The notes under the pieces are model-generated. The model made no database searches, was not told the origin of the DNA, and was given only the letters and a program-made list of their open reading frames with translations. This document shows, in pieces, positions 1 through 64,000 of a DNA stretch of 64,000 nt (the stretch's first letter is position 1; each line of letters starts with the position of its first letter). Source of the DNA: Heliocidaris erythrogramma (taxonomy: Eukaryota; Echinodermata; Echinoidea; Camarodonta; Echinometridae). The stretch is from assembly GCA_025617745.1 (NCBI GenBank), contig CM046866.1:13089725-13153724 (forward strand), written 5' to 3'. The position numbers were made by a program, and so were the translations under genes.

Positions 1-927
1 TGCATTGTCAATTTGACAATTGTATAATTGAACGTGATAAATACGGGCATGAGTACGAGTGTACGCAATAACTAATATCACACTCTCATCAAATTGGCAA
101 TTACTTCTGAATGATCTATATCTGAAGCGAAGCTGAATGAAGTCGAGTCATGAGCGACGAAAAGTTTATTTCGTATTGGTTTTTTTTTTTGCATCGAACA
201 AACGTGTTCCATTCAGCTCTCCAAAGACAAAGTAAGATTATTAATTCTTTGAATTTGAATCATTGTCGGGTGTGTCGACAATGAGCATCGCTTCGTGCGA
301 CACTAGAGTGATATTTTGGCTAGCCATACGGACTAGAAATTTAAGATTTTGGCTCGTCCGCTGTGATTTTTACTAGCCATTGGCTAGCGGGCTATCGTTA
401 ATGTCGAGCAGCGAGAGCCCATACATATTCCCGCGATGCCAGCGGACCGGTCACCAGTGCATGGTGCATGCACTGCGTGCAACTGTGTGCAACTCTGTTT
501 TCACCGCCCGTCATTTATCGATGCACCGGTATTCGATCGAATCAAAGCCGTCGAATCCCGGATTATGAAATATTCGATATGACTCAGGCTTAGTTTTAAA
601 CAAACTTTGTTAGTATCTGGTGAAAGTATGAAAGGATGAGTGATTAAAGGGAAATTCAACCGCAGATTGTTTTTTAGGGCACTATGTTCGTTACCTGATG
701 ATGCAGTAGCCCGAGGGGCGCAGACTTCGGACAGACTGGTCGCTGCACAACACACGAACGCTAAGCCGGAGCTCGAGCTTCGTGCAGTCTGAAATGTAAT
801 TGCATTAGTTCGATGCACCAACTTTGTGTATGAGTGAATGCGGATTATGCAATTCGGATATTCCCCATGCACGTCTGGTGGCTTGTCCCTTTAAAATGTG
901 AGATCATTTACATTTATCTTGTATTAG
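1..927. other. Upstream intron or 5' flank of the CLC gene; no exon recognised
   Basis: No exon with CLC similarity is visible. The region contains a tract around 310-395 rich in 'ctagcc' words (ttggctagccat, actagccattggctagc), and at about 645 a short match (aaagggaaattcaacc) to the end of the fold-back family seen at 26834. Since the first visible exon starts inside a codon, some of this is intron. Confidence 0.4.
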
Positions 928-1057
928 GCTTGACTGGGATCGCTGGGTGATGATGGGTCTGATCGGGTTCACCACAGGCATTGTAGGATTTCTCCTCCAT
1001 CAGATGATAGATCTCATATCAGACTTCAAATGGGACAGGACAGAAAAATACCTGCAG
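928..1057 (+). CDS. CLC exchanger, first visible exon (early transmembrane helix)
   Basis: The exon follows gtattag and ends before gtatgt. The frame opens on the last base of a split codon and then reads [20 protein letters not shown], continuing to WDRTEKYLQ, 43 full codons. The pattern RWV...IG..TG.VG matches the first membrane helix of ClC-6/7 proteins. Because it begins inside a codon, at least one upstream exon must exist. It ends in phase 0. Confidence 0.9.
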
Positions 1058-4000
1058 GTATGTTAGAAGTGGTGATTTATTATGTTTCATATCCAGAAGA
1101 TAACTTGATAATCCTCTTATCTTTGTGAAAGGAAGTCTTAATAGAAGCTAGAATTTCTCTTCATTTCTTTTTCTCCATCTTTTCTGTGTTATAATTTCTC
1201 TTTCTGTCTCTCTCTGTGTAGTGGAATACATGAGAGGAAGAAGGCCCCAACTCTATCAAAACAGTTCTTGAGTAATCCAGAAAAAAGAATTATATTTTGA
1301 CAACCTCAAGAGACAGAATGTTCAATACCTTTAAAGGTACTTCATCCCTTTTGCAGCCCTAAATGTTGAAGTTGTGTGAGTATGCGATAAATTACAAAAG
1401 AATTATAATTGGAAAACTTATGTGGATGTGAAAGGGATTATACTTTGCTTTTAAGTAAGTAATAATGACAGTTTGGCAACACTTTATTTTTTTCAACTAA
1501 AAAAAAAAAAATCGCGTAATTTGTAAAATTATTTTTTGAGCGTTACTAGTACATGTACTTGATTTTTGAAAAGCTCCCTCTGCGACAAAAGCAAGATTTT
1601 CATTTCTTACAAAGGAGTTATAGAACTCATGAACTTGAAATTTTATAGGCAATATCTACAGGATGTCTACTAACCTGTGTAAAGTTTCGCAGAATTTTGT
1701 GCTAATCTGCAAAAGTACCGTTAATACATAGTTTAAAAGTTTAGTGAAGAGAGAAATATTCTGTATCTAAAGCTGGTCAAAATATATATTTGTTCATAAC
1801 TAGTAAACTGTTTAAAGGAGTTGGGCCCCTTCTTTGTATCATGTACCCCATGCCTTCACTGTAGGAGCTAAGATTTCAGATAAAAATAATGAAATTTGAT
1901 GGTTGTTATTTTGCAAACCAACATCACAATCTGTATGTTGGAATTTATTACATAGGGACACATTCACTGATGGTTCAAATTTTATATGGATAATAAGCTC
2001 CACCCGTAATTTTTTTTGTTTATAATATCACTGTCCTGTTTTTCTTTCAGGAGAGGAATATGGGCATAGCATGGCTCTTTTTGACTGGTGTCAGTTTGGC
2101 TATTGTCTTAGCTGGCACTGGTATAGTTGTGGTAAGCGTATATATATTTCTTAAAACATGTCATTGTTTAGTATGCATAATATCTACTAATGGACACTTA
2201 CTGGGGAAATTGAAGCCTTTTATTTGAAAGTTGCTTTTGTCGCAGACAGTCTCAAGTTTTGCATTATTGGGGGATTGGATTCAATGCACTTTTAAATAGT
2301 GTACAAGAAGCTAAGCAATTTTCAGAGATTAAAATATTAAGAACCCACAGTATTGGGGCAAAAGAGTACATGGCCAACAACCAACCAATCAACCCACCCG
2401 CCGACCCTCAGAGTGAGATGAGTCCGACAGCTGAGTTACAAAAATATACAATTTTGTAATATAAAAGTTTTTGCCGCCCCTGAGAGGCTAATACCATTAA
2501 TTTTTTTCTTATCACAGTACTTGAGACCCTCTGCAGCTGGGTCAGGAATGCCGGAACTAATTGGGTTCCTGAATGGCACCAAAGTGCGGCGCATCTTCAA
2601 TGTCAAGACCCTGGTGGTCAAGTTCTTCTCCTGTATCTGTGCCGTCAGCAGCGGGCTACCGGTTGGACCAGAAGGTCCCATGATCCACATGGGGTAAGTG
2701 ATGGACCTGTATAATTGCTCCAGTTAGCCAAGACATACACTCTTCTTGTTTGCTGTAGCTCCTCACTCTTCTTCTTTTGTTACTTCAAAACACCCCTAAA
2801 ACCTGGCGTCCACTAGGGCGCGGAGAAGACACGGAATGCAACATTAGTACATCCGCATTCATTCAGCAACCTATCCGCATATTCTTGAAAGATTCCGGTC
2901 AATGTCTTTATCATTTCTTAAACACTTACCGGCGTTTCTGCACTTTCGGGAAAGGGCAGCATTGCCGCGTGAACTTCCTGACACCTTCGGCAACTTGTCT
3001 GCATTGTCATGCGGACATCTTCAGGACATCCCGCCTTTCTTTAACACTTCCTCTTCCTTTGCAAACACTTCTGAAAGCCTCCGCGGTGCCGGGCAGCTTC
3101 ACGAATGCAAGCGGTGTGATCTCCATGACGGCTAGCAGGCATATGAGGAAAAATAAGTAAGGTCGGCACCAAATTTATAACCTTGCATTATTTCCTGATC
3201 ATGCTGATATTGTCCGCATATCTAAATGGTTGTCGGAAAATCATCCTGATTGTCCTATTCTGTGATTTTACCACTCCTGGTGTGATCCTAGATGTGTCCG
3301 CACTGTCCTGCTACGATCAGCATTTCCTGCGGCATTTCTCGACCTTCCCGATTCATTTGTAGGACACTCCCAGGTATGACTGCAGTCAATACGCAGAGAT
3401 TCCTAGTAATGTCCCAAGAAACGATGATTCACACACTTTTTCCGCGTATGGTGCAGAAAGAATGCCGAAATGACATAATTTGCTTCCGCAACCCTTCCTA
3501 ATCTTGTTGGCTTAAAAGGAGTCAAACAGGCAGGGTAGGGTGTGCTGATGTTCCTAACTTAGAGAGAGAAGTTTGCCTTAATGTTTGCTTTGCTTGTAGA
3601 GATGGTTAAGGACTGTTATTTTGAACTTATCTTTGTTTAAGGTTTGATTTCACATGGGTTGGGTAGAGTGTTCAAGTCAGTTATTGTACCGGTGTGAAAA
3701 AAATATATTTCATAACTTTTATTGCCTGGGAGTGGTATCAAGCTATTTGTTGAAGTTGAGTTTCTCAAATTTCTTTGGACCAGGAGAAGAGCTGACTGCA
3801 CTGGTGTGGCGACTTGACCTATAACTGCCTGTAGGAAGGCTGATAGATGACTTGTTTTACATCATTACTGTAGAATCTGTATTTTTTTCACTTGACTAAG
3901 CAGACCTTGCGAAAGCATGCATGGTAAAGATACAGATTGACCCTTTCAGGACAGGAATTATTTAACGGCTAAATTGATCACATTTTGTTCTTCATACTGG

Positions 4001-7000
4001 CAACAATAATTTTTTTTTTCTTTCAGTGCTACATGGTTCTAATAAGATGTAATGTCTTTGAAAACAATATACATTGTTAGGAATTTTGTTGAAAAGTTGA
4101 CAAAATTGCCAATGTTGATTTTAAAAAACGCAATGATTTTAAGTCTCTCAATGTGTTGCCAATGTAAGGATATTAAAGTTTATTTGCATTTTTGAAATTC
4201 CGGGCATCAAACGCAATATGGTAATGCATTTGCTCTTTCTACATATGCATCCGGTATATTTTGTATCAAAACAGTTATTGTGTCGAACCACAAAATGTGG
4301 TCCATTGCCTCAAAAGGTTTTTCCCTTGACGGTTGTAACAAAATGTTCCCTGTTTTTTTTTTTTTTTGTACAGATCGTTGATAGGTGCAGGAGTCAGCCA
4401 GTTCAAATCTGAGACAATGAAATTTGCTCTGCCATTCTTTGAAAGATTTCGAAATCCAGAAGATAGGTAAGTTGTTGATACAGTCTTGTGTCTCCTATCC
4501 CACACTCTTCCTTCTACCTTCTCTCTTCCTCCTTCTCCCTATCAAAGAAGTCATTAGTGTAAATTTACGGCCATGATGCTTATATTATGATACAATACAT
4601 ACATGAATAGTTAGTTTATGTATATTTTGCATACAGTAACAATATTCTTATCTCAGAGATATCATAACATATAATTTTTTATAATAATTATATTTTATAT
4701 AATTTTTTATTTCTCAAGAAATGTGTGAAAATAACTTCCTAAAGCTTCATATTCTTTAGATTCTGAAAAATAAAGCATATTCTATAGTGTTATTTTTCAT
4801 TTTCTAGTGCATTGGAGTTCAAATAAAGATTTTTTTGGCCTACAAAATTTTTGTTTGTCAGATCTTAAAGGTTCAGATTTTTCTTGATTTTTATGCCTCC
4901 GCCCACCGAAGGTGGGTGCCGGAGGCATTATGTTTTCGGGTTGTCCGTCCGTCCGTCCGTGCGTGCGTCCGTCCGTGCGTCCGTCCGTCCGTGCGTCCGT
5001 CCGTCCGTCCGTCCGTGCGTCCGTCCGTGTGTCCGTCCGTCCCACTTCTCGTTACCGCGATATCTGAAGAATCATTTGAGGTAGGAACCTCAAACTTGGT
5101 ACTAGTATGTATCCCCATACGAAGATGAACTGATTAGATTTTGGGGTAAGTAGGTCAAAGGTCAGAGGTCACAGAGGTCAATTTACATGAAATTACATAA
5201 GAATTCTTGGTTTTTAGCACCGTTACCACGATATCTCAAGAACTATCTGAGGTGAGAACTTCAAACTTGGTACCAGTATGTATCCCCATAGAAAGATGAA
5301 CTGATTAGATTTTGGGGTAAGTAGGTCAAAGGTCAGAGGTCACAGAGGTCAATTTACATGAAATTACATGGAATTACTGGTTTTTAGCACCGTTACCGCG
5401 ATATCTCAAGAACTATCTGAGGTGAGAACTTCAAACTTGGTACCAGTATGTATCCCCATACGAAGATGAACTGATTAGATTTTGGGGTAAGTAGGTCAAA
5501 GGTCAGAGGTCACAGAGGTCAATTTACATGAAATTACATAAGAATTCTTGGTTTTTAGCACCGTTACCACGATATCTCAAGAACTATCTGAGGTGAGAAC
5601 TTCAAACTTGGTACCAGTATGTATCCCCATAGAAAGATGAACTGATTAGATTTTGGGGTAAGTAGGTCAAAGGTCAGAGGTCACAGAGGTCAATTTACAT
5701 GAAATTACATGGAATTACTGGTTTTTAGCACCGTTACCGCGATATCTCAAGAACTATCTGAGGTGAGAACTTCAAACTTGGTACCAGTATGTATCCCCAT
5801 AGAAAGATGAACTGATTAGATTTTGGGGTAAGTAGGTCAAAGGTCAGAGGTCACAGAGGTCAATTTACCTGAAATTACATAAAAATTCTTGGTTTTTAGC
5901 ACCGTTACCACGATATCTCGAACTGTTTGAGGTAAGAACTTCAAACTTGGTACTAGTATGTTACCGTATACGAAGATGAACTGATTAGATTTTGGGGTAG
6001 GTAGGTCAAAGTTCAAAGGTCACAGAGGTCAATTTACATGAAATTACATGGAATTAGTGGTTTTTACCACCGTTACCGCGATATCTCAAGAACTATCTGA
6101 GGTGAGAACTTCAAACTTGGTACCAGTATGCATACCCATATAAAGATGAACTGATTAGATTTTGGGGTAAGTAGGTCAAAGGTCAGAGGTTACAGAAGTC
6201 AATTTACATAAAATTACATGAAATTACTGGTTTTTAGCCTTGTTATCAAATATTTCTAGTTTTATATGAAAATGAAATGAAATAAATTTTTCTGTCTCCT
6301 GTGCATTTTAAGTGAAAAGATTTGTCATTTTGTTGGACCAGTCCTTTTTAGAGTGTACATGTATGCCATACATTTCCAATCTGGTGATGGCGGAGGCATA
6401 AATTCCAACCGCGCGCGGTCGAATATTCATCTAGTTATTTTATGCCATACACTCAGTTTTAGTCCCTCAGATACATGTATGTAAAACGTTAATGTTTAGA
6501 ACATCTGTGACATTGCCAAAATTCTGCATTGTCATAGTATCAGAAATAAAAAGAATTGGAAAAACAAAGAATGAATGATGTTTATATTTCATTTTGACAT
6601 GGTTTGTTTGTGAAGGCGTAACTTCATATCAGCTGGAGCAGCAGCAGGTGTGGCATCAGCCTTCGGTGCTCCTGTAGGTGGTCTCCTGTTTGCCATGGAA
6701 GAAGTCTCCTCATTCTGGAGTATGAAGCTCTCCTGGCAGGTAAGATATAATAGTCCATTTTTTTTGAATTAGCCAATCAGGCTCCGTATTAAGTGTAACT
6801 TTATTTACCTAGGCCAATCAGGCTCCACCTTGAATGCAAAATTTGCCACCTATCAGTTAATATCAACGCAAGTTTTCTAAAAGTGGTCTCCTTTCTGCCA
6901 TGGAAGAATTCTCACCATTCTGAAGTATGAAATTCTGGCAGGTGCGATTTGTTTGTGATTGAGTGCAACAGGCCCGTCGGAGCTGCTACGGCTGGTACGG

Positions 7001-10000
7001 TATTGACCGTACCACTTTTCAGCCTAAAAAAAAAGAGAGAGATGGAGAAGGAGAAAAAAAGCGAAGAGAAAAGGAGAGAGAAAGGGAGAAGAAAAGGGAA
7101 GATAAAAGAAGAGAGAAGGTGGGAGGGTGATAAATGTCATGATTGTAGGCTGATCGTAGGCTTATCACCAGCTTAACCCTTTCAGGACAGGAATTTTTTA
7201 GGGCTAAATTGATCACATTTTTTTTTTTCAAATTGGCAACAATAGTATTTTTCTTTTAATGCTATATGGATCTAATAAGGTTTAACAGCTTTGAAAACAA
7301 TATACATGGTTCAAAATTTTGTCGAAAAGTTGAAAAAAATTGCCAATTTTGATAAAAAGCAATGATTTTGATCCTCTCAATGTGTAGCCAATTTAAGAAT
7401 TTTTTAGCTTATTTTTGTTTTTAAAAGTCATGGCATCAAACATTTTTGATGGCATTTTTGTCGTCAAATTTGGGTGTCACACCCCCATTCAAAATGTTCT
7501 AGCAACGCCCCTGGCTCTGCCCCCTCGAACCCCGCTGGGGGTTTCACCCCCAGACCCCCCTGAAACCGTAGCACTTTAAAATTCTTTAAGCAAGTCAGGA
7601 TCCACATCAAATGCAACTTTATTAACCTAAGCTAATCAGTCTCTACCTTCAATGCAAAATCTTCACATCAATTAATATGAATGCAACTTTTCTACAAAGT
7701 TGTCTCCTGTTTCCAGTGGAAGAAGTCTCCTCATTCTAGAGTACATCTATGAAACTCTCCTTGCAAGTAAAGATACGTTTTGATTAAATGCAACTTTCTG
7801 AAATTGGCCAATAAGGATGAACCCAAAATACAACTATCCTTAAACAGGACAATCTAGATCCACCATGAATTCCAATTTCAACGAATTAACCAAACTTGAC
7901 CCCGTATATGGACGGCAAATTTCCAATCTCAATAAATGTGTTATGTTTGGTCATTTCAGGTATTCTTCTGTTGCATGGTATCAACAGTAACTACCGATCT
8001 CTTCAACTCGGCTTTCTCAGCATTCAGATATCAAGGAAACTTTGGACTTTTCAAGGCAGAGAAGTACATCATGTTTCAGGTAAGATTATTGTTGTTGTTG
8101 TTGCTGTTTTTGTTGATGAAAGTGGCAGTTTTAGTCATGGTCTCTACATAAAAGATGCTACACTAGCCAGTTGGACTAATGTTCTTGGGGATGCCTGTTT
8201 TCAATTTTTTTGCCTGATTTCAAGCTCAAGTACCTGTCTATTTCAGGCTTTTTCAGGCTTCATTGAGCACAAAACATATGGGGCTCCATAATGATCCGTC
8301 TCCATTCAAGTTAATTGAGTAGAAATGATAATGATAATGATAGATTACATTTCTATAGCTCTCAATTCAACCGTTTATAAGCATTTTGCACATTGATTTG
8401 TCAAAATATAAATAATTACATTACCATAATGCAGCTTACATTTTGAATTTAATTCCAAGGATGAATTAAAACGAAAAGTCTTCTGAGAAGACTTAATCGA
8501 ATCAAGTGAAGGGGCATCCCAGACCTCAGTAGGTAGCCTGTTCCAAAGCCTAGGCGCAGCTACGCAGGTGACACGATCTCTGTATCTTGTACGGGTCCTG
8601 GGGCAAACAGCAGATGAGCATTAGGAGATGAACGAGGTCTCATAAAAGATGCAGGGGTTTTGAGTGATAGGAGGTCGTTGGTGATGTTGATGTAAAGAGG
8701 AGCATGTCCATGTTGGCTTTGTACGTCAAGATCAGGTTTTTGAAGATTATACATTGAGTAACTAACCGATTTACAGGGGTAGTGTGATCATGGTTTCTGG
8801 TATGGTATATTACCAGTGCAGCAGTGTTCTGAATGTGTTGAAGGGGGAGAATATGTGAGTCCGGTAATCCAAAAAGTAAACTGTTACAGTAGTCCAGGTG
8901 GGAGGAATTTCTTTGGCATTAACAAGTCATTCTGTTGCAGTGTCGGATAATACTACCTGATTTTTACCTATCTTGTAATCCCAATCGGTATCCCTTTGTG
9001 TTATTGTAGATAGAAGAGATTATTTGCTAATTAGCACATCTAGCATATCTTGCTGACAATCTGACATGAATAATGACGTTGCCATTTATTTTTGCCTTTA
9101 ATATTCCATCACCCGTCATGCATTGCCAGGTTAGAGAGGGCATCGACGTCAACATCATCATGTTCATCCCCACGGTCGTCATCGGCATCATCGGGGGTGT
9201 CCTCGGAAGTCTGTTCGTCTTCAGTAACCTCAAGTTGGCCAGGCTCAGACGACGCATGATCGCCATGACGCAGCTGCCATGGCAACAGAAATTGATGCGT
9301 CTGACCGAACCCTGCATTATCATAGTAAAGTCAAACACTATATATTGAATTTGATATTATACTTATACACCCCGCCAAACAAAGTTTGAAGGGGATATAT
9401 AGGAATCAGCATACGAGCGGGTGGGTGGGCGGGCGGTCGGTCCCTTGCAAATCTTGCGTATCGAACTACTTCCTCATTTTTCGAGCAATGCGTGTGAAAT
9501 TTGGCACACACATTGGTCTTGTGGTGAAGATGTGCAAGATATATTTTTTGAATGTGTCGGAAATGTGTTGCCATGGTAACAGCATGGCAGTGGCATATTA
9601 TGGCAATAAATTAGTGGGAAATCTTTCGGATTGAACTACTTCCTTATTTTCGAGCAATGCTCATGAAATTTGGCACACGCATTTTGTCTTGGGATGAAGA
9701 TGTGCAAGACATATTTTTGGAATGTGTCGGAAACTGCGTTGTCATTTTATGGCAATAAATCAGGGGAAAATATTGCGATCAAACAACTTCTTCACTCTTT
9801 CGAGCAATGCTCATGAAACTCAGCACACATATTGTTTTTGTGGTAAAGATGTGCAAGACATATTGTTTCAGTATGTTGCAAACTGCGTTGCCATGGTAAC
9901 GACATACAGCAATAAAATGGGGAAAATATTGTAGATCAAACCACTTCCTCATTTTTGGAGCAATGCTTAGGAAATTTGGCACACACATTGCGGCGGGGGT

Positions 10001-13000
10001 ATTAATCACCTTTAGTGATATTTGTGATTCTTATTTATCATCACAATTGCAATTTGAACCATTAATAGTTACACAAATAATTTGGGATTTAATAATGTAT
10101 CAATATATTATGGAAAGTGTCTGGTTACCTTAAGGACATATTTGCATGATTGTTTACTTAGTTCCAGCTCTTAATTTTGGCACTGCAAACGGAAGAATTT
10201 AAGAATAGCAATTGAATTTGTATTTTTTGTTTTCAGTAATGTTGAATTGTTATTGTTGTATGTAATTAACCTGTAGAACTGAGTGTGAGCCTGTAGCTTG
10301 CATGTTATACCAATCTCATGTTGTATCCATTGGTTTAAAGGATCAGACAGAATTTTTGAGTGGTGAAATATCTCATGAAATATCTAATGTTCACATTGAA
10401 ATATATAGAGAACTGATCATTATGACACTTAGTTCAGACACTCTGATGATAATTAGAGTGAGATTATTTTCTTCAATCCTTTGCTATATGAAGGTACAGA
10501 AGTCCAAACAATGGACTGCCGTGTCTTTATTTTCTTGAATAATGTTGCTTTTTCTGACTTGCTTCCTTTTCAATTCAGATCTTAGTTGCTACAGGCACAG
10601 TGTTTCTACCAGCAGCCTTCAAATGCTCTCCTTACACGTGCTACTATGAGGGCGAGAATAAACCGTAAGTAGGTTATTATTAAGTCCTCATCTGACGGGA
10701 ATCACAGCACCATTCCACAAGTAGTTTGCCGGCACAAACCCTTGTCACTTAAAACATGAAAAAAGAAAAGTGTCTGAACTGTAAGACTAGTAGACTCCAC
10801 TCTCTGCTGCACTCCAGAGGCTCTGTACTATAGCTACCCCTGACACAGCTAGAGACTGGCAAAATAAGCTCTGCCAAAGACTTTATGAAGTTAAATTGCC
10901 ATTTGGTCTAATTGTCAGCTGGTTTTAACTTCATTTGGTCTAATATCATTCATCCATTTCGTCCAACGACCATTTAGTCCAACGACCATTTAGTCCAACG
11001 ACCATATAGTCCAACGACCATTTCGTCCAATGACCATTTGGTCTAATAACCATTTAGTCTAAACCCATTTAATGCAAATACCACTTGGTCTAATTATCAA
11101 TTCGTCCAATATTCATTAGGTCCAGTACCCATTTTGGTTAATCCCAGTTGGATGAATTGATGATTAGACCATGGGGATATTAGACCAATTATTTTGTCTA
11201 ATCCTCATTTCTTCCATCAACCAATCGGTCTAATGATCATTTTTGTCTAATGACAATTATATCTTCAATATTCAGACCTACAGGATACAGTCCAAAGTGC
11301 TTGGACGGACATTCCTCTACAGGCAAATCAGTCAGCATGTACACCTGTGATGACGGTGTAGTACAGTACTACCCCAATGGCACCATCGCTTTCAGCAACA
11401 GCACATTCAATCAAGGTAAGTTTGATGTCAGGTGTGAGCTAGGTTTAGGGTTAAGGTTCAGGAGGGGTAGGGAAGGGTCACTGGGGATGTTACCCAGATT
11501 ACTACATAGCCTACAGTAACAAGACTTGTAATCAAGGTACGGTCACACCTGCTTTAGCGACCACCTGTATATAAAGACCACCTGTCTATAAAGACCACAA
11601 TTTTTTGTTTCCCTTGAACAGCATTTCTCATTGAAACATGTATTAAAAGAACCTGTCCATAAAGACCACCTGCTCATAAAGACTTCTTTTCTTGTCTCCC
11701 TTGAGTGGACTGGTTTCACTGTAGTTGGGCATTGGATGGAAGGGAGGGGATGGGGTCATTCGGGATGTTACGTACGCTTACATGTCAGAAAACAACATGG
11801 AATAAAAGTTGACTTCGTCTCTGTAGTGGCAGAATCTTGAGAAGAGGAATATTTTTCCTGGTAAAAATTGGATTTTAGGGTTGTAATTTCAACCAGTCTT
11901 TAATGTTGAGGGCCTCTCTTTTGCCCTTCCATTTGTCACTTGTTTATTTTTCCACTGTCAAACATATGGAACTATGATTATTAAAGTCATGCCATGCAGT
12001 TCGAATTTGGCTGTTCAAAATTCAATTAAAGAAATATTATAGCTTCAAGTGTACCTTTGTATAAAATCTGCACAACAGTGATGGAGTCAAGACTTGCGGT
12101 CCTGAGGTTAATCCCAAATAAAAGTGTTTTTTTATTTCATTTGCACTAGATCTTGGGGTTTGGAGAGAGGGACATTTTAAAACCTGAGACAATGATTAGT
12201 CTTGACTATATCCATATCACCCATTTGACATGATTGAGAGACTAGTTTATAATGCTGTGCCATTCGGGGCTCAAGTTTATTGTCCTATGCCATTTAGTGG
12301 TAAGATTTATGTTACCTCAAGGGGGTGTTTCATAAAGCTGTTCGTATAGTTACGCACGACTTTACGAATGACTTATATATGACAAGCCAAATGGGATGCT
12401 CAATCGTTTTTAACTGCATCAATTAAAGCTGAAATGCGCAGATTTAGATTAACATTCTTATTATAACAAACATTTTTAATGCAAAGTATAGTTTTTGCCA
12501 TTTTTTAATTGAGGTTATTGGAAATACAGTCACACTTTGTTATTAAACATCAGGAAAAACTTTGGGCATCCTATCTGGCACTTCATATTCAAGTCGTTCG
12601 TAAAGTCATGCGTAACATTACGAACAGCTTTATGAAACACCCCCCTGATCTGTCTTACAGTTGCCACCCTCCTGTTTGTGACCGGTGAGGAGGCCATCCA
12701 TCATCTCTTCTCCAGAGACACCCACTGGGAGTTCACCTACGGTGCACTCCTCACCGTGCTGGCATTCTACTTCATCATGGCTTGCTGGTCCTGTGGACCT
12801 TCCATCTCGGCTGGTCTCGTTGTTCCTATGCTGTGAGTTGCAGTGAAAAAAGATGATTGGATTTATAGTAATAATGGGACAAAGTTACAGCGGAAGAAGT
12901 AGTGTTTTTAGAAGTACTGCGAGAAGAGTAGTAGAAATAGTAATGATACTTGCAGCAGCAGTAGGCGAAGTGCATGCTTTTGCAACTGATTATGGCAATA

Positions 13001-16000
13001 GCAGTACAGGTTGTATTGGTATAGTGGTCATATTTGTGGAATCAAGAAAGGTAAAAGTAGTAGTAATTGTTGTAGTAAGGGTTGTACAAGAAGTAAAAGT
13101 AGAAGTAGTAGATTATACAAGCTATTGGAGAGTAAGATGTTGTAGAAGGACATTTGAGAGAAGTACTAGTACATGTAGGTGTTTTTTTTTTAAATCAATG
13201 TTCATGGATATTGTAATTTTCCAAAATTGTTTTCAAATGTATTCTGGTAACTTATATCATTCAGATATCATTCAGAACAGTCATGCACTTGTAATGAGCA
13301 CAGTATTCGTAACACACACTGTAATAACAATTTGTCTGTTTCTATGAATGTTCTCGATCATCCAGGTTCCTCGACCCTGTCACGGGTCAACAACCAATTG
13401 CCGTCAAAGATCAGTCGGCCTGATGAAGCGTCCCGGAGTGGATGTGAAACGTCGCAAGCTAAAACTAAGCAAGTCCAGTTGACTTGTATTTAATATTCAA
13501 TTTGTCTGTTTGATCCCAAATCATACAGGTACATTGGAGGTCTCTATGGTCGCCTGATTGGCCTGACGATGGTGTCCATGTTTGGGGTCCAGACTGCGGA
13601 GTACTGGGCGTGGATGGATCCTGGAGCGTTCGCACTGATCGGTGCAGCCTCCTTCTTTGGGGGTGTTTCCAGGTTGACGATGTCTCTCACAGTGATCATG
13701 GTAAGAAACACTGCGGAGGATGTGTTATGTGGCATTTTGGAAGAAACAAATATTTCATGGTTGATAATGTAATCTGGGCATCGTTTCACCAAACTGTCAT
13801 AAGTACAAGTTCGCCGACAGCCCATTGAAACACACATTAATTTTGATACACGGGTTTCGATGGGATGTCGGCGAACTTGTACGTTTGATGAAACGCTACC
13901 CTGTTGCCTGGAAGCATGTGGTTTTTATTATGCCAGATGCAAAGGAAACTTTAGAGCAATAACATTTCAATTTCATTTTCAATGTATTATATGAAATCAT
14001 GAAATCATGAAATCATTCTAACATTTACAAACACGTGAGAATGTAGTACATTTAATATATTCATCATCACATGCTTTTAATTAAGAAAGAAAATACAACA
14101 AACCAGATCCTCTTCAGTGGAAGACTGCATTGATGAAAGTTGTCCTAACTAGTTCTTTAGAAGAATTTAGGGCAGGATGACCGTGAGAACTGAATAGTTC
14201 TTTTGAGTCTGAGACATCATACGCCTCTTCCGGCTAAAAGAAGATGTTCAATGTCAATTTCCGACAAGCCACTTCAGTGGATAATTGGATAGAATCTGTA
14301 AATACAAATGTACCCGTATCATGATGTATTATTATTGCTGTGTTAATAGATCATATAAATCTATTCATTTTTGTTCTCGACCAGATGGAGATCACCAATG
14401 ACATCCAATTCTTACTACCCATCATGGTAGCCATCATGGTTGCCAAGTGGGTGGGGGACTACCTGACCCATCCCCTCTACCACGCCCTCCTTGAGGTCAA
14501 GTGTATCCCATTCCTGGATGAGGAACCAGTCATCATGCATCAGGGGAAAAAGTGAGTCCCATATCTAACTCCATCTAATGTAGAATGTTTACTTAACACA
14601 AACATTTTGTTCCCTAATTCAGAAGCATTTTATAGTTAAGATTTATAGTTAATGTCTGTACAGTTGGAAAAAAAGTGAGTCCTATATCTAACCCAATCCG
14701 ATCTAGAATTTATGTTGGACCAAAAATGCATTTCCCAATTCAGAGGGGCTCTGTAGATGAAAGTTAGTGACTGTATAATAAGCCAGTTCGGGGTTACCGC
14801 ATGGTACAAATGACCCCAAATATCCACAGATATTTTAGACATGGAGGGTCCCTTTATGTGCACTTCAGAAAAATAACTCTGGGAGTGATAGAGGTGCCTC
14901 ATGAATAGCTTTTGTTTCCCCCTTTAAAAAGAATACTTCCACCTGGATATCATGGAATGCACCATTAGTGCATAATTGAATAATGATTACATGACATTCA
15001 TGAGCACATATCGAATATTAGTGTCAGTGGGTTTTAGAATTTGATACAGATGACCTTTATCTGCTCATGCTCAGATTGCATCTCCGAAGTGGCTTATTGT
15101 GTATGGTGGTGTTGTCAAGTTTTTTTCAACACGACTGGAAATGTGAATGCCATGGGTTCAAGCCCTAGCACAGCACTAATGCCCTCTCATTTGCCACTTC
15201 ATACCCAAGAGGGAAATAGGAACCTTGAAACATGTAGGTTGCCGGAAGCCACTTCATTGGCTTTCCTCATATGCCTTTCTGGGCCCTATTTCATAAAAAC
15301 TTGTTATCAATAACAAGTTGCAATAACTGTTACAAGCTACTGAAATCCTTGCATCTGATTGGCTGAGAGAGAATGTGTCATAGAAATGTGGCAGTTGTTT
15401 AATACTGATAACAAGTTTATGAAACAGGGCCCTGGTAGTGGTGATGGTGCACACATTTTGTGCTTCCTTGCTTGCATCTAATCACCAAATCACAATAACA
15501 AAATCGTAGTATTAATACAGATTACTATCAAGCAGTTTGTTGATTGAGATTGTGATTGTTATAAGACTTTAGATATTAGGCTTTTTCAATATATGTATCC
15601 GATGGCTTGACAAATCATTGTGTGACTGGCAGAAGGGGAATTAACATGCACATATGCCCTATAGCAAATTTCTGGTAACTCGCATCTAAGGTTTTGATTG
15701 CTCTATACATGTTATACCATTTTTTAATCATGACAGGGATTCCTCTCTTTATTGACTGATAAAAAATGTGAAAATGGATGGTAACTACCTAATTTTAGTA
15801 GTTTTGTATCAAATAAGCACATATCCTTGAAGTTACAGGTATTTTAATGCTACAACCTTCTGCTTTAATAACGCGGTAGTGTGTGCCCACGTTTAGCATA
15901 GCAGCACAGTGCCCATACACTCTTCTGCCACCTGTATGATGAATTATCTGGAACTGTTTTTGAAAAGCTGACGATTACAACATTTCTTTGGATTCAAATT

Positions 16001-19000
16001 AACAACTTACGTACATCAAGAGTTCACTTTCATTGTCTTTTTGTTTGGATAGTGTGAATTTAGAGTTATATAAGGCCAAGCACGCTATGGCATCCCCTGT
16101 CAGAACACTCCATCCGAGGGTCTCCGTGGAGGAGGCAGCAAAACTCCTGCTGGAGACGGAACATGGAGGTTATCCCGTCGTCAAGGGAGGAGATGATCCT
16201 AGCACCAAGAACCAGTTCTGGGGTATCCTTACAAGGTAGGATTTGAAGGTTTATTATTTCGGAATAGGTTGGAAATAATATGAGTATATAATGTATGGAG
16301 ATATATGCATGGAGATACATGCATATTTTATGTTCCGTAACTTTGCTCCGGGAAAGTGTGTTAAAGGCATTAGCCCGAATTCACAACACAGTTTTATCTA
16401 AAAACAATGTCTTCCCATAATGTTGAATGCAGTCATGATTTCATATTCCTCATTGGATGGATTAATTCATTGTCTTTGTCACCATTACTTTGCTTTGATG
16501 TCGTTTTGGAAGACAGTGAATTTACTTGTGTGGTGTTAGAACGGGTAAATTTATTATTCTTTTATACACCAAATCTCTTTTCTTTGTTTTCATGTCAGAA
16601 TTGAACTGCAAGTCATATTGTTGAACGAGCATCTCTTCCAGCCGTCAGCTGATTCCACGGCAGAAGATAATCAAGATAATCCTGAAGTTAATCCATTAGA
16701 TTACCAAAAGGTAAGACCTTTTTCGATCATATGTAATTCATTTGGAACATTGACCCCTGTACTTTCATTTTTTTTTCTCGCCCACAGAAAGGTGAAGTCA
16801 AGACTAAGGGATCTAAATGGGCTCCGTCCATCATCCGTCACAAATATTAGAGTTTACCTGCAAGACTTTCTTGTGACAAATAACTTTTTAACCATTAATC
16901 CAATTGTGACCAGACTTGAGTCAGAGATGCGCTTGGGGGACCTTCATGTCGTAGTGCTATCAAGGGTGACATGCTAAGGTCTATTAAAGGTTATTTGTTA
17001 AAGTTTACCTCCAAGACTCTTTTGTGACAAATAACTTGTCAACAGTTATTCCTATAATTGTGACCAAACTTGGGTCAGATATGCTCTTGGGGGGACCATC
17101 ACGTTATGGTGCTGTAGAGGGTCACATGCTAAAGTCAAAGGTCATTTGAGGTCATGTATCATTTTAGGTTAACTATAAGTTATTACCCACAAGACTCTTA
17201 TGACTCGTAACTTTGCATACACTGTTCCAAGCATAACCAAACTTCGGTCAGGGAAGCTCTTCGGCGGCATTTGTGATCACAGGTGGGCAAGCCACAATTT
17301 GGCTGTCGCCCTGTCTAACCTTTAGCCCATCATGTATATCATGTGTAAAATTCATGAGTTATATTTGTTGTTTCCATCATATTTTTCTTCATTTCAGTCT
17401 TATCTTTCCATTGTTTCATTTGACATTTTTGAAAGACAGTGAATTGGCCACAATAGGAATAACTGTTGACATATAGGTAATGAAGGCTTACTGACTTACC
17501 AGTGAGTTGTCTTTCAACCTTAATGTGTAGTTTTTAGATGAATGAACCATTTTTTTTCAAATTTGCTATTGGAACTTTTCTACCATCCATTTTATGAACA
17601 GTACTGACCTTTAACCTTCAACTTTTACTGCCATGCAGTCTCACTGTATGACATTAGACTTCTGCATACCTGGGTGAACTATTTTGATGGGATGGTATTA
17701 CAACGTCATCTGCCATATTATCTTGATTCTTCACTCAGATCTATAATAATGACAGTGAAATCTGTCTATAAAGACCGCTCAAGGGAGACAAGAAAAGCAG
17801 TCTTTATTAGCAGGTGGTATTTATGTACAGGTTCGTTTAATACACGTTTCAATGAGAAACACTTTTCAAGGGAAACAAAAATTGTGGTCTTTATAGACAG
17901 GTGGTCTTTCTATACAGGTTGTCGCTAAAGCAGGTTGGACTGTACAAATATGGTCTTTTTTACCCAGGGTAGCCTCATCGGTATTTATTATATCTGCTCT
18001 TCCCGAGAGCCCTGTTGTTATTATTACCCCAGCATTGCCTGGTACCCATTTAATACACCCTTGTTTTGAGGGGGGGGGCAAATGTGGATAAAGGAACTTG
18101 TGCAAGGATTGAACCCATGACATTTCATCGTCTACTGAGAGCCAAAAGGGCGTTAATGCTGTGTTAAAGTATATGAGTTAACGCCCTTCTGGCTCCAAAC
18201 AGACGACATGCAAGTCAACAGCCTTCACCAATACGCCATGCTGCTCCCACTCTTGTTTGGTTTCTCATGGTATCAGGATTCCATAATTGAACTTTGACCT
18301 TTCCTTTGTGTTTGACCTTTAGCTGAGGCTAGATCATCTCAAGGATAAAAGGTCAGCAGACATCCTGTTCCAGTCATACGCAGAGGATGAAAGATATCAG
18401 AACATGTTCGTAAACCTGGTAAGAAGAGCACTTTGAGATGCAGACAAGCAATTACTTAGAATTGACCACCAATATATATGTCATCCTTTATTTTGATATC
18501 ATCATAGCCTATGCCAATACGTGGAACATTATGAATTTATATATATATATATATATATATATCTCCTCTAATAATAAAAATAATAATAATAAATAAAATT
18601 GATATTGCGCTTTAATAATATAATGTTTCTAAGCGCAGAAGTAGTATTATTACCTTGGCTTTAGCCCAGCTGCCCTATAAGGCGCTAAAAGCATTCAAAG
18701 AATAAATTCCTACCAGGTACCCATTTACTACACCTGGGTGGAGAGTGGCAAATGTAGATTAATGTCTTGCCAAAGGACATTAGTGCCGCGGCGGGACTCA
18801 AACCACGAACCATGAGATCCACAGTCCGGTGACATATCCACAAGACCACGGCACCTCTACGTATTATGGACATCAGTATAACCAAGGAAAATACAATGAA
18901 GAGTGAAATTTAGTTAGTGTTTTTAATGTATTGTCTGTTGAGAGTCCTTCTGGCTCACAACAGATGATATCATCTCAATTTATCAGATGCCATATGCCAA

Positions 19001-22000
19001 AGAAATGTAGGTTTCTGTTCAAGCAATGATTATCCAAGTTATTCTGAAATACTGACTTTCTATAATTGCTTAATGATCTCTCTCAGATGGTAGTGATGGT
19101 ATCATTTATCATGTATGTGTTCATGCAGATGATTTATAGAATTGTTGCATGGTTTTCAAGTTGGTAATCGTTTGGATACGATTGGTTTCGGTATGACATT
19201 CATTTGCCTTCGATCCCAACCCAAGGCTTTGGTGTTGAACAGGTTAACGTCAACTTACATGTACAATTTTATTTGAAGCTCAGTAGAATTTATGTTTGGC
19301 TGACATCTTCATGCTACATGAAACTTTGTTATTTAGATTTTATCTTTCAATGTGTTTCCTTGCTATACAATGGCAATATTATTTACTATGTTACTATCTT
19401 ACTAACAAAATTTAAGGTTGGTAGAAGCTTATACCTGCAATTGTATGATTACCCCCAGCCGATGAAAGTTTTCTGTATGTTACTTTTGTTTCTTGATGTT
19501 TTCATTATGATGTCATTAATTTTGTACAAACTTTGTAAAAACAAACATTATCAGCTTTTTAGCTGTAAGTCTTGTGTTTTTTTAATAAACCATTACAATT
19601 CCATAAATATATCGTGTAAATTTATCAGATGCCGTACGTGAACCAGTCGGCGCCTTGTATCCCGGACTACTTCTCTCTCCATCGGACCTACATCATTTTC
19701 CGCACGCTGGGTCTCCGTCATCTAACCGTGGTGGACGCCCAGAACCAGGTCTTGGGCATCATCACGAGGAAGGACCTCATGGGCTTCAGGATGGAGGAGA
19801 AACTGGACGCCATTCTTCATCCGTCGTCGGCGTCCCTCAACAATGGCGTCTCCTCGCAAGAGAACTCCAACGTTGAGCTTTCAGATGTAAGTCATATATA
19901 GGTTAGATGTGCTGTGACTAACAGGACATTGTTCTTAATGTGAGGGACTGCAGATCAGAATTCATTCCATGTGAGTTAGGTTTCATTGTACTGTTACTAA
20001 CAGAACATTGTTTTGTATGAGTGGGACTACAGAAGAGAATTTGAATCTTGAGACAAAAGTAAAGGACTATGGAACATAGGTCATAATTTTTCAGTGTAAG
20101 TGAACTTTAACTTCAAGAGGTAGTGACCAATAAAGCATATTTATTTCATTCTGTGGGACAATGGCTCAAAATTTAGACGTATGTGAAGTGAAGTCAACAC
20201 GGCATTTTTTTGGTATGGGACGGGTCTATTGAAGAAAAAAACAACCCCATAATATTCATAGGTTGCCTTCGAAATTCCCAAAGCTCATTAATCTGGTGTG
20301 CGTTTATGTAATATACTTTATCACATCACATTCATATGTGTCTAAGCCGATTTTTTTTGTTGTATCGGTAAACTTGTAGATTCTCTGTGCATAAAGAAAC
20401 TTTATATCATGAGTGCAACTATTCGCTAAAATGAACAAGATATTGCTTTATATATTTTTGTACCTTTCTGTATTGCTATTAGAGACAATCAATTGGTTTA
20501 TATTAATAACAAGATCATGTCAGTAGGTTGCAGTCTATCTCAGATGTAAAGCGGTGATGAACAAACTCATAACACTACACTATTAATGAGCATGCTGGAA
20601 TTTCTTTCTACCAGTATACATTTACCACACCTTGTGGTCTTGTCTGGCAAATGTAGATTAATATCCTGCCACGAGCACTACACTATACAGGATTTGTACA
20701 GTACATGGTGTTAAAACTGCACTTGTCTATATGCATGTACGTGCCACTGGATTTTTGCGAAGCTATCTAACATTTACTAACTTTTCTCTTGTCTAACTTC
20801 TCACACATTTTTTTTAACTGTGTAACTTCTTAACTGCATGATTCTAAAACTGGGGGGTGTTTCATAAAGCTGTTCGTAAAGTTACGCACGACTTTACGAA
20901 CGACTGGAACATGTTCTTGGGTGCTGTACTAATCAGATTCTCAATCATTTAGCATAAGAACTGATCACCAGTCGTTCGTAAAGTCGTGCGTAACTTACAA
21001 ACAGCTTTATGAAACACCCCCCAGGACTTTGTCATTTTAGAAATGTTGCACCGACAGTTTCATTACAGTAGTGCAATATTAGGATCAAAAGATGTTACAT
21101 GCTTTTCAAACTCTTTGGCCCGTATTCACAAAGGAGGTTTAAACCATGGGTAAGGTTTAAAGCTCAGTAAGCATACTAAAATAAGCGCACATTGTCCATG
21201 CACGCGCTCAAAGAAAATATATGATTGGATGAGATTCCGTGCGCACGTACGCTTAAAAAACCCTTTGTGAATTCGGGCCTTTTTGGTGTTCGGAAAAATT
21301 TGTTAGTTGCTGATGTGTCTACCTGTGAGCCAGTTCGTAATTAGTAGCTGGAACAAATGACCCCCGATTATCTGTTTTGATGGACACACTTCTTGTTTAA
21401 AATTATAATGGCATGCGCACCTTGGTAAAGCAGACTCTGTCAGCATAGAAGTCATTTGTGCTTTGTATCGATGACCTTTGTCTGCCCACATGATCAATTG
21501 TAATTACGAACTGGCTTATTCTTTTATCTAACTTCTCACTTAATATTGTGCATGATTCTAATACTACACTTTAACATCATAAAAAATGTTTTGCTTAAAC
21601 ATGTTTTTATTGTACTGCAATACTGCACTCCCGCAATAGTAGATGTACCAATGGGCTATTCGGCATACTCTTTATAATAAAGAGTTTGGAATATCATATT
21701 GAGAATACATTCCTGACTTTAATTATAAGCAATTTTAATAATTTTCAGTATTGTACTTCTGCAGTTGAAGTAGTGCTGTGGGGAAACACAAATTTAAAAA
21801 AAAATGCTATTGTGATCATAAAATACTTGCTCATTCTTGCTCCAGTTGAAATGCCTACACATTTCAACTGAATATTTTAAACTTCATTTAAACATGAAGA
21901 ATCACATTTGAACCTGTGCAACAAGCAGTGATTGGGCTTTGACTTTGTTTTCATATTTTTAAAACCAGCAGTCAGTATTTGTCATGTACCTCTATTCTTC

Positions 22001-25000
22001 TCTAAGTCGAGACAATAAATAATCTCATTATATGTTCTGTCTACTTTCCTAGTACTTAAACTTTTGGTCTTGTGTACTGTATATTCACCAATCTGTATGA
22101 GATACACTGCTCTATATTTAACAAATAATAAATATATCTGTGCTATGCAAATAGTAGAAATGGAAAAAAACACCACGTGTATAATACCTTGTTTCTTTTC
22201 TTCTGTACTGTCATATTTTTAATGGAATTAGGTTAAATTGACATAAACAAATTTTCTCATAACTGTTCAGTAATCTTGCTTGCATGGGAAAATACATCCT
22301 TCATTGTTTTTTGTGTTTTCTATTGTTTTTTTAATTTTTGTTTCACTAGCTTCCATTGTTATCTACATTTGTAAACCCCTAAACAATAACACTTCATTTT
22401 TGAACGGCAAAGATAAGATGGAGTTCTGGTATATGGATAAAAAGTAATTTGTGAGCTTTCTCATTCTTTTTTTTTAGGTCAAATTTAGAAGAGTTCCATA
22501 GTTAGAAAGGTCCCCTGAAAAAGAATGCTATTCAAATGCCCTTCACTTAGGAATATGACAAGAAATATCTGAAATGTTTCTACAAGACTTTCATGCTTCA
22601 TTTTTTGTGTAGTCCCACATACCAATTTCTGCGTGCTGTTTGCTGTACATGTATGTGATTTTCAGCGAGATTTTGTCAATTTGTTCAAAACCACAAAATA
22701 CACAGTTCTTTCCTGTGTACTGCATTACCTACCTTTCTCAATTGTTCTATTGCATTGCAGTCATGTGACCAGCACTCGTCATTAACACCTCATGATCTTT
22801 AAAACCCAAAGCTTGCACCTCACCTCTAATCCATATAGTGAGCACCTGACACACAAAAAAAAGTTTCACTGAAAATGACTGAATGCTTGAATTTATGACA
22901 ATTTTGGAACACAAAATATAAGGTATATATTAAAGTAATGAGACACCATGAAATAGCACAAAATGGCAAGGAAAGATCTTTTCCGACAAAAGTGAAAAAC
23001 AGTACATTTCATTGTACTTGTTTATCTAATGTGAAATCAGACCTCACCGATAACAAGATTTTTCGTTAAAGGTTCACCCTACAGCTGCCCTGCTACGAGC
23101 ATACTTACACGCACACACAACATAGTAGGGTCTACCTTTGATTAAAAATCTCATTATCGTTAGTGGCAAGGTCTAACCAACCCTTATAATGAATCTGTTC
23201 GCATGTTTTCTGTCCTTCTCATATATTTCAATTTGTCTCAAGAACCCACATAATCTTTGGCAGCTAAAATTCTAATCAACCAATGGCTTCACAATATTGA
23301 TGCATTGGAGGAGACAAGCATTTAGCCTCAATTCCACTCACTTCCCTTAGAAACAATGTAAGTCAATAAAACGGAACCCCATATTCAACCCTATATATGT
23401 GAGAAAGGAAGTAAAATTGATGAAATATATTAGTTGATGATATAATCTTTTATTTGATAGGCTGTGGATTGTGGATGGCTGAACAATGGCCATGTTTGAG
23501 AAGCATGTCAAAATCTCCTTTGCCCAAGTTTGGGATAAATGGTGATCAGGGGTTTTGTCAGTGATTTTTACTGCCAAATTTGCTCTCAGCCAATCAGATG
23601 CAAGGATTTCAGTAGCTTATAACAGTTGTCGGTAAAAAATCACTGACAAAACGCTTGATGAAACGCTCCCCAGGAGTTAATTTCATAATGTGTGAGTGCA
23701 TTCAATTGGAATGTAGGCCATTCAACCATACATTGGGCTGACCATCCAGTTTATTCAAAACTTGGGCAGAGCCAAATTTGACATGAAGGGAAAATGTTAT
23801 TGTCATGGGAAGGGTTTCATCAAGCGTTTTGTCAGTGATTTTTACCGACAACTGTTATAAGCTACTGAAATCCTTGCATCTGATTGGCCGAGAGCAAATT
23901 TGTCAGTAAAATTCGCTGACAAAACCCTTGATGAAACGCTCCCCGGATTTTATTGATCAAAGTGTCAAATTAAAGAACACATGATGGGTTACACTGCAAG
24001 TATTTTGGAATAGATATATATGTATTGATTGCAACAATATTAAGGGTTGAATATGGGTTTCTTTTTATTGGCTCACACTGTCCCAGTCTCCAATAGTGAA
24101 ACCCTGAAATTAGTGATATTACTAAATTTGTAGGTGTATAAAAATGGCCTTCAGTTACTAGTCATATGTAGCAAACATACCCAGCTTGAAGATAGATAAT
24201 AGTGATGATGATGATGGTGATGATGATGAATAATGATCGTTGACAATGATGCTGATGACCATAATCGTGACAATGGCAACGACAGCAACAACAATGACGA
24301 TTATAATGTGGTCTTGTTGACAGATGGTTGCCTCATAAGTACTAATGCTGGTCTTCATTAGGGCCCTGCATTCATATGATGATGATCATGATGATTGGCT
24401 AAATAGACCAAATAAAATATGCCCCAAAAAGCAAAGGATTTCTCAAAATTGTCAATGGAGTATATTTTGTGAATAAATGAGTAAAATGAAATTATTAGCA
24501 TACCACCCACGTTGCTTAAGATTCCTGTAGATGACATAGATGACAAGATAGTGGCCAATAGAAATTCAAATAGCCATTATTTGTTGCTTTGGAAAGTGCT
24601 ATTAAAGACGGTTCCAAATTCAGATATCAAAAACTTTATGCAAGAGAAATACAAAAAAAAAAGAAAGCAGTTTTTAGTACTATATAAATGCTTTTCAAAA
24701 CTACTGTTATACTTGCCCAGTTTTGTAATAATGACACCATGAATCATAAAGAACCATTAAAAATGAATATTGTGTGTGGCTGTTGAAATTCACAGCACAC
24801 TTTAACCACAAGTGTATCAAAATTTATACCAGCGTGAGTCTGCATCCTTTGGACTTCTTTTTGTGCATAAAAGTTTTGGGCACCAGAAGTTAGGAAATCC
24901 CTAAATGCGCAAGGAAGGCTATGCCATTGTTATTGTTATTATGCTTTTGTTTTTTTGGTTGATGATTTGTCTGCAACCTTACAAGACGAACTTGGGAGTT

Positions 25001-28000
25001 TCCCGGCATACGTCATCATCTCTGGAGTTGAAGTTGGTGAGGTGATGCTCATTAGAATTAAATAACAGGTGGAAAACAGAAGAAGACCCTCAACAAGTAG
25101 GAAAACAGCAAAGCAATGTGCGTCATTTATGAGTTCCTTACGTTCACATGTGTGAAAACAATGAAGGGAAGAAAAAGAAAAAAGCACAGACTACAATTGA
25201 CCTTCATTGAGTTTATGAGAGTTGTAGAGATTCTTAAATGACGTAGAGTGACGTAAATCTAGTATTATGCCCTTTGTGGAATCTGTACGAGCACTGCAAA
25301 GTCAATTTTTATGCCTCCGCCCACCGAAGGTGGGTGCCGGAGCCATTTTGTTTCCGGGTTGTCCGTCCGTCTGTCTGTCCCATTTTCTATTTCACGATAA
25401 CTTAAGAACTATTTGGCGTATCACCTTCAGACTTTGCTCATGTATACATATGGGAGGGGCAATAGTCTGATTATTTACATTTTTAGGTCATGAGGTCAAA
25501 GGTCACAGGTCATTGCGTATATGAAAATGGCTTGTTGTGTTTTCACATTAGCTTAAGAACCATTTGGTGAATCAACTTCAAACTTGGCTCATGTATGCAT
25601 ATGATAGAGTTGATTATCTGATTAGATTTTGGGGCCACTAGGTCAAAGGTCACAGGTCATTGTATGTACGAAAATGGATTGTTCTTGTTATAACTTAAGA
25701 ACCATTTGGCAAATCAATTTCAAACTTGGCTCATGTATGCATAAGGGAGTGATGATGATCTGAGTTGATTTTGGGGTTCAAAGGTCACAAAGGTCACAGA
25801 GGTCAGCATTATATACCTGGAAATAGATGGTTCTCACAGTAACTTGAGCACAGTTGGACATTTTAACTTCAAACTTGGTACATGTATGCATACTAGGGTG
25901 ACAGTGATCTGATTAGATTAAATTCAGCCATATGGCAACTCTGCTTGTGATCTATAACCCCATGAACCACGTGGCATATCAGCTTTAACGAGTGATAAAA
26001 AATTTTATCAAATTTTTTTTCGAACAAATTTTTTAAAAATCAACATAATTGTGCAAAATATTTCTGATCTGGCAAAGGCGGAGGCATAAATTTTGACTGC
26101 GCGCAGTCGCGAATTCATCTAGTTTCCTCCTGCATTTCTTTTGCAGTGTGACTCAAAGGTCATGAATGTAATAATCTCCAGAGTCGTAATAGTAAGAGGA
26201 TACACCATGATTATGTTAAACTTTTGGATGTAGTGAAATAGTTTTCCTGAAAATTTCTTTGTAAAATTGGGACTTGGGATACAAAACTAAGGAAAATGAG
26301 GAAAATGAAATGCTGTAGCAGACAACCACCATCATTCTGAATTATTTTTCACCCTTCGTTAGCGTATTTTTCGACTTGAAGAGGGCAAAACTTTACATAG
26401 GCTCGTGATTGTATTTTTGCTAGTTATTGATTAAAATCAAAATATGTATTGGAGAGAGATGGGGAGAGAGGAAGGGAGAAAGAAAGAGTGGGAATGGAGA
26501 GAAAGAGAGACAGACGGAGACAGAAACAGAGAAATCTATATGATCTCTTACATCCTGATGCAAAAAAGAACAACTAAATAAAAATAAACATGAGAAAGCA
26601 AAGAGAAAGAAAGAGAAATTACGGTAAATGTAAGAGTCCAATGAAGGTGAAATACATGTATTGCTAAAGATTTTTTTTGAACGCAAACCAAAATAAGGTT
26701 GGATTATCAATTGAGTAGAATGAATGGATTCGTCTATGTAGTCAGTTAGTAGAGAATAGCAAGGTTGAAAGTTTGTTTTGTTTTGATGCAGGATGTAAAT
26801 CTTCTTCTTTAAGTGGCTGTTGATTCTTACTCTTAAAGGGAAATCCAACCTTAATAGCAAGTTGCTTTGAAAGAAAGAGGAAAAATCAGAGAGGCAGATT
26901 GGTGAAAGTTTGAACGAAATCGGACAAGCAATAAGAAAGTTATGAATTTTTGAAAGTTGTAATCACTGTACATATGGGAATTTCTAATTGGCCGAATATG
27001 TAATGTCACTGTGATGTAGCTGTGGACAACTCCTCCATTCGCTCCAACACACAAAATGACTAAAATGTCACTTTTTTCAAAATGTATTACTTGGTAGGAT
27101 CTTTTTCTTTCATGAGAACTTATAACAATATGTTATCTCCAATATATTTTGAGTACTGCCCTGAGGGTAAAAGCGCCTCGAAGACAACCGCAAATTAATG
27201 ATATTTTTGTGCATGACAAACGGAAGAGTTGTCCACAAAAATGTCACAATCGACTCACCAAATTGCCAATTTGAGGTTCGCATAGATGTAGTGATCCATT
27301 TTTCAAACATCCATAACTTTCTTAGTCCTTGTCCGATTTCTTTCAAACTTTCACCTTCCTGTTTTTCTTATTTTTATGCTTTCACACAAATCATCTTATT
27401 ACCAAGGTTGGATTGCACTTTAATTTCTTTACTCTTTTTCAACCAAAGGAAACTGGTAATGATGTGGGCTGACTTATTTGTCTGTACTTACATTTCATGT
27501 CTTTATTATTTTTTTTTCAACGTAAGGACACAGGTATTGATGTGAGGCTAATCCGGATATCATGAAGATGATTTCAAGAATCATGTGATCACATTTGAAA
27601 GAAACTATTTCAAAGCAATTGGGAAAGGTTGATGATGTAGTAAATCATCAAAACAATCTTGTTGAAGGTCACATACACTGCACACAAAAATGTATATATA
27701 GGACTACACATGTGTGTGGCATGAAAGTTTGGTCCAAACTTATCAGCTGTTTTTCTTCATATTTGAATTAGGGGGGAATTTGAAGAGCAATTCTTCTAAA
27801 CTTACATGAAAAGAATGAGAAAGCTCACAAATTACTTTCCAAATTTACCAGAACGCATTCTTCTCCTTAACATCAGAATGAAAAGGAAAACCTTCATTTA
27901 GCATTAGCTTTGTCAGTCAAATATTGGACACACTTTATTACAGTTCCTCACAATGTCATTATACACATTTCCAACCATGGAATCTTTGAAATGACACAAG

Positions 28001-28215
28001 AGTCCTTCTTTAATGCTTACTCTGAATCTTTATGAGCTTTTCGTGTGACACGCTTTTCAAAAAAGTGATATAAGATACCTTACCATAGTTGGTATTCTGA
28101 AAAATCATTCATCTTGGACTTTGTTCAGTTTATCATGATTTTTTTTTCTTTTTCTGTTTGTGGTTCACAGAATTTTGAAGAGTGGGACTATTTGGATGCT
28201 AACACTGGAAGCTGA
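928..28215 (+). CDS. CLC-type chloride/proton exchanger, ClC-6/ClC-7 branch, 17 exons, 5' end missing
   Basis: The product is a CLC anion/proton antiporter, expected in late endosome or lysosome membranes because its closest relatives are ClC-6 and ClC-7. Joining 17 exons (each listed separately) gives 782 residues, with every intron phase matching. Visible features in order: an early helix with [10 protein letters not shown] (residues 4-13); the anion-filter motif GSGMPE (~78-83) with Ser as in chloride-selective CLCs; GPEGP with the gating Glu (~122); [21 protein letters not shown] with the internal proton Glu (~189); a Cys-rich luminal loop with two N-glycosylation motifs; the GLVVPML region; LTMSLTVIM; and two C-terminal CBS domains. 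Human ClC-7 is about 805 residues, so roughly the first hundred residues are probably missing. ClC-7 normally pairs with Ostm1, but the glycosylated loop is more like ClC-6, so I leave the ortholog undecided. The coordinates span exons and introns. Confidence 0.95.
1332..1400. repeat. Fragment of a small fold-back repeat (family of 31956-32064)
   Basis: The word aaaggtacttcatccc, then ttgcagccctaa and gcgataaattacaaa, matches the reverse complement of one arm of the element at 31956-32064. Only part of the element is recognisable here. Confidence 0.5.
2051..2131 (+). CDS. CLC exchanger, visible exon 2
   Basis: It lies between tttctttcag and gtaagc, 81 bp, 27 codons, phase 0 at both ends. It reads [19 protein letters not shown] and on through LAGTGIVV, a hydrophobic helix in the place where ClC-6/7 have the segment just before the anion-filter motif. 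Confidence 0.88.
2518..2693 (+). CDS. CLC exchanger, visible exon 3 (anion filter and gating glutamate)
   Basis: Bounded by cttatcacag and gtaagt, 176 bp, ending two bases into a Gly codon. It holds two hallmark CLC motifs: [16 protein letters not shown] (chloride-type Ser in GSGxP) and [14 protein letters not shown] (gating Glu in GxEGP). The residue before the gating Glu is Pro, where ClC-6 and ClC-7 have Lys (GKEGP). Confidence 0.95.
2800..3500. other. Intron 3 insert of atypical, GC-richer composition
   Basis: This stretch has more C and G than its surroundings. It begins with cgtccactagggcgcgg and contains repeated words such as tccgca and gtcctg. The open frames do not resemble known proteins and have no splice context. 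It is probably an inserted non-coding repeat with unclear ends. Confidence 0.35.
3941..4215 (+). repeat. Dispersed intronic repeat, copy 1
   Basis: It starts ccctttcaggacaggaatt and runs through gctaaattgatcacattt, tttgaaaacaatatac and ctctcaatgtgt to gcatcaaac. The same order of words recurs at 7176-7460, giving a ~275-285 bp dispersed repeat in direct orientation in introns 3 and 5. No coding capacity or terminal repeats were seen. Confidence 0.7.
4374..4466 (+). CDS. CLC exchanger, visible exon 4
   Basis: It follows a long T tract and tgtacag and ends before gtaagt, 93 bp. It reads [20 protein letters not shown] then [11 protein letters not shown], matching the GSV.GAG.SQ...FRxDxEKR stretch of ClC-6/7. 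Both ends are split codons that agree with exons 3 and 5. Confidence 0.92.
4946..5041. repeat. (CCGT)n / (GCGT)n microsatellite
   Basis: About 95 bp of gtccgtccgt units with interspersed gcgt, inside the 5' part of the HINE-like element. Long open frames here are artefacts of the repeat. Confidence 0.9.
5050..6240 (+). repeat. Tandem array of seven ~170 bp units
   Basis: The landmark cgatatct recurs at about 5058, 5229, 5399, 5570, 5740, 5910 and 6078, giving a period near 170 bp. Units alternate between two versions before the landmark: acataagaattcttgg with ttaccacg, and acatggaattactgg with ttaccgcg. The array is therefore partly a ~340 bp dimer repeat. Each unit contains AGGTCA half-sites spaced as DR1, DR1 and DR3. 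Confidence 0.88.
6616..6739 (+). CDS. CLC exchanger, visible exon 5 (proton glutamate)
   Basis: It follows tttgtgaag and ends before gtaaga, 124 bp. It reads [19 protein letters not shown], then [22 protein letters not shown] in two parts. The second Glu of MEE corresponds to the internal proton-transfer Glu of CLC exchangers, so antiport rather than channel activity is expected. Two decayed copies of the 3' half of this exon lie in the next intron. Confidence 0.95.
6883..6941 (+). pseudogene. Decayed copy of the 3' half of CLC exon 5, relic 1
   Basis: The words tggtctcct, tgccatggaagaa, accattctg.agtatgaa and ctggcaggt match the end of exon 5 (about 6677-6740) with substitutions and small deletions. 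The Trp codon of the SSFW motif reads TGA here and the frame is lost, so it is not an alternative exon. The sequence just before it (6793-6882) is also duplicated before relic 2. Confidence 0.8.
7027..7125. repeat. GA-rich low-complexity tract in intron 5
   Basis: Purine-only sequence of gagaga, gaaaaa and gggaga words, about 100 bp. The open frame through it is low complexity and not a protein gene. Confidence 0.85.
7176..7460 (+). repeat. Dispersed intronic repeat, copy 2
   Basis: Second copy of the 3941-4215 repeat, starting ccctttcaggacaggaat. It shares ctaaattgatcacatttt, ctttgaaaacaatatac, ctctcaatgtgtagcc and ggcatcaaac, with small indels. Confidence 0.7.
7699..7766 (+). pseudogene. 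Decayed copy of the 3' half of CLC exon 5, relic 2
   Basis: The words tgtctcctgttt, gtggaagaagtctcctc, attctagagta and gaaactctccttgcaagta match exon 5 and its donor. An in-frame stop and an insertion break it. It is preceded (7604-7698) by the same sequence that precedes relic 1 (ctttatta.cct.agc.aatcag, tcaatgcaaaat), showing a tandem duplication later split by other insertions. Confidence 0.8.
7960..8079 (+). CDS. CLC exchanger, visible exon 6
   Basis: Bounded by tcatttcag and gtaaga, 120 bp, 40 codons, phase 0 at both ends. It reads [20 protein letters not shown] and on to KAEKYIMFQ. It matches the ClC-6/7 segment after the EEGSSFW motif (WKVLFCSMSATFTLNFF in ClC-6). Confidence 0.92.
8322..8905 (-). 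mobile_element. LINE fragment (CR1/L2-like), 5'-truncated, minus strand
   Basis: On the minus strand the broken frames give pieces such as [21 protein letters not shown] and [11 protein letters not shown]. They resemble the C-terminal tail of CR1/L2/Rex-type reverse transcriptases (KILVLTYKALNGLAPLYL... PRLWNSLP...FK..LK). The 3' end is a short (ATTATC)-type repeat at about 8325-8345, as expected for such LINE tails. Several stops and frame changes show it is an old dead copy. Confidence 0.6.
9130..9324 (+). CDS. CLC exchanger, visible exon 7
   Basis: Bounded by cattgccag and gtaaag, 195 bp, 65 codons, phase 0 at both ends. It contains [20 protein letters not shown] followed by a basic loop (LARLRRRM), like the GVIGGLLGA.FN.LN helix and loop of ClC-6/7. 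The donor (ata|gtaaag) is weaker than most in this gene. Confidence 0.9.
9366..10020 (+). mobile_element. HINE-like element with ~150-170 bp internal repeats
   Basis: It starts atacaccccgcc and nears its end with ggcgggggtat, an inverted subterminal match. A small hairpin (atcac-cttta-gtgat) follows. Inside, a unit starting (a)actacttcctca with ttcgagcaatgc and aaatttggcacacaca repeats about four times (near 9464, 9632, 9781 and 9938). A G-rich gggtgggcgggcggtcgg block lies at the left. No protein is encoded. Confidence 0.6.
10579..10664 (+). CDS. CLC exchanger, visible exon 8
   Basis: Bounded by caattcag and gtaagt, 86 bp, ending two bases into a Pro codon. It reads [20 protein letters not shown] then CYYEGENKP. 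It forms the end of a helix and the start of the luminal loop, with two cysteines (KCSPYTC). Confidence 0.88.
10899..11257. repeat. Short-period minisatellite before exon 9
   Basis: About 20 imperfect repeats of a 16-18 bp unit of the form 'accatttagtccaacg' or 'accatttggtctaat'. It degenerates at both ends and stops about 20 bp before the exon 9 acceptor. Confidence 0.9.
11276..11415 (+). CDS. CLC exchanger, visible exon 9 (luminal loop)
   Basis: It follows caatattcag and ends before gtaagt, 140 bp, with split codons that fit both neighbours. It encodes [20 protein letters not shown], then [20 protein letters not shown]. Two N-glycosylation motifs (NGT, NST) and two further cysteines mark a luminal loop like the glycosylated loop of ClC-6. 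A minisatellite ends only about 20 bp before the acceptor. Confidence 0.88.
11539..11724. mobile_element. MITE-like repeat, 'tataaagaccacctg' family, copy 1
   Basis: It begins acggtcacacctgctttagc and ends ggactggtttcactgta, with several internal tataaagacca words. The reverse complement of the same element occurs at 17752-17945, which shows the family is mobile or dispersed. Confidence 0.7.
12321..12645. mobile_element. Fold-back MITE, 'gtttcataaagctgttcgta' family, copy 1
   Basis: Long terminal inverted repeats: gggggtgtttcataaagctg at the left, cagctttatgaaacaccccc at the right. Both arms continue inwards (cgtacgcac.acttta / taaagtc.tgcgtaac). Length about 325 bp, no coding. Its right end lies 15 bp from the exon 10 acceptor. 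Confidence 0.88.
12661..12832 (+). CDS. CLC exchanger, visible exon 10
   Basis: Bounded by ctgtcttacag and gtgagt, 172 bp. It reads [20 protein letters not shown], then the helix [17 protein letters not shown] and the motif [10 protein letters not shown]. This matches MATLFF...F.L.YF.LACWTYG.SVPSGLFVPSLL of ClC-6. The acceptor sits 15 bp after the end of a fold-back MITE. Confidence 0.92.
12853..13345. other. Intron 10, AGT-rich low-complexity sequence
   Basis: Many gtagta, agaagtag and gcagcagcag words, probably a degenerate trinucleotide repeat. The 164-codon open frame across it is Val/Ile-rich with no domain, and is not supported as a gene. Confidence 0.5.
13350..13500 (+). mobile_element. 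Penelope-type retroelement terminal fragment with a hammerhead-like motif
   Basis: It contains ctgatgaagcgtccc (13420-13434), then ggatgtgaaacgtcgc. This has the CTGATGA, stem II and GAAAC-GTC parts of a minimal type I hammerhead ribozyme. Such minimal hammerheads are known from the terminal repeats of Penelope-like elements. The preceding 'ctcgatcatccagg' also looks like such a terminus. It is a short fragment without coding sequence, and family assignment is by motif only. Confidence 0.45.
13529..13700 (+). CDS. CLC exchanger, visible exon 11
   Basis: Bounded by tcatacag and gtaaga, 172 bp, ending in phase 0. It reads [12 protein letters not shown], then [20 protein letters not shown] and TMSLTVIM. 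These are the helices after the GLFVP motif (AAFGRL..., GTFALIGAAAFLGGVVRMTISLTVI in ClC-6). Confidence 0.94.
13777..13902. mobile_element. Short fold-back MITE
   Basis: Inverted arms: gggcatcgtttcacc...gtacaagttcgccgac at the left, gtcggcgaacttgtac...gatgaaacgctaccc at the right. About 126 bp, lying 76 bp after exon 11. Confidence 0.85.
14385..14551 (+). CDS. CLC exchanger, visible exon 12 (last membrane helix)
   Basis: Bounded by tctcgaccag and gtgagt, 167 bp. It reads [20 protein letters not shown], then [20 protein letters not shown] and IPFLDEEP. It matches the [27 protein letters not shown]...PLLEWE region of ClC-6, the final helix and the linker into the cytosolic CBS region. Confidence 0.94.
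14779..15098. mobile_element. MITE, 'gccagttcg' family, copy 1
   Basis: The left end, ataagccagttcgggg, and the right end, cgaagtggcttatt, are inverted relative to each other. Internal 'acaaatgacccc' and 'gatgacctttatctgc' words are shared with 21327-21518. Confidence 0.6.
15099..15270 (+). mobile_element. tRNA-headed SINE fragment
   Basis: A tRNA-like stretch with a B-box-like catgggttcaagccc near 15155-15170 is followed by agcacagcactaatgcc and tttgccactt. These are the same body words (complemented) as in the SINE at 18555-18858. The A-box part is diverged. Confidence 0.45.
15281..15432. mobile_element. MITE, 'gggccctgtttcat' family, copy 1
   Basis: Inverted ends: gggccctatttcataaa, and tttatgaaacagggccc, each followed inwards by aacttgttatca-type sequence. 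The internal core agctactgaaatccttgc is shared with the elements at 30835, 23548 and 23809. Confidence 0.88.
16053..16235 (+). CDS. CLC exchanger, visible exon 13 (CBS domain 1)
   Basis: It follows gtttggatag and ends before gtagga (a weak donor), 183 bp. It contains [20 protein letters not shown], then [12 protein letters not shown] and FWGILTR, the classic CBS layout (strand, helix, 'G.PVV', strand). The split codons agree with exons 12 and 14. Confidence 0.92.
16599..16710 (+). CDS. CLC exchanger, visible exon 14
   Basis: It follows catgtcag and ends before gtaaga, 112 bp, ending in phase 0. It reads [20 protein letters not shown] and on to NPLDYQK. The start completes the CBS 1 motif 'ILTR.ELQVIL' (LILRSQLIVLL in ClC-7). 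The rest is an acidic linker. Confidence 0.88.
16780..17310 (+). repeat. HINE-like element or remnant with ~170 bp internal repeats
   Basis: A unit containing aagactc/aagactt, tgtgacaaataactt, aaccattaatcc or acagttattcc, and gaccaaacttgggtcag recurs about three times (near 16860, 17010 and 17185). 'aaaggtcatttgaggtca' words also occur. The ends are unclear; it may finish at gggcaagccacaatttggctg. It resembles the other internally repeated elements of this window in period. Confidence 0.55.
17752..17945. mobile_element. MITE-like repeat, 'tataaagaccacctg' family, copy 2 (inverted)
   Basis: It reads acagtgaaatctgtctataa to gctaaagcaggttggactgt, the inverse orientation of 11539-11724. It shares the agggagacaagaaaagcag and gtggtctttatagacaggtg segments with the complement of copy 1. 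Confidence 0.7.
18030..18200 (-). mobile_element. Degraded tRNA-headed SINE fragment plus a small hairpin
   Basis: On the minus strand a B-box-like gggttcaatcc precedes words found in the SINE at 18555-18858 (complement of tggtacccattta). Next to it lies a hairpin with arms agccaaaagggcgttaa and ttaacgcccttctggct. Confidence 0.45.
18323..18418 (+). CDS. CLC exchanger, visible exon 15
   Basis: It follows tgacctttag and ends before gtaaga, 96 bp, 32 codons, phase 0 at both ends. It reads [20 protein letters not shown] and on to MFVNL. It corresponds to the linker between the CBS domains (RRLRLKDFRDAYPRFP... in ClC-7), though similarity is low. The call rests on frame, splice sites and position. 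Confidence 0.75.
18540..18562. repeat. (TA)n microsatellite
   Basis: Uninterrupted alternating TA just before the SINE tail. Confidence 0.9.
18555..18858 (-). mobile_element. tRNA-derived SINE, minus strand
   Basis: Read on the minus strand, the head is gtgccgtggtcttgtgg (A-box position). It is followed by gtttgagtcccgccg (B box), a body containing caagacattaatctac and aaatgggtacctgg, and a tail of TTATTA units. This is the layout of a tRNA-derived SINE. A TA microsatellite (18540-18562) adjoins the tail. Confidence 0.72.
19629..19886 (+). CDS. CLC exchanger, visible exon 16 (CBS domain 2)
   Basis: It follows tttatcag and ends before gtaagt, 258 bp, 86 codons, phase 0 at both ends. It contains [20 protein letters not shown], then [20 protein letters not shown] and [13 protein letters not shown]. 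This is very like [30 protein letters not shown] of ClC-7, the most conserved part of the second CBS domain. A Ser/Asn-rich tail follows. Confidence 0.96.
20600..20680 (-). mobile_element. SINE body fragment
   Basis: The words accagtatacatttaccaca and tggcaaatgtagattaatat match the body of the SINE at 18555-18858. No tRNA head is visible. Confidence 0.5.
20852..21022. mobile_element. Fold-back MITE, same family, copy 2
   Basis: Same ends as 12321-12645 (ggggtgtttcataaagctg, cagctttatgaaacacccc), but only 171 bp because the centre is shorter. Almost the whole element is two inverted arms. Confidence 0.9.
21117..21279. mobile_element. MITE with 'ggcccgtattcacaaagg' ends
   Basis: Inverted ends: ggcccgtattcacaaaggag, and ccctttgtgaattcgggcc. 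About 163 bp, no coding. It lies less than 100 bp from the fold-back MITE at 20852. Confidence 0.88.
21327..21518. mobile_element. MITE, 'gccagttcg' family, copy 2
   Basis: Clear inverted ends: gagccagttcgtaattag, and taattacgaactggctta. Length about 190 bp. It shares the internal acaaatgaccccc and gatgacctttgtctgc words with copy 1. Confidence 0.82.
22380..22510 (+). repeat. Dispersed repeat, inverted partner of 27770-27890
   Basis: aaagtaatttgtgagctttc and tcattct, with 'gttctggtat' before it and 'tttagaagagttc' after it, is the reverse complement of sequence at about 27780-27860. The T tract plus ag at 22470-22477 looks like a splice acceptor but belongs to this repeat. Confidence 0.7.
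23548..23671. mobile_element. MITE, 'gcgtttcatcaagcg' family, copy 1
   Basis: It runs from ggggttttgtcagtgatttt to cttgatgaaacgctcccc. The left end is a little shorter than the right. It holds the gcaaggatttcagtagct core also found in the gggccctgtttcat family. Confidence 0.8.
23809..23944. mobile_element. MITE, 'gcgtttcatcaagcg' family, copy 2
   Basis: It runs from gaagggtttcatcaagcg to cttgatgaaacgctcccc and is inverted relative to the copy only 140 bp upstream. It has the core agctactgaaatccttgc. Confidence 0.85.
24190..24240. repeat. (GAT)n microsatellite
   Basis: Imperfect gatgatgatgat repeats in the last intron. Confidence 0.8.
25308..26122 (+). mobile_element. Helentron/HINE-like element, copy 2 (shorter)
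   Basis: Ends match the element at 4889-6434: atgcctccgcccaccgaagg at the left, and ggcggaggcataaatttt, a cgcgcagtcgcg hairpin and ctag followed by tt at the right. Internal units contain cttaagaaccatttgg, tcaaacttggctcatgtatg and aggtcaaaggtcacaggtca at about 160 bp spacing. The internal sequence is clearly diverged from copy 1, so the two are not recent duplicates. Confidence 0.7.
26834..27422. mobile_element. Long fold-back element (~590 bp)
   Basis: Ends aaagggaaatccaacctt and aaggttggattgcacttt are inverted. The arms continue inwards with gaaagtttgaacgaaatcgg and ccgatttctttcaaactttc, then aactcctccattcg and cggaagagttgtccac. No transposase frame was seen. Confidence 0.8.
27770..27890 (-). 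repeat. Dispersed repeat, inverted partner of 22380-22510
   Basis: gaatgagaaagctcacaaat and tacttt, flanked by cttctaaactta and taccagaac, match the complement of the 22380-22510 repeat. The two copies are 5.3 kb apart in the last intron. Confidence 0.7.
28171..28215 (+). CDS. CLC exchanger, probable terminal coding exon
   Basis: A strong acceptor (a T-rich run, then gtttgtggttcacag) is followed in phase 0 by [14 protein letters not shown] and TGA. This matches the phase of exon 16, 8.3 kb upstream. The acidic/aromatic tail is short and has no family signature, so support is the acceptor, the phase and the lack of a better end. If exon 16 were not spliced, the frame would read only a few codons further to a stop. 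Confidence 0.6.
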   Translation, partial: NFEEWDYLDANTGS

Positions 28216-28740
28216 TATCAAGGTGTTAAACACCATTCATTGCAATGCAACTTCAATGTGCAACTGAGTAAATGGTGTAAGAACATGGTGCCAATGCTTT
28301 TATACAACACTACCTAGATTCCAGATGAAATGCTAACACAAGGTATCAAAATTCCGAGCTACTGATTAAGTTATAAGATCAGACTTATTTTTTGTCAACC
28401 TTGGTTTACCTTAGCTTCATGAAAACAGCTCTTCAAAGCTACATTTTTCTAAAGCAGGCCCATTAAAAAGTACTTGATGATTATTGATTTTTGTCTTAAT
28501 CAAGCAACTGAAAACTTGACACACATCCTTATGAATCTATACTCAGTACTGATTAATCGACAGTCAGTAAAGTTATTTCATATTTCGTTCTATAATTTTG
28601 TACAGAAAGTAACTGTGTAATTTCATGACAATGCTTCTTCACTGTCATTGTCTCACTATAATGGTTAGGTAGAGGGTGCAATATGTATTTTATATTAAAA
28701 TATGTACTGTTTTCATAAATATTTTTTTTTTGTTCGAAAT
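28216..28740 (+). other. Probable 3' UTR of the CLC gene
   Basis: AT-rich non-coding sequence after the stop at 28213-28215. A possible poly(A) signal, ATTAAA, lies at 28694-28699, followed by cataaata and a T tract. The exact end is not determinable from sequence alone. Confidence 0.4.
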
Positions 28741-28879
28741 GCGGGTCATTTCAGGATGTGTGTCTTTCATAGTTATGTCTTGTTTGTGATGAAATATTTC
28801 TGATATCACCTTTGTTATGAAACTCAGTACAAGGGTCAAGATGCTCATTGTTTTGGATATATCTGAATAGCTAGAAAGG

Positions 28880-29157
28880 CCGTCAAAGGCGGCAGACCCA
28901 CGCCTTAGCGGCGCTACAGAGTAGTTGCAATACTATACTAACTATGGGGTCAAAACTACAAGGTTACACAGAATTTGCAGGGGTCAACCGATCATCACCA
29001 AAATCAAATCGATTCTTTCCTGTCACTATCCGAACATTCCCTGATAATTCGGTGCAAATCCGTTCCCCCGTTCTCTAGTTATCTTGTACACAAACAAACA
29101 AACAAACATACGGAGCCCTTTACATAACCCTGCCGATTTTATCGGCGTGGGTAATAA
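28880..29157 (+). mobile_element. HINE-like short element
   Basis: The left part has agacccacgcc and the right part ggcgtgggt, inverted to each other. A hairpin gccgattttatcggc sits at the right end, after an (aaac)n tract. Length about 280 bp. This is the same end design as the other HINE-like elements here, without clear internal repeats. Confidence 0.5.
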
Positions 29158-29838
29158 TGAAATTCCCTCTTCCCCCAAATGTAACCCATAATATGTGGAA
29201 GAGTAGGCTTATATCTAGTTATATTGATATTAGAATGAATGGAATTAGTAGTTGTTGGTAGGTAAATTGAGAAGATATGTATGCTGTTTCAGTGTATCAA
29301 AAGTTGGATGATAGTTTAAGTATGATGAAAGACAAAAGAATCCGATAAAATTATATACATGTATATTAGTATGTCCTGTTATTTAGAGTAAGGTTCATGA
29401 ATTCCAAATTTGAAGTAGCCTAAAAAAATTCTGTCATCCAACCTTACCTATGATCTGTTATGAAATCAAGCAGTTGTTACAGAAAAAATGTGAAATATGT
29501 CTACCATACACAGATTCAGATTTAAAAATCATGACTTGATGCTTCAACAATTGATTGACTTTAAAATAAGTATATCATTGTATCCCATTGTGGAAATAAT
29601 GTTTGTAAACGTTGTTGTCAATTGTTATGTTGTTCAGGTTGCCAGATTTGCCTTTCATGATCTAACAAGTTGTGAGTTGTGATTCAGTATAAGAAAGTGA
29701 TGTCGCAGTTTATTATTCCATCAATTTGTGAAAAATATGTAATAACTTGTCAGATTATGTACAAACTATCATTGCCAATAGTCAAGAAAACCAATTAGAA
29801 AATTGGAAATTGAATTTGCTGATTGCTTGGTGTCTTTT

Positions 29839-30713
29839 GTATTCTGCTCTCAAAATGTAAGACAAAAAATGTAAAAATAGCAAAGCATTACAATCACTAC
29901 TACCACTGGCATTGCTGTAGCCACCATCATCAACTGCAGCAGCAACATCATCATCGTCTTCCCCCTCTTGCTCCTGATCCTGCTCCTCCTGCTCCCCCTC
30001 CTCCTGCTCCTCCTGTTCCTCCTGCTCCTGCTCCTGCTCCCCCTCCTCCTGCTCCTGTTCCTGCTCCTCCTGCTCCTGCTCCTGCTCCTGCTCATGTTCC
30101 TCCTGCTCCACCTGCTCCTGCTCCTGCTCCTCCTGCTCCTGCTCCTGCTCATGTTCCTCCTGCTCCTCCTGCTCCTGCTCCTGCTCATGTTCCTCCTGCT
30201 CCTCCTGCTCCTGTATTCTGCTCTCAAAATGTAAGACAATAGCAAAGCATTACAATCACTACTACCACTGGCATTGCTGTAGCCACCATCATCAACTGCA
30301 GCAGCAACATCATCATCATCTTCCCCCTCCTGCTCCTGATCCTGCTCCTGCTCCCCCTGCTCCTCCTGCTCCCCCTGCTCCTCCTGCTCCTCCTGTTCCT
30401 CCTGCTCCTCCTGTTCCTCTTGCTCCTCCTGTTCCTCCTGCTCCTCCTGCTCCTCCTCCTGCTCCTCCTCCTGCTCCTGCTCATGTTCCTCCTGCTCCTG
30501 CTCCTCCTGCTCCTCCTGCTCCTCCTGCTGCTCCTGCTCCTGCTCCTGCTCATGTTCCTCCTGCTCCTCCTGCTCCTGTTCCTCCTGCTCCCCCTGCTCC
30601 TGCTCCTGTTCCTGCTCCTGCTCCTCCTGCTCCTGCTCCTCCTGCTCCTGTTCCTGCTCCCCCTCCTGCTCCCCTCCTGCTCTTCCTCCTCCTCCCCCTC
30701 CCCTCCCCCTCAT
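29839..30713. repeat. Long CTCCTG-type repeat in a segmental tandem duplication
   Basis: Two blocks of ctcctg/ctcctcctg units (about 29955-30212 and 30330-30710) each follow the same unique lead: gtattctgctctcaaaatgt, caaagcattacaatcactac and tcaactgcagcagcaac (starting at 29839 and 30213). A ~375 bp segment was therefore duplicated with its repeat. Long open frames exist on both strands (Leu-rich on +, Glu/Gln-rich on -) because the repeat lacks stop codons. The minus-strand frame crosses both copies, but its lead resembles no known protein and I do not call a gene. Confidence 0.85.
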
Positions 30714-30834
30714 TCAGATTCATTTATGTACACAGTATGTTCACTATCTTCTCTCCCTAGGGAATATTCCTACAAAATGGTCACCATGCGGACATTTGGC
30801 AATGTCGATCACACTGACTTTCGTCATCATACAA

Positions 30835-30983
30835 GGGCCCTGTTTCATTTAAACTTGTTATCAGTAACGACTGCCACATTCCCATTACAAATTCACTATC
30901 GGCCAATCGGATGCAAGGATTTCAGTAGCTTAGAACAGTTATTGCCACTTGTTATTGATAACAAGTTTTATGAAACAGGGCCC
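30835..30983. mobile_element. MITE, 'gggccctgtttcat' family, copy 2
   Basis: Same family as 15281-15432, in the opposite orientation: gggccctgtttcatttaaac to aagttttatgaaacagggcc. The core gcaaggatttcagtagct is the complement of that in copy 1. Confidence 0.88.
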
Positions 30984-31125
30984 ATGTCCACATATCTGTC
31001 TTGGGGACGGAGTGGCGAATGGAGATTAATACCTTGCCAAAGAACATTGGCGCCGCGCCGGGGCTCGAACCCGCGACCTTCACATCTCCAGTAAACAGTT
31101 CAAACCACTCGATTACGACATCTCC
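30984..31125 (-). mobile_element. tRNA-headed SINE fragment, minus strand
   Basis: On the minus strand the head reads gtcgtaatcgagtggtttg (A-box position), then tcgcgggttcgagccccgg (B box), with the body word cttggcaaggtattaatctc after it. It directly abuts the MITE at 30835-30983. Confidence 0.65.
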
Positions 31126-31491
31126 CTAACTTCACTTCTGAACTTATTAATTTTCTATACATGTATTTGTTTTCACTTCCCCGATCTCGTGATCGTTTCA
31201 ATAACATGTCTCTAAAACAATTGAAAGTCCCAATTTTCTTTTTTTAATCAGGTAGTTAGCACACCTATGATGTTTGGTGACAAACAAGTGTTTAAATACC
31301 ATCCCTGGCAAAAACACAGGAACGATTAGCACTTGACCATCATGGGAATGATCCCATGATTTTGTTGATTTTGGGCCGAGAATTTTTTTCCCCTTTCTTC
31401 ACGCTTTTGTCTTTCATTCTTTCACTTTGCCTTGTTGTTTAAAATCAACTCTTTCACTGAACTATTAATTGGTCTTGTTCTCACTGGCAGT

Positions 31492-31820
31492 GATTATAAG
31501 TTTCGTCCGTGTGAAAGCTCTAAATGAGATTCAAATTCATTGATCTTATATATCGTTTCCCCCTCGTTTTTTCCTGCTTGAATATGAATAATAATTATTC
31601 ACCAAACGAAATTGCTTTGTTTGTTGCGTCCTGGGGCATTTCTTAGAATTGCAGAAAGTTTAAGCTTCTTCCGTTTGAAAGCTCGAAATGAGATTCAGTT
31701 TCATTGATCTGATCGTTTCCTTGTCGTTTTCCCTGCTCCAATTTGATCATAATAATTCTTCGCCACACGCACTTATTTCGTTTGTTGCCTCCTCAGTCAT
31801 TTCTTGAATTCTTAAAAATG
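31492..31820 (+). repeat. Two-copy ~165 bp tandem duplication
   Basis: gtgtgaaagctctaaatgag with tcattgatctt and aaataattattcaccaaacg-like words occurs first at about 31500-31650. It returns, diverged, at about 31665-31815 (gtttgaaagctcgaaatgag, tcattgatctg, ttcttcgccacacg). Non-coding. Confidence 0.7.
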
Positions 31821-31955
31821 ATCAAACTGTCTTCTACACCCTTTATGATTCCTTCAATCACCTGCTTTTTGTTTGACAAGATAAGATACTGATGTAAACC
31901 AACGGAAGACTAGTATAATTGAATAGCTTTATAAACAAGCATGAATTGCGTAGCT

Positions 31956-32064
31956 TAAAGGTACTTCATCCCGTCTGCAGACTTACACAGCATTTGTTTG
32001 TAATTTATCGCGTGCTCTTACAACTTCCATGGTTAGGGCTGCAAAAGGAAATGAAGTAACGTTA
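31956..32064. mobile_element. Small fold-back element
   Basis: It starts aaaggtacttcatcccgtct and ends aggaaatgaagtaacgtt, with inverted inner arms (ctgcagacttacac... and ...agggctgcaaa). About 110 bp; a partial copy is at 1332-1400. Confidence 0.65.
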
Positions 32065-32594
32065 AGATCAAGAACCACAGAGGGACACTGGTCGTACTAT
32101 CTGGGAAGACGAAATAGGAATCTGCCCATATGGACGTAATATATATCATGGCAGCCGCTCGGATTGTAGACCCATTGCAAGTTGTACCATTTTGTGTTGT
32201 TGGCCCTTAAACGGGGGAGGGGGCGTACACCGGCTCCACCCAATGCTGTATTACGCCATCACTTTTATTGATATCATTGAGGAAATTATCTATAGAGTGT
32301 CGAAAAAAATAATTATTGAAATCTTTCATCAGAAATCATGGCCATGTGAACGGACAGATAACACTTGACTTGACGGAAGGAAAACGAGGAAGTCAAACTT
32401 GTTCAACTACCCTTGTTTGGTTCATTTGATCCTTCGCATCTAGTTTCACCTGATTCCCACCAGCATGACTTGTTATCTTTTTATTTATTTTTTTCATATC
32501 GTTCACTTCCTTTTCTTCTCTTTCTCAATCGCGAGCTACCGCAAGACAATTTTAAAAGTGAAGTTTAAAGGGAAGAGAATTACAGCCCGTAACT

Positions 32595-33540
32595 AGGATT
32601 TTTGCAGGGGGTGTCAACGTTGGAAAAAGTGGACCTTTCTGAGGGAGCGAAGCGACCGAGTAGGGGTGGGTCAGGGTGCGTGCCCCTCCAAGGGTATGGG
32701 TACGAGCGTAGTCAGCATTATTTGTCAGGGGTTGGGTCAAATGTGAAGCCCAAACATTTACTTCCACTGTGTAGGATTCCAAATACTGCGAGCGAGCAAA
32801 GCGAGCGAGAGAACAAATAAAAATGTACTTTTAAATGGCAAAATTTTATTTCATTATCACCAATAGGTGAAATGTAAAGCTATATTTCCGGTCATCTTGT
32901 TGCCAGGAATCATTTATATTAATAAAGTTTTTAGGAAGTGAAGCGAACGGGGGCGGCACTTTTCTGCTGTTCTTTTATAGAAGGGTAGCCCTAATATCTG
33001 GGCGCCATGGCGATAGGACAGTGACGTGCCTGTAAATTGTCATAACATTGAATATTCAAGGACCTCGCTGCATGAAGCTATCTCGTTTATAAGGTTTGCG
33101 AGAGAGCGAAGCGAGCGAGGAAAAATGCACTTCACTTTGCTGTTACTCATTTCAATCTCGAGAGTGGACCTAACAGGTATTCGGGTGTCATGACGATAGG
33201 ACAGTGACGTGCCTGAATATTGCAATAACATCATATGGAAATATTCATGGACCTCGCTGCTTGAAACTATCTCGTTTCTAAGATTTCCGAGCGAGCGAAG
33301 AAAAATGCACTTTAATTTGTTGTTGCTCATTTCAATATAGAAGGTAAGGTAATCCTAATTTCTGGGCGCCATGGCGATAAGGCATCGACGTGCCCGAAAA
33401 TTGTCATAACATTGAATATTTATAGACATGTTACAATGACATACTATTGAAATATTCATGGTCCTCGCTGCCTGAAACTATCTCGTTTCAAAGTTTTGTG
33501 ATTGAGCGAAGCGAGCGACCGAAACGCATTTTACTATCTC
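32595..33540 (+). repeat. Degenerate tandem family with 'agcgaagcgagcgag' motif
   Basis: Blocks of about 180 bp recur near 32997, 33180 and 33365. Each has g.cgccatggcgata-like, gacgtgcc, cctcgctgc.tgaa and ctatctcgttt, and ends in gagcgaagcgagcga followed by 'aaaatgcac.tt'. Related words begin at 32640. Blocks differ by up to a quarter of positions, so the array is old. Confidence 0.75.
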
Positions 33541-34549
33541 CCCAATGTTATTTCCAAAACACCCCAAGTGTTATATTTGGGAATCTTGTTATTTCTGATT
33601 ATAGTTTCCAAGAAGTCGATGTTATATAAAATAGTCTCATGGCACTCTGGTTGAACAGGCTGTATTAGAGGGCCATAATTTAAGGGCCTGAATGACTAGA
33701 CCGGGTTTGCCAGGAGTACTCCATGCAACTTGAGAGCTGGAAAAATTTTCTATTTTTAAGTGAACAGACACATTAAATACCCCGCTCTCTCTCTCTTTTC
33801 CAGTATGGTTTCTATATTTCACTATTATATTCCACCACCACAGATTTCATTTGAGTCTTATCATGCTTAGCACTGCTTATCTTCCCACGTTATCTTTGTA
33901 TGGTGTTTTAAGCAATCTATCTCCTTGTATTTTCAGGATTTCCTGTCCAATCTAACACTTTTTAAAGATAAAAAATGCATTATTGAGCACTTCAATTTCG
34001 TCTTATAGGCTGAAAGGAATCAATAATCATCCAAATGTCAGATGTCAAAGATCAATAATTAAAATGACATTCAACAAGTTCAATGGTCAATCAACTTTAA
34101 CATATCTCCATTAATTTTCATGAACTTTCATTGAAATTCGTCACATAGACAAGACCTTAAAACGAGCAGGTGACGATTTTGAATAACTCTTTGAACTCCT
34201 TCAGTCGACAAAATCGATAGCAAAATGAACACAAAATTCCGAAAATGAATGGCCAAAGAGGTAAATTGGCTAGGTCTTATAAATGACTGTGCAATATTAT
34301 GAAGATGCAGGACAAAAGCAAATAAACAAGTGTTCAAATTGACTGGAAACCCTATCTCACATTATTTTCCACTTTCCTTCCTCTCTCGATCCACTTTCAC
34401 GTGACCCCTGTGTGCGCCCCTCCCCTATATATCTAAGCCAGTTGGTATGGAAATGTTTTAAAAATTTTAATCTAAACATCCCTATTTTGTTGTCACTTTG
34501 GAAGGTTGTTTTTTTACCTGATGTTTCTTTTTTGTTGTTGTTCAAGCAG

Positions 34550-34915
34550 ATTTCTGCTCGCCAGCTTGGGGGGGGTGTTCGAACCCTCTGACACCCCCCT
34601 CGTTACATGCCTGCCATGGACCTACTACAAACGAATTTGAATAATTCTTTGAATGACGCTTTGAAAATCGATTGAAACATGTGCAAAAATCGAAAATGAA
34701 TGGTGAAAGAGTAATTCATTAATAATATAAATTTGCTAGATTAGGAAGTTACGGGACAAAATCGAAATAAAGTGTATTATCTCTCCCTTCGCTTCTTCTT
34801 TTTTTTAAATCTATTTTTTTTTAAGCGGACCTCTGCTTGCCAACGGGGGTGGGGGGGGGGGGGGTCGTTCGAACTCAATAACCACCCCCCCCCCCCCGTT
34901 ACTTGTTCAAATGCT
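34550..34915. repeat. Two related segments with G and C homopolymer tracts
   Basis: cagatttctgctcgccagct with a G run and gttcgaaccctc (34550-34615) resembles ggacctctgcttgccaacgg with a G run, gttcgaactca and a C run (34828-34905). The G and C runs lie close enough to pair. Non-coding. Confidence 0.6.
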
Positions 34916-35194
34916 GTGACACTATCAATGCTGCCATCTTATTAAACATCAAGTAAAGGCTGAACTCGACTAATAGATTATAGCCCGAATTTGTAAACTT
35001 CATTCTTCAAGTAAACTGCACAATGTATTCATAATTGATTTGCAGCATTGAATGTGATGGTTAACATTTCATACACTCTTAATTCCTCCCGCGCTTCTTC
35101 AATATCCCCTCTATTTGTTAACAAAAACATCGTCTTTTGATATAGAAAATGCCAAACATCAGGGGACAGGGATGGATCCAGTATTTTGCAGATG

Positions 35195-35960
35195 AGGTGA
35201 GGAGGGGGGGGGGGGGGGGCGAAATTCGGGAAAAATTATACGATTATTCAGAGGCAGTTTTTGTTATTGTGAACTTAGGATACGAAAAATGGGATTAAAA
35301 GGGGGACGTGCTAATTGGGGGCCCCCTAAATACGCCAAGAAGAGAGAGGGGGCGCCCCATTTTGCAGATGATTGCGTAAAAAAAAATCACCATGTATTCT
35401 CACCTTCTCAACTCGACAACATAATACTTAAACTCGGGTGTTGAGAAAGGATTTCCTTTCAAACCACGCCGGAAAATGGTCATTAATTTCACTTGATTTT
35501 ATACGCTCTCTCTCTCAAGCCGCGCAGGATGTTGTCTTCCAAAGTTCAGATACCTGTCGAACGATCGGACTGGGACCCCGTGATACAGGTGCCAGTGCAC
35601 CGTCATGTTTTTTCCCATGACTTCTCCCAAAGTTAAGTGGACCATTTTCAATTATGTTTTGAAAGAAAACATATCAATACTTCGGTCGCTTACATTCCTC
35701 CCACAGATATAGCCATTGTACAGGGGCGTCGACCATTTTTTAGGATAGAGGGGGAAGAGGGGCACATTGATGACTGGAAGTATAAACTGCGTATAGGATA
35801 CCTGAATATTTCATTAATTTATGGGCGGGGCAGCTGCGTCAATCAATCTTTAATGATTGGGGGGGGGGGGTGTTCATGGGATACACGCAGATTATCCTAT
35901 AATTATCATGGCGGGGGGGGGGGGGGGGCAACTGCCCCGAAGCCCCCCCCCCCCCCCACC
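35195..35960. repeat. Cluster of poly-G and poly-C tracts
   Basis: Runs of 9-16 G or C occur near 35203, 35858, 35914 and 35945. Gly/Pro-rich open frames through them are artefacts of the runs. Confidence 0.8.
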
Positions 35961-36349
35961 CCTTCATTATCGACTCCCCTTCCACTACGTGAAACGTTGT
36001 TATGGTTGTGCGTATAAAGGCTATGGTGAGAAAATCATTAACCTGATTAATATCGTTTTAGAGCGATGTACATCAAAATAGTTTCCTTTTCAAATTTGCC
36101 ATTAATCTTCCTCTATTGTAATTACGAAGATCGAACAGAATGTGAAAGAAAATCTCTTCTTCAAAAGGTTATTTTAAAAAATTTCTCTTCAAAAAGTTTT
36201 TAATACTTCTGAACGTAAATTTGAAATCCTACTCCCTTGACTTTAAATCTTCTTCGGAAAATGGCGGCAAATTACATTTTAAAAATTTCAAGCACGTGGT
36301 TTCAAACATGGAGGTAAGGAGGTATAAGGCCTATTTTAATTATAGATTT

Positions 36350-36475
36350 TTTTATGAACCTTCGGAATTACGAATCTTCGGCATAACGAACTCGAACATT
36401 CGACATAATGAACCTAATTGGGATTAACGAACCTTCTAAATAATGAACCTTCGGAAATATGAACTTTCGGAAAAC
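36350..36475 (+). repeat. Short tandem repeat of 'atgaaccttcgga' type
   Basis: About seven degenerate copies of a 14-17 bp unit (aaccttcggaattacg, aatcttcggcataacg, aaccttcggaaatatg and others). Confidence 0.75.
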
Positions 36476-36744
36476 GCCAGGTGACCGAGAAAATGTATTT
36501 CATCCTTTGATTCTTGTGATCACAGAATAAAAGCTTGCATGCCCTTTAACACCTCGTGCAAGATTCTCACGCTAAAACAATGTTTGAACTAACTTCTTTC
36601 ACTTTGGTTTTTGTTTTGGTAAAAACAAAATGGTGTTTATGCACCGTAGTGTGGGTAGTGGTGATTAGATCTTAGGTTAATTACTAATTATTACACCACA
36701 ATTATCCCCTAATGGGAACGATAACAAATGATGCAATCGATCAA

Positions 36745-37380
36745 TAATTTGTTTTGTTTTGTTTTGTTTTGTTTTATTGTTTCACATTCCACAAAATAAA
36801 CAGTTTTCATATAAAAGTTCAACACGATAAAGGATAATGACACAAAAAGAACAATGGTAGTATTAAAGAGATAAGCAATTATAAACGTGAAATATGAGGA
36901 ACCTATTAAAAAGCAAAGCTTGTATAACATAGGTATAACTTAGGTTTCCTTATTCTTCATCTTTTAAAAAAATTTCAAGAAGTATCATTAAACAAAAATA
37001 AGAGAGTTCAAAGTGTAATGTGTAAGATGTAACTATTTCTATATTGATCTCTATACGCGAATAATCAAGGAAGCAAATACGATGAATAGGCTTCCCCTTC
37101 CCTAAAAATTTGTAGATAATCCTTGTTACATGCCTTGTATAATCTAATTTCGTTGTAAACAGACGCAAAAGCAAATTAATCAAGATTATACAACAAATAA
37201 TCATTCAACATGCACATAACTATTTTACTTGAAACCTTTTTACATATAAAACAAATGAGAGCACAGATCGTTTCCAAGAGAAGACCTTTAAAATGTAGAA
37301 TATTGGCTATGGAGGTTCTAGCGACGCAGGCATGAAGATTGTACTGATAGCCACTTAAAACCACAGGTTTTATGGCGGCT
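36745..37380 (-). mobile_element. Possible retroposed 3' tail, minus strand
   Basis: On the minus strand the sequence ends with AATAAA (complement of 36773-36778) followed by about five AAAAC units. Upstream is AT-rich, without a recognisable protein. The layout fits the 3' end of a LINE or a retrocopy with a simple-repeat tail, but no reverse transcriptase remains, so the family is unknown. Confidence 0.35.
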
Positions 37381-38038
37381 TAGCGTGTTTTAATTAACAG
37401 TGTTAATAAGTATGTTTAATAACCGATTGATGGTAAAATATCATCCTCTGTGGTTTTACTTATTTTCCGAGAAATAATGCGGCATAAAATCGGTGTAAAC
37501 AATAATCTTTGAGCCAGTGGACGATTCTTCACCAAGCGTCCGGTGACAATATACCCTCGCCACCTGTTACAGGTTGGTATTGCTCAGTGCGAGCCGACTG
37601 CAATGTTGGGCAGAATATATTGCAGGATCCATTGCCCACTGTTGCGTTAAAACATCTTGATGAAATATAATGGCAATGTTATTGTTAGTGGCATTTAACA
37701 ACAGGTTAAGTTTACATTTTGTCGGCCCCCCAACCGCTGGTGCACTGAGCAGTTTTTGCCGTGCAAGCTAAATGGTGCTATATAAAATGCATTGTTTTCC
37801 CACTTATTTATATGTAATTCAATGTCACTTAATGGTGTTAACAAACGAATTGATATGAATGCATGTTGCAATTTCGGGCAAGCAATGGTCCTTAAAACAA
37901 ATTTCTTCCTTAACGAAGTTGATAAAGGCTTTCGTACTGATTGTTTCAATAAAAAAAAGTTACTTTTGACGGAAGTATTCTGCCCCCGGGATGATGAAGT
38001 TGGAATTTATACTGACAGATACTTTATGTGGGCTTCGT

Positions 38039-38492
38039 CCTTAAAGACCTCAGCCTGACCCAAAACAACCATATATTGACGTAAAGCTTAGTAAACAAAG
38101 AATATAATTACCCTGGGTATTCATAAATTTTCGTCTCCGTTTATCCATAAAGAATAAAAAAGATAATTTTATTTTGGTCCGCCCCCTCTATGGCGTAACA
38201 ACAGAGGAAACTGCAGGGGGTCGCTAGACGTGTGACGACATGTCATGTATACAGCTCCGAGTGCGTCTACACGATATGTCGTCATCAAATGTTCACCCCC
38301 GCAAAGTAGCGTTCCTCAGAGACGGGGCCCTCGTCAGAAAAACCACCGGGGCTCAAAATTCGGGACGCTGTTACTCATTCCACAGGAAACGGAATCTCAT
38401 GAAGTTGGTTTCAATTTGTTCAGAAAATATATAGCTCCCCGTGGATGAATAAAGGGTATATTTCAAAATTCGGTCAGGCTGAGGTCTTTAAA
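38039..38492. mobile_element. Candidate fold-back element with 20 bp perfect inverted ends
   Basis: ttaaagacctcagcctgacc near 38040-38059 is exactly inverted at 38473-38492 (ggtcaggctgaggtctttaa). Inside is a weaker palindromic part (gacgacatgtcat / atatgtcgtcat). No target duplication is certain. Confidence 0.6.
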
Positions 38493-39870
38493 TGTTATCT
38501 TGCCGATGTTAATTTTTCTTAAATATTAACTATCCAGTATTAAAAAAAAAAAAACCCTCGCTATATGTTCCAAAAATGATCTCATCGAAGACCATCTGTT
38601 TAGCTAGGTCAAACGAGGTATCATGGATACTCTATTCAAAAAGAAATAAACAGATAAACAGATAAATGAACTGCCAATTCAAAGCTTCAGTTTTAGAGTA
38701 AACCAAATTAACCGCACTGTGATAAATAACACACCTGTCCATGTCAACCAGTAAGCGAATTGGGCGTGTTTCCCGCCCATTTCCCGCCGGTTAATTAAAA
38801 GTTTCTTCTTGGGTTATTTCATGACTTGTCATTCCATCATCTGGTCAATTTCAAAGAGAGTTGAGAAACAACAATGACGTTGGCTAACCGATCATTTCGG
38901 AAGAATGACTACCCCCGAGTCATGTGTTAGTGCATTGACCCCTGTCCGAATGACACGAAGCTTCTTCTTCATCGCACGTTGGTGTTTTGACTTGTGTTTT
39001 TCATTACAGATCGAGCATACGATCTTTAACACTGGGAGTAAAATGCCTAAAAATTTGTTTTAATACAAATTAAAACTCCCTGCATGGTTATATTATCCTG
39101 GATCCGATACTGAACTGATATTGTGTTAGTTTGAGTTTTGGATTATGTAGAAATTACTCTTCTAAGTATAAGTTTAACTGAAAAGTAATCAATTAAATTT
39201 CATTGAGATGGAGAAAACCCCTTTGCTTGCGATTTAGGCTTGCATTGCGATAAAGGAAGCCGTATCAATATAAATAACATGAATTATATTTTTTTGCTTC
39301 CGGCATTTTTCAAAAACAAAATTATAAGGATATGAATGCGACTATGTGTCTTGCAATTGACTACTAGTAATCCTGTTAATGAATTGCATGCTTCATAATG
39401 ATATGCAAGAGTACTCTATTACTGACAGTTTTGAATGTCCTACACTATTTATTGCGACATCTTTATTGTTACTTTCTTTTTCTTATTGTTTCCATAATCG
39501 ATCAAATTAGATTACTTTCCATTTTATTATTAGTTTATTCATTCTCTTTGTTAGTGAGTCAGAGAGAAAGAGAAAGAGAGAGGCTGGGGGGGGGGGGGCA
39601 CTGATCTTCACTCATTGATTATTTGGGGGCACACGCGAAAGTATCCTACGTTGATTACACATCCTTGAAAACGTGTCCCCTTTAAAATTGTGTACCAAAA
39701 ACGCACTCGAAAATGTGAAATGGAATGGTTAGGCCCTTTGGGGGAATTGTGTCCCCCTTTGAGAGAGGGGGGGGGGGAGGGGTGTCCCATCTTCTCATCA
39801 GTGTCTTTTACTCTCAGGCTTTCTTTATCATCTTCTAACCATCTTCTAAATTTATACTTTATTCATTCGA

Positions 39871-40173
39871 ATAGGCCATTTTCGTAATGCATTCAAATTT
39901 AATGCTAACCTCTTTGTCAACACTCCTAGTAATTAACTATTACATCCACCCGTTAATACAAGTCATTGTATTGCAATAGCCAGAATGCAGATTGCCTACA
40001 TTACGTGTTGCTACGTTGGACAAGCCAAATGTTTGTCAACAAGGCTAACAACGCCTAATGCATGCAATTCACATTCTGACTATTGAAAAAGAATAGATTT
40101 TCACAGGTAAATATAATAGTGTGTTATCTAGGCAAACCTGTATGAATTTGAATGCATTACGAAAATGGCCTAT
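39871..40173. mobile_element. MITE with ~30 bp terminal inverted repeats
   Basis: ataggccattttcgtaatgc and attcaaat at the left are mirrored by atttgaatgcattacgaaaa and tggcctat at the right. Length about 303 bp. Inner cattctgac/agaatgcag words are also partly inverted. Confidence 0.85.
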
Positions 40174-40199
40174 TGGGGAATATAATTATACTTCCTCCA

Positions 40200-41580
40200 C
40201 CCAGCACTTTTTCATGTTTGAGGGGTGTTAGAGCAGACAATGTAAATGTTATTTAAATTTATGGATGCCCTGTAATAGCCCAACAGTAACTGTGAGGAAC
40301 TATTGCTTTCACCTGTTACAAGTAACAACATAATTATTGTATTTCAACATGCAGTCAGAATGCAGGTTGCAAACATTAGTTGTTGCTATGTCGGCCAAGC
40401 CTCGGGTAAACTTTAGGGTCCGTCGGGTATATAGCAACCATTGGAGGCATGCTTTAAAACAAAATTGGGAAATGGTTTGTTCGGTCCCCGCGGGTAGGTT
40501 CATTTCTTGTGCTAATCGTATTCAACCCGATAGAAGTCGTTGAGTTCGAACGCTGTGATCCCTGTCTTCTTTTTGGAAGTAAAGTGTAACATTAATTATT
40601 ACCAACTCTAAAATTTAGCGCCTGGAAGTTCAACTCGTCGTAAAATGGCGTTGAGTTTGATTCAAACCATGGATATTCAAACAAAGAATAGATGTGTACA
40701 CCGCGAGTGTGTCGCATGAGCATGGAATGACGCATACACAACCTGTCGCATGGCCGGGGCGAGGTAATGTATGTCAAGTTGATTATTGAGACATAAATAC
40801 ACACTCCTGATTATTATTAATGTATTTCCAGCCGATGGGACATAATTATCCGCAAATTGCAAATTACAAGTATGGATGTGTTTCCTTTTGATGAATTATA
40901 TCCGCGGACTTCGGGCGCACGTGTTGAATGACTGGGCGTATTAGGCTTCCATCACCACCGCATGATGCGAACGGGCACGGCGAGTTTCCACCTGTTTTTC
41001 GGTTGTTTCTAAGCCACCTGTAACCCGGAGGTGGGCGTGTCGCTTCGCAGGGTTTTAATCCAAGCTTTTAGGTGAAACGTATTGACTAATCCGAATGTGA
41101 AGATGACAAAAGTCATTAGATGGATGATGCCAGATGTTCATGCACGTGAATGCTGAAATCCGTTTTGCAGATGAGGCTTGCTATATACGGCTGAATGTCT
41201 AATTTGTACACATTTAGTTGAAACTATCTGATAAAATCAAATGGTCGATTTGATAATTACGATCACTTTCCACAAAATTGTGGGGCCCCATATTTTCATG
41301 TTGAGTGTACTGTTTTGATTTTAGTTTGTTCGTAGGCAGTGAACTTGCAACCGTTTAAAGCTAAATTTCAAACCAAGTACGTAAGTAAACAATGAGTGCC
41401 ACTGTATTCATTTGTTCACTTGCATCGAAGTTCAGGTATTCACGTTAAGTGTGAGTAAAGTAACTTTCAAAAAAGGAATGTCTACCCAGCTGATTTTTAA
41501 GTAAATTCCTTATTTGTGTCTCAACAGACAGTAGAGGAGATTCTGTGCAGTTATGAATGCCTTTGATGTCCACATTCACT
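40200..41580. other. No gene or recognisable element seen
   Basis: Unique-looking AT-rich sequence. Short open frames have no splice context or family similarity. A segment at about 40355-40400 (cagtcagaatgcaggttgc, gttgctatgtcggccaagcc) echoes the inside of the MITE at 39871-40173 and may be a diverged fragment of it. Confidence 0.4.
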
Positions 41581-41629
41581 GACTACCGAATCATGAGACG
41601 ACATTTTTTTATTTATTTTAATTTATTTT

Positions 41630-42482
41630 ATTTTTTGCGTGTTATGTCTATGGAAGATGATTTTTTTTTCGAATGATGAATCTACATGACATCGTTCTCT
41701 GAGCAGTATCTCAGTTATTTTTGGTCTATTTCCTTCCAGATTTTAATATGTTGTAGCTGAGACTATAAGCTTTTTATTAGTAAGCCCTCCAATTTTTGAT
41801 CAGATGTCGGGATCATGCCCAATTTTGAACTACCAAATGGGATTTGAGAATCCGTTTTTCGTTTACGTGTTATCTCTATGGGAAATATTTTGGTCTATTG
41901 GTCAAAGCACTTGGCTCCCATGCAGGTGACCCAGGTTCGATCCCCGGTGGGTCCATAACAATTTTTTTTTTTTTTTTGCTTTTTTTTGCCTGTCATTTTA
42001 CCATCCTCTTCGACTATTGTAACATAAAAAATCACAAATCATGTAATAAACTGCCATATTTTCCGTATTATGTCTATTAGAAAGTAGTGTACAGTAGTTT
42101 GTGTACAACCCTACGGAAATTGTGATTTCCTGTCCTGCATTAGAGCTATATGGTTAATCTCCCAAGTATCCTGTATCATCATCATTATTATCATCACCAT
42201 CATGATCATCATCGCTATTATTATATCATCATCATCATCATTCTATCATTATAATCATCATAATCACCATTATCATCACCATAAACATTTTACAATGACC
42301 GTTACACATTTTGCTACATTCCTGTCCTCACGAAACATCTCCATTCATGGTATTCTTGACTGATGACATCCTATCTTCAGTTTACCATTTCCCAATTATT
42401 ATGATCATCCTGATTACAATCATGATCGTACAAATTGAAAGACAGATCACCTAATTCGTCCTCATGACGAATTAAATTCTAG
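41630..42482 (+). mobile_element. HINE-like array, unit 0 (A type, 5'-truncated)
   Basis: It begins in the middle of the unit (gcgtgttatgtctatggaag) after a T-rich tract. It then has the tRNA-like segment, a short ATC microsatellite (about 42175-42290) and the 3' terminus aattcgtcctcatgacgaat with ctag at the end. It is very similar to units 4 and 7. Confidence 0.85.
41881..41955 (+). other. tRNA-Gly(CCC)-like segment, unit 0
   Basis: It has an A-box-like tggtctattggtcaaagca and a B box ggttcgatcccc. The anticodon-arm position reads ggctcccatgcagg (loop CTCCCAT, anticodon CCC). The 3' end is gtgggtcca. The 5' half of the acceptor stem does not pair, so a mature tRNA is unlikely. It may work as a pol III promoter. 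Confidence 0.65.
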
Positions 42483-44920
42483 TTTACTTTATTTCTTTAT
42501 ATTTGTTTCTTTATTAGGTGGTCTGTCATTTATGACAGACCACCTATTAATTTTGTCAAGATTTTCTTTATTAGGTGGTCTGTCATTTATGACAGACCTC
42601 CTTTTAATTTTGTCAGAATCTTCTTTATTATTTATTTTTATAACAAATTTTTGTTCCCACCAAATCTCAAAATCGGCCAGGTCAATATCATCGAGTTTCA
42701 TGTCATGTATGAGGTCAATCATGGACATGGTCCATTAAGCTTTTGGAGGTCATCAGGTCATCGTGACGTCATCAAGACGCCATTTTGTAAATTTACAAGA
42801 TCGATTATATCTTCATAATCGATCATCAAAAATCAACTATATTCACATCACATAAACTTCACTTGACAGGTCATCAAGTCATATCTTCACAGGTCATCTA
42901 GAGGTCAGGACGTGCGCGTACGCGCGCGTCAAAATTTAAAAATGCTCAAAATCACGTAGGATCAAGTCTGCACACGTTTCAGGTCATTTTGAGCATTTCA
43001 AAAATTTGCGCGCGCACACGGGTGCGCGCGCGTTTTCCCGTATTCACTATGACGGAGCCTAAAATCGCCGTTTTTGCTTGTGTACTCGCATAGAACACAA
43101 AATTCTGAGCAATTTCATACCTTTTCTATCTTTCTACGACAATTAATAAGGAAATTACCGTCCGTCAAAGTTTGCAGCACGCGCGGGGGTGATCCCTCAC
43201 TATAGGCCATATATGGGCAAAAACATGCCTATACAAAATTCACTGTAGCTCGTTAGATAGTCCGTTGACCCCCAAATTTTTTGTCATCATCAGGTAGGGT
43301 ATGAATCATAGATGTCATTTCATGTATCATTTGACCCTTATAAACATTATGACGTCATCAAAATGGCGCCAGAAGTCAAAATTTCCATTTTCATGTTTTG
43401 ACGTCATCACATTTATGCAAATTTGGCTCTAGATTCGTAATTATATTTTGTTTTTCGCCCAGATTTTAATATGTTGTAGCTGAGGCAATTTCCTACAAAA
43501 TCGGTTGCCACCATTTTTCATTTTGATGACGTCATCACAGTGAAATTTTCAATTAAAGATGCCATGTCAGAATTTTCCCTATTTGCGTGTTATGTCTATG
43601 GAAGATGATTTTTTTTCGAATCATGAATCTACATGACATTATTCTCTGAGCTGTATCTCAGTTGTTTTTAGTCTATTTTCTTCCAGATTTTAGTATGTTA
43701 TAGCTGAGACTATAAGCTTTTATAAGTGTGGTCTCCAATTTTTGATCAGATGTCGGGATCATGCCCAATTTTTCACTACAAAATGTGATTTGAGAATCCC
43801 GTTTTTCGTTTACGTGTTATCTCTATGGGAAATATTTTGGTATATTGGTCAAAGCACTTGCCTCTCACTCCGGTGACCCAGGTTCGATCCCCGGTGGGTC
43901 CATTAAATTTTTTTTTTTGCTTCTTTTTGCCTTTCATTTTACCATCTTCTTCGACTATTATATCATATACAATCACAAACCATGTACTAAACTGCCTTAT
44001 TTTGCGTGTTTTGTCTATTGAAAAGTAGTGTGCAGTAGTTTGTGTACAACCCTTTGGAAATTTCTCAAAATTGGCTTAGTCAATTATCTTCAAATTTTCG
44101 TCAGTCATCAGTCCTAATAAGGTCAAGTTCGCGCATCTTTTTCAAGGTCATCAGATTATCGTGACGTCATCCAGGCGCCATTTTGTAAAAATCAACTTAT
44201 GGTCGTATCTTCATAACGAAATGTGATTTCTCTTTCATATTTGGCATGGTTAAGGTCACTGTCATTGCAGTCATGGTCATCACCATTATCATCACCATCA
44301 CCATCACCATCATCATATCATCATCATGATTATCATCAACATCATTATCATCATCACTGTCATGATATTCATGATGATGATGATGATGATAATGCTGATT
44401 AACATCAACATCATTATCATCATTACTGTCATGATGATATAATGATCATCATCATGATTATCAACATCATTATCATCATCACTGTCATGATGATATTCTT
44501 GATGATGATTATCATCATCATTATCATCAACATCATTATCATCATCACTGTCATGATATTCATGATGATGATGATGATGATTAACATCAAAATCATTATC
44601 ATCATCACTGTCATGATGATATAATGCTCATCAACATCATTATCATCATCACTGTCATGATATGATCATCATCATTATCATCATCACTGTCATGATATTC
44701 ATGATGATGATTATCATCAACATCATCACATCTTCCAATGACCGTTTCACACATTTTTCTACATTCCTGTCCTCAAGAAGCATCTCCATGCGTGGCATTC
44801 TTGACTTCCTATCTTCAGTTTAGTATTTCCCCATTATTATGATCATCCTGATTACAATCATGATCATACAAATTGAAAGACAGACCACCTAATTCGTCCT
44901 CATGACGAATTAAATTCTAG
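42483..44920 (+). mobile_element. HINE-like array, unit 1 (B type)
   Basis: It opens with two successive 5' hairpin modules (aggtggtctgtcatttatga, mirrored by gacagaccacct; at about 42514-42545 and 42571-42605). Then come conserved non-coding sequence, five intact TGACGTCA palindromes, a tRNA-like segment (43829-43902), a long ATC/GAT block (about 44280-44735) and the hairpin-CTAG 3' end. Its GC-rich hairpin differs from that of the other units. Confidence 0.85.
43829..43902 (+). other. tRNA-like segment, unit 1
   Basis: tggtatattggtcaaagc and ggttcgatccccggtgg are kept. The anticodon arm (cctctcactccggtg) no longer pairs well, as in the other B units. Confidence 0.55.
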
Positions 44921-46725
44921 TTTTTATTTTTAATATTTCTTCTTTTTATAGCAAATGTTTGTTCCCATCAAATCTCAAAATCGGCCAGGTCAATATCATC
45001 GAGTTTCATGTCATGTATGAGGTCAATCATGGACATGGTCATCTAAGCTTTTGGAGGTCATCAGGTCATCGTGACGTTATCAAGACGCCATTTTGTAAAT
45101 TTACAAGATCGATTATATCTTCATAATCGATCATTAAAAATAAACTATATTCACATCACATAAACTTCAAATGACGAGTCATCAAGAAATGTCCTCACAG
45201 GTCATCTAGAGGTCAGGACGTGCGCGTACGCGCGCGTCAAAATTTAAAAATGCTCAAAATCACGTAGGATCAAGTCTGCACACGTTTCAGGTCATTTTGA
45301 GCATTTCAAAAATGTCCGTGCGTAAGTGTCCGCGCGCGCGTTTTACGCGCGCGCAAGTCGTAACTAACGTTAAAACACTGTTTTTTCGATTGATTTGCAA
45401 TTTTGACACTTTTCTTCATCATTTCCATCAACTTGGAATCAATTTCAATCAATAATAAGGTCGTACGGGCGCGTCAAACTTCAAAATCTGTGCGCGCATC
45501 TATGGCGAAAATAACGTAAAAACGTGCAAAAACATGCCTCTACAAAATTAACTCTAGCTCTTTAAATAGTCCATAAATCCCCCAATTTTTTGTCATCATC
45601 AGGTAGGGTATGAATCATAGATATGATTTCATGTATCATTTGACCCTTATAAACATTATGACGTCATCAAAATGGCACCAGAAATCCAAATTTCCATTTT
45701 TCATGTTTTGACGTCATCACATTTATGCAAATTTGGCTCTAGATTCGTAATTATTGGTCTTTTTTCGCCCAGATTTTGATATGTCATAGCTGAGGCAATT
45801 TCCTACAAAATTAGTTGCCACCATTTTTCATTTTGATGACGTCATCACAGTGAAATTTTCAATTAAAGACGCCATGTCAGAATTTTCCCTATTTGCGTGT
45901 TATGTCTATGGAAGATGACTTTTTTTTGAATCATGAATCTACATGACATCGTTCTCTGAGCAGTATCTCAGTTATTTTTGGTCTATTTTCTTCCAGATTT
46001 TAATATGTTGTAGCTGAGACTATAAGCTTTTACAAGTGTGGTCTCCAATTTTTGATCAAATGTCGGGATCATGCCCAATTTTTCAGTACAAAATGTGATT
46101 TGAGAATCCCGTTTTCGTTTACGTGTTATCTCTATGGGAAATATTCTGGTCTATCGGTAAAGCACATGACTACCATGGTCAAGGTACCTGGTTCGATCCC
46201 CGGGGCCGATTTTTTTTGGTTTTTTTTTTGCTTCTTTTTGCCTGTCATTTTACAATCCTCTTCGACTAGTATAACATAAAAAATCACAAATCATGTAATA
46301 AACTGCCTTATTTTCCCGTATTATGTCTATTAGAAAGTAGTGTGCAGTAGTTTTGTGTACAACCCTATGGAAATTGTGATTTCCTGTCCTGTATTAGAGC
46401 TAAGGGGTTAATCTGCCAAGTATCCTGTATCATCATCATTATTATCATCACCGTCCTGATCATCATCGCTATTATATCATCGCCATCATATATCATTATA
46501 ATCATCATAATCTCCATTATCATCATCACCATAATCATTTTATAATGACCGTTACACATTTTGCTACATTCCCGTCCTCAAGAAGGACCTCCATTCATGG
46601 CATTCTTGACATCCTATCTTCAGTTTAGTATTTCCCCATTATTATGATCATCCTGATTACAATCATGATCGTACAAATTGAAGGACAGACCACCTAATTC
46701 GTCCTCATGACGAATTAAATTCTAG
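44921..46725 (+). mobile_element. HINE-like array, unit 2 (A type)
   Basis: It starts directly after the CTAG of unit 1 without a 5' hairpin module. It holds three intact TGACGTCA sites, the GC hairpin with loop ...gttttac..., a diverged tRNA-like segment (46138-46209), a short ATC block and the standard 3' terminus. Unit 3 starts immediately at the next bases (ctag|ttaggtggtc). Confidence 0.85.
46138..46209 (+). other. tRNA-like segment, unit 2 (diverged)
   Basis: tggtctatcggtaaagca and ggttcgatccccgg are present. The middle (catgactaccatggtcaag) differs from the other A units, and the 3' end is ggccg rather than gggtcca. Confidence 0.5.
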
Positions 46726-48870
46726 TTAGGTGGTCTGTCGATATCGACAGATCACCTATTAATTTTGTCAGAATTTTCTTCTTTATTTTTATTATTTCTT
46801 CTTTTTATTACAAATTGTTGTTCCCACCAAATCTCAAAATCGGCCATGTCAATGTCATCGCGTTTCATGTCATGTATGAGGTCAATCATGTACATGGTCC
46901 ATTAAGCTTTTGGAGGTCATCAGGTCATCGTGACGTCATCAAGACGCCATTTTGTAAATTTACAAGATCGATTATATCTTCATAATCGATCATCAAATAT
47001 CAACTATATTCACATCACATAAACTTCACATGACGGGTCATCAATTCATGACCTCACAGGTCATCTAGAGGTCAGGACGTGCGCGTACGCGCGCGTCAAA
47101 ATTTAAAAATGCTCAAAATAACGTAGGATCAAGTCTGCATACGTTTCAGGTCATTTTGAGCATTTCAAAATTGTCCGTGCGTAAGCGTCCGCGCGCGCGT
47201 TTTACGCGCGTGCAAGTCGTAAATAACGTTAAAGCGCTGTTTTTTTTATTGATTTGCAATCCTGACACTTTTCTTCATCATTTCCATCAACTTGGAATCA
47301 ATTTCAATCAATAATAAAGTCGTACGGGCGCGTCAAAGTTCAAAATCCGTGCGCGCGTCTATGGCGAAAATAACGTAAAAACGTGCAAAAACATGCCTCT
47401 ACAAAATTAACTCTAGCTCTTTAAATAGTCCATTAACCCCCAATTTTTTTTCATCATCAGGTAGGGTATGAATCATAGATATGATTTCATGTATCATTTG
47501 ACCCTTATAAACATTATCACGTCATCAAAATGGCGCCAGAATTCAAAATTTCCATTTTTCATGTTTTGACGTCATCACATTTATGCAAATTTGGCTCTCA
47601 ATTCGTAATTATTGGTCGTTTTTCGTCCAGATTTTAATATGTTGTAGCTGAGGCAATTTCCTACAAAATCAGTATCCACCATTTTTCATTTTGATGACGT
47701 CATCACAGTGAAACTTTCAATTAAAGATGCCATGTCAGAATTTTCCCTATTTGCGTGTTATGTCTATGGAAGATGATTTTTTTAAATCATGAATCTACAT
47801 AACATTGTTCTCTGAGCTGTATCTCAGTTGTTTTTGGTCCATTTTCTTCCAGATTTTAGTATGTTATAGCTGAGACTATAAGCTTTTATAAGTGTGGTCT
47901 CCAATTTTTGATCAGATGTCGGGATCATCCCCAATTTTTTACTACAAAATGTGATTTGAGAATCCCGATTTCGTTTACGTGTTATCTCTATGGGAAATGT
48001 TTTGGTATATTGGTCAAAGCACTTGCCTCTCACTCCGGTGACCCAGGTTCGATTCCCGGAGGGTCCATTAATTTTTTTTTTTTTTTGCTTCTTTTTGCCT
48101 TTCATTTTAACATCTTGTTCGACTATTATAACATAAGCAATCACAAACCACGTAATAAACTGCCTTATTTTGAGTGTTATGTCGATTAGAAAGTAGTGTG
48201 CAGTGGTTTATGTATAACCCTATTGAAAATCTGATTCCCTGACGTGTATTAAAGCTATCCTGCAATATCATTAGTCCTATTTGATATCACAATTTCTCAA
48301 AATGATAATGATGTTGATGATAATCATGATGATGATCATGATTATCATCAACATCATTATCATCATCACTGTCACGATATTCATGATGATGATTATCCTC
48401 AACATCATTATCATCATCACTGTTATGATATTCATGATGATGCTGATGATTATCATCAACTTCATTATCATCACTGTCATGATGATATTCATGATGATGA
48501 TGATGATGATGATTATCAACATCATTATCATCAGCACTGTCATGATATAATGATCATCATCATGATTATCTTCAACATCATTATCATCATCACTGTCATG
48601 ATGATATTCATGATGATGATGATGATATAATATCATCACCGTCATGATCATCATTGCTATTATTATTGTCATCACCATCATTATATCACCTTCATCATGA
48701 TAATCATCACCATTATCATGATTGTTATCTTGCACAAATATTATCACATCTTCCAATGACCGTTCCACACATTTTCTGCATTCCTGTCCTCAAGAAGCAT
48801 CTCCATGCGTGGCAATCTTGACTTGAAAGACAGACCACCTAATTCGTCCTCATGACGAATTAAATTCTAG
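46726..48870 (+). mobile_element. HINE-like array, unit 3 (B type)
   Basis: It begins with one 5' hairpin module (aggtggtctgtcgatatcga, mirrored by gacagatcacct). It has three intact TGACGTCA sites, the GC hairpin with loop gttttac, a tRNA-like segment (47994-48066), a long ATC/GAT block (about 48300-48735) and a 3' hairpin-CTAG end. Part of the region before the 3' end is missing relative to unit 1. Confidence 0.85.
47994..48066 (+). other. tRNA-like segment, unit 3
   Basis: tggtatattggtcaaagc and ggttcgattcccgg are present, with a B-type unpaired anticodon arm. Confidence 0.55.
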
Positions 48871-50651
48871 TTACAAATTCTTGTTCCCAATAAATCTCAA
48901 AATCGGCCAGGTCAATATCATCGAGTTTCATGTCATGTATGAGGTCAATCATGGACATGGTCCATTAAGCTTTTGGAGGTCATCAGGTCATCGTGACGTC
49001 ATCAAGACGCCATTTTGTAAATTTACAAGATTGATTATATCTTCATAATCGATAATCAAATATCAACTATATTCACATCACATAAACTTCACATGACGGG
49101 TCATCAAGTCATGTCCTCACAGGTCATCTAGAGGTCAGGACGTGCGCGTACGCGCGCGTCAAAATTTAAAAATGCTCAAAATCACGTAGGATCAAGTCTG
49201 CACACGTTTCAGGTCATTTTGAGCATTTCAAAAATGTCCGTGCGTAAGCGTCCGCGCGCGCGCTTTACGCGCGCGCAAGTCGTAAATAACGTTAAAACGC
49301 TGTTTTTTCGATTGATTTCCAATCCTGACACTTTTCTTCATCATTTCCATCAACTTGGAATCAATTTTGATCAATAATAAGGTCGTACGGGCGCGTCAAA
49401 GTTCAAAATCCGTGCGCGCATCTATGGCGAAAATAACGTAAAAACGTGCAAAAACATGCCTCTACAAAATTAACTCTAGCTCTTTAAATAGTCCACAAAC
49501 CCCCTAATTTTTTGTCATCATCAGGTAGGGTATGAATCACAGATTTCATTTCATGTATCATTTGACCCTTATAAACATTATGATGTCATCAAAATGGCGC
49601 CAGAAATCAAAATTTCCATTTTTCATGTTTTGACGTCATCACATTTATGCAAATTTAGCTCTAGATTCGTAATTATTGGTCGTTTTTCGCCCAGATTTTG
49701 ATATGTTATAGCTGAGACAATTCTCTACAAGATGAGTTGCCACCGTTTTCCATTTTGATGACGTAATCATATTGAAATTTTCAATTAAAAACGACATGTC
49801 AGAATTTCCCCTTTTTGCGTGTTATGTCTATGGAAGATGATTTTTTTTCGAATCATGAATCTACATGACATCGTTCTCTGAGCAGTATCTCAGTTATTTT
49901 TGGTCTATTTCCTTCCAGATTTTAATATGTTGTAGCTGAGACTATAAGCTTTTATTAGTAAGCCCTCCAATTTTTGATCAGATGTCGGGATCATGCTCAA
50001 TTTTGAACTACCAAATGGGATTTGAGAATCCCGTTTTTCGTTTACGTGTTATCTCTATGGGAAATATTTTGGTCTATTGGTCAAAGCACTTGCCTCCCAT
50101 GCAGGTGACCCAGGTTCGATCCCCGGTGGGTCCATAACAATTTTTTTTTTGTTGCTTTTTTTTGCCTGTCATTTTACCATTCTCTTCGACTATTGTAACA
50201 TAAAAAATCACAAATCATGTAATAAACTGCCATATTTTCCGTATTATGTCTATTAGAAAGTAGTGTACAGTAGTTTGTGTACAACCCTACGGAAATTGTG
50301 ATTTCCTGTCCTGTATTAGAGCTATATGGTTAATCTCCCAAGTATCCTGTATCATCATCATTATTATCATCACCATCATGATCATCATCGCTATTATTAT
50401 ATCATCATCATCATTCTATCATTATAATCATCATAATCACCATTATCATCATCACCATAAACATTTTACAATGACCGTTACACATTTTGCTACATTCCTG
50501 TCCTCACGAAACATCTCCATTCATGGTATTCTTGACATCCTATCTTCAGTTTACCATTTCCCCATTATTATGATCATCCTGATTACAATCATGATCGTAC
50601 AAATTGAAAGACAGATCACCTAATTCGTCCTCATGACGAATTAAATTCTAG
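48871..50651 (+). mobile_element. HINE-like array, unit 4 (A type)
   Basis: No 5' hairpin module: the unit starts at ttacaaattcttgttccc right after the previous CTAG. Two intact TGACGTCA sites, GC hairpin loop gctttac, tRNA-Gly-like segment with anticodon CCC (50060-50134), short ATC block, 3' hairpin-CTAG end. It is nearly the same as unit 7. Confidence 0.85.
50060..50134 (+). other. tRNA-Gly(CCC)-like segment, unit 4
   Basis: The arm cacttgc-ctcccat-gcaggtg gives seven base pairs (one G-T) around loop CTCCCAT, with intact A- and B-box positions (tggtctattgg, ggttcgatcccc). Confidence 0.65.
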
Positions 50652-52902
50652 TTTTATTTATTTTTTTATTTTTTTTTTTATTTTTTTTTAATTTATTTAT
50701 TAGGTGGTCTGTCATTTATGACAGACCTCCTTTTAATTTTGTCAAGATTTTTCTTTATTTTTAATATTTCTTCTTTTTATTACAAATGTTTGTTCCCACC
50801 AAATCTCAAAATCAGCCAGGTCAATATCATCGAGTTTCATGTCATGTATGAGGTCAATCATGGACATGGTCCATTAAGCTTTTGGAGGTTATCAGGTCAT
50901 CGTGACGTCATCAAGACGCCATTTTGTAAATTTTCAAGATCGATTATATCTTCATAATCGATCATCAAAAATCAACCATATTTACATCACATAAACTTCA
51001 CATGGCGGGTCATCAAGTCATGTCCTCACAGGTCATCTAGAGGTCAGGACGTGCGCGTACGCGCGCGTCAAAATTTAAAAATGCTCAAAATCACGTAGGA
51101 TCAAGTCTGCACACGTTTCAGGTCATTTTGAGCATTTCAAAAATGTCCGTGCGTAAGCGTCCGCGCGCGCGTAAAACGCGCGCGCAAGTCTTAAATAACG
51201 TTAAAACGCTGTTTTTTCGATTGATTTGCAATCCTGACACTTTTCTTCATCATTTCCATCAACTCGGAATCAATTTCATTCAATAATAAGGTCGTACGGG
51301 TGCGTCAAAGTTCAAAATCCGTGCGCGCATCTATGGTGAAAATAACGTAAAAACGTGCAAAAACATGCCTCTACAAAATTAACTCTAGCTCTTTAAATAG
51401 TCCACAAACCCCCAATTATTTTGTCATCATCAGGTAGGGTATGAATCGTAGATTTCATTTCATGTATCATTTGATCCTCATAAACATTATGACGTCATCA
51501 AAATGGCGCCAGAATTCAAAATTTCCATTTTTCATGTTTGCACGTCGTCACATTTATGCAAATTAGGCTCTAGATTCGTAATTATTAGTCGTTTTTCGGC
51601 CAGATTTTAATATGTTGTAGCTGAAGCAATTTCCTACAAAATCAGTCATCACCATATTTCATTTTGATGACGTCATCACAGTGAAATTTTCAATTAAAGA
51701 TGCCAGGTCAGAATTTTCCCTATTTGCGTGTTATGTCTATGGAAGATGATTTTTTTTCGAATCATGAATCTACATGACATTGTTCTCTGAGCTGTATCTC
51801 AGTTGTTTTTGGTCTATTTTCTTCCAGATTTTAGTATGTTATAGCTGAGACTATAAGCTTTTATAAGTGTGGTCTCCAATTTTTAATCAGATGTCGGGAT
51901 CATGCCCAATTTTTCACTACAAAATGGAATTTCAGAATCCCGTTTTTCGTTTACGTGTTATCTCTATGGGAAATGTTTTGGTATATTGGTCAAAGCACTT
52001 GCCTCTCATTCCGGTGACCGAGGTTCGATCCCCGGTGGGTCCATTAAAAAAAATTTTTTTTTTGCTTCTTTTTGCTTTTCATTTTACCATCTTATTCGAC
52101 TATTATAACATAAGTAATCACAAACAAAGTAATAAAATGTCTTATTTTGCATGTTATGTCTATTAGAATGTAGTGTGCAGTAGTTTATGTATAACCCTAT
52201 GGAAAATCTGATTCCCTGAAGTGTATTAAAGCTATCCTGCAATATCATTAGTCCTATTTGATATCACGATTTCTCAAAATGATAATGATGTTGATGATCA
52301 TGATTATCATCAACATCATTATCATCATCACTGTCACGATATTCATGATGATGATTATCCTCAACATCATTATCATCATCACTGTCATGATATTCATGAT
52401 GATGCTGATGATTGTCATCAACTTCATTATCATCACTGTCATGATGATATTCATGATGATGATGATGATGATGATTATCAACATCATTATCATCAGCACT
52501 GTCATGATGATATAATGATCATCATCATGATTATCTTGAACATCATTATCATCATCACTGTCATGATGATATTCATGATGATGATGATGATATAATATCA
52601 TCACCGTGATGATCATCATTGTTATTATTATTGTCATCACCATCATTATATCACCTTCATCATGATAATCATCACCATTATCATGATTGTTATCTTGCAC
52701 AAATATTATCACATCTTCCAATGACCGTTCCACACCTTTTCTACATTCTTGTCCTCAAGAAGCATCTCCATGCGTGGCATTCTTGACTTCCTATCTTCAG
52801 TTTAGTATTTCCCCATTATTATGATCATCCTGATTACAATGATGATCATACCAATTGAAAGACAGACCACCTAATTCGTCCTCATGACGAATTAAATTCT
52901 AG
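50652..52902 (+). mobile_element. HINE-like array, unit 5 (B type)
   Basis: A T-rich lead and one 5' hairpin module (50700-50730), three intact TGACGTCA sites, the GC hairpin with the inverted loop gtaaaac, tRNA-like segment (51969-52043), long ATC/GAT block (about 52280-52700), 3' hairpin-CTAG end. Confidence 0.85.
51969..52043 (+). other. tRNA-like segment, unit 5
   Basis: tggtatattggtcaaagc and aggttcgatccccgg are present, with a B-type arm (cctctcattccggtg). Confidence 0.55.
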
Positions 52903-55187
52903 TTTATTATTATTTTTATTAGGTGAACTGTCGGTATCGACAGATCACCTTTTAGTTTTGTCAAGATTTTTCTTCTTTTTATTAGGTGGTCTGTCGGTAT
53001 CGACAGATCACCTTTTAATTTTGTCAGAATTTTCTTTTTATTTCTTCTCTTTATGACAAATTCTTGTGGCCACCAAATCTCAAAATCGGCCAGGTCAATA
53101 TCATCGAGTTTCATGTCATGTATAAGGTCAATCATGGACATGGTCCATTAAGCTTTTGGAGGTCATCAGGTCATCGTGACGTCATCAAGACGCCATTTTG
53201 TAAATTTACAAGATCGATTATATCTTCATAATCGATCATCAAAAATCAACTATATTCACATCACATAAACTTCACATGACGGGTCATCAAGTCATGTCCT
53301 CACAGGTCATCTAGAGGTCAGGACGTGCGCGTACGCGCGCGTCAAAATTTAAAAATGCTCAAAATCACGTAGGATCAAGTCTGCACACGTTTCAGGTCAT
53401 TTTGAGCATTTCAAAAATGTCCGTGCGTAAGCGTCCGCGCGCGCGTAAAACGCGCGCGCAAGTCTTAAATGACGTTAAAAACGCTGTTTTTTCAATTGAT
53501 TTGCAATCCTGACACTTTTCTTCATCATTTCCATCAACTTGGAATCAATTTCAATCAATAATAAGGTCGTACGGGTGCGTCAAAGTTCAAAATCCGTGCG
53601 CGCATCTATGGTGAAAATAACGTAAAAGCGTGCAAAAACATGCCTCTACAAAATTAACTCTAGCTCTTTAAATAGTCCACAAACCCCCAATTTTGTTGTC
53701 ATCATCAGGTAGGGTATGAATCATAGATTTTATTTCATGTATCATTTGATCCTGATAAACATTATGACGTCATCAAAATGGCGCCAGAATTCGAAATTTC
53801 CATTTTTCATGTTTGCACGTCATCACATTTATGCAAATTAGGCTCTAGATTCGTAATTATTAGTCGTTTTTCAGCCAGATTTTAATATATTGTAGCTGAA
53901 GCAATTTCCTACAAAATCAGTTCACACCATCTTTCATTTTGATGACGTCATCACAGTGAAATTTTCAATTAAAGATGCCATGTCAGAATTTTCCCTATTT
54001 GCGTGTTATGTCTATGGAAGATGATTTTTTTTCGAATCATGAATCTACATGACATTGTTCTCTGAGCTGTATCTCAGTTGTTTTTAGTCCATTTTCTTCC
54101 AGATTTTAGTATGTTATAGCTGAGACTATAAGCTTTCATAAGTGTCGTCTCCAATTTTTGATCAGATGTCGGGATCATGCCCAATTTTTCCCTACAAAAT
54201 GGGATTTGAGAATCACGTTTTTCGTTTACGTGTTATCTCTATTGGAAATATTTTGGTGTATTGGTCAAAGCACTTGCCTCTCACTCGGTGACCCAGGTTC
54301 GATTCCCGGTGGGGCTATTAAAAAAAAATTTTTTTTTGCTTCTTTTTGCCTTTCATTTTAACATCTTGTTCGACTATTTTAACATAAGCAATCACAAACC
54401 AAGTAATAAAATGCCTTATTTTGCGTGTTATGTCTATTAGAAAGTAGTGTGCAGTAGTTTATGTATAACCCTATGGAAAATCTGATTCCGTGAAGTGTAT
54501 TAAAGCTATCCTGCAATATCATTAGTCCTATTTGATATCACAATTTCTCAAAATGATAATGATGTTGATGATAATCATGATGATGATCATGATTATCATC
54601 AACATCATTATCATCATCACTGTCATGATATTCATGTTGATGATTATCCTCAACATCATTATCATCATCACTGTCATGATATTCATGATGATGCTGATGA
54701 TTATCATCAACTTCATTATCAGCACTGTCATGATGATATTCATGATGATGATGATTATCAACATCATTATCATCAGCACTGTCATGATGATATAATGATC
54801 ATCATCATGATTATCTTCAACATCATTATCATCATCACTGTCATGATGATATTCATGATGATGATGATGATGATATAATATCATCACCGTCATGATCATC
54901 ATTGCTATTATTATTGTCATCACCATCATTATATCACCTTCATCATGATAATCATCACCATTATCATGATTGTTATCTTGCACAAAATTAATATCACATC
55001 TTCCAATGACCGTTTCACACATTTTCTACATTCCTGTCCTCAAGAAGCATCTCCATGCGTGGCATTCTTGACTTCCTATCTTCAGTTTAGTATTTCCCCA
55101 TTATTATGATCATCCTGATTACAATCATGATCATACCAATTGAAAGACAGACCACCTAATTCGTCCTCATGACGAATTAAATTCTAG
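52903..55187 (+). mobile_element. HINE-like array, unit 6 (B type)
   Basis: Two 5' hairpin modules in a row (about 52918-52952 and 52983-53014; aggtgaactgtcggtatcga type), three intact TGACGTCA sites, GC hairpin loop gtaaaac, tRNA-like segment (54243-54317), long ATC/GAT block (about 54550-54975), 3' hairpin-CTAG end. This is the only place where two B units are adjacent. Confidence 0.85.
54243..54317 (+). other. tRNA-like segment, unit 6
   Basis: tggtgtattggtcaaagc and ggttcgattcccgg are present. One base is missing in the middle arm (ctctcactcggtg), and the end is ggggcta. Confidence 0.5.
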
Positions 55188-56988
55188 TTTATTTCTTCTT
55201 TTTATAACAAATTCTTGTGGCCACCATATCTCAAAATCGGCCAGGTCACTATCATCGAGTTTCATGTCATGTATGAGGTCAATCATGGACATGATCCATT
55301 AAGCTTTTGGAGGTCATCAGGTCATCGTGACGTCATCAAGACGCCATTTTGTAAATTTTCAAGATCGATTATATCTTCATAATCGATCATCAAAAATCAA
55401 CCATATTCACATCACAAAAACTTCACATGACGGGTCATCAAGTCATGTCCTCACAGGTCATCTAGAGGTCAGGACGTGCGCGTACGCGCGCGTCAAAATT
55501 TAAAAATGCTCAAAATCAAGTAGGATCAAGTCTGCACACGTTTCAGGTCATTTTCAGCATTTCAAAAATGTTCGTGCGTAAGCGTCCGCGCGCGCGTAAA
55601 ACGCGCGCGCAAGTCGTAAATAACGTTAAAACGCTGTTTTTTCGATTGATTTGCAATTCTGACACTTTTTTTCATCATTTCCATCAACTTGGAATCAATT
55701 TCAATCAATAATAAGGTCGTACGGGCGCGTCAAACTTCAAAATCCGTGCGCGCATCTATGGCGAAAATAATGTAAAAACGTGCAAAAACATGCCTCTACA
55801 AAATTAACTCTAGCTCTTTAAATAGTCCACAAACCCCCCAATTTTTTTTCATCATCAGGTAGGGTATGAATCATAGATTTCATTTCATGTATCATTTGAC
55901 CCTTATAAACATTATGACGTCATCAAAATGGCGCCAGAATTCAAAATTTCCATTTTGCATGTTTTGACGTCATCACATTCATGGAAATTTGGCTCTGGAT
56001 TCGTAATTATTGGTCGTTTTTCACCCAGATTTTAATATGTTGTAGCTGAGGCAATTTCCTACCAAATCAGTTGCCGCCATTTTTCATTTGATGACGTCAT
56101 CATATTGAAATTTTCAATTAAAAACGACATGTCAGAATTTCCCCTTTTTGCGTGTTATGTCTATGGAAGATGATTTTTTTTCGAATCATGAATCTACATG
56201 ACATCGTTCTCTGAGCAGTATCTCAGTTATTTTTGGTCTATTTCCTTCCAGATTTTAATATTTTGTAGCTGAGACTATAAGCTTTTATTAGTAAGCCCTC
56301 CAATTTTTGATCAGATGTCGGGATCATGCCCAATTTTGAACTACCAAATGGGATTTGAGAATCCCGTTTTTCGTTTACGTGTTATCTCTATGGGAAATAT
56401 TTTGGTCTATTGGTCAAAGCACTTGCCTCCCATGCAGGTGACCCAGGTTCGATCCCCGGTGGGTCCATAACAATTTTTTTTTTTTTGCTTTTTTTTTGCC
56501 TGTCATTTTACCATCCTCTTCGACTATTGTAACATAAAAAATCACAAATCATGTAATAAACTGCCATATTTTCCGTATTATGTCTATTAGAAAGTAGTGT
56601 ACAGTAGTTTGTGTACAACCCTACGGAAATTGTGATTTCCTGTCCTGTATTAGAGCTATATGGTTAATCTCCCAAGTATCCTGTATCATCATCATTATTA
56701 TCATCACCATCATGATCATCATCGCTATTATTATATCATCATCATCATCATTCTATCATTATAATCATCATAATCACCATTATCATCATCACCATAAACA
56801 TTTTACAATGACCGTTGCACATTTTGCTACATTCCTGTCCTCACGAAACATCTCCATTCATGGTATTCTTGACATCCTATCTTCAGTTTACCATTTCCCC
56901 ATTATTATAATCATCCTGATTACAATCATGATCGTACAAATTGAAAGACAGATCACCTAATTCGTCCTCATGACGAATTAAATTCTAG
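55188..56988 (+). mobile_element. HINE-like array, unit 7 (A type, last)
   Basis: No 5' hairpin module, four intact TGACGTCA sites, GC hairpin loop gtaaaac, tRNA-Gly-like segment with anticodon CCC (56393-56466), short ATC block, 3' hairpin-CTAG end. It is followed by a long T-rich tract and a G run (57060-57075), where the array ends. Confidence 0.85.
56393..56466 (+). other. tRNA-Gly(CCC)-like segment, unit 7
   Basis: Same as unit 4: tggtctattggtcaaagc, arm cacttgc-ctcccat-gcaggtg, and ggttcgatccccggtgg. Confidence 0.65.
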
Positions 56989-57075
56989 TTTTATTTATTT
57001 ATTTATTTTTTTTATTTTTTTTTATTTTTTTTTTTTTTATTTATTTTTTTTTTTTTTTTTTGGGGGGGGGGGGGG
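56989..57075. repeat. T-rich tract ending in a poly-G run
   Basis: About 70 bases of ttta/tttt sequence and then about 15 G, right after the last CTAG of the array. Confidence 0.9.
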
Positions 57076-57428
57076 AATACATGTGTGACGAACCAAAGAA
57101 ATTGACATGATATAATTTATCCTTGATTGGACACCTATGCACCAGCAAAACTTTATGGTATTCAGCTTTACCCTTATGTGTAAATCTGAACTGAATTTAG
57201 ATTAACCCTTTTGAATTATTAAATCAAATACTTTGTTGCACTTATTATAAATTATGAAATTAAGAAAAGGCAAGCCTGCAAGATGGTTATAGTTTATGTG
57301 TAGTTTTTGTTTGTGTGTGTGTGTGTATGGTTTGCAAATGAAGTTCCTATGGGTATCTTGAAATATACATTTTAGTATATTATTAGTACATTTCAAGATT
57401 CCGCAACAAATTAGAAATTTATGAGACT

Positions 57429-57578
57429 GGGCCCCGTATTATAAAAGATTTGCGATTGATTACAAATAATTTGCAATTGATATCAATCGCATATCCTATC
57501 CTTTAGTACAGAGTTGCGATTGATACCAGTTGTAAATTATTCGTAATCAATCGCATCTCTTTTATACTACGGGACCCA
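57429..57578. mobile_element. Fold-back MITE with 'gggccccgtattataaaag' ends
   Basis: gggccccgtattataaaaga and tgcgattgattac at the left mirror gtaatcaatcgcatctcttt and tatactacgggaccc at the right. About 150 bp. Confidence 0.88.
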
Positions 57579-57741
57579 GAACGTGTGAGGTAACACAAAG
57601 AAACGAGGTAAATAATTATGAAAATTAATGATGTAGGTAACATTTAAGAGAATACATCTTTTACTAACTCTATCATTAGAATTTTAAAACACATACTTTT
57701 CTTCCTTTAAACAATTTTCATCCGTGGTCGTATATGACACG

Positions 57742-57854
57742 CAGAGGCGGCGGGACGTCGAGCTCGGACGATGGAAGTGGAGGGGCACCTTTTGTCCGCC
57801 AACAAAAGGTGCACCCCACATTCATTGTCGGAGCCTGACATTCCGCCGCCTCTG
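57742..57854. mobile_element. hAT-type MITE with 8 bp target duplication
   Basis: Ends cagaggcggcggga and attccgccgcctctg are inverted. The element is bounded on both sides by atgacacg (57734-57741 and 57855-57862), an 8 bp duplication. CAGxG-type ends and 8 bp duplications are typical of the hAT superfamily. A second inner inverted pair (gcaccttttgt / acaaaaggtgc) makes it almost a complete palindrome. Confidence 0.88.
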
Positions 57855-58805
57855 ATGACACGTTGCGACCAGTCATACTCATCAACAACACTCTGATGAC
57901 AACAGTCCTTCATAACCGCGTGTACCGTGACAAAAAACGTGTAGGAGTCGAACTCAATTGTCATCACTGGAATTTTCGCTAAACAACGGTGTGCAAATAT
58001 TTTCGTCGGATGTGATAAAAGGGAAAATTTAAAACAGGATCTGGTAAACACCACAGACTCAATGATTTATTCGATTTATGTCTTATTGTCTTTTTGACAG
58101 TTCGCCCGTCATTATTGGAACACTTATTTACGGATGGATGCGAAACCCTTGGGTTGAGACGGTTTCAAGAAAAGGGGACCATTTTTTAAATATTTTGTCA
58201 TTGCACTTTTCTTTTCAAAGTGTATAATTGTTCAATCTCTTTAAAAAAAACTGGAAACTGTTATTGTCTCTGCTTGAGTAAGTCGTCAAAACAAAAATTA
58301 ATTTTTGTCAATTTTTGACAATTGTTGTTAACATGTTTGACAGACGACTCACCTGTTTAAGTTCTTTTACCCCCCCCCCCCCCTTTTTTGCGGTAAATTG
58401 TCGATAAATATTGCCTCTCGGGGTTGTCACGGGGGCTCCCTGAAATAATAGAACCCGTGGAATGTGTTTGTCACCGTAAATTTCACATTTACAGTGTGAA
58501 TTCCACATTGATGATAGTCATTCGAACTAATCATGCTTAGTAAACACCCGTGTATAATTGTTTGACGTAATTGTAACTATTTCTGGGGGTTGAGACATAC
58601 CCGGTCGCAGTTGACCCATGTCGCAAAAACAGGTGCTTCATTGTAGTTCATGAGGTATTGGGTGACTACAGTATGCGCCATCTTTTCATGTAATTTAAAT
58701 AAAATGAGATTTATGCATTTGTAGATATTGACAGTGCGTGGTGGAAACTTTCCGAGGCCTACCAGACATAGCAACGCACTGTGCATGTGCGCGTCTGTTG
58801 AACCT

Positions 58806-58809
58806 TCAA

Positions 58810-58844
<35 letters not shown>

Positions 58845-58848
58845 ATAG
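58806..58848. repeat. (AAAT)n microsatellite
   Basis: About ten aaat (taaa) units without interruption. Confidence 0.9.
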
Positions 58849-59051
58849 ATGTGACACTGACACAACAATTTAGCTTCACGTTAATAAATGACAGCATTGC
58901 ATTTATTTACTATTATTATATGGGGAGGAGATTAGGGGGAGGCAGGCGATTGACAAGACATGAAAAAAACATTGGAGAGATAAAGACAGGTACTGTATTC
59001 TATGAGGGAATGAGAGGGGGAAAGAGAGAGCTAGAGAATGAGTGACTGATT

Positions 59052-59138
59052 AAGAGAGAGAGGGAGGGGAGGGTAGGGTAGAGAGAGGGAGAGAGAGAGA
59101 GAGGGGAGAGAGAGAGAGAGAGAGAGACAGAGACAGAC
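59052..59138. repeat. (GA)n microsatellite
   Basis: gagaga tract with a few gg interruptions, directly before the LINE fragment. Confidence 0.9.
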
Positions 59139-59881
59139 AATCAAATATGCTACATCTACCAATGACCAGGACAGCTACTGCACAAAAGACTTTTATATAT
59201 ACCAGACCACAGTTCTGGAACTCCTTAAATAATACTATTAAATCAGCTCCCACCATTTTTTCATTTAAACGTAGACTAAAAAAAATTCCTGCTGAATAGA
59301 TATACATGTAACTGCTAAATGGTAAAAAATAACAGGGAAAATTCATTTCTAACCAAAAATTGAGCTGGAATGAAAAGAACATCATTGCAGAAAGGATTAA
59401 AATGTATAACGTCCCCATCCTTCATCTTCCTTCTTCATCTTCCTTCTCTATCTGTCTGTCTCTCTCTCTCTTTCTTCTCTCCTACTGAAGTCATCGCCTG
59501 TTATCATTTCCAATATATTTATTTCTATACATACTACTGTCACAATTATTCTGTTTTGTAGTGTAAGGGGGGGGGGGTAGTGCAAAGTATATATATTTCG
59601 TAATTATTTCCATAAACTTAGAGCATTTGTAAGTATATTTTTTCTCACAAAGGGGTCTATAAAATACAAGCTGTGCTTTTTAATAGACTCCTCCACTTTT
59701 GTTTCTTTACTATGCCTGATATCACCGAAATTATGATAGTATAATTGTTTTAAAAATTTTCCATTCATGTAAACACTTCTTATCGTAATTTTGTTTGATA
59801 TTATGTAATATAAATTTGTGTATATGTAAAATACTGAAAAAAACATGTGGAAATAAAGAAACCTTGAAACCTTGAAACCTT
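59130..59881 (+). mobile_element. LINE 3' fragment (CR1/L2-like), 5'-truncated
   Basis: An open frame ending at 59299 reads DRQSNMLHLPMTRTATAQKT, then FIYTRPQFWNSLNNTIKSAP and TIFSFKRRLKKIPAE. This is the common C-terminal end of CR1/L2-type reverse transcriptases (LPRTRT...A.P..WNSLP..I....S...FK..LK). About 550 bp of 3' UTR follow, with aataaa near 59853 and a tail of tandem aaaccttg units (59860-59881). Only the end of the element is present, joined to a GA repeat. Confidence 0.75.
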
Positions 59882-59924
59882 GTGTGAGTGGGGAGGTTTG
59901 TAGAGAGAGGTGGCGAGAGAGAGA

Positions 59925-59943
59925 GAGAGAGAGGGGGGGGGGG
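59925..59943. repeat. (GA)n followed by a G run
   Basis: Short gagaga tract and about 10 G, just after the LINE tail. Confidence 0.85.
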
Positions 59944-60995
59944 CGAAATAAAATATGGGAATTCGTATCCCTGAAAAGAGAGCCATCATTATAAGAACCA
60001 TGCATTGAGTGTCCGAAAAAAACAGAAGATACAGCGTACTAGTAATACAACACTAATCGTTGCATGAATTGCATGATTTCCAGACCCCTATAACCCCCTG
60101 GATCCGCCCCTGTCACTAAAACTTCTCTCTTTGGGCGGTCTCGGCACGTGGGGGTATCAAAGAGGCGAAGTCACGATGACATTGATGTCTCAATCGGTTA
60201 ATTTTCCAAGTATACAGGACTTCCATTAAAAAAAAACCCTCCCCATGTTTGTGTGTACTTCGCGGTTTAGGGTGTGTGAGCGTGCGTGTGGCCAACAAGT
60301 GTGATGATGATGTTATTAATAAAGACATTCAATTACCTTTATACGTCACAGGGTACAGAATTGGACACCCGTTCGCGGAAGCAGTAATTAGTGGTACAGA
60401 TCTCGCAACAAGTGCAGCCTGACCTAGCATGCCCCCCCGATTTAGCCCCAACCAAACCCTGATTTTTATTTCGAGCCCGAATATATAGGGGAATTGATTA
60501 AAGGTATATGACAGTTGTGTTGGCCAAGGTCGTGGATTTGGTTTATTTTTTTTTGTATAAAAAGTGCGGTCTAACACCACAATTTACCCAAAATGAATGG
60601 GAAATGTATTTTTCTTACTGGATTATGTGCTGAGTCGTATATGAAATCTATAAAATAAGCTATAACCATTTATATTCCTGAAGGTAATGAACCTTTTTTA
60701 TAGCATGCACCCCCCCCCCCCCCGCCCGCTTTCAAGACTGCTCCGGCGTCCCTGTAATATAATAATTTACTCATGCAAACATGCAAAAATTAGAAGAAAT
60801 GTTTTTACTCAATCGAATAATATGAACAGACTGAGATGATTTTTAAAGGAAAAGGCAACTCTATGCTTCAACTGTCGCTATTCGCGGGGACAATAAAGCT
60901 TGCATGCCAAGGCTTGCCCAATATAGCTGTACTTTTGGCCACGTAGAAGAGCAACTTCTAAATCCTTTATCTCAGTTAACTTGATCTTTCTGTCC
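59944..60995. other. No gene or recognisable element seen
   Basis: Mixed sequence with a C run near 60712-60722. Open frames are short and unsupported. Confidence 0.4.
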
Positions 60996-60996
60996 C

Positions 60997-61036
<40 letters not shown>
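60997..61036. repeat. Poly-C and (CT)n microsatellite
   Basis: C run followed by about 13 ct units. Confidence 0.9.
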
Positions 61037-61040
<4 letters not shown>

Positions 61041-61317
61041 TTACTCTTCTCTGCCCTCCATCTCTCTCAGCGTCTTGCTCATTCTTCCTTCTGTCTCAAG
61101 TTGAATAAATTATAAAGTTGTCTTGCCCTCTAGATTTGTTTCTCCCCCCAACGAGGTTTAGAATTTCCCGTCACATGAAATGAAATGTTGAAATCAGTGG
61201 CAGTCAGTATAAACACACAAATCCTTATCATTTTTCCTGGATATCATATCCACTTTCCAACTTTAACACGACGATGTTAATATGATCTAACTTGACATGG
61301 ACACCCTCTCTTTCATC

Positions 61318-61382
<65 letters not shown>
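61318..61382. repeat. (CT)n microsatellite in two blocks
   Basis: Two ct/tc tracts separated by accttca. Confidence 0.9.
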
Positions 61383-63120
61383 ACGTATAAGCCTAGGTAA
61401 TGAGCAATAGGAGGAGATTTCTCATGTCAATTGCTTCCTCAGCATGCTCAGCGAGGAAGTCTTTCATTAAATAGTACCTTGTGAACACCTACTTGACTAG
61501 CGGGTATAACACAAGGCAGGATTGAAGGCCCGTTCCCACTACCAAAACTTTGCGCGCATTGATTTAGAGTCAAGCTTTCCTCCACGAGAACTGCGCGCAC
61601 CAAAGAATGTGGATTATGATTTCGATTACGTCTGGGAAAGAGGCGCTTGGAAAAAAGAAAAGTTGTGCGCATCGCATGCACGTACGATATCACTATTAGG
61701 TAATGTGAATTACGACATAACGACATATCAGCGTACGACTGGACAATACTAACGTCTGTCACGAAGTATAAAAGAAATGTCCATCAACTTCAAGTTGCGT
61801 GCATTGTACAACAGCTTTTCGTTTTTCTTTGCATGTCTCCTCAAATTGTAATCCCCAAGGGCAGTGGAAGTTGTCCTTTAATGTTCTGCATGATCCAACT
61901 TAACTGATGCTTCTGTATTTTGAGGGACATGTCGTCGACGCCCCTTGGTGGTTTTTCCACTAATATTGTCGGCTTAATTCCGCGTGAATACAGTGCAACA
62001 TGATAACTTTAATGAGTAATAAGTGTATGATAACCTTGATGTAATTTGGGGGAAGTAAAGAGACCTTTTTTTGTTCACGATATTGCGTTAAGGTCAAGAG
62101 CATTAGTGTGGCTAGCTACCGGGGCGATGGGGCTGGGAGTTTGGGGTGGCAGAGGCAAGTCCCTATTGATAGCAAGTGATTTTGTCAGCACGTTGAACGT
62201 TCTGTCGGCAAAATAATGTGCGCCTATATAATTCTTCTTTAAGATTGTTAGCTCATTCGCCTGAGCTGCCCCCCCCCCCCCCCGAGAAAAAGCTGTCTAC
62301 GCCCGCGCCAAGACAAAATAGGGATGAGGTAATTGCACTATACTGAACTGATATAGATAATACATTTACCTCAATTTTTATGCTCAGGCAGTTTTAACAT
62401 GCTCCCAAACAACCTGTGCGATTGCAGCCACCTGTAGACACTTCAGAAAGGCCAATGGTTATATCATATTCTTCTTCTTCTTCTTGTTTTTACTAAGTAC
62501 TTGTTTACAACACATCTTGACTAGAAGAACACTTGTTTATTATATACAGGGCTCTGGTACCAGCGTACTTGTATTGATTGTATGCGTTTTAGATAATGGT
62601 ATCACGGTTGTATAACCTGTATTGATCTAGTTTTATTTCCAATCTAGTTTGTCAGCTTTGATTTCGCTTTCTTTCTAATAATATCCATACTTCGTCAACC
62701 CCACATTCTTCAACAGTCTATCATAAACCCATAACTATTTTGACACAAGAGAACTTTCGGTAAATTATTCGTTTACTATCATGCAACTGTTATTGCTTTA
62801 ACAACATCGTCGTGACTTTTTGTATTCTTTGTTAGCTTTTGCAACTCCTGCAGTATCACATTCCTCTGACGAATATATCCAGGGTTGGTCTTTAGTATTC
62901 AGTATTGCTCGTGTCATAACGACTTCCTTTTAAATACATAACTAGCAGTAGCTATTGTTTGATTGCATAGACAGTTATCATGCAATCGAAAGTAATAGCT
63001 TGATCAGTTTTTGATGTGTGACTCAAATTGTATAGGCCTTCAGTACTGCTGTTCTTGCAAGGTGCATGCAGGCTTTATCAAACTTCTACTTTGGGGGGTT
63101 CTGCTGCTAATCTGTGTATA
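61383..63120. other. No gene seen
   Basis: No recognisable exon or element was found. A stretch near 61520-61700 has repeated gcgcgca words, and its open frame has no family similarity. A C run lies near 62270-62283. Confidence 0.4.
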
Positions 63121-63440
63121 ACCGTGCAAGGAATTGAAGCGAGATTCTTATAAAACTTGCAAAACATGGTTTGAAAATCAATCATACAGGTTAAAAATTG
63201 TTTGGAAGTTTCAAGCAAAAATGTGTTTACATACTGTATTTTATTCATGTACTGTAGTTATGTATACCATGGGGTGCGGCTTCAATATAAGACTTCGTCT
63301 TTCTGCTACATTTCCCTGCAATTTCTTAAGTATCTTATTGTTTTAGTTGTTTTAATATATTACTTGCATTGTATTTTTGTTTGCAATGTTTTTTATGAAT
63401 TTGCTAAATAGAATATTATTGAATTGAATTGAAAAAAAAA
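63121..63440 (+). mobile_element. Possible LINE 3' tail
   Basis: AT-rich sequence ending in attattgaattgaattg and an A run, which resembles the (TTGAA)n-type tails of some LINEs. No coding part is left, so this is tentative. Confidence 0.3.
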
Positions 63441-63515
63441 ATCATCATCGTTCTGTATGTTACAACCGAAAAAAAGCAGCCTCTCTTGTTTGTCCGTTTT
63501 TGTTTGTTTGCTGTT

Positions 63516-63517
<2 letters not shown>

Positions 63518-63546
<29 letters not shown>

Positions 63547-63550
63547 GTTG
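63518..63550. repeat. (TTG)n microsatellite
   Basis: About ten ttg units, then a T run and a G run. Confidence 0.9.
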
Positions 63551-63725
63551 TTTTTTTTTTTGGGGGGGGTTCCGTTTGATTTAAACGAAGGTAAACAAAT
63601 ATGTTCTTAATTATTCACAAGTTTATTTTTAGTTTTATTTACTACAAATCATCAATACGATACAGATAAAGACAGCAATGGCGAAACTAGAGGGGGCGCA
63701 GGAACTCCCTATTTTATTTATTTTT

Positions 63726-63825
63726 TGGTGGGGGGGGGGGGGGGGGGGAGGGGGAACTTACATCATACACCCACGTTCTCAAGAAAAGTTTTGAATTAGA
63801 ATCCCCCCCCCCCCCCTCCCCCCAT
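63726..63825. repeat. Poly-G and poly-C tracts
   Basis: A G run near 63729-63755 and C runs near 63803-63822, close enough to pair. Confidence 0.85.
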
Positions 63826-64000
63826 TTTCAAAAGTCTTACTCCATCCAAGTTTCTGCCTTGCATGACTGAAAATTGTTAAATATGACAGTTCCAAAGAAA
63901 AGACACTCAACTCACAAAGCTTTGTTATCCTATGTTGAATGTCATCATAGATCAATATGCAGAGTGTTTCATTTGATTGATCACAAATATTGCTGTATCC

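Follow-up and report, generated by a model that had tools for sequence, protein, structure and literature searches.

Head-to-tail HINEs in a Heliocidaris erythrogramma array probably stacked by orientation-locked self-insertion

How a dispersed transposon becomes a tandem satellite is an open question, for which rolling-circle slippage and crossing-over are the common answers where Helitron-like elements are concerned. The question is raised here by an array of ~15 kb in the window, that is, the whole 64,000-nucleotide stretch of Heliocidaris erythrogramma DNA that was analyzed. The array had originally been predicted to be a Helentron-derived concatemer grown by copying dimers; the observation itself was confirmed and that interpretation was partly supported. 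We consider it probable (roughly 0.85) that the array is a stack of HINEs built by serial, orientation-locked self-insertion with later crossing-over. The observations behind this reading are broken leaders and their unbroken counterparts, dispersed relatives, genome-wide counts and a bias of orientation.

Eight ends, each a hairpin followed by AAATTCTAG|TT, were located at 42453-56988 in a single orientation. The hairpin AATTCGTCCTCATGACGAATT occurred exactly eight times in the window (0 expected from 100 shuffles), and AAATTCTAG followed by TT was found behind all eight, which bears out the predicted common CTAG boundary. The array is composed as follows.

41604-41636, no strand: T-rich left array edge, abutting truncated U0 (from sequence)
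41630-42482, forward: U0, type A, 853 bp, 5' truncated, 3' end with hairpin and CTAG
42453-42482, forward: first of the eight 3' hairpins AATTCGTCCTCATGACGAATT with AAATTCTAG (pattern search)
44891, 46696, 48841, 50622, 52873, 55158 and 56959, forward: starts of the other seven hairpins (pattern search)
42483-44920, forward: U1, divergent type B, nested in the U2 leader
42515-42545, forward: 5' subTIR module c1 ahead of U1, its tail GTCAAGATTTTCTTTA being the left half of U2's broken leader
42572-42602, forward: 5' subTIR module c2, U1's own 5' end
44921-46725, forward: U2, type A', starting with the right half of its own leader
46726-48870, forward: U3, type B
46727-46757, forward: 5' subTIR module of U3
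48871-50651, forward: U4, type A, leader cut at A^TTACAAAT
50652-52902, forward: U5, type B
50701-50731, forward: 5' subTIR module of U5, preceded by a T-rich tract of ~50 nt resembling the right flank
52903-55187, forward: U6, type B, nested in the U7 leader
52920-52950, forward: module c1 before U6, putatively assigned to U7 as the left half of its broken leader
52983-53013, forward: 5' subTIR module c2, U6's own 5' end
55188-56988, forward: U7, type A
56403-56459, forward: tRNA-like segment in U7, B box GGTTCGATCCCCGG followed by a T run
56989-57061, no strand: T-rich right flank of the array (target side)

Type A units (U0, U2, U4 and U7) carry a short ATC microsatellite and type B units (U1, U3, U5 and U6) a long ATC-rich repeat, with a period of 51 bp in U3, U5 and U6 and of 3 in U1; the predicted order A-B-A-B-A-B-B-A was confirmed. 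'Full' is a loose word for the seven units so described, of which U2, U4 and U7 lack a 5' subTIR module; U3 and U5 carry one each, U1 and U6 two each. Both two-module units directly precede a module-less unit (U2 and U7, respectively). U2, U4 and U7 start inside a T-rich leader, directly after another unit's CTAG, and across the seven window junctions the downstream leader is broken at different TT sites.

Judged by their layout, the window units are HINEs (non-autonomous Helentrons), the class to which they had originally been assigned; their palindromic subTIRs, 3' hairpin, CTAG end, T-rich/TT target and microsatellites fit it. An intact element consists of TTAGGTGGTCTGTC..GACAGACCACCT (a palindromic 5' subTIR), a T/C-rich leader of ~45 nt and, at its far end, GACAGACCACCT followed by the hairpin and CTAG. 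Palindromic subTIRs, 12-15 bp long in HINEs, lie at both ends: 5' ends of the form AGGTGGTCTGTC..GACAGACCACCT were found six times in the window and others in solo copies, and the 3' subTIR GACAGAYCACCT stands ahead of each of the eight hairpins. The 5' subTIR, which in HINEs lies ~2-4 nt from the terminus, conforms to this, the join of U1 in U2 setting the 5' boundary at the TT before AGG. At the other end, where HINEs have a palindrome 8-35 nt from the terminus, all eight units have a hairpin with 8-bp arms 9 nt before the end of CTAG, similar to the CTRR end of canonical Helitrons with its hairpin ~11 nt upstream; the canonical 5' TC is replaced by TTAGGTGGTCTGTC. TT follows the 3' end in 8/8 window units and in 12/12 tabulated solo sites (one of which, L014, ends CTAA), and T makes up 144 of the 240 bases in the first 20 of the 12 solo flanks versus 33% in the loci overall. 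The units appear to lack coding capacity, as seven of the eight stop-to-stop frames of at least 120 aa in the array overlap ATC-rich repeats; the single one outside them (47824-48207) measures 127 aa. The B box GGTTCGATCCCCGG is present in all eight units (≤2 mismatches), and U7 gave a relaxed-threshold Rfam tRNA match of 24.3 bits (gathering score 29); ARAGORN and Rfam at gathering scores returned nothing in the window.

Most of this plan is shared with the HINE/DINE-1-like Helentrons of Thomas et al. 2014 (PMC4067079), which have palindromic subTIRs with the 5' one beside the terminus, a palindrome near the 3' end, a T-rich/TT target with T strings at the boundary, internal microsatellites and no coding capacity. 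Unlike those elements, as the accessible portion of that paper describes them, the window elements mostly end in CTAG, have a tRNA-like segment and a leader rich in T and C, stack in arrays, and are broken preferentially where A precedes TT. The overall layout also resembles Cg_HINE of the Pacific oyster, in which, according to the available text (PMC7492417), satellite-like repeats lie inside the element, whereas in the window array the whole element is the repeat unit. Separately, the window holds a solo HINE of another family with a GTCC microsatellite and ~170-bp repeats, built to the plan of Cg_HINE (PMC7492417, in the part available). A genome-wide search for the Helitron_like_N domain (PF14214) gave 103 matches, many of which fall within long open frames. 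Among these matches an autonomous partner with window HINE ends was not found in the one stretch read for ends (L042, 5.35 kb between two RepHel matches), and viral contigs scanned for the element's 3' end also gave nothing.

The genome search foreseen by the original prediction recovered both solo copies and other arrays, in agreement with its view of a satellite-like array derived from a dispersed transposon. The hairpin pattern matched 4,844 times in the 1.06 Gb genome, and dispersed single copies of both type A and type B occur. TCTAG|TT fused to a leader remainder was found at 233 places versus 0 for a reversed-pattern control, a count that includes tandem-duplicate copies (11 among the 100 listed belong to an array on contig C1) and one or more ends from a different family (C1:22515477); the places listed lie on C1-C9. 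Only one inverted candidate was found against the 233 same-orientation fusions, with a search pattern stricter than the direct one and a match that may be a deletion. Orientation is likewise uniform among the eight window ends and among the 31 hairpins of the C1 stretch.

The fusions have unbroken counterparts. When the tail of U1 module c1 and the head of U2 were rejoined, all 63 bases were identical to an intact leader at C1:19760575. The corresponding join of U6 module c1 and U7 differs from the intact leader of L012/C17 (TTTATTTATTTCTTC versus TTTATTTCTTTC). At L013, a U4-type element carries the module of the U4-type solos L014 and L015. It is flanked on one side by modules whose tail, CTTAATTTCGTCAG, differs from its own and on the other by a TTCAGT-subfamily body that has no module; the differing tail is that of the other-subfamily copies L005 and L011, and a similar one occurs in L017. 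Among the 100 leaders listed, all on contig C1, 27 were read by eye as broken by fusion (8 of the 27 in the C1 array), and 69 of the 100 listed remainders are an exact suffix of one of 49 intact leaders. In these 69 the break came after A 44 times, after T 13 times and after C 4 times, with 8 ambiguous, against a baseline before TT in leaders of A 198, T 473 and C 150.

Modules and ends can be read as balanced brackets, a suggestive rather than strict rule with exceptions at L013, L017 and C29. Two modules precede one 3' end at L017 and three precede one A unit at L013; the surplus could be due to composite elements of the sort put forward for Fusarium. In a block of four modules and four ends on C1, no module like that of the U4-type solos was seen by eye, though one was expected for unit C29. 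For the module missing from U4 and the truncation of U0, we propose a hypothetical single deletion at the left end.

Alternatively, newcomers may have settled side by side in a shared T-rich/(TTA)n target behind a resident CTAG without entering a leader, some starts being 5'-truncated. Such an origin would suit several C1 junctions at which CTAG|TT(ATT)n runs straight into an intact module, the several solos whose target is ATT-rich, and the U7-type bodies of identical 5' start whose upstream neighbor varies between C1, C3, C16 and the window. It leaves unexplained, however, why two-module units precede module-less ones and why leader halves rejoin to intact leaders, and we regard it as unlikely, if worth keeping in view.

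The A-B dimer copying originally proposed fared poorly. Taken as the multiplication of a single original A-B pair by unequal crossing-over, it is favored by the A/B order and by the 5' halves, where U5 and U6 are sisters (support 99) and units spaced farther apart diverge more (r=0.40, permutation p=0.010); since they are sisters there, local exchange or duplication between U5 and U6 is possible. Against it, the B|A junctions U1|U2, U3|U4 and U6|U7 differ in their position within the leader, and U2, U4 and U7 are each closer to copies elsewhere than to their neighbors or to each other: U2 to solo L012 and C1 unit C28, U4 to solos L015/L014 and C1 unit C29, and U7 to the copies described below. 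The likeness claimed for U0, U4 and U7 as opposed to U2 held for the 3' halves, with mutual distances of 0.8-1.5% (alignment columns 1080-1600) and 0.3-1.0% (columns 2080-2495) versus 6.9-9.9% to U2, but not for the 5' half, where U4 and U7 differ by 5.7%, inside the 3.6-7.0% range of all U2-U7 pairs. Mismatches in the 3' half numbered 2/829 for U4-L015, 6/829 for U4-U7 and 3/832 for U7-C14. A U0+U4+U7 clade was not rejected (p-AU 0.60) in a quick 3'-half tree, the tree constrained to it being better by 7.8 lnL, but was rejected (p 0.008) in a careful tree of 20 rows chosen as A-type kin.

The U6|U7 junction recurs at 15 places, including the window and four in the C1 array, with varying upstream and downstream unit types. 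At five of the other 14, namely at C16 (L035), C3 (L031) and C1 (L028-L030), the downstream body is 0.2-0.8% from window U7 over its first ~1450 bp; the upstream units at these five differ from U6 by 6.6% (L031), 10.2% (L028-L030) and 32.6% (L035, partly reflecting unlike ATC repeats) over ~530-590 bp. Downstream bodies at the remaining nine are 3.5-7.9% away. Because U7-like bodies follow differing upstream units, the pair does not travel together, and the idea of a mobile U6-U7 dimer, prompted by the junction in the C1 array, was rejected.

Multimer copying was observed in that second array (C1:659-724 kb), which has 31 ends and three near-identical four-unit blocks of 7.77 kb. Blocks a and c differ by 5 mismatches in 7767 and block b contains a crossover-like switch, features that also speak for dimer copying; here true tandem duplication has taken place. 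The window contains no high-identity multi-unit block repeats. Higher-order repeats in the manner of a satellite are a property of the C1 array and not of the window. As the origin of the window array, dimer copying seems quite improbable on its junctions and distances.

Still less probable is a rolling-circle concatemer, in which the replicase would have read through the 3' terminator, the resulting multimer being inserted in a single event, as had been suggested for the growth of this array. In its favor, all units have one orientation and a common 3' end, and circular intermediates and tandem truncated Helitrons are reported in other groups (PMC5148889 and PMC12628747, in the parts accessible). 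A concatemer would, however, repeat one sequence with one junction, whereas the window's seven junctions differ and its units represent several subfamilies, each with dispersed relatives of its own. That the window units form one clade was rejected with p-AU of 5.5e-58 (5' half) and 3.5e-73 (3' half), in trees without nine near-duplicate C1 units (C10, C12, C18-C20, C22-C25) and rows lacking anchor sequences. The 3' end is also kept in every unit, unlike many plant arrays, which by the available account have several 5' ends and one 3' end. Junctions, distances and trees therefore led us to reject both concatemer formation and dimer copying as the main cause. Expansion of one or two real units by the assembler is the least credible origin: C1 blocks a and c are almost identical and that array contains a 500 N stretch, but the window has no N and its whole units are at least 3% apart, which is not what repetition of one sequence by the assembler would give. 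Junctions of this type, moreover, number 233, and the ones listed are spread over C1-C9.

Serial self-insertion would proceed as follows. New copies would insert at TT, mostly behind A (A^TT), on the T-rich strand. With an older copy's leader or T-rich flank as target, a newcomer would have to point the same way, orientation being shared because the target is read on one strand. Each arrival would bring a fresh leader and so extend the locus head to tail. Alternation of A and B would then reflect successive arrivals from two dispersed subfamilies, such as U1 in the leader of U2 and U6 in that of U7, and later homologous exchange would trim and mix units and, in the larger C1 array, make higher-order repeats. 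We infer that the enzyme is RepHel from a Helentron elsewhere and that a single-stranded intermediate is involved, and likewise the order of the insertion events. More tentatively, the leader may be a self-carried, one-way landing platform, Helentrons of this genome targeting the leaders of their own kind to an extent well above what T-richness accounts for; random choice of ATT sites (density taken from the window alone) predicts 0.4-8.5 fusions against the 233 observed.

Self-insertion, with multiple 5' termini and one 3' terminus, is shared with the FoHeli Helitrons of Fusarium oxysporum (PMC5148889). The same source, as far as it was accessible, weighs both 5'-end insertion and rolling-circle replication for one case of three tandem copies in Metarhizium acridum, and gives single cases, whereas the genome studied here has 233 fusions that are strongly biased in orientation and share the leader as a defined target. 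Head-to-tail rows are also formed by truncated Helitrons in plant centromeres (Xiong et al. 2016, as summarized in part of the review PMC12628747), many with several 5' ends and one 3' end and explained by terminator loss in rolling-circle replication; in the window, by contrast, the 3' end is present in all units, and it is the 5' modules that have been displaced. In Drosophila TE dimers (McGurk and Barbash, via the same portion of PMC12628747), site preference likewise gathers copies, which may then serve crossing-over as substrate, whereas in the window each element brings its own site, which is tied to a single orientation. In the literature covered, from which subscription journals were mostly absent, Helitron self-insertion appeared in a few fungal cases, none of array scale with orientation bias.

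Broken and unbroken leaders make single insertion steps readable from sequence, and hundreds of junctions in one genome make target choice and step order testable by counting. The leaders point to another route from dispersed transposon to tandem satellite, namely orientation-locked self-insertion followed, in the sister array, by crossing-over. If the leader is indeed a landing platform, each insertion would make the next target and the family would convert itself into directional satellite arrays, so that the passage from dispersed transposon to satellite DNA would be self-propagating.

The window array (41630–56988) comprises eight head-to-tail units, U0–U7, in a single orientation. The hairpin AATTCGTCCTCATGACGAATT is present in eight exact copies within the window (chance expectation 0) and is followed each time by AAATTCTAG and then TT (8/8), confirming the common 3' end that the original prediction had assigned to the units. 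U0 is truncated at its 5' end, and U1–U7 are 1.78–2.44 kb long. Type A units contain a short ATC microsatellite and type B units a long ATC-rich repeat, and the proposed order A-B-A-B-A-B-B-A was borne out from these repeats. At the same position in all eight units lies a tRNA-like segment, possibly derived from a captured tRNA or the head of a SINE, in which a B box (GGTTCGATCCCCGG, ≤2 mismatches) is followed by a T run; against the tRNA model of Rfam, whose gathering score is 29, the U7 segment (56403–56459) reached 24.3 bits and so fell short. The T-rich tract flanking the array on its right is immediately followed by a run of 14 G (57062–57075), either natural or an assembly blemish.

The predicted class, HINE-like (i.e., non-autonomous Helentron), agrees with the unit ends. 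In PMC4067079, HINEs are described by palindromic subTIRs, a 3' palindrome, T-rich TT targets and microsatellites. The units share these features: their subTIRs are palindromic (AGGTGGTCTGTC..GACAGACCACCT at the 5' ends, GACAGAYCACCT ahead of the hairpin), the 3' palindrome lies 9 nt before the unit end, the TT targets are T-rich, and microsatellites are present. The 5' TC that marks canonical Helitrons is missing. The Helitron_like_N domain had 103 matches in the genome, so the machinery exists there. AGGTGGTCTGTC ends were absent from the sole 5.35 kb stretch read between two Helentron Rep/Helicase (RepHel) matches (L042). On contig C4 (56402096–56420265), four RepHel (PF14214) matches lie on one strand at ~5.9 kb spacing, an arrangement that points to autonomous Helentrons in tandem as well; L042 lies between two of these four. 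Other features of the window are as follows.

~2.5–16.2 kb, + strand: exons encoding a chloride channel of CLC type and a CBS domain (top PDB match CLC-7, one frame searched)
4891–6434: solo HINE of another family, close to the plan of oyster Cg_HINE; its 5' subTIR TTATGCCTCCGCC has a complementary IR, and it contains a GTCC microsatellite and seven repeats of 170 bp, with CCGCGCGCGG as 3' palindrome and CTAG|TT as end
25309–26122: second solo HINE of that family; ~142-bp repeats, 3' palindrome GACTGCGCGCAGTC, end CTAG|TT
29965–30695: 730 bp (CTCCTG)n-like repeat with several frames open

Uninterrupted copies (e.g., L012, L014 and L015) consist of one palindromic 5' module, a T/C-rich leader and the body. 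Within the array, two modules were found in U1 and U6, one in U3 and U5, and none in U2, U4 and U7; the module-less units begin directly after the CTAG of the preceding unit, each at a different point inside the leader. The tail of the first U1 module and the head of U2 together give 63 bases identical (63/63) to the uninterrupted leader at C1:19760575, and U1 therefore sits inside the leader of U2. U6 within U7 presents the same arrangement, but their rejoined leader differs from the intact leaders compared. Nesting is also made visible by subfamily labels at L013, where an element of U4 type that carries its own module is flanked by modules and a module-less TTCAGT-subfamily body, the flanking modules having a tail as in other subfamilies, unlike that of the enclosed element. 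As a guess, U0 truncation and the missing U4 module could reflect one deletion at the left end of the array.

Across the genome (1.06 Gb, 26 contigs), the hairpin pattern occurred at 4,844 places (reversed-pattern control, 6) and leaders gave 987 matches. A TCTAG|TT end fused to a leader remainder was found at 233 places, some of them tandem duplicates (control, 0), and the inverted counterpart at one, although the inverted pattern is stricter and the 233:1 ratio therefore inexact. Random ATT choice by 4,844 insertions would place 0.4 to 8.5 in 987 leaders, depending on the T-richness demanded of a site, with site density taken from the window only. Among 100 leaders listed of the 987, all on contig C1 and read by eye, 27 were broken by such a fusion and one further leader by a 3' end belonging to a different family. 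Among 100 listed remainders of the 233 fusions, 69 exactly matched the terminal part of one of 49 intact leaders; the break followed A in 44/61 unambiguous remainders of the listed set, compared with A at 198/821 TT sites in leaders. At C1:22515477 and L018, leaders of the array family hold 3' ends from a different family and a different subfamily, making the leader a target beyond its own kind.

Array growth by copying dimers, as originally predicted, is not supported by unit kinship, and the units are not copies of one another. A single clade of window units was rejected in both the 5' half (7 vs 32 rows, p-AU 5.5e-58) and the 3' half (8 vs 26 rows, p-AU 3.5e-73). Dispersed copies of both types were present among 14 C1 loci sampled around hairpins that stand alone or nearly so; U2 clusters with solo L012 and C28, a unit of a sister array on C1, U4 with solos L015/L014 and sister-array unit C29, and U7 with L035 and C14. 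Over 829 positions of the 3' half, U4 has 2 mismatches to L015 and 6 to U7. The suggested U0/U4/U7 grouping was not rejected in a quick 3' tree (p 0.60, the tree with this clade imposed being better by 7.8 lnL) but was rejected in a careful one of 20 A-type rows chosen by us (p 0.008). Evidence pointing the other way is that U5 and U6 form a sister pair in the 5' half tree (support 99) and that 5' half distance grows with unit spacing (r=0.40, p=0.010), so some exchange between neighboring units is likely.

The sister array (C1:656–731 kb; 31 hairpins, one orientation) contains true higher-order repeats, three four-unit blocks (a, b, c) of 7,768–7,771 bp. Between blocks a and c there are 5 mismatches in 7,767 sites; block b departs from a at 27 sites, 24 of which fall within its first 500 columns, a cluster as might be left after a crossover. 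At the right end, four modules are followed by four 3' ends, and none of these modules resembles the one expected for C29.

Broken leaders, intact counterparts, dispersed kin and orientation bias were observed. PMC5148889 proposes composite Fusarium Helitrons with two 5' ends and reports fungal Helitrons that show self-insertion, several 5' termini and, in one instance, three copies in tandem; a review (PMC12628747) describes plant arrays in which many 5' ends accompany a single 3' end, as well as TE dimers arising by site preference. Self-insertion is already known in fungi, but its scale, orientation bias and step-by-step readability here were not found elsewhere in the literature searched. 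We propose, as the most likely mechanism, that a Helentron enzyme would insert a single strand at A^TT of the T-rich strand. Since a resident leader would present these sites chiefly on one of its strands, each newcomer would lie head to tail and carry a new leader along. Composite elements with two 5' ends would account for two-module solos such as L017, and the near-identical C1 blocks and crossover-like block b indicate that arrays begun by insertion are then reshaped by crossing-over.
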